From: an uncultured Neomegalonema sp. | Lineage (GTDB): Bacteria > Pseudomonadota > Alphaproteobacteria > Rhodobacterales > Rhodobacteraceae | Direction of reading: 5' to 3' | NCBI GenBank assembly: GCA_938034615.1 | Contig: CALHLW010000081.1 | Span: 1 to 44,417 of the forward strand | Length of the DNA stretch: 44,417 nucleotides | Program-made: the position numbers and the translations under genes | Shown: positions 1-44,417 of the stretch, piece by piece | Layout: the number at the start of each line of letters is the position of its first letter | How positions within the stretch are numbered: position 1 is the stretch's first letter | The notes under the pieces: generated by a model | Told to the model about the DNA's origin: nothing | What the model saw: the letters and a program-made list of their open reading frames with translations, nothing else | The model's database searches: none

Positions 1-192
1 GTCGCCCTCGGCGAGGTCTTTCAGCGCGACCTTGTGGCCGATGGGAATGTCGTGCTTTGCGGTCAGCCGGAAGTCGGTATTGTCGTGGGTGACGACGCAG
101 AGCATATCGGTGCCTGCGGTCAGCCCTTCGATCACCACGACCCCGACATTGTCGGCGCTTTCGTGGACCAGAAGATGCGGTTTTTCGCCCAT
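1..192 (-). CDS. UxaA family hydrolase / altronate dehydratase N-terminal SAF-like domain (partial, runs off window start)
   Basis: Reverse-strand reading from the ATG at 192 gives MGEKPHLLVHESADNVGVVVIEGLTAGTDMLCVVTHDNTDFRLTAKHDIPIGHKVALKDLAEGD, typical of UxaA/SAF N-termini; the listed + ORF 34-228 is its shadow. Confidence 0.75.
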   Translation of the reverse strand, partial: MGEKPHLLVHESADNVGVVVIEGLTAGTDMLCVVTHDNTDFRLTAKHDIPIGHKVALKDLAEGD

Positions 193-236
193 GGGATGCC
201 CCTCTTGTTGAATATGGTATCGCTGTAGCAGGGCAT

Positions 237-256
237 GAAGTCTTGTACAAGACTTC
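237..256. promoter_or_regulatory. Perfect 20-bp palindrome GAAGTCTTGTACAAGACTTC, putative GntR operator
   Basis: Sequence equals its own reverse complement; lies between divergent UxaA-like and GntR genes. Confidence 0.7.
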
Positions 257-277
257 TTCTATCTCTATGCTGCGCCT

Positions 278-991
278 ATGGATGACATGACCCCTCTCCC
301 TCTCTGGCGGCGCGTGAGCGAGGATATCGTTGCGCGGATCGTGAGCGGCTCTCTGAAGCCCGGCGTGATGTTGCCGAGCGAAACCGATCTGGGCCGCGAG
401 ATGGGCGTCAGTCAGGGGACGGCGCGACGGGCGCTGCGCGATCTGGAGCGGCGGGGGATCGTCGAACGGCGACAGGGGCGCGGGACGGTCGTGGCAACGA
501 CGACGCCGGAGACGGACCATTTCCACTTCTTCCGCCTGCGCCACGCCGATGGGTCCGAAGCGCAGCCGATGCTGGCAGCGGAGACGGTGGAGCGGCGGCG
601 GAGCACAGCGGCAGAACGCGAGGCCTTCAGCGCGGAGGCGAAACACGTCTACAGCATCGACCGTATTCGCAGCATCGACGGGAAGCGGATCGTGCGTGAG
701 GCATCGGTCGTTCCTGTTGCCTTGTTCGCCGCGCTAGAGGATCATGCGCCTTTGCCGAATGCGCTCTATGCCTTTTGGCAGGAAGCCTATGGCATCGCGA
801 TCCAGCGGGCGGATGAGCGGTTGCGGGGCGTTGTCGCAGAAGATGCCGATGCGGCGGTGATGGACGTGGCGGCGGGCGATCCGCTGATCGAGGTGACGCG
901 GCGGGCGGTGGACCTGTCGGATCGCGTGGTGGAACTGCGGCGCAGTCGCTACGTGACGGATGATCTGGCCTATGAAGTAACTTTACGCTGA
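278..991 (+). CDS. GntR family transcriptional regulator (HutC/UTRA-type)
   Basis: N-terminal wHTH LWRRVSEDIVARIVSGSLKPGVMLPSETDLGREMGVSQGTARRALRDLERRGIVERRQGRGTVV, followed by a UTRA-like domain. Confidence 0.9.
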   Translation: MDDMTPLPLWRRVSEDIVARIVSGSLKPGVMLPSETDLGREMGVSQGTARRALRDLERRGIVERRQGRGTVVATTTPETDHFHFFRLRHADGSEAQPMLAAETVERRRSTAAEREAFSAEAKHVYSIDRIRSIDGKRIVREASVVPVALFAALEDHAPLPNALYAFWQEAYGIAIQRADERLRGVVAEDADAAVMDVAAGDPLIEVTRRAVDLSDRVVELRRSRYVTDDLAYEVTLR

Positions 992-1088
992 GAGCGGATT
1001 AGCCCTTTCAATTCAATACTTAACGGAATGACTTGATGTGTGCCGGGATATGCGTTTCGATGGATTGGGGGCGATGAGGGGGTGATCT

Positions 1089-2948
1089 GTGGAAACTGCT
1101 CTGACATACGAAATGTCAGTCGTCCTCGCTATTCTTGGCCTCACCGTATTCCTTTTTGTCTTTGAAATCGTGCGCGTCGATCTCGCGGCCATCATCATCA
1201 TGGTGCTGCTTGGTTGCCTGACCTATCTACCGGGGCTGGAGAGCCTGATTGATGTACGGCACCTCTTTGACGGCTTTGCAAGCAATGCCGTCATGTCGAT
1301 CATCGCGGTCATGATCGTCGGGGCGGGGCTGGACAAGACGGGGGTCATGTCCGTCGTCGCATCCTGGATTACCCGCACCGGCGGTTCGACCGAGTCCCGG
1401 ATCATCTCGCTGATATCCGGCACGGTCGGGATAATTTCCAGTTTCATGCAGAATGTCGGAGCCGCCGCGCTGTTCCTGCCGGTGGTCAGCCGAATTTCGG
1501 TCAGGACAGGATTGCCGATGTCGCGGTTGCTGATGCCAATGGGGTTCTGTGCGATCCTCGGCGGTACCCTGACGATGGTGGGGTCATCGCCCCTGATCCT
1601 GCTGAATGACCTGCTGGTCGGGATCAATGACTCCCTGCCGCCCGACCGGCAGATGGAGATGTTCGGGCTGCTGTCGGTCACGCCGGTCGGCATCGCGCTA
1701 ATCGCGACCGGAATCCTCTATTTCGTGCTTTTCGGGCGCTTTGTTCTGCCAGCGGGTTCGGCGGACAATGGCAGCAAGGGCCGGACGATGCTCGACTATC
1801 TCAACCGGACCTATGGTCTCAAGGGTGAGATACACGAGATTTTCATCCCCGAAGGCAACGAGATTGCCGGGAAAAGCATCGACGATCTCGAACAGGGCTA
1901 CGGCGTCCAGATCATCGCGACACTGGTGCAAGGCAACACCTTCATCGCCCCGGTGCGCCACCTCAAGATTGCCACGCCAGCCCGCCTTGCCGTCATCGCC
2001 GAACCGGATGTACTGTCGCGTTTCCTTGACAGGTACGGGCTGGTCGATTCCCCGGAATTGCAACAGTTCAGCGAGACGCTTGGCCGCGACAAAGCCGGAA
2101 TCGCAGAAGTCGTGATCGCCCCCGATGCGAGCATACTTGGCAAAACGGGCCGCGAAATCGTCATCCGCAAGGCCATCGGATTGTCTCCGCTGGTCATCCA
2201 TCGCGGTGGCGAGGTGCTGACGACCGACCGGGAGGAAATAGGTCGCACCCCCTATAAACCCGGCGACCTGCTGGTGTGCCACACCACCTGGAACGCGCTG
2301 ACGCGGCTGGAGAAGAACCCCGATTTCGTGGTCGTCACCTCGGATTACCCAAAGGAAGAACTGCGACCCCAGAAGGTCGGCTGGGCACTGACATTCTTTC
2401 TGGTCGCGGTAGGGCTGATCCTCTTCTCCGATATGCGCCTGTCGCTTTGCCTGCTGGTGGGAGCCGTGGGCATGATCGTCAGCAACGTCCTCTCGATCGA
2501 GGAGGCATACGAGGCCGTCGGCTGGAATACGGTTTTCCTGCTCGCAAGCCTGATCCCGCTGGGGCAGGCCGTGCAATCCACCGGCACCGCCGAATGGATC
2601 GCGGGGCAGGCCCTGACGGTTCTGGACGGAATGCCGATCTGGGTGATTCAGGCGGCTGTTGCCGTTCTTTCCACGATCTTCACGCTCATCATGTCGAATG
2701 TCGGCGCGACCGTGCTGCTGGTTCCGCTGGCCGTGAATATCGCGCTCGGGGCCGGCGCTGATCCGGCGCTGTTTGCGCTGACAGTGGCGATTTCCACGTC
2801 AAACTCCTTTCTGATTCCGACCCATCAGGTCAACGCCCTGATCATGGGGCCGGGGGGCTATCGGGTGGTGGATTTCATCCGGGCAGGGGGAACCATGACC
2901 ATCCTGTTCCTGATCGTATCCCTGACGGTCCTCAACATCATCGCGTGA
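1089..2948 (+). CDS. SLC13 family permease with central TrkA-C (RCK_C) domains
   Basis: Hydrophobic halves with SNVGATVLLVPLAVNIA and SFMQNVGAAALFLPVV motifs flanking a soluble TrkA-C-like middle region. Confidence 0.85.
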   Translation: METALTYEMSVVLAILGLTVFLFVFEIVRVDLAAIIIMVLLGCLTYLPGLESLIDVRHLFDGFASNAVMSIIAVMIVGAGLDKTGVMSVVASWITRTGGSTESRIISLISGTVGIISSFMQNVGAAALFLPVVSRISVRTGLPMSRLLMPMGFCAILGGTLTMVGSSPLILLNDLLVGINDSLPPDRQMEMFGLLSVTPVGIALIATGILYFVLFGRFVLPAGSADNGSKGRTMLDYLNRTYGLKGEIHEIFIPEGNEIAGKSIDDLEQGYGVQIIATLVQGNTFIAPVRHLKIATPARLAVIAEPDVLSRFLDRYGLVDSPELQQFSETLGRDKAGIAEVVIAPDASILGKTGREIVIRKAIGLSPLVIHRGGEVLTTDREEIGRTPYKPGDLLVCHTTWNALTRLEKNPDFVVVTSDYPKEELRPQKVGWALTFFLVAVGLILFSDMRLSLCLLVGAVGMIVSNVLSIEEAYEAVGWNTVFLLASLIPLGQAVQSTGTAEWIAGQALTVLDGMPIWVIQAAVAVLSTIFTLIMSNVGATVLLVPLAVNIALGAGADPALFALTVAISTSNSFLIPTHQVNALIMGPGGYRVVDFIRAGGTMTILFLIVSLTVLNIIA

Positions 2949-3059
2949 CCGTTTGGGGCATGGGGGTTTACTCATCCGCATCGCATGGTGAACAATCGCG
3001 ACCGTCGATTCGCTATCAAACGTACCGGGACTGAACCCAGTACCAATGGGAGACCACAC

Positions 3060-4598
3060 ATGAGTTTCATCAAACCGAACCGCCGCGAGGTCCTGCAATA
3101 TGGTGGCGCCGCTGCCATCGCCCTGTCCGCAAGCGGCGCGCTTGCCGCGCCCAAGAAGGGCGGCACCCTGCGCATGGGCAAGGCCCATGGCGGAACCACC
3201 GACAGCTACGACCCCGGCACGCACGAGAACGGGTTCATGCTCGATTTCACGCATACGATGAACAACTACCTCACGGAAGTGAACGCCGATGGCTCCGTCA
3301 GCGGCGAGCTGGCCGAAAGCTGGGAAGCCTCCGACGACGCAGCGACCTGGACGTTCAAGCTGCGCGATGCGGAGTTCCATAACGGTGACAAGGTGACAGC
3401 CGCCGATGTGATCGCCTCGATCAACCATCACCGGGGCGAGGACACCTCTTCCGCCGCCAAGCCGATCCTCGAAGACATCTCCGAGATCATGGCCAAGGGC
3501 GATGATGTGGTGGTGGTCGAACTGGCCTCCGGCAATGCCGACTTCCCCTTCATCCTGTCGGATTATCACCTGCCCATCGGCCCTTCGAAAGATGGCGTGG
3601 TGGACTGGGATTCCGGCATCGGTGCGGGCCCCTATATGCTGGAAACCTTCGAGCCGGGCGTGCGCGCGAAGTTCAAGCGCTTCGATGCGTATTGGAAGAA
3701 GGACCGCGCGCATTTCGATGCCGTCGAGATGCTGTCCATCGTCGATCCGACCGCCCGCACGAACGCGCTCGTCACCGGCGAGGTCGATGTGATCGACCGT
3801 GTCGAGTTGAAGACCGTCAACCTGCTGAAGCGGCGCAAGAACATCAACGTGCAGACGACCGACGGGACGCAGCATTATACTTTCGTCATGGATACCCGCG
3901 CTGCGCCCTATAGCGACGTCAATGTCCGTCTTGCGCTGAAGCACGCGGTCAACCGCGAGGAACTGGTCTCGAAAATCCTTCAGGGCTATGGCTCGGTCGG
4001 CAACGACCACCCCATCGGTCGCGGCCAGCCCTTCTTCGCCGCCGATCTGGATCAGCGCAGCTATGACCCCGACAAGGCGAAATTCCACCTGAAAGAAGCC
4101 GGGATGGACAAGCTGGACGTCACGCTGAAGTCGTCGGATGCCGCCTTTGCGGGCGCCGTCGATGCTGCCGTGCTGTTCTCGGAAAGCGCCAAGGGCGCAA
4201 ATATCAACATGAAGATCGAGCGGGTGCCGAACGATGGCTACTGGTCGAACGTCTGGATGCAGGAACCATTCTGCGCGTGCTATTGGGGCGGTCGCCCGAC
4301 GGTCGACTGGATGATGAGCACGGCCTACAAGGGCGGCGTGAACTGGAATGACGCCTACTGGACCAACGAAAGGTTCGACAAGGTGCTACTCGAAGCGCGC
4401 TCCGAACTTGACTCGGCGAAACGCGCCGAGATGTACACCGAGTTGCAGGGTCTCGTCCGCGACGACGGCGGCACGATCATCCCGATGTTCGCGCAATACG
4501 TCTTCGCGATGTCGGACAAGGTCGCGCATGGCGAGAAGATGGCCGCGAACTGGGATCTGGACGGTGGACGTTGGGCCGAACGCTGGTCATTCGCGTGA
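3060..4598 (+). CDS. ABC transporter substrate-binding protein, family 5 (peptide/opine type), Tat signal
   Basis: ATG at 3060 (MSFIKPNRREVLQYGGAAAIALSASGALA, RR motif); body KGGTLRMGKAHGG...LAESWEASDDAATWTFKLRDAEFHNGDKVTAADV is SBP_bac_5-like. Confidence 0.9.
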   Translation: MSFIKPNRREVLQYGGAAAIALSASGALAAPKKGGTLRMGKAHGGTTDSYDPGTHENGFMLDFTHTMNNYLTEVNADGSVSGELAESWEASDDAATWTFKLRDAEFHNGDKVTAADVIASINHHRGEDTSSAAKPILEDISEIMAKGDDVVVVELASGNADFPFILSDYHLPIGPSKDGVVDWDSGIGAGPYMLETFEPGVRAKFKRFDAYWKKDRAHFDAVEMLSIVDPTARTNALVTGEVDVIDRVELKTVNLLKRRKNINVQTTDGTQHYTFVMDTRAAPYSDVNVRLALKHAVNREELVSKILQGYGSVGNDHPIGRGQPFFAADLDQRSYDPDKAKFHLKEAGMDKLDVTLKSSDAAFAGAVDAAVLFSESAKGANINMKIERVPNDGYWSNVWMQEPFCACYWGGRPTVDWMMSTAYKGGVNWNDAYWTNERFDKVLLEARSELDSAKRAEMYTELQGLVRDDGGTIIPMFAQYVFAMSDKVAHGEKMAANWDLDGGRWAERWSFA

Positions 4599-4621
4599 TC
4601 TTCGAGGTCTGAACGCGATCT

Positions 4622-4653
4622 GCGCCGCCCCGTCACTGGGGCGGCGCTTTCTT
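4622..4653 (+). terminator. Rho-independent-like terminator after the SBP gene
   Basis: GCGCCGCCCC-gtcact-GGGGCGGCGC followed by TTTCTTT. Confidence 0.75.
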
Positions 4654-4687
4654 TGGCGGTCCCTGCGGGGCAGAGAAAGGGTAGACG

Positions 4688-5101
4688 ATGTCGGTTGTGT
4701 TCGAGGGCGGCTGTCTCTGCGAGAAGGTTCGCTATCGTTCCACTGCGGCGCCGATGGTGACGGTCCATTGCTGCTGTACGGATTGCCGGAAGATCGGCGG
4801 CACAGGTCATGCGACACATACCGTCGTTCCGGCAGATGATTTTTCGCTTGCGGGTGCGGTGGCCGAATACGAGCGGATCGCCGATAGCGGCAATCGGATC
4901 AATCGCCGCTTTTGCCCGGCCTGTGGCAGCGCCGTGTATCATACCCGCGACGGAATGGAGGGGCTGATTGTGATCCGCACTTCGTCGATGGACGATCCCG
5001 AACTGGCGAGACCGGGAAGGGTGATCTACGCTGGCAGCGCTGTGTCCTGGGATCACATCGATCCCGCTTTGCCGAGCTTCGAGAAGATGACCCCACGATG
5101 A
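4688..5101 (+). CDS. GFA family protein (Gfa-like, Cys-rich zinc-binding)
   Basis: GGCLCEKVRYRS...HCCCTDCRKIGGTGHATHTVVP...RRFCPACGSAVYH matches the GFA Cys pattern. Confidence 0.9.
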   Translation: MSVVFEGGCLCEKVRYRSTAAPMVTVHCCCTDCRKIGGTGHATHTVVPADDFSLAGAVAEYERIADSGNRINRRFCPACGSAVYHTRDGMEGLIVIRTSSMDDPELARPGRVIYAGSAVSWDHIDPALPSFEKMTPR

Positions 5102-5982
5102 CACCGATGCACGAGCCATTCGATACGGAAACGCTGGCCTATATCGAACTGACGGAGAATGCGGGTGCGCCCGAGGGGGCAAGCGTGGCGGAAATGCGCG
5201 CGGCCTACGAGGCGCTGCGGGCGCGGCTGCACGGGGGGCGTCCTGCGGGGATGGTAGCCGAGGATTTCCGGCTCGCGGGACGTCCGGCGCGGCGGTATGC
5301 GGGCGGGGACCGGGGGCGGGTACTGTTCTTTCATGGCGGCGGGTACATCGTCGGATCGCTGGAGAGCCATGACGATTGCTGTGCGGGGCTGGCCGAGCGG
5401 GCCGGGTGCGAGGTGATCGCGCTCGATTATCGGCTTGCGCCGGAGAATCCGTTTCCGGCGGCCTGTGACGATGCGTTGGCGGCGGCGGAAGCGCTGGATG
5501 GGCCGCTGGTATTGGCGGGGGATTCCGCTGGGGGGACACTGGCGGCGGGAGTGGCGGTGGCCCTGCGCGGGGCGGGCAAGATTGCGGGACAGGTACTGGC
5601 CTATCCGGCACTGGGCGGGCTGACACTGGGGTTGCCTGCTTATGCGGAAAAGGCGGAGGCGCGGCTGCTGACGACGGCAGATATGCATTGGTATCACGCA
5701 CAATGGGGTGCGCCGGAGGGTGATCCGCGTGCCGAGCCGCTGCTGGCCGAAGGCCTGACGGGCGTGGCCCCTTGCGTGGCTTTCGGGGCGGGGGAAGATC
5801 CGTTGCGGGACGATGCAGAAGCATGGGCGGAGCGTCTGCGTGCGGCGGGGGTGAAGGCGGAGGCGCATGTGGAGACGGGCCTACCGCACAGCTATTTGTT
5901 TGCGCGCCATATGAGCGGGCGAGCGGACGCGGCATTTGAGCGGATGGTCGAGGCGGTTCGCGGTTTCGCGACCGCCCCATAG
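5098..5982 (+). CDS. alpha/beta hydrolase (HSL/AB_hydrolase_3 type)
   Basis: ATGA overlap with the GFA stop; FFHGGGYIVGS oxyanion motif, GDSAGG nucleophile elbow, DPLRDDAEAWAERL, GLPHSY. Confidence 0.9.
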   Translation: MTPMHEPFDTETLAYIELTENAGAPEGASVAEMRAAYEALRARLHGGRPAGMVAEDFRLAGRPARRYAGGDRGRVLFFHGGGYIVGSLESHDDCCAGLAERAGCEVIALDYRLAPENPFPAACDDALAAAEALDGPLVLAGDSAGGTLAAGVAVALRGAGKIAGQVLAYPALGGLTLGLPAYAEKAEARLLTTADMHWYHAQWGAPEGDPRAEPLLAEGLTGVAPCVAFGAGEDPLRDDAEAWAERLRAAGVKAEAHVETGLPHSYLFARHMSGRADAAFERMVEAVRGFATAP

Positions 5983-5995
5983 GAGGGCCTTCAGT

Positions 5996-6211
5996 TCACA
6001 ACCGTCTGAACTTAAGTTGATCGGAACCGAAGAAGCGTGGGACCAGCATGGCCCGCCTGCGTCTGTTGCAGTTCGGGCACTGGTAATCGGCACCTTCATA
6101 CCGAAAGAAATTCGCCGCCCATGATGCAATAAGGATCATGGGAGTACCGAAGACGGTGCACGCACACCGCAGATCCAGGTTGTGAGGTTGGGGGCTATGG
6201 TTGCGGGGCAT
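5996..6211 (-). CDS. Small hypothetical protein with CxC and CPNC cysteine pairs
   Basis: Internal ATG at 6211 preceded by AAGGAGG at good spacing; product MPRNHSPQPHNLDLRCACTVFGTPMILIASWAANFFRYEGADYQCPNCNRRRRAMLVPRFFGSDQLKFRRL. Confidence 0.5.
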   Translation of the reverse strand: MPRNHSPQPHNLDLRCACTVFGTPMILIASWAANFFRYEGADYQCPNCNRRRRAMLVPRFFGSDQLKFRRL

Positions 6212-6617
6212 GGCGCAGTCCTCCTTCACACTTCGACTTTGATCTCTCTTTCAACAGGCGGCGCGAAGCCGCGATCCGTGCATCGGGCGCACGGAGGGGT
6301 TGGAGTTGCTGGAATGCTCTACGTGGCCGGGTTTGGAGGATGCCGCATTCCGGTGAGCAACCGGATGCGGCGGTCTGAGGCACCTTTGGGAGAGGTGCGG
6401 TTCATCGGTGACGCCCTGTCCGCGACAGGAATACGGTGGGTCGTCTGGGCCACGCGAACTCCCTTTAAAGATGTGGTCCGTGGTTTTCAACCGAAAATTT
6501 AATTCGTGATAAATCGGAGACAGGCGTTCCGTATGCATGTGATTTTTCTATGACACTGGCGTTTCCGGGGTCGGAGGTGGATGGTCGGCGGATGACATCG
6601 CTTGCCGGGGGGTACCC

Positions 6618-8555
6618 ATGACCATTCGCATCATCGAACATCTGTGGGTGCCGCTGCCGGATGGGCGGCGGTTGGCGGCGAAGGTCTGGCTGCCCGAAGG
6701 CGGGGCGGCTGCGGCGATTCTGGAATATCTGCCCTATCGCAAGCGGGACGGGACGGCCCCGAGGGACGCGACGACGCATCCGGTGTTTGCGGAAGCCGGA
6801 TATGCCTGTGTGCGCGTGGACATTGCGGGGACGGGGGACTCGGACGGCATCTTCGACGATGAGTATTCGGAGCAGGAGCTTTCGGACGGCGAGGCGGTGA
6901 TCGCTTGGGTTGCGGCGCAAGAGTGGTGTGACGGTCAGGTGGGGATGATCGGGATTTCGTGGGGTGGATTCAATGGGTTGCAATTGGCCGCGCGGCGGCC
7001 TCCGGCGCTGAAGGCCATCGTGACGGTATGTTCGACGGTGGACCGCTATGCGGACGATATTCACTTTATGGGCGGGTGCCTGCTGACGGATAATTTCAAC
7101 TGGGCGGGGCAGATGCACGCCTACAACACGCGTCCCCCGGATCCGGCTCTGCGGGAGGACTGGCGTGCGCGATGGCTGGAGCGGATCGAGACGTTGCCGT
7201 TCATGGCGGCGGATTGGCTGCGCCATCCGGTGCGCGATGATTTCTGGAAGCATGGGTCGGTTTGCGAGGATTTCGGTGCGATACAAGCGGCGACGTTGTC
7301 GCTGGGTGGGTGGACGGATGCGTATGTGAATGCGCCGTTGGCCCTGGTCGAGAATCTCGATGCGCCGGTGGCGGCGTTGCTCGGGCCGTGGGAGCATAAA
7401 TATCCGCATATCGCGAAGACGAACGCGGCGGATTTCCATGGCGAAGTGATCGGATGGTTCGACCGCTGGATGCGCGGGGGCGAGGAGGATGTGCCGCAGG
7501 TTCGGGCGTATCTGCTCGATTGGGACGAACCGTCGCCGCATTATCGGGATCGTCCGGGGCGGTGGGTGACGGATCCGGCGGCGGAGCCGTTGACGCTGTA
7601 CCCCGATGGCGGGGTGCTGGGTGATCTGCCGGGGGGCGGGGAGGTTGCTGTGCGGTCGCCTGCGACGGTGGGGGCGGCCTCGGCGTATTTCTGCGTTGGG
7701 ATGCGGATGGGCAATGAGTTGGCAGTTGATCAGGGGGGCGACGATGCGGGGTCGACCTGCTTCGATACCGGGCCGCTGGATGAGGATATGGATTTGCTGG
7801 GGCGGGCAGAGGCGGTGCTGTCGTTCTCGGTGGATAAGCCAGTCGCTCAGGTGTGTTTGCGGCTGTGCGATGTTTCGCCGGAGGGCGGGTCGGCGCGGAT
7901 ATCGTATCGGGCGTTCAACCTCTGCCACCATGTGGGGCATGACGTGCCGGAGCGGCTGGAGCCGGGGCGGTGCTATACGGCGAGGGTGCTGCTCAATGCC
8001 TGTGGCTTGCGGGTGAAGGCGGGGCATCGGCTGCGGCTGGCGGTCTCGACGGGGTATTGGCCGGTGGTGTGGCCCGCGCCGGAAGCCGCGACGGTGACGC
8101 TGCATCTGGACGACTGTGCGCTGACCCTGCCGCGTGTGACGGTGACAGAAGGCGATGGCCCCCCTGCCCCGCGTGACTACCCGGTGCGGGATGCCGAGGT
8201 GCTGCGCGAGCCGGACAGCCGGACGGAACGGCGGGTGGAGGATGACGGGACGCTGGTGCTGGAAACCTTCGACGATTTCGGGATGGCGCGGGATGGGTTG
8301 CACGGGCTGGTCGATGGCTCGACGGTGACGCAGCGTTTTTCGATTCACCCGGATGATCCTTTGAGTGCCGACCATTGGGCACAGTGGGAGTTCGAGTTCC
8401 ACCGCGAGGGTTGGGACGTGCGGATCGTAACGGAAAATCGCATGACGGCGGATGCCGGGGCGTTTCAACTGTGGCGGAAGACGACGGCGTATGAAGGCGA
8501 TACGGTTGTGGCGGAGCGGGAATTAAGCGAGGACGTGCCGAGGGGTTTTCTGTAA
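6618..8555 (+). CDS. CocE/NonD family (S15-like) hydrolase
   Basis: MTIRIIEHLWVPLPDGRRLAAKVWLP...LEYLPYRKRDGT...GMIGISWGGFNGLQLAARRPPALKAIV; C-terminal jelly-roll region. Confidence 0.9.
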   Translation: MTIRIIEHLWVPLPDGRRLAAKVWLPEGGAAAAILEYLPYRKRDGTAPRDATTHPVFAEAGYACVRVDIAGTGDSDGIFDDEYSEQELSDGEAVIAWVAAQEWCDGQVGMIGISWGGFNGLQLAARRPPALKAIVTVCSTVDRYADDIHFMGGCLLTDNFNWAGQMHAYNTRPPDPALREDWRARWLERIETLPFMAADWLRHPVRDDFWKHGSVCEDFGAIQAATLSLGGWTDAYVNAPLALVENLDAPVAALLGPWEHKYPHIAKTNAADFHGEVIGWFDRWMRGGEEDVPQVRAYLLDWDEPSPHYRDRPGRWVTDPAAEPLTLYPDGGVLGDLPGGGEVAVRSPATVGAASAYFCVGMRMGNELAVDQGGDDAGSTCFDTGPLDEDMDLLGRAEAVLSFSVDKPVAQVCLRLCDVSPEGGSARISYRAFNLCHHVGHDVPERLEPGRCYTARVLLNACGLRVKAGHRLRLAVSTGYWPVVWPAPEAATVTLHLDDCALTLPRVTVTEGDGPPAPRDYPVRDAEVLREPDSRTERRVEDDGTLVLETFDDFGMARDGLHGLVDGSTVTQRFSIHPDDPLSADHWAQWEFEFHREGWDVRIVTENRMTADAGAFQLWRKTTAYEGDTVVAERELSEDVPRGFL

Positions 8556-8619
8556 TAGACGCTCTGCTCCGGTCGCTGCGCGTCGGGGTTTGTTCGAACA
8601 CCGTGCTTCATCGAAGAAG

Positions 8620-8640
8620 GCCCCGGATCAAGTCCGGGGC
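8620..8640. repeat. REP-like palindrome GCCCCGGATCAAGTCCGGGGC
   Basis: 8-bp arms, 5-nt loop; 20 bp upstream of the Ldh start; near-copy at 10968. Confidence 0.8.
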
Positions 8641-8660
8641 AGCGCCATAGGGGGACCACC

Positions 8661-9659
8661 ATGCCTAACTTGCCCATCGAAGATGCCGAAGCGCTGGTCG
8701 CGAATGCGTTGATCGGGAGCGGATGTGCGCCGGGGAATGCGATGAGCACGGCGCGGGCGCTGGTGGCGGCGGAGGTCGACGGGCAGGCGGGCCATGGGTT
8801 GAACCGTGTCGGGTCGTATTGCGCGCAGGTGAAGGCGGGCAAGGTCAAGGGCGATGCGCAGGCATCGGTGGAGCGCAAGCTGCCAGGATGGTTCGTGGTG
8901 GATGCGGCGCATGGGTTTGCGTTTCCGGCCTTCGATCTGGCTATAGACGCGGTGTCGGCGGCAGCGGCGGAGACGGGGATTGCGGCGGCGGCAGTGCATC
9001 GCTCGCACCATTGCGGGCAGGCGGGTCGGCATGTGGAGCGGTTGGCGGACCGGGGCTGCGTGGCGATGCTGTTCGCGAATACGCCGGAGGCCATGGCGCC
9101 GTGGGGCGGGTCGAAACCGTTATTCGGGACGAACCCGATTGCCTTTGCTGCCCCGCGCCGGGATGAGGCATCGCTGGTGATCGATCTTTCCTTGTCGGTG
9201 GTTGCGCGCGGCAAGGTGATGGCGGCATCGAAGAAGGGCGAGGTGATCCCGGATGGCTGGGCGCTGGATGCGGACGGCAAGCCGACGACCGATGCGAAGG
9301 CCGCGCTGGCCGGCTCGATGGTGCCGATGGGCGAGGCGAAGGGGGCCGCGCTGGCGCTGATGGTGGAAGTCATGGCGGCGGCGCTGACGGGCGGGAAGTT
9401 CGGGTTCGAAGCGACGTCGTTCTTGAATGCCGAAGGCGGGCCGCCGGATGTGGGGCAATTCCTGCTGGCCATCGATATCCGGGCGACGGCGGGAGAAGGG
9501 TTCCTCGACCGCATGGCCTTGCTGACCGAGGCGATGCTGGGGCAGGATGGCGTGCGCTTGCCGGGGTCGTCGCGACTGGCGAAACGCGAGGCGGCGGCGA
9601 AGGGCGGGATTGCAGTGAGTGATGCGGTGATGGAAGAGTTGCAGAGCTTGGCGAGTTAG
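8661..9659 (+). CDS. Ldh family (malate/L-lactate dehydrogenase-like) oxidoreductase
   Basis: DGQAGHGLNRVGSY, SHHCGQAGRHVERLADRG, FGTNPIAFAAPRRDEASLVIDLSLSVVARGKV, KGAALALMVEVMAAALTGG. Confidence 0.9.
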   Translation: MPNLPIEDAEALVANALIGSGCAPGNAMSTARALVAAEVDGQAGHGLNRVGSYCAQVKAGKVKGDAQASVERKLPGWFVVDAAHGFAFPAFDLAIDAVSAAAAETGIAAAAVHRSHHCGQAGRHVERLADRGCVAMLFANTPEAMAPWGGSKPLFGTNPIAFAAPRRDEASLVIDLSLSVVARGKVMAASKKGEVIPDGWALDADGKPTTDAKAALAGSMVPMGEAKGAALALMVEVMAAALTGGKFGFEATSFLNAEGGPPDVGQFLLAIDIRATAGEGFLDRMALLTEAMLGQDGVRLPGSSRLAKREAAAKGGIAVSDAVMEELQSLAS

Positions 9660-10919
<1,260 letters not shown>

Positions 10920-10967
10920 ATTGCTCCTGTCCCGCACTCGCTGCAGGGCCTTTCCGAGCGGAGAGTG

Positions 10968-10988
10968 GCCCCGGATCATGTCCGGGGC
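10968..10988. repeat. REP-like palindrome GCCCCGGATCATGTCCGGGGC
   Basis: Near-copy of 8620-8640, 13 bp before the TmpB-like start. Confidence 0.8.
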
Positions 10989-11001
10989 AGGAAGGAATTG
11001 G

Positions 11002-11589
11002 ATGACCTCGCATGACCTGACCCCGGACACCATCGTGCCGTTCCTCGCCGATATCTTCGAGCGGCGGGGCGGGGAGGAATATCTGGGCGAGCCGGTGACC
11101 ATGGCCGAGCATATGCTGCAAGGGGCGACCATGGCCGAACGCAGCGGGGCGGAGGAGGAGATCGTGGTCGCCGCGCTGCTGCATGATATCGGGCATTTCA
11201 CGAGCGAATTCGGGATGTTTACGATGGATGACGCGGAGGACCGGCTGCATGAGGAAGCGGGGGCAGCGGTGCTGGAGCGGTTCTTCCCGGTACTGGTGAC
11301 GGATTGCGTACGGTATCATGTGGCGGCGAAGCGGTATCTCTGCGCGACAAAACCGGAATATTTCGGGCGATTGTCGGAGGCGTCGGTGCATTCGCTGAAC
11401 TTGCAGGGCGGGCCGATGAGCACGGAGGAAGTGGCCGCGTTCGAGCGGAATCCGAACTCCCGCGAAATTGTGCAGGTCCGGTATCTGGACGATGCGGGCA
11501 AGCATCCGGATATGCAAACCCCCGGTTTCGCCCATTTCGCACCGATGGTGCAGCGGGTGGTGGATAGGTATTGCGGAGTCGCGACGTAG
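11002..11589 (+). CDS. tmpB: HD-domain phosphonate oxygenase, PhnZ/TmpB-like
   Basis: YLGEPVTMAEHMLQGATMAERSGAEEEIVVAALLHDIGHF, RYHVAAKRYLCATKPEYFGRLSEASVHSLNLQGGPMSTEEVAAFE, DDAGKHPDMQTPGF, typical of the phosphonate HD-domain oxygenase family. Confidence 0.8.
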   Translation: MTSHDLTPDTIVPFLADIFERRGGEEYLGEPVTMAEHMLQGATMAERSGAEEEIVVAALLHDIGHFTSEFGMFTMDDAEDRLHEEAGAAVLERFFPVLVTDCVRYHVAAKRYLCATKPEYFGRLSEASVHSLNLQGGPMSTEEVAAFERNPNSREIVQVRYLDDAGKHPDMQTPGFAHFAPMVQRVVDRYCGVAT

Positions 11590-11682
11590 CGCCGGTGAGA
11601 GGCACCGGAGCATCGGCGTCTTCCCTTCCCGTTCCCTCCGTCCTATCGTTCCGGAAAACGACGACAGGGGAGAGCCGCCGCC

Positions 11683-13308
11683 ATGGCCCGTGAAGATTTC
11701 GACGTATTCGGCAAGAATCCGGCCAATTACGTGCCGCTGACCCCGCTTTCCTTCCTGCGTCGGGCGGCGGAGGTGCATGGGGATCACCCGTCGGTTATCC
11801 ACGGCGCGCGGCGCTATACGTGGGGCCAAACCTACGAGCGCTGCGTCCGCCTCGCTTCGGCCCTCGCCGCGCGGGGCATCGGGCGCAACGATGTGGTCAG
11901 CTTCCTCTGCCCCAACACTCCCGAGATGATTGAGGCGCATTTCGCCGTCAACATGGCGGGCGGGGTGCTCAATACGATCAACACCCGGCTCGATGCGGAT
12001 ACGGTCGCCTATATCCTCGAACATTCCGAAAGCCGCATCATCTTCTGTGACACGCAGTTTTCTCCCGTGGTCAAGGAAGCCCTCGCCATCCTCGGCGACG
12101 AGGCTCCCGAAGTCATCGACATCGTGGACAGCGAGTCCGAACCGGGCGAACGTCTCGGCGCCATCACCCACGAAGACCTGCTTGCCTCCGGCGACCCCGC
12201 ATACAATTGGCAGATGCCAGCCGACGAGTGGGATGCCATGGCGATCAACTACACCTCCGGCACGACGGGCCGCCCCAAGGGCGTCGTCTACCATCATCGG
12301 GGCGCGTATCTCATCGCCATCGGCACGATCATGGGCTGGCCGCTCCCGAAGCACCCCAAATACGTCTACATCGTCCCGCTGTTCCACTGTAACGGCTGGG
12401 GCCATGCGTGGGCGATGGCCGCACAAGCCGGTACGATGGTCTGCACCCGCGCCGTCTCGGCCAAGGCGATCTACGATGCCGCCGCCGACCATGGCGCGCA
12501 GTATTTCGGCGGTGCGCCCGTCGTCCTGCAAATGCTCATCAACGCCAAGCCCGAAGAGAAACGCGAGTTCGACCACACCATCGAGGCGTTCACCGCAGGC
12601 GCCCCCCCGCCCCCCGCCGTCCTCGCAAAGATGGAGGAACTCGGCGTCAACGTGCAGCATGTCTATGGCCTCACCGAAACCTACGGCCACGTCACCCAAT
12701 GCGACTGGAAAGGCGAGTGGGACGGCTTGCCCGCCGAAGAACGTGCCGAGATCAAGGGCCGTCAGGGGCCGCGCATGGCGATGTTCGAGGGCGCGACGGC
12801 GGTGGATATGGAAACCGGGGCCGAGGTTACCCATGACGGTGACCTATCCGGCGAGATCATGCTGCGTGGCAACACGGTGATGAAGGGTTATTTCAAGAAC
12901 CCTGAGGCCACCGAAGAAGCCTTCGCAGGCGGCTGGTTCCATTCCGGCGATGCGGCGGCGATCTATCCCGGCGGCTATCTCAAAATCCGCGACCGCCTCA
13001 AGGACGTCATCATCTCGGGCGGGGAAAACGTGTCTTCGGTCGAGGTCGAGGCCGTCCTGTTCAAATTCCCCGGTGTAGTCGCCGCCGGTGTCGTCGCCCG
13101 CCCCGATGACACATGGGGCGAGACGCCCTGCGCCTTCGTCGAGATGGCCGAAGGCAAGACCGCCACCCCCGAAGAGGTCATCGCCTTCTGCCGCCAGCAT
13201 CTCGCAGGCTTCAAGACCCCCAAGACCGTGATCTTCGAGGAGTTGCCCAAGACCTCAACGGGCAAAATCCAGAAGTTCATGCTGCGCGAGAAGGCGAGGG
13301 CGCTGTAG
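11683..13308 (+). CDS. AMP-dependent acyl-CoA synthetase/ligase (FadD/DmdB-like)
   Basis: INYTSGTTGRPKGVVYHHRGAY, VYGLTETYGHVTQC, GWFHSGDAAAIYPGGYLKIRDRLKDVIISGGENVSSVEVE, PKTSTGKIQKF. Confidence 0.92.
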   Translation: MAREDFDVFGKNPANYVPLTPLSFLRRAAEVHGDHPSVIHGARRYTWGQTYERCVRLASALAARGIGRNDVVSFLCPNTPEMIEAHFAVNMAGGVLNTINTRLDADTVAYILEHSESRIIFCDTQFSPVVKEALAILGDEAPEVIDIVDSESEPGERLGAITHEDLLASGDPAYNWQMPADEWDAMAINYTSGTTGRPKGVVYHHRGAYLIAIGTIMGWPLPKHPKYVYIVPLFHCNGWGHAWAMAAQAGTMVCTRAVSAKAIYDAAADHGAQYFGGAPVVLQMLINAKPEEKREFDHTIEAFTAGAPPPPAVLAKMEELGVNVQHVYGLTETYGHVTQCDWKGEWDGLPAEERAEIKGRQGPRMAMFEGATAVDMETGAEVTHDGDLSGEIMLRGNTVMKGYFKNPEATEEAFAGGWFHSGDAAAIYPGGYLKIRDRLKDVIISGGENVSSVEVEAVLFKFPGVVAAGVVARPDDTWGETPCAFVEMAEGKTATPEEVIAFCRQHLAGFKTPKTVIFEELPKTSTGKIQKFMLREKARAL

Positions 13309-13326
13309 CCCGGTTCCAAGAGCGAT

Positions 13327-13419
13327 GTCATTCCGCGGCTCGACCGTGGAATCCATCCCTCAACACAATGCATTGTTACGGTTGGATAAATGGACCCCGC
13401 GATCAAGTCGCGGGGTGAC
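13327..13419. repeat. 93-bp two-armed imperfect inverted repeat (REP doublet / MITE-like)
   Basis: Starts GTCATTCCGCGGCTCGACCGTGGAATCCAT, centre ACAATGCATTGT, ends TGGACCCCGCGATCAAGTCGCGGGGTGAC; both arms contain their own hairpins. Confidence 0.75.
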
Positions 13420-13464
13420 AGTTCGAGTCGATTATCCTCGTCTATCGGCAAAGCCGTATGCACT

Positions 13465-15678
13465 CTACCCCGGCACTGCCCCCGTTTGCTTCGGCACCGG
13501 AGCCTCCCGCGACACCAGCGCTGCCCCTGCGCCCGCAGCAGCCCCGAGCGCATCGCCCGCGCGTTCCTCCGCATCATCGGTCGTTTCCACGATCACGCGC
13601 ACCTGCGGCTTCGCGAAGGGGATGCTCTCCGCTTCGAAGGCATCCTGCATCGCCTGAAAGGCAAAACGCCGGATCATGAACTGTTTGCCCGGCTTGCACA
13701 TGAACTTGGTCGAGATGACGAAGCCGTAATCGTCCACCTCCACGGCTCCCTGCGCCTTGAAGGGTTGCAGGAAATCGTCGCGAATCGCCTCCTCGTTCAT
13801 CATCTCCTGCCCGACTTTCTTGAGCAGCTTGCGTACCTTGTTCAGGTCTGTCTCGAACGGCACCCGGATGCGCAGCTTCATGATCGCCCAGTCGCGGCTG
13901 AAGTTCTGGATCACATCCACCGAGCCGAACGGCACCGTATTGAGCGCCCCGCGATGGTGGCGCAGCTTCATCGAGCGGATGGAAATCTGCTCCACCGTTC
14001 CCTTCACGCTGCCCACATCGAGATATTCGCCCAACCGGAAGGCGTCTTCCATCAGGAAGAAGAACCCCGTCACGATATCGCGCACCAACGTCTGCGATCC
14101 GAAGCCAACAGCGAGGCCCACAACCCCCGCTCCGGCAAGCAATGGCCCCGTATTGACCCCTATTTCTGACAGCACGATCAGCAGGACCGCAGCCCCCAGC
14201 ACGATCATCAAGGCGCGTTTGGCCAGTGGCAGAAGGGTACGCGCGCGGCTCAGGCCCGCTCCGCCCTGTTCGGCATCCATCGCATCTGCACCGTGCACGG
14301 CAATGAACGCTGCATCCTCTTTCTCGATTTGCATGTCGATGGCGATGCGGATCGCCTGCCACAGGGTATAGGCGATGAACAGGGTGATGGCGACCGCCAC
14401 CGCCGTCTGTGCGATCCGCCCCCCGAGGGACTCGTTCGTCATCGCAAAGAAGTCCAGACGCCACCCTGCCGCAAGGATCGGCACGGCGAGGGCAGGCAGG
14501 GCAAAGCGCCCGACCCGCGCGATGGCAGTGCCCATCGCTTCGCCACGTTCGGAGAGACGATGCGCCATCCGGCTGAGCGCGCTCTCCATGATCGGTGCCA
14601 TCAGCAATACGAAGATCGTTACCAATGCCCCCCCGTAAAGCGGCCCGCCGCCGAGAAAGGTATCGATCAGGACGATAGCATAGAGGATGAGTGGTAGCAG
14701 CGGAAACGCGCTCGGCCAGACACGCGCGGCCAGACGGCGGACCGTTCCCGGCTGGGGCGAGCCCGCGAGGATATCCGTGGCGATCGCAGCCCGGCTTCCC
14801 CAGAGCGTCGCGCTCAGCAGAATGGCCGTCATGGCCCCGACGAGAACCAGCAGCAGCTCATGGACGTCCCCGCCGATTCCTACCGCCGAGAACGATGCGC
14901 AGGAAAAGAACGCGAAGACCGAAATGGCTGCCGTCCCCGATATGGAGCGGTGCAGCCGCGCGGCCTGTGCATCCGTCATTGCCGCGACGCGATGGCCGCT
15001 TTCCCCGTTTCCGGGCGAAAAGATCGTGCGGCTGATCCCGATAATGGCGGTGACGATCAGAATCGCGGCGAGAAAGAAGAAGAACAGCGTCCGGTCGCGC
15101 CCGTCTGGTGGCACCAGCAGGAAGAACACGAGCGTCGCGATGGCACCAAGCGCTACGACCACCAGCATTTCTCCGAACAGCAATCCGAGGAACCAGACGA
15201 CCCGCCCCGGCTGCCCCGCCGGACTTTCCCGCAAACTGGTCTTCCCAGACCGAAGCAACCGCTCGCGCAGGCGATACGCGCCGAGGCCCCCTATTACGAC
15301 GGAGAGCGCGAAGATGATCAGGAATTTCCCGAAGGCCTGTCCGTCGCGCCCTTTCGTCATCCGCTTCCACCATTCGGCCGGTAAAGCGGCAAGCTCAGGG
15401 AAGGTGCCGAAGACCTCACCGGCCCGCGTGCGTACTGTGCTGAAACTGCGTTGGAACAGATAGGCCGCATTGGCGGGATTGAACACGCCGCGCTTGGCCT
15501 TCGGCTCTTCGACCAATCGCTCCAGCAGCAGGCGGCGGACTTCTTCGTCGGACAAAGGCGCGATATCGGCGGCAGTGCGCGGTGCGGGCGTCTCTGCGGT
15601 CTGCGCCATCACCGGCGCGGCAAGCGCGAGCATGGCGATGCTCAACAGCGCAAAGAGAAATCGTTTCGGTACACCCAT
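13465..15678 (-). CDS. MscS-family mechanosensitive ion channel (multi-TM)
   Basis: Signal MGVPKRFLFALLSIAMLALAAPVMAQ; C-terminal GAGVVGLAVGFGSQTLVRDIVTGFFFLMEDAFRLGEYLDVGSVKGTVEQISIRSMKLRHHRGALNTVPFG. Confidence 0.9.
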   Translation of the reverse strand: MGVPKRFLFALLSIAMLALAAPVMAQTAETPAPRTAADIAPLSDEEVRRLLLERLVEEPKAKRGVFNPANAAYLFQRSFSTVRTRAGEVFGTFPELAALPAEWWKRMTKGRDGQAFGKFLIIFALSVVIGGLGAYRLRERLLRSGKTSLRESPAGQPGRVVWFLGLLFGEMLVVVALGAIATLVFFLLVPPDGRDRTLFFFFLAAILIVTAIIGISRTIFSPGNGESGHRVAAMTDAQAARLHRSISGTAAISVFAFFSCASFSAVGIGGDVHELLLVLVGAMTAILLSATLWGSRAAIATDILAGSPQPGTVRRLAARVWPSAFPLLPLILYAIVLIDTFLGGGPLYGGALVTIFVLLMAPIMESALSRMAHRLSERGEAMGTAIARVGRFALPALAVPILAAGWRLDFFAMTNESLGGRIAQTAVAVAITLFIAYTLWQAIRIAIDMQIEKEDAAFIAVHGADAMDAEQGGAGLSRARTLLPLAKRALMIVLGAAVLLIVLSEIGVNTGPLLAGAGVVGLAVGFGSQTLVRDIVTGFFFLMEDAFRLGEYLDVGSVKGTVEQISIRSMKLRHHRGALNTVPFGSVDVIQNFSRDWAIMKLRIRVPFETDLNKVRKLLKKVGQEMMNEEAIRDDFLQPFKAQGAVEVDDYGFVISTKFMCKPGKQFMIRRFAFQAMQDAFEAESIPFAKPQVRVIVETTDDAEERAGDALGAAAGAGAALVSREAPVPKQTGAVPG

Positions 15679-15899
15679 GCCGCAATCCCCGTTACCACCC
15701 CATTCACCATGACAAGGGGCAGATCGGCAAGGACCGCATCGTTGGAGTGATCCTGACAGGATAATTCGGTGGTGGTTCAGTCTGTAAATGGACGACTGTT
15801 GCATTGTGAAAACCGGAGTTGGCAAATCGCCGGGAGCGGCCATTCCAATTCACTTCCGAGGATTCCACAATTCTTCTGACTTTGATGGCGGTTTGTTGC

Positions 15900-17135
15900 T
15901 CAGTTCCACGTCCACTGCCAGCTTTCCGGCACTGGCCCGCCCCTGCGATCAACCTCTCCGGCCACAAGTTCTTCGAGACGCAGCACCTCTCGCACGATTG
16001 CGGGGACCATCACGCTGCCGATGCCTCGGCCCAGACATTCGTGCAGCCCGACGCCGAAGTGAAAGCTGTTGCTCTGGGAGCGGGTCGGGTCAAAATCGTT
16101 CGGGTTCCGGAATGCCGCTGGATCGAACATGGCCGAATGGGTGATGGCGACAACTGTTGCGCCCTTTGGAATCGCGGTCTCATGCTCGGTTCCGCGAGCG
16201 AGAACGGTGTCGCTCTCGCAGGTACGGAAATAGTAGGGAAACGCGGGTGAAAGACGCAGCGCTTCGAAGACGAATCCGTCGATGGACTCCGAAAACGGGC
16301 CGCGTGCAGCAGCGCGCGCTGCCGCCAACCGCTCCGGATCGTCCATGAGGTAGCAGAGGGCGTTGACGACGGCGTGCGATGTGCTCTCAACCGCTCCGAT
16401 CAGCAACCCACCGACATTGATCGCCAATCGCTCGGCGTCAAATTTCAGCGACAGGGATGCCGCCACCCGCAACAGGCGCGAGACAGGATCGCTGTCGCCG
16501 ATTGTCTCGACGGTCAGCGCCTTCTTCGCGATGAGACCGGCGAGATAGAGGCTCATATGCTGGCTGGCCTTCTCGCGTTCGGCGATGATCTTCTCACGTC
16601 CGATCCCCGCGCCATCGTTAAAGGGTTGGTTCCAGAACGCATCCATCTGGTTCCAATACGACCAGCGGATCAGATCATCCGGGTCGCTGCTGTCATAGCC
16701 GAACCAATCCTGAACCAGAGACACAGGTACGGCACGGGTGATGCCTCGGATCGCTTCGATCTCCCCCTTCGCGTCTTTCAGCAGCTCGGCGGTTTTCGCG
16801 CCGATGTAAGTGCGAATATCGGGTAGGTCTTCGCGGTCGAGAATCGCGCGCATGATCGATTTCTCGCGCAAATGTCGGGCGGTGTCATCTTGCGCCATCC
16901 AGTAAGTGCCCTGCTTCGGCTTGTAGGGCGCGATGCTGAAAAGATCGTTGCGACGCAAGACCTCCGAACAGTCCTCGAACCGCGTCACCAGCGTGACTTC
17001 GGGCATGGCAAGAACCGGGGCGCTCTCGCGCAGTTCGGCGTAGAGAGGCAATGGGTCTCTACGCATCCGGTTTCGCACCATCGGCCAGCGGTCAGACTCG
17101 GGCATTGCTTCAAATCGCTTGAGAAAATCTGACAT
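15900..17135 (-). CDS. Cytochrome P450
   Basis: Heme-loop FHFGVGLHECLGRGIG, ExxR (FEALRLSP), start MSDFLKRFEAMPESD with GGAG leader. Confidence 0.93.
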   Translation of the reverse strand: MSDFLKRFEAMPESDRWPMVRNRMRRDPLPLYAELRESAPVLAMPEVTLVTRFEDCSEVLRRNDLFSIAPYKPKQGTYWMAQDDTARHLREKSIMRAILDREDLPDIRTYIGAKTAELLKDAKGEIEAIRGITRAVPVSLVQDWFGYDSSDPDDLIRWSYWNQMDAFWNQPFNDGAGIGREKIIAEREKASQHMSLYLAGLIAKKALTVETIGDSDPVSRLLRVAASLSLKFDAERLAINVGGLLIGAVESTSHAVVNALCYLMDDPERLAAARAAARGPFSESIDGFVFEALRLSPAFPYYFRTCESDTVLARGTEHETAIPKGATVVAITHSAMFDPAAFRNPNDFDPTRSQSNSFHFGVGLHECLGRGIGSVMVPAIVREVLRLEELVAGEVDRRGGPVPESWQWTWN

Positions 17136-17301
17136 CAATCTCCTCGTCACGCGGCACTATTGGCACCAGCTGTTGCGAGAGGATTTAATCATACCGTCTG
17201 ACGCGAGTCTCCGTTACAAATCCGGCATAGGCCGCATGCGGCGCAAGGTGGCGATGATTTCTCAGCATCGCCTCACGCCCTAATAGCGCTCGCCGTGGAC
17301 T

Positions 17302-17667
17302 TCAGTCGGAGTTGAATTTCGGCTTGTCTCGATTGCCGTCCCATTTCTCGCGCTTGACGCTCGCCTGTGGCTCTTTCGGCTCGGGGGTAGGGGACATGTC
17401 TTCGTAGAGCGCCTGTGCCTCGGGCGCAGGGCCGCGCCGTTCGCCGAGCGCGATGATCCGAACGATGCGGATTCGGTCTTGCAGGGTGAAGGTCAGCACG
17501 TCGTCGGGGCGCACGGTCTTGCCCGGTTTTGTATACCGCTCGCCGTTGATCCGCATCATGCCGTTCGACACCAGCTTCGAGGCCAATCCCCGCGATTTAA
17601 GAAACCGCGCGTGCCACAGCCACTTGTCCACACGCAGGGTTTCGGCAGTTTCGGCCTCGTCACTCAT
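17302..17667 (-). CDS. RNA-binding S4 domain protein (HslR-like)
   Basis: LRVDKWLWHARFLKSRGLASKLVSNGMMRINGERYTKPGKTVRPDDVLTF. Confidence 0.9.
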   Translation of the reverse strand: MSDEAETAETLRVDKWLWHARFLKSRGLASKLVSNGMMRINGERYTKPGKTVRPDDVLTFTLQDRIRIVRIIALGERRGPAPEAQALYEDMSPTPEPKEPQASVKREKWDGNRDKPKFNSD

Positions 17668-17680
17668 GCGCTGAACCGCA

Positions 17681-20600
17681 TCACTTCCCGTCCTTGAGTT
17701 TTTGCAGGATCGCGAAGGGCGAATCCGGGTCTATGGGGCGGTTCGAGCGGGGCGGCGCGGCGCTGTGCTCGCGTTTCGGGGCGTCCCGACGTTCCTGCCC
17801 CGGTTTTCCGCGTGGCTTGCCGCCCTTGCGGTTGGCGTCCTTCGGGCGAGCGTCCGATTTTCCGCCCTCGCGCCGGGGCTTGCGGTCGCCTTCCTTGCGT
17901 GGAGGACGGTTCTCGTTCCCTTCGCGGCGCGGGCCATCACCCCGCTGACGCCGACCTTTGGGCAGGATGCGGAACGTATAGAACGTTTCCATCTCGCCCG
18001 TCGCCTGATCCGGTATTGAAACCTCGACGGTCTTGCCTTCGGCCTCCTTCGGCGCAGAGGAAGGCTGACCCATCGCCGCCATCGGTTCCTCGCCTTCCGC
18101 AACTTGAGGCGCGGCGGCATCCCCGGCAATGGGCCGTTCCGGGGCCTGATCGACATCGGTTGGTCCCTGCTCCACGGCTTCTATGGCTGCGGTATCGGCC
18201 TCGGCGAAGGCGGTCGCGGCAGGGGCGCTGTCCAGTGCCTCACTGGGGTTGTCCAGCGAAATCACCGCATCGACCGGCGCGGGCGCACCATCCTCGATTG
18301 GCGCTTCCGCAGGCTCGACGGGCAGAGGTTCGACAGGCAGAGGCTCTATGCTATCGATAGGCGAGACGAAGGCCTCGACGACCCCATCCTCCATCTCCAC
18401 CTTGACGACGGCTTGTCTCGGGGTCGTATCGGTTTTTGCGGCAGCATTCGGTTCAGGTTTGACCGGCACCGGCTTCACCTTGGCCCGCTCCGCCTTCTCG
18501 GCGCGATAGCCCATGCCTTCCATCAGCGACGCGAATTGTTCCAGCGTCAGCCCCGTGATCGACAGCATATCCGCCGTCGCCTCGAAGCCCTTGCGTGCAT
18601 CGAGGCCCCGCGTCATGTCGGCCAGCCGTTCCAGCATATCCAGCCGCAATGCCCGATCCCCGGCCTTGCGATACCCGGCCATCTGGAAATACGCCTCCGG
18701 CACGCCTTCTGGTGCCGCAAAGGTGACGACCCCTGCGGGGGGCGGGGCAGGAATCTCGTCCATCCCTTGTGCAATGCCCCACAGCACGATGCGCAGCCGC
18801 GAGGGCGCGGGCTTTAGCAATGCAGGCATGAACAGCGTGTATTGCCCGAATCGCAGCCCATGCTTGCGCATCAGCGAGCGCGTATCCTGCTCGATGGATT
18901 TGACGTCCTGCGCGATGGGGCCACGGGGCAGCACACCCAGCGCCTCAACGAGTTGAAACACCACGCCCCGTGCGATGCCGTCGATCTTCGCATCGTCGCG
19001 CAGATCGAGCAGCGGCTCGAACAGCGCCTTGATCCGCCGGTCGATCCATTGCTGCAATCGCTTCTCGGCTCGCTCGACGCTGGTGGCTTCCAGCAGGTCG
19101 TCGGCATAGACCTTCACGACCGGCGACAGGGCATCGGCGCCCTTGGTCAGCCGCCCGATAACGACGTTGTCCCAGACGATGCCGCCCTGCTCGGTGAAAC
19201 CCAGATCGCCGTCATTGCCCGCATAGAGCTTTTCGACCCGCTGGGTCAGCTCCGCAATGACGGGCGTGGTACTGGCTGCGCGCAGGGTGGTCGCATGAAC
19301 GCCCTCGGCTTCCTTGTCCGGCTGAAAGCGCAAGCCTTCGAGCCGTCCGACATGTTCGCCTTCGACGCTGACGCCCCCGTCCTTATCGACTGTGGCCACC
19401 AGTTCCTCCTTCTGTTTCAACCGCTGCATCAGCACGCTGGTGCGGCGATCGACAAATCGCTGTGTCAGTCTGGCATGGAGCGCGTCGGAAAGTCGATCCT
19501 CCACGGCGCGCGTCCGTTCTCGCCAGTGTTTGGCATCGTCCAGCCAGTCCGACCTGTTGGCGGCGTAGGTCCATGTGCGGATATAGGCAAGTCTTTTGGA
19601 CAGTACGTCGATATCGCCGTCTGTTTTATCGATTCGGATGACCTGCCCGGCCATCCAGTCGGTCGGGATCACCCGCTGCCCCGTCGTCAGGAACGTATAG
19701 ATGCGGCGCAGCAGGTCCACATGCTCGCCCACCATCGTCTTGCGGAAATCCGGTATCTGGCAGACATCCCACAGCAATCGCACGGCATTCTTGCCCTGGG
19801 CGCTCATCTGGATATCCGGGTCGGCGGCCAGCATCCGTAGCGCCATCACGTCCTCGGCCTCGCGGGTACGCATCAACCCCCGGTGCGGAGCGGGGAAATC
19901 GAGGCTGGCCAGCAGCGCCTCGGCGGTCGCGAATTGCAGGCGCGCATTGCGCCATTGCAGGTTCCCGATGGAGTGGAACTCGTGCTCCTCGATGGCCTCG
20001 ACCACTTCGGGCTCCAGCGGGCGGCAATCGGCGGTCACGCCGAAGCTGCCGTCATTCATGTACCGCCCCGCGCGCCCCGCGATCTGCGCCAGCTCCTGCG
20101 CCTGAAGATTGCGGTGCTTCCTGCCGTCGAACTTGGCCTTGCCTGCAAACCACACCGACTTCAGATCGAGGTTCAGCCCCATCCCGATGGCATCGGTCGC
20201 CACCAGATACTCGACCTCGCCCTCCTGAAACATTTTTACCTGTGCATTGCGGGTGCGAGGCGACAGCGCCCCCATCACCACCGCCGCCCCGCCTTTCTGC
20301 CGCCGGATCAATTCCGCAATCGCATAGACCTGATCCGTCGAGAACGCGACGATGGCCGAGCGTTGCGGCAACCGGCTGATCTTCTTCGACCCGGCATAGG
20401 ACAGCACCGAGAACCGCTCGCGAAAGTGAAACCGCACACCGGGGATCAACTGAGCGATCCGCTCCTTCATCGTCAGCGCGCCGAGGAACAGCGTCTCGTG
20501 CATCCCCCGCGCGTTGAGCAGTCGGTCGGTGAAGACATGCCCGCGCTCGGGGTCGGCACAGAGCTGGATTTCATCCACTGCAAGGAACCCGGCTCCCGTC

Positions 20601-20866
20601 TCCACCGGCATCGATTCGACGGTACAGATGAAATATTTCGCGTTCGGGGGGACGATCTTCTCCTCCCCCGTCACCAGTGCGACGACCGATGGACCCCGCA
20701 GCTCGACACAGCGGTCATAGACTTCCCGTGCCAGCAGGCGCAACGGAAAGCCCATCACGCCGGTCTTGTGACCCAGCATCCGTTCGATGGCATAGGTCGT
20801 CTTGCCGGTATTGGTGGGGCCGAGCACCGCCGTAACGGTATGATCCCTCGGGTGGGAGGCGGACAT
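17681..20866 (-). CDS. SUV3-like DEAD/DEAH helicase
   Basis: AVLGPTNTGKTTYAIERMLGHKTGVMGFPLRLLAREVYDRC Walker A, DEIQLCADPERGHVFTDRLL, GRAGRYMNDGSFGVT; basic C-terminal tail. Confidence 0.9.
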   Translation of the reverse strand: MSASHPRDHTVTAVLGPTNTGKTTYAIERMLGHKTGVMGFPLRLLAREVYDRCVELRGPSVVALVTGEEKIVPPNAKYFICTVESMPVETGAGFLAVDEIQLCADPERGHVFTDRLLNARGMHETLFLGALTMKERIAQLIPGVRFHFRERFSVLSYAGSKKISRLPQRSAIVAFSTDQVYAIAELIRRQKGGAAVVMGALSPRTRNAQVKMFQEGEVEYLVATDAIGMGLNLDLKSVWFAGKAKFDGRKHRNLQAQELAQIAGRAGRYMNDGSFGVTADCRPLEPEVVEAIEEHEFHSIGNLQWRNARLQFATAEALLASLDFPAPHRGLMRTREAEDVMALRMLAADPDIQMSAQGKNAVRLLWDVCQIPDFRKTMVGEHVDLLRRIYTFLTTGQRVIPTDWMAGQVIRIDKTDGDIDVLSKRLAYIRTWTYAANRSDWLDDAKHWRERTRAVEDRLSDALHARLTQRFVDRRTSVLMQRLKQKEELVATVDKDGGVSVEGEHVGRLEGLRFQPDKEAEGVHATTLRAASTTPVIAELTQRVEKLYAGNDGDLGFTEQGGIVWDNVVIGRLTKGADALSPVVKVYADDLLEATSVERAEKRLQQWIDRRIKALFEPLLDLRDDAKIDGIARGVVFQLVEALGVLPRGPIAQDVKSIEQDTRSLMRKHGLRFGQYTLFMPALLKPAPSRLRIVLWGIAQGMDEIPAPPPAGVVTFAAPEGVPEAYFQMAGYRKAGDRALRLDMLERLADMTRGLDARKGFEATADMLSITGLTLEQFASLMEGMGYRAEKAERAKVKPVPVKPEPNAAAKTDTTPRQAVVKVEMEDGVVEAFVSPIDSIEPLPVEPLPVEPAEAPIEDGAPAPVDAVISLDNPSEALDSAPAATAFAEADTAAIEAVEQGPTDVDQAPERPIAGDAAAPQVAEGEEPMAAMGQPSSAPKEAEGKTVEVSIPDQATGEMETFYTFRILPKGRRQRGDGPRREGNENRPPRKEGDRKPRREGGKSDARPKDANRKGGKPRGKPGQERRDAPKREHSAAPPRSNRPIDPDSPFAILQKLKDGK

Positions 20867-21037
20867 GAGGGCAGCCTTTGGGGCGGGGTGGGTCTGGACG
20901 CCTATGTAGAGCGTCAGGTCAGCAGGTACAACGGAGTGGGTAACCTAAGCAATGCGACCGATCCGCGACACTCGTTCGAACATGGGCCGAATAGGAACAA
21001 CATCGTGGAGTGATCTTCCAAGGCTTCTTCTCTCACG

Positions 21038-21205
21038 TTACCGAACCTCAAGTGCCCGTACTTCGCCACTGTCGGTGCCGAAAACCACGATAGCGCCATC
21101 GGTATACAATTGCGTCGAAACGCGCTTGCCAAAGCTGCGACTTGTTTCATCACCCCGGTACAAGTGACGTATGCTGATTTTACCGCGAATAGTGCCGACA
21201 GCTGA
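21038..21205 (-). pseudogene. Orphan C-terminal fragment of an unidentified protein, truncated at the IS remnant
   Basis: Open minus reading FSAVGTIRGKISIRHLYRGDETSRSFGKRVSTQLYTDGAIVVFGTDSGEVRALEVR* with protein-like composition; stop at 21038-21040; no start codon context before transposase-derived sequence begins. Confidence 0.45.
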
Positions 21206-21396
21206 AAACCTGGCAAAAGTGGTTCAACGTTGCCGTTTCTCCGATCCGTTCCGGGGTCGAGCGGGTCTTCGGCAAAAGCAAGACGGACGACGGGCTCGGC
21301 AAGACCCGTTACTTCGGCGAAGCGCGCGTCGCAGCCGATCATCTCACCTTCGCCATGGCCTACAACCTGCGCCGGGCGTTGAGTTTGAGCGGATAA
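21193..21396 (+). pseudogene. C-terminal remnant of an IS5-type DDE transposase
   Basis: Frame +1 reads RQLKTWQKWFNVAVSPIRSGVERVFGKSKTDDGLGKTRYFGEARVAADHLTFAMAYNLRRALSLSG*, matching the DDE C-terminal E-region and AYNLRR tail; stop codon TAG at 21190 upstream. Confidence 0.75.
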
Positions 21397-21620
21397 ATGA
21401 CAGGAGGAGTCCGTCCAAAAAAGTGCATTCCCGCGCAAAAACAGCCCAAAACGGGCATCAAAGACCGGCGAGCGCCGTCAATGAACCGAAAAATCAGGCC
21501 AAAGAAGCCTGACAAACGACTAAACGGGGATTGTTCAGATGGCTCCGTTCATTCTGCGATCCGAAACGATAACCGCAGAGTGGGGCCACCTGCAGCAGTA
21601 AAATTGAGAAACAGGACATT

Positions 21621-21659
21621 TTACTTGATCTTCGACAGAAGCTCCGGCGCGGTTACGGA
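21621..21659 (-). pseudogene. Fossil C-terminus of a second delta-class carbonic anhydrase gene
   Basis: Minus reading SVTAPELLSKIK*, compared with LVTAPELLSQIE* at the end of the intact gene at 22535; 28/37 nt identical, most differences at third codon positions. Confidence 0.6.
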
Positions 21660-22456
21660 TAGGACGGCTTCAAACCCAGCATTTCGTCCAACTGCCGCCC
21701 CAGCCAGCCATGGGGAATGAAATGCCCGCCCTTGTGCAGATCGAGGATCACGGTCCCTTGCGCGCAATCCCAGCGATAGCGGTCGAAGGACAGCCAATCG
21801 ACGATCTTATATGGGCCGTCATCTTTCGTTGTCCCGCATCCCAGCCTGCCGCGCCACAGCCTGACCGGGTTCAACCGATCCCCGTTCGGCCCGGCGGGAA
21901 ACCGCATCACCGTGTCCGACGTGCCATGGACATGGCGCACCACGGCGGGGGCTTCCGGGCAGGTTTCCGACTGGCGCAGGGTGCCCGCCACGGCGAACAG
22001 CCCCCGGATATCATTGCCGCTTTCACAGACGTAGCGCCATGCCATCGCAGAGCCGAAGGAATAGCCGGAGATGAAGATGTTGTCCCGGTCGACCGGATAC
22101 CGCTTCATCACGTCCCGCAGTACCGCATCCGCAAAATCCACATCCTCGCGCCCGCCCCGGAACCGCCACGTCTTGTTCCGCCCGTTCGGCGCGATCAGCA
22201 GCACGCCCCGGCGCTTCGTATGCCCTGAAATCCGCTCATGATTGATCGGCAGTTTGCCCGTCCGCGCCCAACCGTGAAAATGCAGCATAACCGGCAAAGG
22301 ATTGGCCCCGTCCCAGCCGTCCGGTTCCCTGACGTGATAGGACCGCTCGCCCACCGGGCAGGGCGTATTCAGATGGCAAGGATTGCCGGGCAAGGCCGAC
22401 CCCTGGGCGGCGGCATTCGGGGCGAAAAGGGCGAAGATCAGGACGATGGTTCTCAT
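21653..22456 (-). CDS. PHB depolymerase / LpqC-like esterase (secreted)
   Basis: Signal MRTIVLIFALFAPNAAAQ; PVMLHFHGWARTG, FISGYSFGSAMAWRYVCE nucleophile, VRHVHGTSDTVM, HKGGHFIPHGW. Confidence 0.85.
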   Translation of the reverse strand: MRTIVLIFALFAPNAAAQGSALPGNPCHLNTPCPVGERSYHVREPDGWDGANPLPVMLHFHGWARTGKLPINHERISGHTKRRGVLLIAPNGRNKTWRFRGGREDVDFADAVLRDVMKRYPVDRDNIFISGYSFGSAMAWRYVCESGNDIRGLFAVAGTLRQSETCPEAPAVVRHVHGTSDTVMRFPAGPNGDRLNPVRLWRGRLGCGTTKDDGPYKIVDWLSFDRYRWDCAQGTVILDLHKGGHFIPHGWLGRQLDEMLGLKPSYP

Positions 22457-22534
22457 GGCCCCCTCATGCCGCCCTACGCCATTAGGTGTCACCTCACGTC
22501 TGCGCTATCGGCGTCACGCGAATGCCGCTCACGC

Positions 22535-23326
22535 CTACTCGATCTGCGACAGTAGTTCCGGTGCCGTCACCAACTGGCGGACGCCGTGGGCGTGGTCTTC
22601 CTCGAAGACGTTTCCGTTCTCCGCCCACTCATGCAGCGAGGAGATGTCGATCTTAGCGCATTGCGGACGCACACTCCAGGTAACCTGCATCGGCGAGCAG
22701 GCCTGCTGCGTATAGCTTGGCCCTGTCGTCGAGCCTGCAAACACCACTGGCTCTCCGGTCCCTGAGGGCAGGCTCTTCGCTTGATGGAACCCGTCCACGA
22801 CGTTCCCCGCATAGGCGAAATCAGCGTAATCGAGCGCGTTCTCCGGGTCGTTCACTACGAGGAAGACCTGCGTTTCCACCCGCAGGGCCGGGTTCGCACA
22901 GGCATCGCTGAGGCACGACCCCAGCCCCTTGCCCGGATTGACCTCGCATGACGTATGCACCCAATGCACCTCAATGGTATCTCCCGGCACGATGCCCTTG
23001 TAGGCACCCTTGCCGCCCGAAGGGTCTGTGAGTTCGGCGGTGGTCAGGTCATCCGACCCGTTGCACTTCCACCCGCCATGGTCGCCCGCACCGCCCGAAA
23101 CCGAGAACCCCGGCCCTTTGTGCTCGGCATTCACATGCAGGTGGATGTTGCACAGGTTCAATTCGGATGCTTTCGGTGCCAGCGCGAGGACACGGGCGTT
23201 CAGCCCGCCGGTCTTGGTAATGTCACGCGGCGTCTGTGGCCCATAACCTGTACACATCTCTGCCATGGCGGGTGCCGCGACGAGAAGCGCTCCGAGGATC
23301 GCAGGAAGGAAAACGGTTTTGTTCAT
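22535..23326 (-). CDS. Delta-class carbonic anhydrase (secreted)
   Basis: Signal MNKTVFLPAILGALLVAAPAMA, then EMCTGYGPQTPRDI, LCNIHLHVNAEHKGPGFS, IEVHWVHTSCEVNPGKGLGSCLSDACANPALRVETQVFLVVND, matching the CA_like/delta-CA family pattern. Confidence 0.75.
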   Translation of the reverse strand: MNKTVFLPAILGALLVAAPAMAEMCTGYGPQTPRDITKTGGLNARVLALAPKASELNLCNIHLHVNAEHKGPGFSVSGGAGDHGGWKCNGSDDLTTAELTDPSGGKGAYKGIVPGDTIEVHWVHTSCEVNPGKGLGSCLSDACANPALRVETQVFLVVNDPENALDYADFAYAGNVVDGFHQAKSLPSGTGEPVVFAGSTTGPSYTQQACSPMQVTWSVRPQCAKIDISSLHEWAENGNVFEEDHAHGVRQLVTAPELLSQIE

Positions 23327-23463
23327 AAGGATGTCCCCGACGTGTTTAGATGTGTGGGGCCGTTCCGGGAGTGGATGGCCCGATAACCGATCTAAGCTGT
23401 TCAACGTCCATGACCACGCCCCGGCATCACTTTCCGGCGAGCGATTGCAAAGAGGAAGTCCCC

Positions 23464-24396
23464 ATGACGACCACCCGACCGTCCGTCTTCCCCGTAAACG
23501 CCGTTATCCTTGGCGGTGGCACGATGGGGGAGGGCATCGCTGCGATCTTTGCCGCTGGCGGCTGGCCCGTTCAGGTTGTCGAACCCCATGGTACAGAGGT
23601 CGCGGACCGGATCGCCGATTGCGCCACCCAACGCGGTGGGGCAAAGCCCGCAGTAGCCGTTCTTTCCTCTCTGGATGCTGTAAACTGGGCGGGCGTCTCC
23701 CTTGTCGTGGAATGCGTCCCCGAAGACCTCGCCATCAAGCGCGCCGTCTTCGCCGATCTCACCCGGCTGGCCCCGCGGGAAACCCTGCTGACAAGCAATT
23801 CCTCCAGCTTCCCGATCAGTGCCATCGCTGAAGGGCTGGAAATGCGAGGGCGCATGGCGGGGCTGCACTTCTTCATGCCCGCCCATCTCGTGCCGTTGGT
23901 CGAGGTGGTCAGCGGCCCCGATACGACCCCCGAAACCGCCGCCTCATTATGTGAAACCATGACCGCCCTCGCCATGCGCCCTGTCCATGTGAAGAAAGAC
24001 ATCCCTGGCTTCCTCGCCAACCGGATGCAGCACGCCCTGATGCGCGAGGCCCTTTCGCTGGCCGAACGGGGCATCGCCAGCGCCGAGGATATCGACGCCG
24101 CCGTTCAATACGGCTTCGGAATGAGGTTTCTGGGGGCGGGGCCGTTCCTGCAAAAGGATATCGCGGGCCTCGATATCCACCACGCCGCCGCCACAACTAT
24201 CTACCCTGATCTGTGCAATGACATTGTTCCTGTCCCCTTTATTGCAGAGCGGGCCGTGCGAGGCGATCATGGCATGAAATCCGGTCGCGGCTTCTACCGT
24301 TGGACTGCCGACACGGCACGGGCAACACGGGCGCGGTATGAAAAGGCGCTGGTGAAAGCGCTGGCGGTTCTTGGAAATAATCGGGAAGGGCGTTGA
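23464..24396 (+). CDS. 3-hydroxyacyl-CoA dehydrogenase family protein
   Basis: VILGGGTMGEGIAAIFAAGGWPVQVVE Rossmann motif; TSNSSSFPISAIAEG, GLHFFMPAHLVPLVEVVSGPDT, HVKKDIPGFLANRMQHALMREALSL. Confidence 0.88.
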   Translation: MTTTRPSVFPVNAVILGGGTMGEGIAAIFAAGGWPVQVVEPHGTEVADRIADCATQRGGAKPAVAVLSSLDAVNWAGVSLVVECVPEDLAIKRAVFADLTRLAPRETLLTSNSSSFPISAIAEGLEMRGRMAGLHFFMPAHLVPLVEVVSGPDTTPETAASLCETMTALAMRPVHVKKDIPGFLANRMQHALMREALSLAERGIASAEDIDAAVQYGFGMRFLGAGPFLQKDIAGLDIHHAAATTIYPDLCNDIVPVPFIAERAVRGDHGMKSGRGFYRWTADTARATRARYEKALVKALAVLGNNREGR

Positions 24397-24501
24397 GGGT
24401 GCTCGATTTCACGATCCCGGCCCGGCGGGTCTCGTTCGTTGAACGCTTCTCTGATGATGGCGTGAAACTGCTGCTTGATCGACGCCGCTGGACGGGCCAT
24501 A

Positions 24502-24518
24502 TTTAGAACTATTCTAAA
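24502..24518. promoter_or_regulatory. Irr/ICE-like box TTTAGAA-CTA-TTCTAAA upstream of nfu
   Basis: Perfect 7-bp inverted repeat with 3-bp spacer, 37 bp before the nfu start. Confidence 0.65.
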
Positions 24519-24555
24519 AACATGAGTGATCTCACTCGCAAAGGGAACCTGTACG

Positions 24556-25119
24556 ATGTTCATCCAGACGGAAGCGACCCCGAACCCGTCGACCCTGAAA
24601 TTCCTGCCGGGCCGGTCGGTCATGGCCAGTGGTACCGCCGATTTCACGAATGTCGACGATGCCGAACCGTCGCCGCTGGCACAGCGGATTTTTGCGGTTG
24701 AAGGTGTCGAAGGTGTGTTTCTCGGTCCAGATTTCATCTCCGTCGCCAAGGGCGAAGCGGTGGACTGGCCGCATATCAAACCTGCGATCCTCGGTGCGGT
24801 GATGGAGCATTTCACCTCCGGCCAGCCGGTGATGGCCGATAGCGCGCAGACCGACAGTGGCCATGCCGAGCATGACGGGCCGCACGGCGCGATCGTGACG
24901 CAGATCAAGGATTTGCTCGATACGCGCGTGCGCCCTGCGGTCGCACAGGACGGGGGCGACATCACCTTCCACGGCTTCGAGGAAGGGATCGTGTACCTGT
25001 CGATGCGGGGGGCCTGTGCGGGCTGCCCGAGTTCAACGATGACTCTGAAGATGGGCATTGAGAACTTGTTGCGTCACTACATCCCCGATGTGCTGGAGGT
25101 TCGGCCCGTTCCGACCTGA
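24556..25119 (+). CDS. nfuA: NifU family Fe-S scaffold protein (Nfu)
   Basis: MFIQTEATPNPSTLKFLPGR N-terminal Nfu_N domain; C-terminal VAQDGGDITFHGFEEGIVYLSMRGACAGCPSSTMTLKMGIENLL CxxC. Confidence 0.93.
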   Translation: MFIQTEATPNPSTLKFLPGRSVMASGTADFTNVDDAEPSPLAQRIFAVEGVEGVFLGPDFISVAKGEAVDWPHIKPAILGAVMEHFTSGQPVMADSAQTDSGHAEHDGPHGAIVTQIKDLLDTRVRPAVAQDGGDITFHGFEEGIVYLSMRGACAGCPSSTMTLKMGIENLLRHYIPDVLEVRPVPT

Positions 25120-25712
25120 TGCTCGTTCTCGGTATCGATGCCTGTCTGGGCCATTGCTCCGCTGCCCTCCTGCGGGGTGATACCCTTCTTGCGAGCCGCA
25201 GCATGGCGATGGCACGCGGGCATGTGGAGCGCCTTGCGCCCATGGTGGCCGAGGTGCTGGAGGAGGCGGAAGTTTCCGCCGGTGCTCTCGATCTGATCGG
25301 TGTGACCTGTGGTCCCGGTGGGTTTACCGGAGCCCGCCTCGGTGCGTCTTTTGCGCGGGGGATGGCACTGGCTGGTGGTTGCCGAGCGGTAGGGGTGACG
25401 ACGCTGGAAGCACTCGCCTTTCCTCATCGACCGGAGCGACGGATCGTCGCGCTCGACGGGCGGCGGGCTGATCTTTTCGTGCAGGTCTTCGATGACGCGG
25501 AGGCGGGGCCAATGGCTCTGCCGGTTGCAGAGTTCCGCGACTTTGTTGCACGCAACGGCACTCTGCATGTCATCGGGCCGGACGACATACCGGCCATCGA
25601 TCCCGCCGATGTGGCACGGCTTGCGCGACGACGGGAGGGGGACGGACCACCCCGTCCGCTCTACCTGCGGGCGCCGGATGCGAAGGCGGCGGTGCGGCCT
25701 GTCCTGCGATGA
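25119..25712 (+). CDS. tsaB: tRNA threonylcarbamoyladenosine biosynthesis protein TsaB
   Basis: LVLGIDACLGHCSAALL, GHVERLAPMVAEVL, DLIGVTCGPGGFTGARLGASFARGMA. Confidence 0.9.
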   Translation: MLVLGIDACLGHCSAALLRGDTLLASRSMAMARGHVERLAPMVAEVLEEAEVSAGALDLIGVTCGPGGFTGARLGASFARGMALAGGCRAVGVTTLEALAFPHRPERRIVALDGRRADLFVQVFDDAEAGPMALPVAEFRDFVARNGTLHVIGPDDIPAIDPADVARLARRREGDGPPRPLYLRAPDAKAAVRPVLR

Positions 25713-26182
25713 TAAAGCGGTATACCGCTCCGCCATCCTCATCCCTCATCGACGCGCTTGCGGCCCTTCAGGCTCGTGCCTACGCCACCACGGGGATGCG
25801 CGGATGGTCATCGACGGAAATAGCGGCGCTGGTCGCGGCCCCGGCCACGATACTGTTGGTTGCGCATGACGATAAGAACCACCCGATTGGGTTTCTACTC
25901 GCAAGTGTTCTGGAAATCGAGGTTGAAATACTCGCACTTGCGGTCGATCCAGCGCTTCATCGGCGCGGAATCGCCTCGACTCTAATCAATTCATTTGAAC
26001 AGGCTGACGTAGGGGCAGAAGTCGAGCGCATTATACTAGAAGTTGCAGAAAATAACCTGAACGCGATATTTCTTTACGAAACGTTAAGATTTCGCAAGAT
26101 CGGCATACGGCGCAATTATTATCTTATAAGTGGCACCCGGATCGATGCACGACTAATGGAGAAGCGTTGCTTTTCGGGTTAA
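25709..26182 (+). CDS. rimI: GNAT acetyltransferase, RimI-like
   Basis: Follows tsaB with 4-nt overlap; LALAVDPALHRRGIASTLINSF acetyl-CoA motif and EVAENNLNAIFLYETLRFRKIGIRRNYY. Confidence 0.8.
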   Translation: MIKRYTAPPSSSLIDALAALQARAYATTGMRGWSSTEIAALVAAPATILLVAHDDKNHPIGFLLASVLEIEVEILALAVDPALHRRGIASTLINSFEQADVGAEVERIILEVAENNLNAIFLYETLRFRKIGIRRNYYLISGTRIDARLMEKRCFSG

Positions 26183-26338
26183 CATCAACAATGACTATAT
26201 CGCGCTTCAGAAAGACTAAGAGAATTTTACGTTTTCTCTTGCAGTGCCGCTCAATATGAATAAATAGACGACTACACCCCGCGAAATTACCAAACGTGGG
26301 AGTAAATATGAACTTATACACTTTCTATGGAGCTCCCC

Positions 26339-26761
26339 ATGAGTGACGCCGTGATCGAACGATCCGAAATCCTTCAACTGACATCGGACATCGTTTCGTC
26401 GCATGTCTCGAACAACCCGGTTCCGCCTGCCGATCTCCCCGCATTCATCGAGTCAGTCTACAAGACGCTTGGTGTGCTGGCGAATGATCCGGAAGAAGAG
26501 CCGGTCGAAGAGCTGAAACCCGCCGTGTCGATCAAGAAATCGATTACGCCGGATCACCTGATCTGTCTTGAAGATGGTAAGAAGCTCAAGATGCTCAAGC
26601 GGCACCTCAAGACATCCTACGACATGACGCCCGAAGACTACCGTGCGCGTTGGGGCCTGCCTTCCGATTATCCGATGGTCGCCCCGAACTACGCTGCGAA
26701 GCGTCAGGAACTTGCGAAGAAAATCGGTCTGGGTCGTAATCGCAATTCCGCCAAAAGCTGA
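26339..26761 (+). CDS. MucR/Ros family transcriptional regulator
   Basis: IVSSHVSNNPVPPADLPAFIESVYKTLG; ITPDHLICLEDGKKLKMLKRHLKTSYDMTPEDYRARWGLPSDYPMVAPNYAAKRQELAKKIGLGR. Confidence 0.95.
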   Translation: MSDAVIERSEILQLTSDIVSSHVSNNPVPPADLPAFIESVYKTLGVLANDPEEEPVEELKPAVSIKKSITPDHLICLEDGKKLKMLKRHLKTSYDMTPEDYRARWGLPSDYPMVAPNYAAKRQELAKKIGLGRNRNSAKS

Positions 26762-26795
26762 TTGCGTAAACGAAGAACGCTGTTGTGAGCATCGA

Positions 26796-26825
26796 GCGCG
26801 TCCGCATTGCGGGCGCGCCTTTTTT
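26796..26825 (+). terminator. Rho-independent terminator downstream of mucR
   Basis: GCGCGTCCGC-ATT-GCGGGCGCGC followed by CTTTTTT. Confidence 0.8.
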
Positions 26826-26841
26826 GTGCTTTGGGAAGGCC

Positions 26842-28203
26842 ATGAACGCGATCCCGCCAAAGAAACTCTTCATCCGCACCTACGGATGCCAGATGAACGT
26901 CTACGATTCAGAGCGCATGACCGAAGCCTTGACGGGCGCGGGCTATGAGGCCGTGGACGCGCCAGAAGACGCCGATCTGGTGCTTCTGAATACCTGTCAT
27001 ATCCGCGAGAAAGCGGCAGAGAAGGTCTATTCGGAACTGGGACGCATCCGCAAACTGGCTGATGAAAAGGCCGAGCAGGGCGGTACGATGCGGGTCGGTG
27101 TGACTGGGTGCGTTGCTCAGGCCGAGGGCGAGGAAATCGTGCGCCGTCAACCGCTCGTCGATCTCGTCGTTGGGCCACAAGCCTATCATCGCTTGCCCGC
27201 CATGCTGGACGCGCTGGACGAGGGCAAGGGCGCTCAGATCGTTACGGATTTCCCGACCGAAGACAAGTTCGAGGCCCTGCCTCAGCGGGCGCGGCGGACA
27301 TCGCCCAGCGCGTTCCTGAGTGTGCAGGAAGGCTGTGACAAGTTCTGCGCTTTTTGCGTCGTTCCCTATACGCGCGGGGCCGAGTTCTCGCGTCCTGTGG
27401 TGCAAGTGATCGCAGAAGCGCAGCGGCTGGCTGAGTCCGGCGTGCGCGAGGTCACGCTGCTGGGTCAGAACGTCAATGCCTATCACGGCGAAGGAAAGGG
27501 TGGGACGTGGTCACTTGCCCGCCTGATCCGCGAGGTCGCCGGGGTCGAGGGTATCGACCGTATCCGCTATACGACGAGCCACCCCAACGACATGGATGAC
27601 GACTTGATCGCCGCCCATGCCGAAGTGCAGGAGTTGATGCCATATCTACACCTGCCGGTGCAGTCGGGATCGGACAGAATACTCAAGGCGATGAACCGCA
27701 AGCATACCGCCGACAGTTATCTGCGCCTGATCGACCGCATCCGCGCGACGCGGCCTGATATTGCGATGTCCGGTGATTTCATCGTCGGCTTTCCAGGCGA
27801 GACGGATGCCGATTTCGACGAGACGCTGGCGCTGATGGATGCCGTTGGCTACGCGCACGCCTTTTCCTTTAAGTACAGCCCCCGTCCGGGAACGCCGGCA
27901 TCCGGCGCTGAGCAGGTGCCCGAAGCCGTGAAGGAAGAACGCCTCGCGCGGCTCAATGAAGTGCTGCGCGTTCATCAGACCCGCTTTCAGGAAAGCTGCA
28001 TAGGCCGCACTATGCCGGTGCTGTTCGAGAAAGTGGGCCGGGAGCCGGGTCAGCTCATCGGGCGTAGTCCTTATCTGCAACCCGTTCATGCCTATGTGCC
28101 GGAAAGCGCGCTGCAACAGATCGTGCCGGTGCGGATCGACGCAGGCTTCCCGAACAGCCTGTCGGGAACGCCGGTTGGCGCTCTATCATCGGAACATGCC
28201 TGA
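26842..28203 (+). CDS. miaB: tRNA-2-methylthio-N6-dimethylallyladenosine synthase
   Basis: [20 protein letters not shown]; radical [30 protein letters not shown]. Start set at the ATG after the terminator. Confidence 0.95.
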
Positions 28204-29203
28204 CACGGGAGCGACCTTGACCGCCAATACAATCGAATTCGAGGATAACCGCGCGCTTGCCGAGATCGTCGGCCCGCATAGTCGCAACCTCGCCGTCATC
28301 GAGCGAGCTTTCGAAATAGAAATCCACCATCGGGGCAACATCCTGAAATTGGAAGGTGCGGACGATGCCGTGGGCCGGGGGATGGAAACGCTGATCGCCC
28401 TGCGCGAGCGCGAGGCCAAGGGACGGCCCATCGAACAGGGCGATGTGGAAGGTGCAATCCGCTTTGCGAGCGAGCCGCAGCGCGCGGACCCCGCACCAGC
28501 TACCAAGGCCAATCCGCGCGGCGTCGAAATCCAGACCCGCAAGCGCATCATCGAGCCGCGCTCGCCCCGGCAGGCGACGTATATCGACGCGCTGCTGAAC
28601 GACACGCTGACATTCGGCATCGGACCGGCGGGTACGGGGAAATCCTATCTGGCCGTGGCAGCCGGGGTTGCGGCGTTTCTGGAGAAGCGCGTGGACCGCA
28701 TCATCCTGTCGCGTCCGGCGGTGGAAGCGGGGGAGCGGCTGGGGTTCCTGCCCGGTGATCTCAAGGAGAAAGTCGATCCATATCTGCGCCCTCTCTACGA
28801 TGCGTTGCATGACACGCTGGGCGGAGAACAGACCGCCAAGTTCCTCGAAAGCGGCGTCTTCGAGGTTGCCCCGCTCGCCTTCATGCGCGGGCGCACGCTG
28901 GCCAACGCCTTCGTGGTGCTGGACGAAGCGCAGAACTGCACCCGGATGCAGATGAAGATGTTCCTCACGCGCCTCGGCGAGAATAGCCAGATGGCGGTGA
29001 CAGGCGATCCGACACAGGTGGACTTGCCGCGTGGAGAGACGTCAGGCTTGCAGGAAGCGGTCGATATCATCGAGGGGATCGCGGATACGTCGGTGATCCG
29101 CTTCACGGATGCGGACGTGGTGCGGCACCCGATGGTCGCCCGCATCGTGAAAGCCTATGACAAGCTGGATGCCGAGCGTGGCGAGCGGCATGATCGACGC
29201 TGA
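28196..29203 (+). CDS. PhoH family ATPase
   Basis: [97 protein letters not shown]. Confidence 0.95.
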
Positions 29204-29669
29204 TATTCGGGTCGAGGATGCGCGCTGGTCGAAGGGGCGTGACCTCGATGCGCTGCTTCAGGAATGCTTCACCGCTACCATTGCCGAGACCGGGGAGGTG
29301 CCGCCCTTGGCGGAAATCTCGGTCTTGTTCACCGACGACGCGGCCCAGCGGATATTGAACCGTGAGCATCGCGGCAAGGATATGCCGACCAACGTGCTGT
29401 CCTTTCCGGTCGATGGGGCCCCGTTGCCGCCAGGTATGCCCTGCACGCTGGGGGATATCTCGCTGGCCTATGAGACTGTGGAGTCTGAAGCGCAGGCGGG
29501 CGCAATCGCCTTCGACGCGCACTTGTGCCACTTGATTATCCACGGTTTCTTGCATTTATTAGGATACGACCATGAGGACGATGCCGAGGCGTCGGTCATG
29601 GAGAGTACGGAAACGAGGGCGCTAACGCGGCTCGGCATAGCCGACCCGTATCGCCCGGAGCAGGTGTGA
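29190..29669 (+). CDS. ybeY: Endoribonuclease YbeY
   Basis: NREHRGKDMPTNVLSFP and HLIIHGFLHLLGYDHEDD zinc site. Confidence 0.95.
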   Translation: MIDADIRVEDARWSKGRDLDALLQECFTATIAETGEVPPLAEISVLFTDDAAQRILNREHRGKDMPTNVLSFPVDGAPLPPGMPCTLGDISLAYETVESEAQAGAIAFDAHLCHLIIHGFLHLLGYDHEDDAEASVMESTETRALTRLGIADPYRPEQV

Positions 29670-30655
29670 GGCTTGTGACAGAGAGTGATCCGGGGGAACT
29701 GCCCCGCGCCGGTGACGGACCGGCGGAACAGGACGAAGGCGGCGAGGAAGGGCAGAGTACGAACTCTGTCGCCGGACGCCCGCTGACGGAACGGCTCTTC
29801 GGGGGGTTCGGTCGGGGCGTGACGACCATGTTCGCAGGGCGTGAGACACCGCCGCCCATGCCCGAGGAAGTACAGCAACAGCATACCGATCGCCAGAAAC
29901 TGCTGCTCGCGAACGTCGAGCGCATGGGTGAAATGCGGGTCTCGGATGCCATGGTGCCGCGCGCGGATATCGTCGGGATCGAGATGGCGGCAAGCTACGA
30001 GGAAGTGGTCGCCGTGTTCCGCAGCGTTGGACACTCACGCCTGCCGGTTTACAACGACACGCTCGATGACGCCGAGGGCTTTATCCACGTCAAGGACGTC
30101 TTCATGCTGACGGGGCAAGGGCATGAACCCCCGACTCCCGAGAATTTCAACGTGCGCGAGTTCATGCGTCGGTTGCTGACCGTGCCGCCCTCGATGCGTT
30201 GTGGCATCCTGCTCCAGAAGATGCAGGCGGACCGGGTCCATATGGCCTTGGTGATCGATGAATATGGCGGCGTGGACGGCCTCGTCACCATCGAGGATCT
30301 GCTGGAGTTGATCGTCGGCGAGATCGAGGACGAGCACGACGCGACAGTCGAGGCTTTCTGGAAGAAGCAGGGTGAAGGTGTCTATCAGGTCGATGCCCGT
30401 GCATGGCTCGATGAATTTGAGGCCGAGACGGGGGTTCTGTTGCTTGAACCCGGCAAGAATGACGATGTCGATACGCTGGGCGGTCTGGTCTTCATGATCT
30501 GCAACCGCATTCCGGCGCGGGGCGAGGTGATCCGGCACGAAGACGGGCATGAATTCGAGATTCTCGATGCGGACCCGCGCCGGATCAAGCGGATGCGAGT
30601 AACGCTGGTTCTGCCCGAAACTGCCGATGATGCTGCGCTACAGGCGGCGCAGTAG
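29666..30655 (+). CDS. CBS-domain hemolysin family protein (CorC-like)
   Basis: RVSDAMVPRADIVGIE, HSRLPVYNDTLDDAEGFIHVKDV, ALVIDEYGGVDGLVTIEDLLELIVGEIEDEHD; transporter-associated C-terminal domain. Confidence 0.9.
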   Translation: MRLVTESDPGELPRAGDGPAEQDEGGEEGQSTNSVAGRPLTERLFGGFGRGVTTMFAGRETPPPMPEEVQQQHTDRQKLLLANVERMGEMRVSDAMVPRADIVGIEMAASYEEVVAVFRSVGHSRLPVYNDTLDDAEGFIHVKDVFMLTGQGHEPPTPENFNVREFMRRLLTVPPSMRCGILLQKMQADRVHMALVIDEYGGVDGLVTIEDLLELIVGEIEDEHDATVEAFWKKQGEGVYQVDARAWLDEFEAETGVLLLEPGKNDDVDTLGGLVFMICNRIPARGEVIRHEDGHEFEILDADPRRIKRMRVTLVLPETADDAALQAAQ

Positions 30656-30660
30656 ATCAC

Positions 30661-32178
30661 GTGGAATCGCCTCGCCTTCGCTGGATAGCGGCGCTTCTTG
30701 TTGGGCTGCTTCTGGCGGCAAGTCAGCCGCCGTTGACGCTGTGGTGGCTGCTGCCGGTCGGCATCGCGGCGCTTTATGTGTTGTGGCACAGGGCCGAGAC
30801 GGGGCGCAGGGCATTCTGGACGGGCTGGATCGCAGGGACCGCGTATTTCGCGGGCACCCTATTCTGGATCGTGGACCCGTTTCTGGTCGAACCGGAAAAA
30901 TTTGCGTGGATGATCCCTATCGCGCTGCCCGCTATGGCAGGGGGGTTGGCGTTGTTCTGGGGGGCGGCGTTTGCCTTGGCATGGCGGTTCGGGCGTACGG
31001 CATGGTCGCAGCCGATGTCTTTTGCAACGTGCTGGATGATTGCCGAGGCGTTACGCGGCGTGATCCTGACAGGCTTTCCCTGGGCGCAACCGGGCTATTC
31101 GCTGGTGAACGTGCCGCCGATCCAGATGGCGGCTTTTATCGGGATCAATGGCGTCACATTTCTGGCCCTACTCGCCGGTGCATTCTTCGGAGCGGCGTTG
31201 ATGCAGGGCAAAGTGGCCACACGCGCAATATTCGCGATACTTGCTCTGGGAATCGGTGTGGGGTCGTGGGGGATCGGTACTGTGCGATTGGCCGAGCCGA
31301 TGCCGCCTCGCGAAACGCCGCTGATGATCGGATTGGTTCAACCGAACGTGCCACAGACCGAGAAATGGCACCCAGACTTGCGCGATGCACAACTCGCCGA
31401 TCTACTGGAGAAGACGCGCGACTTATCCGTACGCGGCGCAGATGTGGTGATCTGGCCGGAGGCGGCGACGCCCTTTCCCATTGCCGAAATGCCTGATCTG
31501 CGCGCGACCATCGCGCAGCGGTTACGCCCCGGCGGTGTGCTGCTCGCTGGAGGAATTCGGGTCGAGGATCGAGGGACGGAAAACCAGCGGTTTCACAATA
31601 GTCTGCTCGTCGTTGGAAGCGACGGGTCGCTCCTGGATTCCTATGACAAGCAGCATCTGGTGCCGTTCGGGGAGTATCTGCCCTTCGACGCTTTGCTCAC
31701 CGGACTCGGCCTGCGCGCGGTGATTTCGCTGCCAGGCGGTTTTTCGCCGGGAGCGGCGCAGGATCGGGTGTTGTCGGTCGGCGACCTGCCCCCTTTCGGC
31801 GCGATGATCTGTTACGAGGCGATCTTTCCGCATGAGGTCATCGACCGGAGTGCTCAAGTCGATTGGTTGGTGCATGTCACCAACGATGCATGGTTCGGGA
31901 AGGTCGCGGGGCCGCAGCAGCATCTTGCCCAAACCCGCGTTCGTGCCATCGAGCGAGGCCTTCCCGTTGCGCGTGCAGCGAATACGGGTATTTCCGCGAT
32001 GATCGATGCGCGGGGACAGATCGTCGGAGCGTTGGCTTTGAACTCACCGGGGACGCTGCTACAGACATTACCGCCACGAATGAACTTGACACTGTATGGA
32101 CGATACGAAGAAGCAGGGTTGATTCTGATGTTGCTAATTGCAATTTATTCAACGGTAATGGTGAATAGAAAATCCTGA
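30661..32178 (+). CDS. lnt: Apolipoprotein N-acyltransferase
   Basis: Multi-TM N-terminus; nitrilase domain VIWPEAATPFP, YDKQHLVPFGEYLPF, GAMICYEAIFP, WFGKVAGPQQHLAQTRVRAIERGLPVARAANTG. Confidence 0.93.
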   Translation: MESPRLRWIAALLVGLLLAASQPPLTLWWLLPVGIAALYVLWHRAETGRRAFWTGWIAGTAYFAGTLFWIVDPFLVEPEKFAWMIPIALPAMAGGLALFWGAAFALAWRFGRTAWSQPMSFATCWMIAEALRGVILTGFPWAQPGYSLVNVPPIQMAAFIGINGVTFLALLAGAFFGAALMQGKVATRAIFAILALGIGVGSWGIGTVRLAEPMPPRETPLMIGLVQPNVPQTEKWHPDLRDAQLADLLEKTRDLSVRGADVVIWPEAATPFPIAEMPDLRATIAQRLRPGGVLLAGGIRVEDRGTENQRFHNSLLVVGSDGSLLDSYDKQHLVPFGEYLPFDALLTGLGLRAVISLPGGFSPGAAQDRVLSVGDLPPFGAMICYEAIFPHEVIDRSAQVDWLVHVTNDAWFGKVAGPQQHLAQTRVRAIERGLPVARAANTGISAMIDARGQIVGALALNSPGTLLQTLPPRMNLTLYGRYEEAGLILMLLIAIYSTVMVNRKS

Positions 32179-32274
32179 CAAATTTGTGACGCAGTTTGTC
32201 GTAAATAGAACAAAATGCAATACTCAGGGCTGTAAGTTAAGATTTGAGCTGAAATCGATTCCGGTACCGCGCGT

Positions 32275-32323
32275 TGACGTTAGGTCACGTTCTTGAGTTA
32301 ATTTTATTTTATGACGTAAGTCA
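32275..32323. promoter_or_regulatory. Two TGAC-N4/5-GTCA inverted repeats upstream of the HTH gene
   Basis: TGACGTTAGGTCA (32275-32287) and TGACGTAAGTCA (32312-32323) in AT-rich intergenic DNA. Confidence 0.45.
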
Positions 32324-32394
32324 CAAATTTCTATTTGCATGAGGCTTTTTTTTTGATAAGGGTGCGGCGTCATATTTTACAGCAAGGATAAGTT

Positions 32395-32808
32395 GTGACA
32401 AAGTCTCCTAACCCCGTCGATATTCATGTCGGTAGCCGGATTCGTTTGCGTCGAATGATGATTGGAATGAGCCAAGAGCGCCTTGGCGAACGCCTCGGAT
32501 TGACTTTTCAGCAGGTGCAAAAATACGAGAAGGGTGCGAACCGCGTGGGCGCGAGTCGCTTGTTCGCAATCTCCCGTATCCTTGAAGTGCCCGTGGAATT
32601 CTTCTTTGATGACATGCCTGAAAGCGTTTCACAGGGAGATGGTAATGCTTCTGTGAAAGGCATGGCCGAGCCGGACGAAACATCCTTCGTGATGGATTTC
32701 GTGAGCAGCTCAGAAGGATTGCAGCTCAATACTGCCTTCAAGAAGATCGGCAGCCAGGAAACCCGGCGCAAAATCGTCGATTTAGTCAAGACGCTGGCCG
32801 CAGAGTAA
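32395..32808 (+). CDS. XRE-type helix-turn-helix regulator
   Basis: VGSRIRLRRMMIGMSQERLGERLGLTFQQVQKYEKGANRVGASRLFAISRILEVPVEFFFDDMPE. Confidence 0.92.
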   Translation: MTKSPNPVDIHVGSRIRLRRMMIGMSQERLGERLGLTFQQVQKYEKGANRVGASRLFAISRILEVPVEFFFDDMPESVSQGDGNASVKGMAEPDETSFVMDFVSSSEGLQLNTAFKKIGSQETRRKIVDLVKTLAAE

Positions 32809-32839
32809 AGTTACTTTATTCGTTCAATGAATTGATAAG

Positions 32840-32869
32840 GCTCGTGCGAAACCCGCAACGAGCTTTTTT
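32840..32869 (+). terminator. Rho-independent terminator after the HTH gene
   Basis: GCTCGT...ACGAGC stem followed by TTTTTT. Confidence 0.75.
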
Positions 32870-32898
32870 ACTTCGCTCGCAGCAAATCATGACTCCCG

Positions 32899-33648
32899 TC
32901 AATCGGGAGGGCTGTTATACGCCCCCAACATCGCGGCACGACTGTCGGAACGGAACTCACGCCGATGGATCATAAGCGCCACCGCGCTGGCACTGGCGAT
33001 AAGCGCAAGCGGACCGATCAGGAAAGCCAGCGATCCGAGCGTGAAATAAAGACCACGTAACCCCCGCGCAAAACTGCGAGCGGCAAGCCAGTTGAGTTGC
33101 CCTGCATCCCGCGCGGCCGACAAAATTTCCGCCTCGTTTCCCGGCCTAATTTCCGGTGTCGCGCCGATCATCACGGCGCAGTAGCCGAACAGTCGCTGCG
33201 CCCAAGCGAACTTGAAGAACGAGAACACGATCATCGCGACCGGCGCGACGAGTCGGACCCGGAAAGCATCCGGCCCTGATGGATGCGCGAACGGCATGGA
33301 ATCGGCGACGTCGGCCAGACGATCCGCCTGACCCATCATGGCCAATAGACCGCCGAGGCAGATGAGGGCGGTGGATGCGAAGAAGCTGGACCCGTGCTGC
33401 AACCCCGAGAGAAGGTTGCCGTCGACGATGCGCACCTCGCGCCGGGCCATTTGCTCCATCCAGATCATACGCTTGGTCCGCATCAGGGCGCTTGCGCTCT
33501 GCGTCGAGCGCGGCCCCGTATCGACGTACCAACTCATACCGGCCACCAGAAAGACCAACCAGACGACCGCGATCAGGTCGAGAACGGTTAGTTCCGGCAG
33601 GCCTCGCAAAGGCATCCAGAAGATCGAGAGGAAAGATATATCGTCCAT
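32899..33648 (-). CDS. DUF599 family membrane protein
   Basis: LIAVVWLVFLVAGMSWYVDTGPR...SASALMRTKRMIWMEQMARREVRIVDGNLLSGLQHGSSFFASTALICLGG. Confidence 0.85.
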   Translation of the reverse strand: MDDISFLSIFWMPLRGLPELTVLDLIAVVWLVFLVAGMSWYVDTGPRSTQSASALMRTKRMIWMEQMARREVRIVDGNLLSGLQHGSSFFASTALICLGGLLAMMGQADRLADVADSMPFAHPSGPDAFRVRLVAPVAMIVFSFFKFAWAQRLFGYCAVMIGATPEIRPGNEAEILSAARDAGQLNWLAARSFARGLRGLYFTLGSLAFLIGPLALIASASAVALMIHRREFRSDSRAAMLGAYNSPPD

Positions 33649-33875
33649 GACGCAGCGGTTAGGATGAACCGCCGTCCCATGCAATACGTTGTGACTGTTT
33701 TTGAGACTGTCCCGCGCCTGTGTTACGCCTATATCGTATCTGAGCCGACTAAAGCATTTTGCATAGAAGTTGGATCAGCTTTCGCTGCCTCTCACCCCTA
33801 CGGGACTCGACCGCGAAACCCGATACATCTAGTCAAGCTGAATGCAAATTGCTCTAACCGCCGAGGAGAACGCTG

Positions 33876-35327
33876 ATGATCGAGATGCCCGTACCGGACC
33901 AGCGGATCATCGCAAAACGTGCAAGTATCGCGGATCGCCTTCGCAAGATCGTTCCGGCTGAACAAGTGATCCATACGTCGGAGGAACTCAAGGCTTACGA
34001 GTGTGACGGGCTGAATGCTTATCGCCAGCCCCCGATGCTCGTCGTCCTGCCCGACACGACCGCACAAGTGGCCGATATCATGAAGCTTTGCCAGTCGGAA
34101 GGAGTGCCCATCGTGCCGCGCGGGTCAGGTACGTCACTCGCGGGCGGCTCGCTGCCAACGGCGGATGCGGTGGTTCTTGGGCTGTCGCGCATGAAGGATG
34201 TGCTGGAGATCGACTATGAGAACCGCACCATCCGGGTGCAGACCGGCATCACGAACCTTGCCGTGACCGGCGCGGTACAGCCGGATGGATTCTTCTATGC
34301 ACCCGACCCGTCATCGCAGCTCGCCTGCGCGATCGGTGGGAACATCGCGATGAATTCGGGCGGCGCGCATTGCCTGAAATACGGGGTGACGACGAACAAC
34401 CTGCTGGGTGTGACCATGGTGATGGCCGATGGTGAGGTGGTGGAATTCGGCGGCGCGTATCTGGATGCGGGGGGTTATGATTTCCTGTCCCTGATCTGCG
34501 GGTCGGAAGGGCAACTCGGTATCTGCACCGAGGCGACGCTGAAAATTCTGCCTGCTGCTGAGGGCGCGCGCCCCATGCTGTTCGGCTTCGACACTAACGA
34601 AGTCGCGGGCGAAGCGGTGGCGGCGATCATCCGGGCTGGCCTGTCGCCGGTGGCGCTCGAATTCATGGACAAGCCCGCGATCACGGTCAGCGAGAATTTT
34701 GCCAAGGCGGGCTATCCGCTGGATGTGGAGGCCCTGTTGATCGTGGAGGTCGAAGGCTCGGAGGCGGAGATCGACGAGCAACTGACCCGCATCGAGGCCG
34801 TCGTCGCCCCTTACAAACCATCGACCGTCAAGCGCAGCGGCAACGATATCGAAAGCGCGAAGATCTGGGCGGGTCGCAAGGCGGCATTCGGGGCGATTGG
34901 GCAACTGGCGGATTATATCTGTCTCGATGGCTGCGTTCCGCTCTCGCAATTGCCGGACGTGCTGAAGCAGACTGCGGAGCTTGCCAAGAAATACGATCTG
35001 AAAGTCGCGAATGTCTTCCATGCGGGGGACGGCAATCTGCATCCGCTCATCATGTACGAGGCTAATGACCCGGATAGTTCGCGGAAAGCAGAGGAACTCG
35101 GGGCCGACCTGCTGCGCCTTTGCGTCGAGAAGGACGGGTGCCTGACGGGCGAACACGGGGTTGGAATCGAGAAGCGCGAGCTGATGCTGACCCAGTTCAA
35201 CGAGCGTGAATTGCGGCAACAGATGGCGATCAAAGACGTATTTGATCCGGCGTGGACGCTCAATCCCGCGAAGGTGTTTCCGCTGTCGCTTTCCGAGCCG
35301 CATATCGATGATCGTCGCGCCGCATGA
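33876..35327 (+). CDS. glcD: Glycolate oxidase subunit GlcD (FAD-linked oxidase)
   Basis: VPRGSGTSLAGGSLP; GGNIAMNSGGAHCLKYGVTTNNLLGV; NVFHAGDGNLHPLI; GEHGVGIEKRELM. Confidence 0.95.
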   Translation: MIEMPVPDQRIIAKRASIADRLRKIVPAEQVIHTSEELKAYECDGLNAYRQPPMLVVLPDTTAQVADIMKLCQSEGVPIVPRGSGTSLAGGSLPTADAVVLGLSRMKDVLEIDYENRTIRVQTGITNLAVTGAVQPDGFFYAPDPSSQLACAIGGNIAMNSGGAHCLKYGVTTNNLLGVTMVMADGEVVEFGGAYLDAGGYDFLSLICGSEGQLGICTEATLKILPAAEGARPMLFGFDTNEVAGEAVAAIIRAGLSPVALEFMDKPAITVSENFAKAGYPLDVEALLIVEVEGSEAEIDEQLTRIEAVVAPYKPSTVKRSGNDIESAKIWAGRKAAFGAIGQLADYICLDGCVPLSQLPDVLKQTAELAKKYDLKVANVFHAGDGNLHPLIMYEANDPDSSRKAEELGADLLRLCVEKDGCLTGEHGVGIEKRELMLTQFNERELRQQMAIKDVFDPAWTLNPAKVFPLSLSEPHIDDRRAA

Positions 35328-36499
35328 TGGATACTCCTGATACCGAGGAAGGCGTCGCGCAGGCTGTCCAAGATGCGGTCATTGACTCGACGCCGTTGGA
35401 GATTCGAGGAGCCGGTACTCGGCTCGGCTTGGGTCGTCCGCTTCAGGCGGCGAGGACCATTTCGCTGAAGGCACTCGATGGGGTCACGCTCTATGAGCCG
35501 GGCGAGCTGACCCTCGTTGCACAGGCTGGGATGACGCTTAAGGCATTGGACGACTTGCTGGAGGGCGAGAACCAGCAACTGACATTCGAGCCGCCCGATC
35601 ACCGCGCCCTGCTCGGTACAAGTGGCGAGCCGACGCTCGGCGGTGCGATTGCCGTCGCTGCGTCTGGCCCCCGTCGCCTGCGAATGGGGGCCGCGCGCGA
35701 CGCGATCCTCGGGTTGCGGTATGTGAATGGCGAGGGCGATATCCTGCGTGCGGGGGGGCGCGTGATGAAGAACGTCACGGGCTATGACGTGCCGAAGCTG
35801 ATGTGCGGGGCCTATGGGACGCTGGGCGTCATCACGGAAATCGGTTTGAAGGTCATGCCGAAATCCGAAATCGTGAAGACTGTGGCGATTGCCGGGCTGT
35901 CGGATGGCAAAGCGATTTCAGCCCTTGCTGCCGCGCTTGCGATGCCCTGCGATGTCAGTGCCGCTGCGCATTTGCCTGACACCGTTTCGCGTGAACTTGG
36001 CTTTTCCGAAGCGGCCACCCTGTTGCGGGTCGAGGGGTTCGAGACGCAGGCAGCCTATCGGATCGAGAGACTGATTGAGGCGTTGGCGGCGTTTGGTGCG
36101 GTTGTGGAGATTCACAGCGATCCGTGGGTGGCGATCCGGGATGTGATGATGTTTGCGGGCGATGACCGAGCAGTCTGGCGCATCTCGATGAAGGCCACCG
36201 ATGCGCCGCTTCTGGTGGCTTCGCTGCGTGAGCAGATTGATGTGGAGGCTTTTTACGATTGGGGCGGCGGTCTCGTGTGGCTGGCCTGTGAAGAAGGACG
36301 CGATGCCAGCGCAGTCGCGATCCGCAAGACTCTGGCGGGCTTTGGCGGCCATGCCACCCTCATGCGCGCCAGCGATGCCGTCCGTGCAGCGGTCCCCGTT
36401 TTCGAGCCTGAAATCGCTCCCATCGCGACCCTGAGTGCGGGCCTCAAATCCCGCTTCGATCCCGCAGGCATTCTCAATCCGGGGCGGATGCGGGCATGA
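35324..36499 (+). CDS. glcE: Glycolate oxidase subunit GlcE
   Basis: IRGAGTRLGLGRP; LGTSGEPTLGGAIAVAASGPRRLRMGAARDAILGLRYVNGEGDILRAGGRVMKNVTGYDVPKLMCGAYGTLGVITEI. Confidence 0.93.
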   Translation: MMDTPDTEEGVAQAVQDAVIDSTPLEIRGAGTRLGLGRPLQAARTISLKALDGVTLYEPGELTLVAQAGMTLKALDDLLEGENQQLTFEPPDHRALLGTSGEPTLGGAIAVAASGPRRLRMGAARDAILGLRYVNGEGDILRAGGRVMKNVTGYDVPKLMCGAYGTLGVITEIGLKVMPKSEIVKTVAIAGLSDGKAISALAAALAMPCDVSAAAHLPDTVSRELGFSEAATLLRVEGFETQAAYRIERLIEALAAFGAVVEIHSDPWVAIRDVMMFAGDDRAVWRISMKATDAPLLVASLREQIDVEAFYDWGGGLVWLACEEGRDASAVAIRKTLAGFGGHATLMRASDAVRAAVPVFEPEIAPIATLSAGLKSRFDPAGILNPGRMRA

Positions 36500-37350
36500 A
36501 GCAAGAAGAGGTCACGGTTACACTTGACGCGCAGGTCGTCGATGCCTTGCAGCCCGATGCTGATGGGTTGGAAGCACGACCTGGGGCCGCTATCCGTAAT
36601 GGGTTGAGAGCTTTAGACAGTTCCGCGATCTGCCACGATGCATTCGTGGGTGTGGACGGGTGCCGGGGAGGGTGGCTGGCCGTCAGCTACGATGACGATC
36701 CTGCAAAGGCGACGCTGCATCACGCCGAGGGCTTCGCCGATCTTCTCGCGATGCTCCCGGAAGCGACTATCGCCGTGGACATGCCCATCGGTCTGCCGGA
36801 GCGCATTACCAAGGGTGGGCGCGGACCGGAGCAATCAATAAGGCCGCTTCTCGGTGAACGCCGCTCGAGCGTTTTCTCCATTCCTTCCCGAAGAGCCGTC
36901 ATGTGCGAGGAGTATCGTGATGCTTGCTCGGTAGCCCTCGATACATCCGACCCGCCGCGCAAGGTCTCGAAGCAGGGGTTTCATCTTTTCCCGAAGATCA
37001 GGGAACTCGACGCCCTGATGACTCCCGCACTGCAGGCGCGCGTGTTCGAAGCCCATCCCGAACTTGCCTTCTGGCGATTGAACAGCGAACAACCGGTTGC
37101 CGAACCCAAGAAGATCAAGGGACGCGTCTCGCCTGACGGCATGGCTGCACGCAAGGCGTTGCTCCTGCGCGAAGGGTACATCGAGGGCTTTCTCGATGCT
37201 CCGTTACCGCGTGGTGCGGGCCGTGACGATCTTCTCGATGCCGCCGTCCTCACCCTGCTGGCCAACCGCATTGTCGATGGGCGCGCGACCCCCTTTCCAC
37301 AAGATTTCCAACGTGATGCGCGCGGCCTGCGCGTCGCCATATGGGCTTGA
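36496..37350 (+). CDS. DUF429 domain-containing protein with N-terminal extension
   Basis: FVGVDGCRGGWLAVSYDD; TIAVDMPIGLPE; SSVFSIPSRRAVM; EAHPELAFWRLN; DDLLDAAVLTLLANRI. Confidence 0.88.
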   Translation: MKQEEVTVTLDAQVVDALQPDADGLEARPGAAIRNGLRALDSSAICHDAFVGVDGCRGGWLAVSYDDDPAKATLHHAEGFADLLAMLPEATIAVDMPIGLPERITKGGRGPEQSIRPLLGERRSSVFSIPSRRAVMCEEYRDACSVALDTSDPPRKVSKQGFHLFPKIRELDALMTPALQARVFEAHPELAFWRLNSEQPVAEPKKIKGRVSPDGMAARKALLLREGYIEGFLDAPLPRGAGRDDLLDAAVLTLLANRIVDGRATPFPQDFQRDARGLRVAIWA

Positions 37351-37353
37351 CCG

Positions 37354-37623
37354 ATGGAACTGTTCTCCGATCCTGAATTCTGGAAGGCTCTCTCGGCCTT
37401 CGCATGGCCGATTGCCGTCCTGATCATCGCGTGGCGTTTCAAGGACATGATCCAGAAACTCCTCGGCAGGGAAACCGTCCCTGTTCTGGTGCTGGCCAGC
37501 CGCCGTGCCCTTGAACATCGGGACATGCTGCTGCGTGCGGGAGCCACCGACGTCACCACATCGACGGCTGATGTTCTGAAGTTCGTCGGATCAAGCTGTT
37601 CCGGCAACCGGCACAATGGATAG
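37354..37623 (+). CDS. Hypothetical small single-TM protein
   Basis: MELFSDPEFWKALSAFAWPIAVLIIAWRFKDMIQKLLGRETVPVLVLASRR...; sits between DUF429 and glcF with short gaps. Confidence 0.6.
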   Translation: MELFSDPEFWKALSAFAWPIAVLIIAWRFKDMIQKLLGRETVPVLVLASRRALEHRDMLLRAGATDVTTSTADVLKFVGSSCSGNRHNG

Positions 37624-37628
37624 GAATC

Positions 37629-38939
37629 ATGCAAACGAACTTTACTGACGCCCAGCTTGCCGATCCGGATACGGCGCGGTCGAACGAAATCCTGCGGACC
37701 TGCGTGCATTGCGGGTTCTGTACGGCGACCTGCCCGACCTACACGCTGCTGGGGGATGAACTCGACAGTCCGAGGGGTCGCATCTATCTCATCAAACAGA
37801 TGCTGGAGGAGGATCGTCCGGCGGACAAGAACACGGTCAAGCATGTGGATCGGTGCCTGTCGTGCCTTGCCTGCATGACGACCTGTCCGTCGGGGGTGCA
37901 TTACATGCATCTGGTCGATCATGCCCGCGCGCATATCGAGAAGACGCATACACGGCCCCTGCATGATCGGGCGCTGCGGAACCTGCTCGCGAAGCTGTTG
38001 CCGAATGACAATCTGTTTCGCCTGTCCCTTCTGGGTGCGAAAATGGCCAAGCCGTTCTCGCGTATCCTGCCCGGCAAGCTCAAGGCCATGGTGGCGCTGA
38101 CGCCGAAGACGATCCACCCGCCGAGCGCCCATGATGAGCCGCAGGTCTTTGCGGCAGAGGGCGAGCGGAAGATGCGGGTGGCGCTGATGACGGGCTGTGC
38201 GCAGAAGGTACTCGATCCCTCGATCAATGCGGCGACGATCCGGCTGCTGACCCGACACGGGGCGGAGGTCGTGATTGCCGATGGTGCAGGCTGCTGCGGG
38301 GCGCTGACGCATCATATGGGCAAGGTGGAGGCGTCACACGCTTCGGCGGCGGCGAATATTCGGGCCTGGATGCAGGAGAAGGCGGGCGAGGGGCTGGACG
38401 CCATTGTCATCAATGCATCGGGCTGCGGAACGACCGTGAAGGATTACGGGCATATGTTCCGCACCAACGACGCGCTGTCGGAGGATGCCGCCATCGTCTC
38501 GGGCCTGACGCGAGATATTTCCGAGGTCATGGGCGAGTTGGGACTGAATGAGCCGGTTCATGCCGAGGCGTTGCGGGTCGCCTATCACGCCGCCTGTTCA
38601 CTGCAACATGGCCAGAAGATCACGGTCGAGCCGAAAGCGCTGCTCAAGATGGCCGGGTTCACGGTGCTGGAGCCGCGTGAGGGGCATCTGTGCTGTGGTT
38701 CGGCGGGAACGTATAATCTGCTTCAGCCGGTCATCGCGGGGCAACTCAAGGAGCGCAAGGTCGCTAATATCGAGGCCACGCGCCCGGATGTGATCTCGAC
38801 GGGGAACATCGGCTGTATGACCCAGATCGCCAGCGGCACGGGCATTCCGGTCGTCCATACCGTGCATCTGCTCGACTGGGCGACCGGCGGGTCGAGACCG
38901 GAGGCGTTGCCTGCGCTCCCGGCCATCGCGGCGGAATAG
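37629..38939 (+). CDS. glcF: Glycolate oxidase iron-sulfur subunit GlcF
   Basis: CVHCGFCTATCPTYTLLGDELDSPRGRIYLIKQ; CLSCLACMTTCPSGVHYMHLVDHAR; CCG motifs. Confidence 0.95.
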   Translation: MQTNFTDAQLADPDTARSNEILRTCVHCGFCTATCPTYTLLGDELDSPRGRIYLIKQMLEEDRPADKNTVKHVDRCLSCLACMTTCPSGVHYMHLVDHARAHIEKTHTRPLHDRALRNLLAKLLPNDNLFRLSLLGAKMAKPFSRILPGKLKAMVALTPKTIHPPSAHDEPQVFAAEGERKMRVALMTGCAQKVLDPSINAATIRLLTRHGAEVVIADGAGCCGALTHHMGKVEASHASAAANIRAWMQEKAGEGLDAIVINASGCGTTVKDYGHMFRTNDALSEDAAIVSGLTRDISEVMGELGLNEPVHAEALRVAYHAACSLQHGQKITVEPKALLKMAGFTVLEPREGHLCCGSAGTYNLLQPVIAGQLKERKVANIEATRPDVISTGNIGCMTQIASGTGIPVVHTVHLLDWATGGSRPEALPALPAIAAE

Positions 38940-38940
38940 C

Positions 38941-39768
38941 CTATCGCGAGGCGAGTTGCGCGTTGGCCATTGCGCTCTCAAGGTCTGCGAACATGGCTTC
39001 GACTTCCGGGATCAGTTCTTCGACGGCCTGAGCGGTGACCTCGATCCGCAGTTCCTCGGCGCGCTTTTCCGATCCCCACGAGGTGAACAGCTTTTCGACG
39101 TCCTTTTCGGCGCTTGCGCTGCCGTAGCGATAGCCGTTGCGCACGTCGATCAGCACTGCATTTGCGACTGCCTTCGCGGTTAGGGAACGGGTGGGCAGGA
39201 TCGCGCCGCCGATGATCGTCAGATCGGCGAAGGCCAGCCCCGTGTTGCGTGTGTTGCCGCGCACGCCGACCTCGTAGATGAGGACCGCATCGAGATGCTG
39301 TCGCGCGGCACCGATCCGCGCGGTCGAGAGGACGCCGCCGAGGCCGTCTCCTCGCGAGTTGCTGATGGGGCGTGCGACGCTATCGCGTGCGAGACGGGCG
39401 GTCAGGGGGTCGATCGGGGTAAAGCTGCCGTATCGATCGTTCCGTTCGAGGGATGCGAGCATGGCCTCCGCCTCGGTGGCGGGTAGGGCGGTCAGCTTGC
39501 CGCGCGCGATCCGGGCCACGCCGATCTTTGCGGGGAAGCGCAGTGTTGGTTCGACCGCCGCAGCCCGCCGTACCGCTTCGTCCAGCGAGAGGGCTGCGCC
39601 TTGCGAGGTGGCTGCCACCGTGGTCATCCCGGTCTGTGCAGATGGGAGAGTGACCGTCTGAGGGTAGGCCGATAGATAGTCGGAACCGGATGAATATTGT
39701 GTGGATTTGTTCCCGCACGCGGAAAGGCCGAGTGCCGTGACAATGGCGATGAAGGGGATGAGTTTCAT
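38941..39768 (-). CDS. Predicted lipoprotein, unknown function
   Basis: MKLIPFIAIVTALGLSACGNKSTQYSS lipobox LSAC; start at 39768 with AGGAGATC-type leader. Confidence 0.75.
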   Translation of the reverse strand: MKLIPFIAIVTALGLSACGNKSTQYSSGSDYLSAYPQTVTLPSAQTGMTTVAATSQGAALSLDEAVRRAAAVEPTLRFPAKIGVARIARGKLTALPATEAEAMLASLERNDRYGSFTPIDPLTARLARDSVARPISNSRGDGLGGVLSTARIGAARQHLDAVLIYEVGVRGNTRNTGLAFADLTIIGGAILPTRSLTAKAVANAVLIDVRNGYRYGSASAEKDVEKLFTSWGSEKRAEELRIEVTAQAVEELIPEVEAMFADLESAMANAQLASR

Positions 39769-39781
39769 GGTGATCTCCATT

Positions 39782-39800
39782 AATGTGTAATTTGCACATA
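39782..39800. promoter_or_regulatory. Operator-like AATGTG-N7-CACATA (copy 1)
   Basis: ATGTG/CACAT inverted repeat between divergent genes. Confidence 0.6.
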
Positions 39801-39830
39801 TATTGGAGACGGCCTTGTTGGCAAGATAAA

Positions 39831-39849
39831 AATGTGTCATACGCACATT
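39831..39849. promoter_or_regulatory. Operator-like AATGTG-N7-CACATT (copy 2)
   Basis: Same half-sites and spacer length as copy 1, 49 bp away centre to centre. Confidence 0.6.
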
Positions 39850-39865
39850 TCTTGCTGGAGGCTGC

Positions 39866-40669
39866 ATGTCCGATCCCCTTGCTCTGACCGCACTCGACCG
39901 TATCCTGCGGCCCCTCATGCGCCTCGCCATGGCGCGAGGGATCGGGTTTCCGGCCTTGGCGGACAGGCTGAAGACGCTCTATGTTCAAGAGGCTGCGGCA
40001 CTGTTCGTGGCGCGGGGCGAGAAGGTGACTGACAGTCGCATCGCCTTGCTGACCGGGCTACAACGCCGCGAGGTCAAGGCCCGGCGCGGGAGTGAGCCGC
40101 CCTCCGGGCAGAGCGCAGGGGTTCTGCCGCGCATCATTGCCCGCTGGAGGGCCGGGACGCCCTATGCCGAAGGGACGGCACCGCGTCCGTTGCCCCGGCG
40201 TGGGGAGGGATCGTTCGAGGCTCTCGTGGCTGAAATCAGCCGTGATATGCACCCGCGCAGTGCGCTCGATGGGCTGCTGCAACTCGGCTCGGTGTCGGTC
40301 GACCACGAGGACCGGGTCGTGCTGGAGAAGACCGCCCTTCTTCCGGCGGCGGATGAGGCGGCGCTGCTCGATTACATGGCGGCGAATTTGGGCGATCATG
40401 CCGAGGCGGCGGTGGCCAATGTCCTCATCGCCCCTGATTCTGGCCCGTTCTATGAGCGGGCGGTGCATTACAATCATCTGTCCGAAGACTCGCTCGCCAC
40501 GCTCGACGCCACGGCGCGCAAGGCGCAGGATGCGGTGCTGCACCAGCTCAGTGCCGAGGCGCTGGCCTTGCAAAAGAAAGATCGTGAGGCGGGGGCGGTA
40601 ACGGGGCGGTTTCGCCTAGGAGCCTATATCTACCGTGAAGCGGCCCATTCACCGGAGGATGAGGGATGA
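39866..40669 (+). CDS. DUF6502 family protein
   Basis: LTALDRILRPLMRLAMARGIGFPALADRLKTLYVQEAAALF...KVTDSRIALLTGLQRREVKARR. Confidence 0.75.
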   Translation: MSDPLALTALDRILRPLMRLAMARGIGFPALADRLKTLYVQEAAALFVARGEKVTDSRIALLTGLQRREVKARRGSEPPSGQSAGVLPRIIARWRAGTPYAEGTAPRPLPRRGEGSFEALVAEISRDMHPRSALDGLLQLGSVSVDHEDRVVLEKTALLPAADEAALLDYMAANLGDHAEAAVANVLIAPDSGPFYERAVHYNHLSEDSLATLDATARKAQDAVLHQLSAEALALQKKDREAGAVTGRFRLGAYIYREAAHSPEDEG

Positions 40670-40842
40670 GATTGGTTCTCGCGCTGCTGCTCGCCGTTGC
40701 CATTACGGCCTGTGCCGCCAAGACGCCTTTGCCGCTGCCCGATGATCCTTGTGCCAGTGTGCCGGGGGAGGATGCGGTGGATGGCGGTATCGGGGGAACG
40801 GGCAAGGGGGTCGCGGCGGATTGTGGCAATGCGTTCCTGTGA
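40666..40842 (+). CDS. Small lipoprotein (58 aa) with GGIGGTG motif; not in the supplied ORF track
   Basis: ATGA overlap with the DUF6502 stop; MRLVLALLLAVAITACAAKTPLPLPDDPCASVPGEDAVDGGIGGTGKGVAADCGNAFL*. Confidence 0.65.
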   Translation: MRLVLALLLAVAITACAAKTPLPLPDDPCASVPGEDAVDGGIGGTGKGVAADCGNAFL

Positions 40843-41555
40843 GGCGTGGGGTCTTTCTCTTCGTGCTGCTGTTGTTGGGACAGGGCGCTGAGGCGCAGGA
40901 TCGTAAGCTCGGGACCGTTGGCCTCGAAGATCGCCGCATCGCGACCGATCCACGTTTTGCCGCCGTTGGCAGGCTTAATCTCGCGGGTACGGGGTTTTGC
41001 AGCGCGACATTGATCGCGCCCGCCTTGGCGCTGACCGCCGCCCATTGCCTGTTCCACAAGCGCACCGGTAAGCCGATCCCGCCTGACCGCATCCATTTCG
41101 TTGCCGGATTTCGCAAGGGCAAGTACCTCGCGCATCGGCGGGGGAGCGCGGTTTCGGTGCACGAGGGGTTTGTTCCGGGCGTGGCGACCGTGGCGGCGAT
41201 GCGCCATGATGTGGGGCTTGTGATCCTCGAAAAACCCATTCCCGAAACGACGATCCGGCCAATCCCCCTCGACCGCACGACGAAAAGCGTGCGGCTGACG
41301 GTGCCGCTGACGGTCGTTTCCTATGCCCGCGACAGAGCTTATCTGCCGAGCGTCGAGCGGGGCTGTGTCGTGAGGGCGGTGGAGGGGCGGTTGCTGTTCA
41401 CCGATTGCGATACGAATTTCGGCGCATCCGGCTCGCCTGTCCTGACCGAAAGAGGCGGAGCCTTGCGCGTTCTCGGGATCATCAGCGGGATTGCGACGGT
41501 GAAGGGAAATCTGCGCCGCACGGTGGCCGTGCGCGCGCATGAGAAGGCGGAATAG
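40839..41555 (+). CDS. Trypsin-like serine protease (secreted)
   Basis: GTG start overlapping the lipoprotein stop; signal VRRGVFLFVLLLLGQGAEAQ; FCSATLIAPALALTAAHCLF, DVGLVILEKPI, CDTNFGASGSPVL catalytic triad motifs. Confidence 0.88.
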   Translation: MRRGVFLFVLLLLGQGAEAQDRKLGTVGLEDRRIATDPRFAAVGRLNLAGTGFCSATLIAPALALTAAHCLFHKRTGKPIPPDRIHFVAGFRKGKYLAHRRGSAVSVHEGFVPGVATVAAMRHDVGLVILEKPIPETTIRPIPLDRTTKSVRLTVPLTVVSYARDRAYLPSVERGCVVRAVEGRLLFTDCDTNFGASGSPVLTERGGALRVLGIISGIATVKGNLRRTVAVRAHEKAE

Positions 41556-41558
41556 GCT

Positions 41559-42188
41559 TCAGTATTCCACGCCGATCTGGGCTTTGACGCCGGAGCGGAA
41601 CGGATGCTTGACCAGTTCCATCTCTGTCACGAGGTCGGCGATCTCGATCAGCTCTTCCTTGGCGTTGCGGCCCGTGAGGACCACATGGGTCATCTCAGGT
41701 TTTTCGTCCACGAGGAAGGCCACGACATCGGCAATGTCGATATAGTCGTAGCGCAAGGCGATGTTGATCTCGTCGAGCAGGACCATGGTGTTGCGCTCGT
41801 CGCGGATCAGTTCCTTGGATTTCTCCCATGCGGCCTGCGCCATTTCGGTGTCGCGGGCCTTGTCCTGGGTTTCCCAGGTGAAGCCTTCGCCCATGGTATG
41901 AAACGCGCATTTGTCGGCGAAATGTGATGTGATGAGGTCGCGTTCGCCGGTGGACATACCGCCCTTGATGAACTGCACGACGGCGCAGGGCATATCATGG
42001 GCAATGCAGCGGAAGATCATGCCGAAGGCAGCGGAGGACTTGCCCTTGCCCTTGCCGGTATGGACGATGACGAGGCCGCGCTTGTCGGTCTTGGTCGCCA
42101 TGATCTTGTCGCGCGCGGCCTTCTTCTTGGCCATCTTGCTCGCATGTTTGGCGAGGTCTTCGCCCGTGGCGGGGGTTTCGTCGGCCAT
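41559..42188 (-). CDS. cobO: Cob(I)yrinic acid a,c-diamide adenosyltransferase
   Basis: RGLVIVHTGKGKGKSSAAFGMIFRCIAHDMPCAVVQFIKGGMSTGERDLI; VLLDEINIALRYDYI; VVLTGRNAKEELIEIADLVTEM. Confidence 0.95.
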   Translation of the reverse strand: MADETPATGEDLAKHASKMAKKKAARDKIMATKTDKRGLVIVHTGKGKGKSSAAFGMIFRCIAHDMPCAVVQFIKGGMSTGERDLITSHFADKCAFHTMGEGFTWETQDKARDTEMAQAAWEKSKELIRDERNTMVLLDEINIALRYDYIDIADVVAFLVDEKPEMTHVVLTGRNAKEELIEIADLVTEMELVKHPFRSGVKAQIGVEY

Positions 42189-42202
42189 GGAGGCTCCTAG
42201 GG

Positions 42203-43624
42203 TCAGCGTAAGGCGAGAGGTTTGTTCTGTCCGCAGATGATCTGCGGGGCAGTCAGCGTCGCCGCCGCCGAAAGATCGGGCGGTGTGGTCAGGATCGACC
42301 GTCCCGAGCACAGCGTCAACTCCAGATCGGCATCTTCGAGAATTGCGAGGGCCTCGACCTCGCCGTTCTCGATCAGACGCACGGCATCTGTCCATTCGGC
42401 GCTGTCGCCATCCACCGCACTGCCCACGGCGCTGCCGATGCCGTAGGGGGTGGCGTCGATGGAGGCGAGATCGAGCGACGTATCCTGATCGGTGCCGAGG
42501 GTCGAGGGTTTGCCGGGGGTCGGGAAGAACCGTGCGCTCAGATCGCCGCCCGGTTCACGGGGGATGGTCACGTCCGGCGGGGCCACGGAGGCGGCGGTCG
42601 AGCCGGGCAGGACGGCGGCTTGCTGCACGTCGAAGGCTCGTTGTGGTTTCGCGCGGCGCGGCTTGGCGGTTGGCGAGGGTGTGCGGGCGAGGATGTAGGG
42701 TTTCAGGCCCGGTATCGGGGCGCGCTCTACCACGGGGCGTGGAGCAGGGGCCGGACGTGCGGAGGGCGGTGGCGGTGCAAGCGCCGCGACCTGACGCGGT
42801 TGCGGTGCAGCAGGAGTGGGCGCTACATCGGCGGGCTGAGGCGCAGGCGGCTGGGCAACTGCGCGGCGAGGTGCAGGTTCGCTTGGTCTGGTGTCGTTCG
42901 AGGTCGTCCGCGTGGCGAAGCGTCCCAGGATCGGACGGCGCTGCTGTGGCGGATTGGCGCGAGCCTGCCGCGAGTCGCCTCGACGGGACGCTGCCTGCGC
43001 CGCCCGCTCGCGGAGCGTGCGCTCGGCCACTGCCTCGGCGGCAAGCGCGGTCGCTTCTGCTTCGGCTGCCGCTGCCCGTGCAGCGTTCAGTTCGGCCTCG
43101 TCCGGCTCGTCGAGCACACGTTCCGACGCCGATGCGGCTTCGACCACTTCGAAGGGGGCGAACCCGCCCTCATAGTTCGGGTCCGCAGCTTCGCCTTGAC
43201 TGGCCGCCGCCCGCTGCCGGTTGCCGCCGCGTTTGAGGTTCTCAGCGCGAACGGTCTCGATCCGGGCCAGCAATTCGGCAAGGGCCGACCGTCGGGCGTC
43301 GGCCTCACGCCGGGCGTTTTCTGCCTGCATGATCTCGAAAAGCTCGGTTGACTCGAAGTCGTCATTCTCTGGCGGTGCGGCCTCTGCAAATGTGGCCTGT
43401 TCCAAGGGTATGACAGGAGGCGGGTTCGGCAGAACGGTCGCCCTCGGCGGCTGCGGCGCCCGCTGAATAATGTAGCTTTCCGAGACTGGTGGAGACGAAG
43501 CCGGAGGCGGCGTAGCTGGTATAGTGTAGACTGCCTGCCCGCCGCCGGACGGCGACCCGGCGCATCCCGCAAGGAAGCCGAGCGCGGCGAGAAAAATCGG
43601 AAAGCGGCTGCTTCGAAACGTCAT
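42203..43624 (-). CDS. Large Pro/Ala-rich predicted lipoprotein, unknown function
   Basis: FLAALGFLAGCAGSPSGGG lipobox; Ala/Glu/Arg-rich stretch then proline-rich linkers; globular-looking C-terminus ENGEVEALAILEDADLELTLCSGRSI. Confidence 0.75.
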   Translation of the reverse strand: MTFRSSRFPIFLAALGFLAGCAGSPSGGGQAVYTIPATPPPASSPPVSESYIIQRAPQPPRATVLPNPPPVIPLEQATFAEAAPPENDDFESTELFEIMQAENARREADARRSALAELLARIETVRAENLKRGGNRQRAAASQGEAADPNYEGGFAPFEVVEAASASERVLDEPDEAELNAARAAAAEAEATALAAEAVAERTLRERAAQAASRRGDSRQARANPPQQRRPILGRFATRTTSNDTRPSEPAPRRAVAQPPAPQPADVAPTPAAPQPRQVAALAPPPPSARPAPAPRPVVERAPIPGLKPYILARTPSPTAKPRRAKPQRAFDVQQAAVLPGSTAASVAPPDVTIPREPGGDLSARFFPTPGKPSTLGTDQDTSLDLASIDATPYGIGSAVGSAVDGDSAEWTDAVRLIENGEVEALAILEDADLELTLCSGRSILTTPPDLSAAATLTAPQIICGQNKPLALR

Positions 43625-43781
43625 GATCTGGCACTCTCGTCACTGTCTCCGCCTCTGCGGATCAAGTCTTGTGCCAAAATAAGCCCTGAACCGCGTATCG
43701 CAAGGGCGTTGAATGCAGAAGGGGATGGCGGTGAGCGCGGGGCGGCAATATTGCCACCCCGCACTGTGCGGATGGACGGTC

Positions 43782-44417
43782 TTACTGCCGCGCATCCAAT
43801 GACTTTGCCAGTCGTGCCAGTCCGACGAATTCGGCGCGATAGCCGAATGGGTCTTCGCCCTTGGCACCGTTCGCGAGTGCAATGGCATCATCCCACGCAT
43901 AGTCGGACAAGGCCGATAGCCCTTGCAGTTTTTGCCCGACTGCCGCCACGGCGATGGCAAAGCGAGCCTCGCGATCCACCGCATCGAGCGTGTCGACGGC
44001 ATCGTCCATCGTCACCGGACGGGTCTGGAGTGTGCTGGTGTCGGAATCGGGCAGTTTGTGCCGGATTTTGACAAAGGCCAACTCATCGCTCGCATTCTCT
44101 GACACGGTGCGTGCCTCAGTGCCATACCGCAGCGGATCGATGGTTTCAGCGGGCGAGCCTGCGGGGGTGATCTCGTAGATCGCCGTGACAGTATGGCCGG
44201 AGTTGATGTCGCCCGCATCGACCTTGTCATCGTTGAAGTCCTCGCGGTTCAGCGCGCGGGTTTCATAGCCGATCAGGCGATATTCGCTCACGGTCGCGGG
44301 GTTGAACTCGACCTGAATCTTCACGTCCTTGGCGATGGGCACCAGCGCGCCGCCCGCCTCGCCCGCCAGCACTTTGCGCGCCTCGGAGAGCGTGTCGATA
44401 TAGGCCGCGACGCCGTT
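43782..44417 (-). CDS. VWA-domain protein, YfbK-like C-terminal region (DUF3520) (partial, runs off window end)
   Basis: Open through the window end; KVLAGEAGGALVPIAKDVKIQVEFNPATVSEYRLIGYETRALNREDFNDDKVDAGDINSGHTVTAIYEI is characteristic. Confidence 0.88.
   Translation of the reverse strand, partial: NGVAAYIDTLSEARKVLAGEAGGALVPIAKDVKIQVEFNPATVSEYRLIGYETRALNREDFNDDKVDAGDINSGHTVTAIYEITPAGSPAETIDPLRYGTEARTVSENASDELAFVKIRHKLPDSDTSTLQTRPVTMDDAVDTLDAVDREARFAIAVAAVGQKLQGLSALSDYAWDDAIALANGAKGEDPFGYRAEFVGLARLAKSLDARQ

Follow-up and report, generated by a model that had tools for sequence, protein, structure and literature searches.

A 12-codon remnant of a second delta-carbonic-anhydrase gene behind an esterase gene in an uncultured Neomegalonema genome

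Homology-facilitated illegitimate recombination (HFIR) is known in naturally competent bacteria and in E. coli (PMC3240628, PMC6382021). HFIR events insert about 1 kb of DNA and delete a similar length, mostly with 3 to 10 bp of microhomology (PMC3240628). In Vibrio cholerae, the displacement of T6SS effector genes has been proposed to leave behind either orphaned immunity genes or the 3' end of an effector shifted back, and the same has been proposed for Rhs loci (PMC5361080). Full-text literature searches for delta-class carbonic anhydrases (CAs) in alphaproteobacteria returned nothing useful.

Here we describe a locus of an uncultured Neomegalonema sp. that appears to carry a comparable scar. 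The window, by which we mean the whole 44,417-nucleotide stretch of DNA analyzed, holds an esterase gene, a remnant of a CA gene, and a transposase C terminus between an intact delta-CA gene and a helicase gene (Table 1). As we read it, the locus would resemble an HFIR product in having about 1 kb of foreign DNA beside a homologous anchor, a lost resident part, and a probable microhomology of 3 to 10 bp at the illegitimate end, but it differs from the described cases in being reconstructed from one end product, with the donor unseen and no experiment. The likeness to T6SS and Rhs displacement would lie in a newcomer gene that used a homologous upstream part as its anchor, pushed the resident 3' end downstream, and orphaned it. 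Unlike those systems, this is an ordinary metabolic locus, encoding a carbonic anhydrase and an esterase, with a 12-codon orphan that has no retained function and with no repeated array. The scar is an unusually clear but ordinary kind of gene displacement event; it records such an event in a little-studied genus and reveals no new system.

Table 1. Features of the CA locus, numbered from the first nucleotide of the window
Feature	Position	Strand	Basis
Suv3-like helicase, the gene after CA in relatives	17681..20866	-	Profile match and relatives' gene order
IS5/IS1182-type transposase, C-terminal remnant of 65 aa lying between CA remnant and helicase	21199..21396	+	NCBIfam
Two terminator-like stem-loops downstream of esterase and CA remnant	21444..21513	-	Consensus scan only
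Orphan 3' end of a second delta-CA gene, last 12 codons and stop	21621..21659	-	29/39 nt to intact tail
Right junction, where TATCC of the esterase coding end meets GTAACC from the CA	21649..21659	-	Homologue esterase ends and CA sequences
Intact 267-aa esterase, a relative of short-chain-length PHA depolymerases	21653..22456	-	NF050058, Abhydrolase_2
Conserved block GATAGCGCAGACGTGAGGTGACAC upstream of esterase	22486..22509	-	Aligned upstream regions of G004, G009, G001, and partly G006
Left junction zone, CA stop to esterase upstream block	22510..22534	-	CA downstream regions compared
Intact delta-CA gene (PF10563)	22535..23326	-	Pfam 6.2e-67
3-Hydroxyacyl-CoA dehydrogenase (hcdh), divergent neighbor of CA in relatives	23464..24396	+	Profile match and relatives' gene order

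The intact CA is a clear member of the delta class, scoring 225.6 bits against PF10563 (CA_like; cut-off, 26.3), and is the single match in its genome. On the minus strand its tail (22573-22535) reads TTGGTGACGGCACCGGAACTACTGTCGCAGATCGAGTAG, translated as LVTAPELLSQIE and a stop. The 39-nt remnant (minus strand, 21659-21621) reads TCCGTAACCGCGCCGGAGCTTCTGTCGAAGATCAAGTAA, or SVTAPELLSKIK and a stop, and its first codon sits within the junction with the esterase. The preliminary description, which gave the sequence and coordinates of both tails exactly, counted 28 matches in 37 nt; the similarity holds, and our recount is 29 of 39. With both strands of the window considered, the second-best site for the CA tail matches at 23 of 39 positions, as does the best among 206,000 positions of background loci, and 60 simulated windows (second-order Markov) reached a maximum of 25, none of them attaining at least 29. 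At the peptide level the remnant scores 35.0 bits against a CA-tail profile, on which most genuine tails score between 31 and 47 and the best non-CA among 79,146 stop-terminated peptides reaches 16.2; it carries the C-terminal signature of the CA subfamily, [L]VTAxELLSxIx-stop, in frame with its stop, matching the C-terminal end of close homologues of the intact CA. A degenerate tail motif, GTNACNGCNNNNGARCTNCTNTCN, has exactly two matches in the 3.75-Mb genome, both at this locus. Among 13 genus-mates it is found only in G001, G002, and G006, once in each and within the CA gene, and it gave no match in the controls or in 12 Mb of simulated sequence. Judged by its sequence, the 39-bp scrap is a real tail of a second delta-CA gene, and the case shows that sequence and relatives together allow even a 12-codon scrap to be identified confidently. 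It is too short for any domain or activity and has no likely function.

The differences between the two tails have the pattern of coding sequence. We compared codons 2 to 13 (36 nt), leaving out the first codon because it lies within the junction. Eight of the 36 nt differ, and six of the eight differences fall in the third position of a codon (p = 0.02); the two replaced residues fall at positions that vary between species in the CA family. When eight changes were placed at random in a neutral-decay simulation, 10 of 12 residues were kept, as they are here, in just 0.65% of runs. The third base is the same in four of the nine codons with a shared residue, and third-base agreement between the whole intact CA and the CAs of other species ranges from 0.41 to 0.63. 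Since most differences are at third positions, as they are between the functional CAs of different species, the remnant is probably what is left of a once-functional, diverged delta-CA and not a decayed recent copy. Before its death it seems to have been evolving as a working CA over a time similar to that separating the CAs of different species. The earlier proposals of a fossil C terminus of a second delta-CA gene, borne out by the identity of the tails and the uniqueness of the motif in the genome, and of homologous coding sequence as opposed to a recent copy both stand.

The tail nearest to the remnant is that of Nisaea denitrificans (31 of 39 nt), followed by that of a Robiginitomaculum metagenome-assembled genome (MAG) (30), the intact copy and several others (29), and G002 (28 of 39). 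A length of only 36 to 39 nt is too short for placement in a phylogeny, and the remnant is about equally far from several CAs. No similarity between remnant and intact copy extends past the stop codons. Two simple origins were rejected on these grounds: a recent duplication in situ, given 10 differences in 39 nt, their codon-like pattern, and nothing in common past the stop, and a transposon insertion with target duplication, given direct repeats that are not near-identical (the same 10 of 39 nt differ) and do not go on past the stop.

The esterase matches NCBIfam NF050058 (8.6e-16) and Pfam Abhydrolase_2 (1.8e-5). With 58 bits against the NF050058 cut-off of 150 it falls outside the extracellular short-chain-length PHA depolymerases proper, and its sequence suggests only an esterase-like relative of them. 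Homologues with 76 to 81% identity are present in G001, G004, G006, and G009, genomes among which the neighborhood of the esterase differs. In these four genus members, taken together, the esterase family occupies loci L135 (7923-8726), L136 (8177-9019), L134 (8195-8998), and L133 (4250-5053). No close homologue was found anywhere in G002, G007, or G013, the closest relatives of the window, and all inner forks of the esterase tree are open. Despite the differing gene neighborhoods, a block resembling GATAGCGCAGACGTGAGGTGACAC is kept upstream of the esterase at all four loci; in the window it reads GATAGCGC...GTGAGGTGACAC from 22509 down to 22486. This promoter-like block, a possible promoter or regulator site, has moved along with the esterase. 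Between it and the CA stop, the left junction zone has no evident similarity to the regions downstream of the CA in relatives.

The right junction falls within the stop codon of the esterase. Its close homologues end in ...YP, then TGA, then unrelated DNA. In the window the stop is TAA (21653-21655), which is common to the esterase and to the codons for Val and Thr in the CA tail, where GTA ACC GCG supplies it. The overlap of the remnant with the 3' end of the esterase, noted in the preliminary description, consists of this stop codon and the bases just before it. Relatives have CCGTGA(C) or CCCTGA at the end of the esterase, and CAs have CTCGTGACC or TTGGTGACG at the matching site; taken together, these sequences make an overlap of 4 to 6 nt at the joint likely. 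The probable microhomology of 4 to 6 nt is partly reconstructed, because the present junction reads GTAA: at least GTAA is common to both sides today, and CGTGAC is derived from the esterase ends of relatives and the CAs. The insert in the window measures about 0.88 kb, with this probable overlap of 4 to 6 nt.

The nearest named relatives of the window are MAGs of uncultured Neomegalonema. In the helicase tree, the window groups first with G002 as its sister (99/97), next come G007 and G001, and then G013. Their common gene order is hcdh, divergent from a single CA, and then the Suv3-like helicase, with no esterase at the CA-helicase site in any of the four. The CA stands directly before the helicase in G007 (L129) and G013 (L128). 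The gap is occupied by a cupin-like gene in G001 (L131) and by a PEP-CTERM-like gene in G002 (L130/L151, pieced together from two contig ends that overlap), both named from reading the translation and not from a profile search. The contents of the gap (window 20867-22534) thus vary in the genus from none through a cupin-like or a PEP-CTERM-like gene to the esterase and the insertion sequence (IS) remnant of the window, and the gap looks as if it were a favored insertion place.

No genus genome examined holds a second delta-CA, and no second CA lies within 8 kb at 80 further CA loci. Of the two origins offered in the preliminary description, tandem delta-CA paralogues do not agree with these counts or with the relatives' order of a CA before the helicase without an esterase, and recombination of the esterase gene into a delta-CA gene, leaving only its last codons, fits. 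Two outcomes had been named there as counting against the fossil: that no relative has a second CA, which is what we found, and that the similarity is no better than that of shuffled sequence, which it far exceeds. Accordingly, the remnant stands and the tandem array does not.

We lean, with moderate confidence, toward an account in which short-homology illegitimate recombination joined an incoming CA-esterase fragment to the resident CA within its final codons. A formerly functional delta-CA would have stood in front of the helicase, the 39 bp being its dead 3' end. A fragment with a delta-CA followed by the esterase and its own upstream block may then have arrived from a related lineage and paired by homology at its CA/hcdh end, a side that is homologous to relatives and on which the crossover point is not visible; sliding identity likewise displayed no crossover or phylogenetic break inside the intact CA. 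At the far end, the stop region of the esterase, TATCCGTGA(C), would have matched CGTGAC/GTGACC within the resident CA's codons for Val and Thr; the simplest account is illegitimate joining at this short match in one event of HFIR. The resident CA would have been replaced except for its last 12 codons, now untranslated behind the esterase. A later change of the esterase stop from TGA to TAA is presumed, and we infer both the direction of the replacement and a donor with a CA next to an esterase. That adjacency was not found in 61 genomes or at the 80 CA loci, an absence that is not decisive in a genus so sparsely sampled. At some point the IS remnant would also have come to sit between the CA remnant and the helicase. 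Read this way, the remnant is a worked example of the scar expected from homology-anchored illegitimate recombination.

A less probable but serious alternative is that two diverged delta-CAs, either paralogues or with the second gained by transfer or single-crossover integration, once flanked the esterase, and that a deletion running from the esterase stop into the second CA, guided by GTGAC, spared only its final 12 codons. It predicts the same end structure without requiring a CA-esterase donor, and the divergence between the tails fits an old paralogue or xenologue. Against it stand the lack of any genus genome with two delta-CAs, the 80 loci with no second CA within 8 kb, and the larger number of steps (gain of a CA, gain of the esterase, and deletion). 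The remnant nonetheless serves as a warning that a "tandem paralogue" is not the sole reading of such scars.

A broader form of the replacement account is doubtful: that the CA-helicase gap serves the genus as a recurrent landing place, with the CA end anchoring recombination that exchanges accessory genes and leaves scraps of resident CA alleles as scars recording earlier swaps. We consider it improbable that the esterase cassette brought the CA scrap along from an earlier site before or inside another CA, the whole unit then inserting between CA and helicase. The unit evidently moves, as its varied neighborhoods and conserved upstream block attest, and no single CA of the genus stands out as the nearest to the remnant, but landing beside the same gene family would be a coincidence, and no esterase homologue in other genomes has a CA tail attached. 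An assembly chimera, in which a false joint between esterase and CA tail arose from merging the reads of two strains that differed in their CA allele, might be suspected in a draft genome of 263 contigs that alone has this arrangement; a joint that coincides precisely with the stop codon of the esterase and leaves its reading frame whole, an estimated contamination of 0.29%, and the continuation of the region to the conserved region upstream of the helicase make it quite improbable. Chance similarity, rejected with scores far above every null tested, or conservation of a DNA element (a binding site or terminator, for example) in place of coding homology has in its favor the mere 39 bp of the remnant, but is scarcely credible given the codon-periodic differences and a motif confined to CA ends.

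Several further observations concern the surroundings of the CA. The transposase remnant matches NCBIfam NF033581 (2.5e-9) and NF033551 (2.4e-8) and has no further copy in the genome; a plasmid source for it was rejected after a PLSDB search gave no match. The scanned region contains four terminator-like sites versus 2.5 expected. The delta-CAs of the genus (L003-L013) fall into two kinds, about 68 to 81% and about 45 to 54% identical to that of the window, with no genome holding both. On contig C11 of G006 (L157/L167), hcdh adjoins the helicase without a CA, and the CA lies on another contig, which suggests relocation of the CA itself or its loss from this site.
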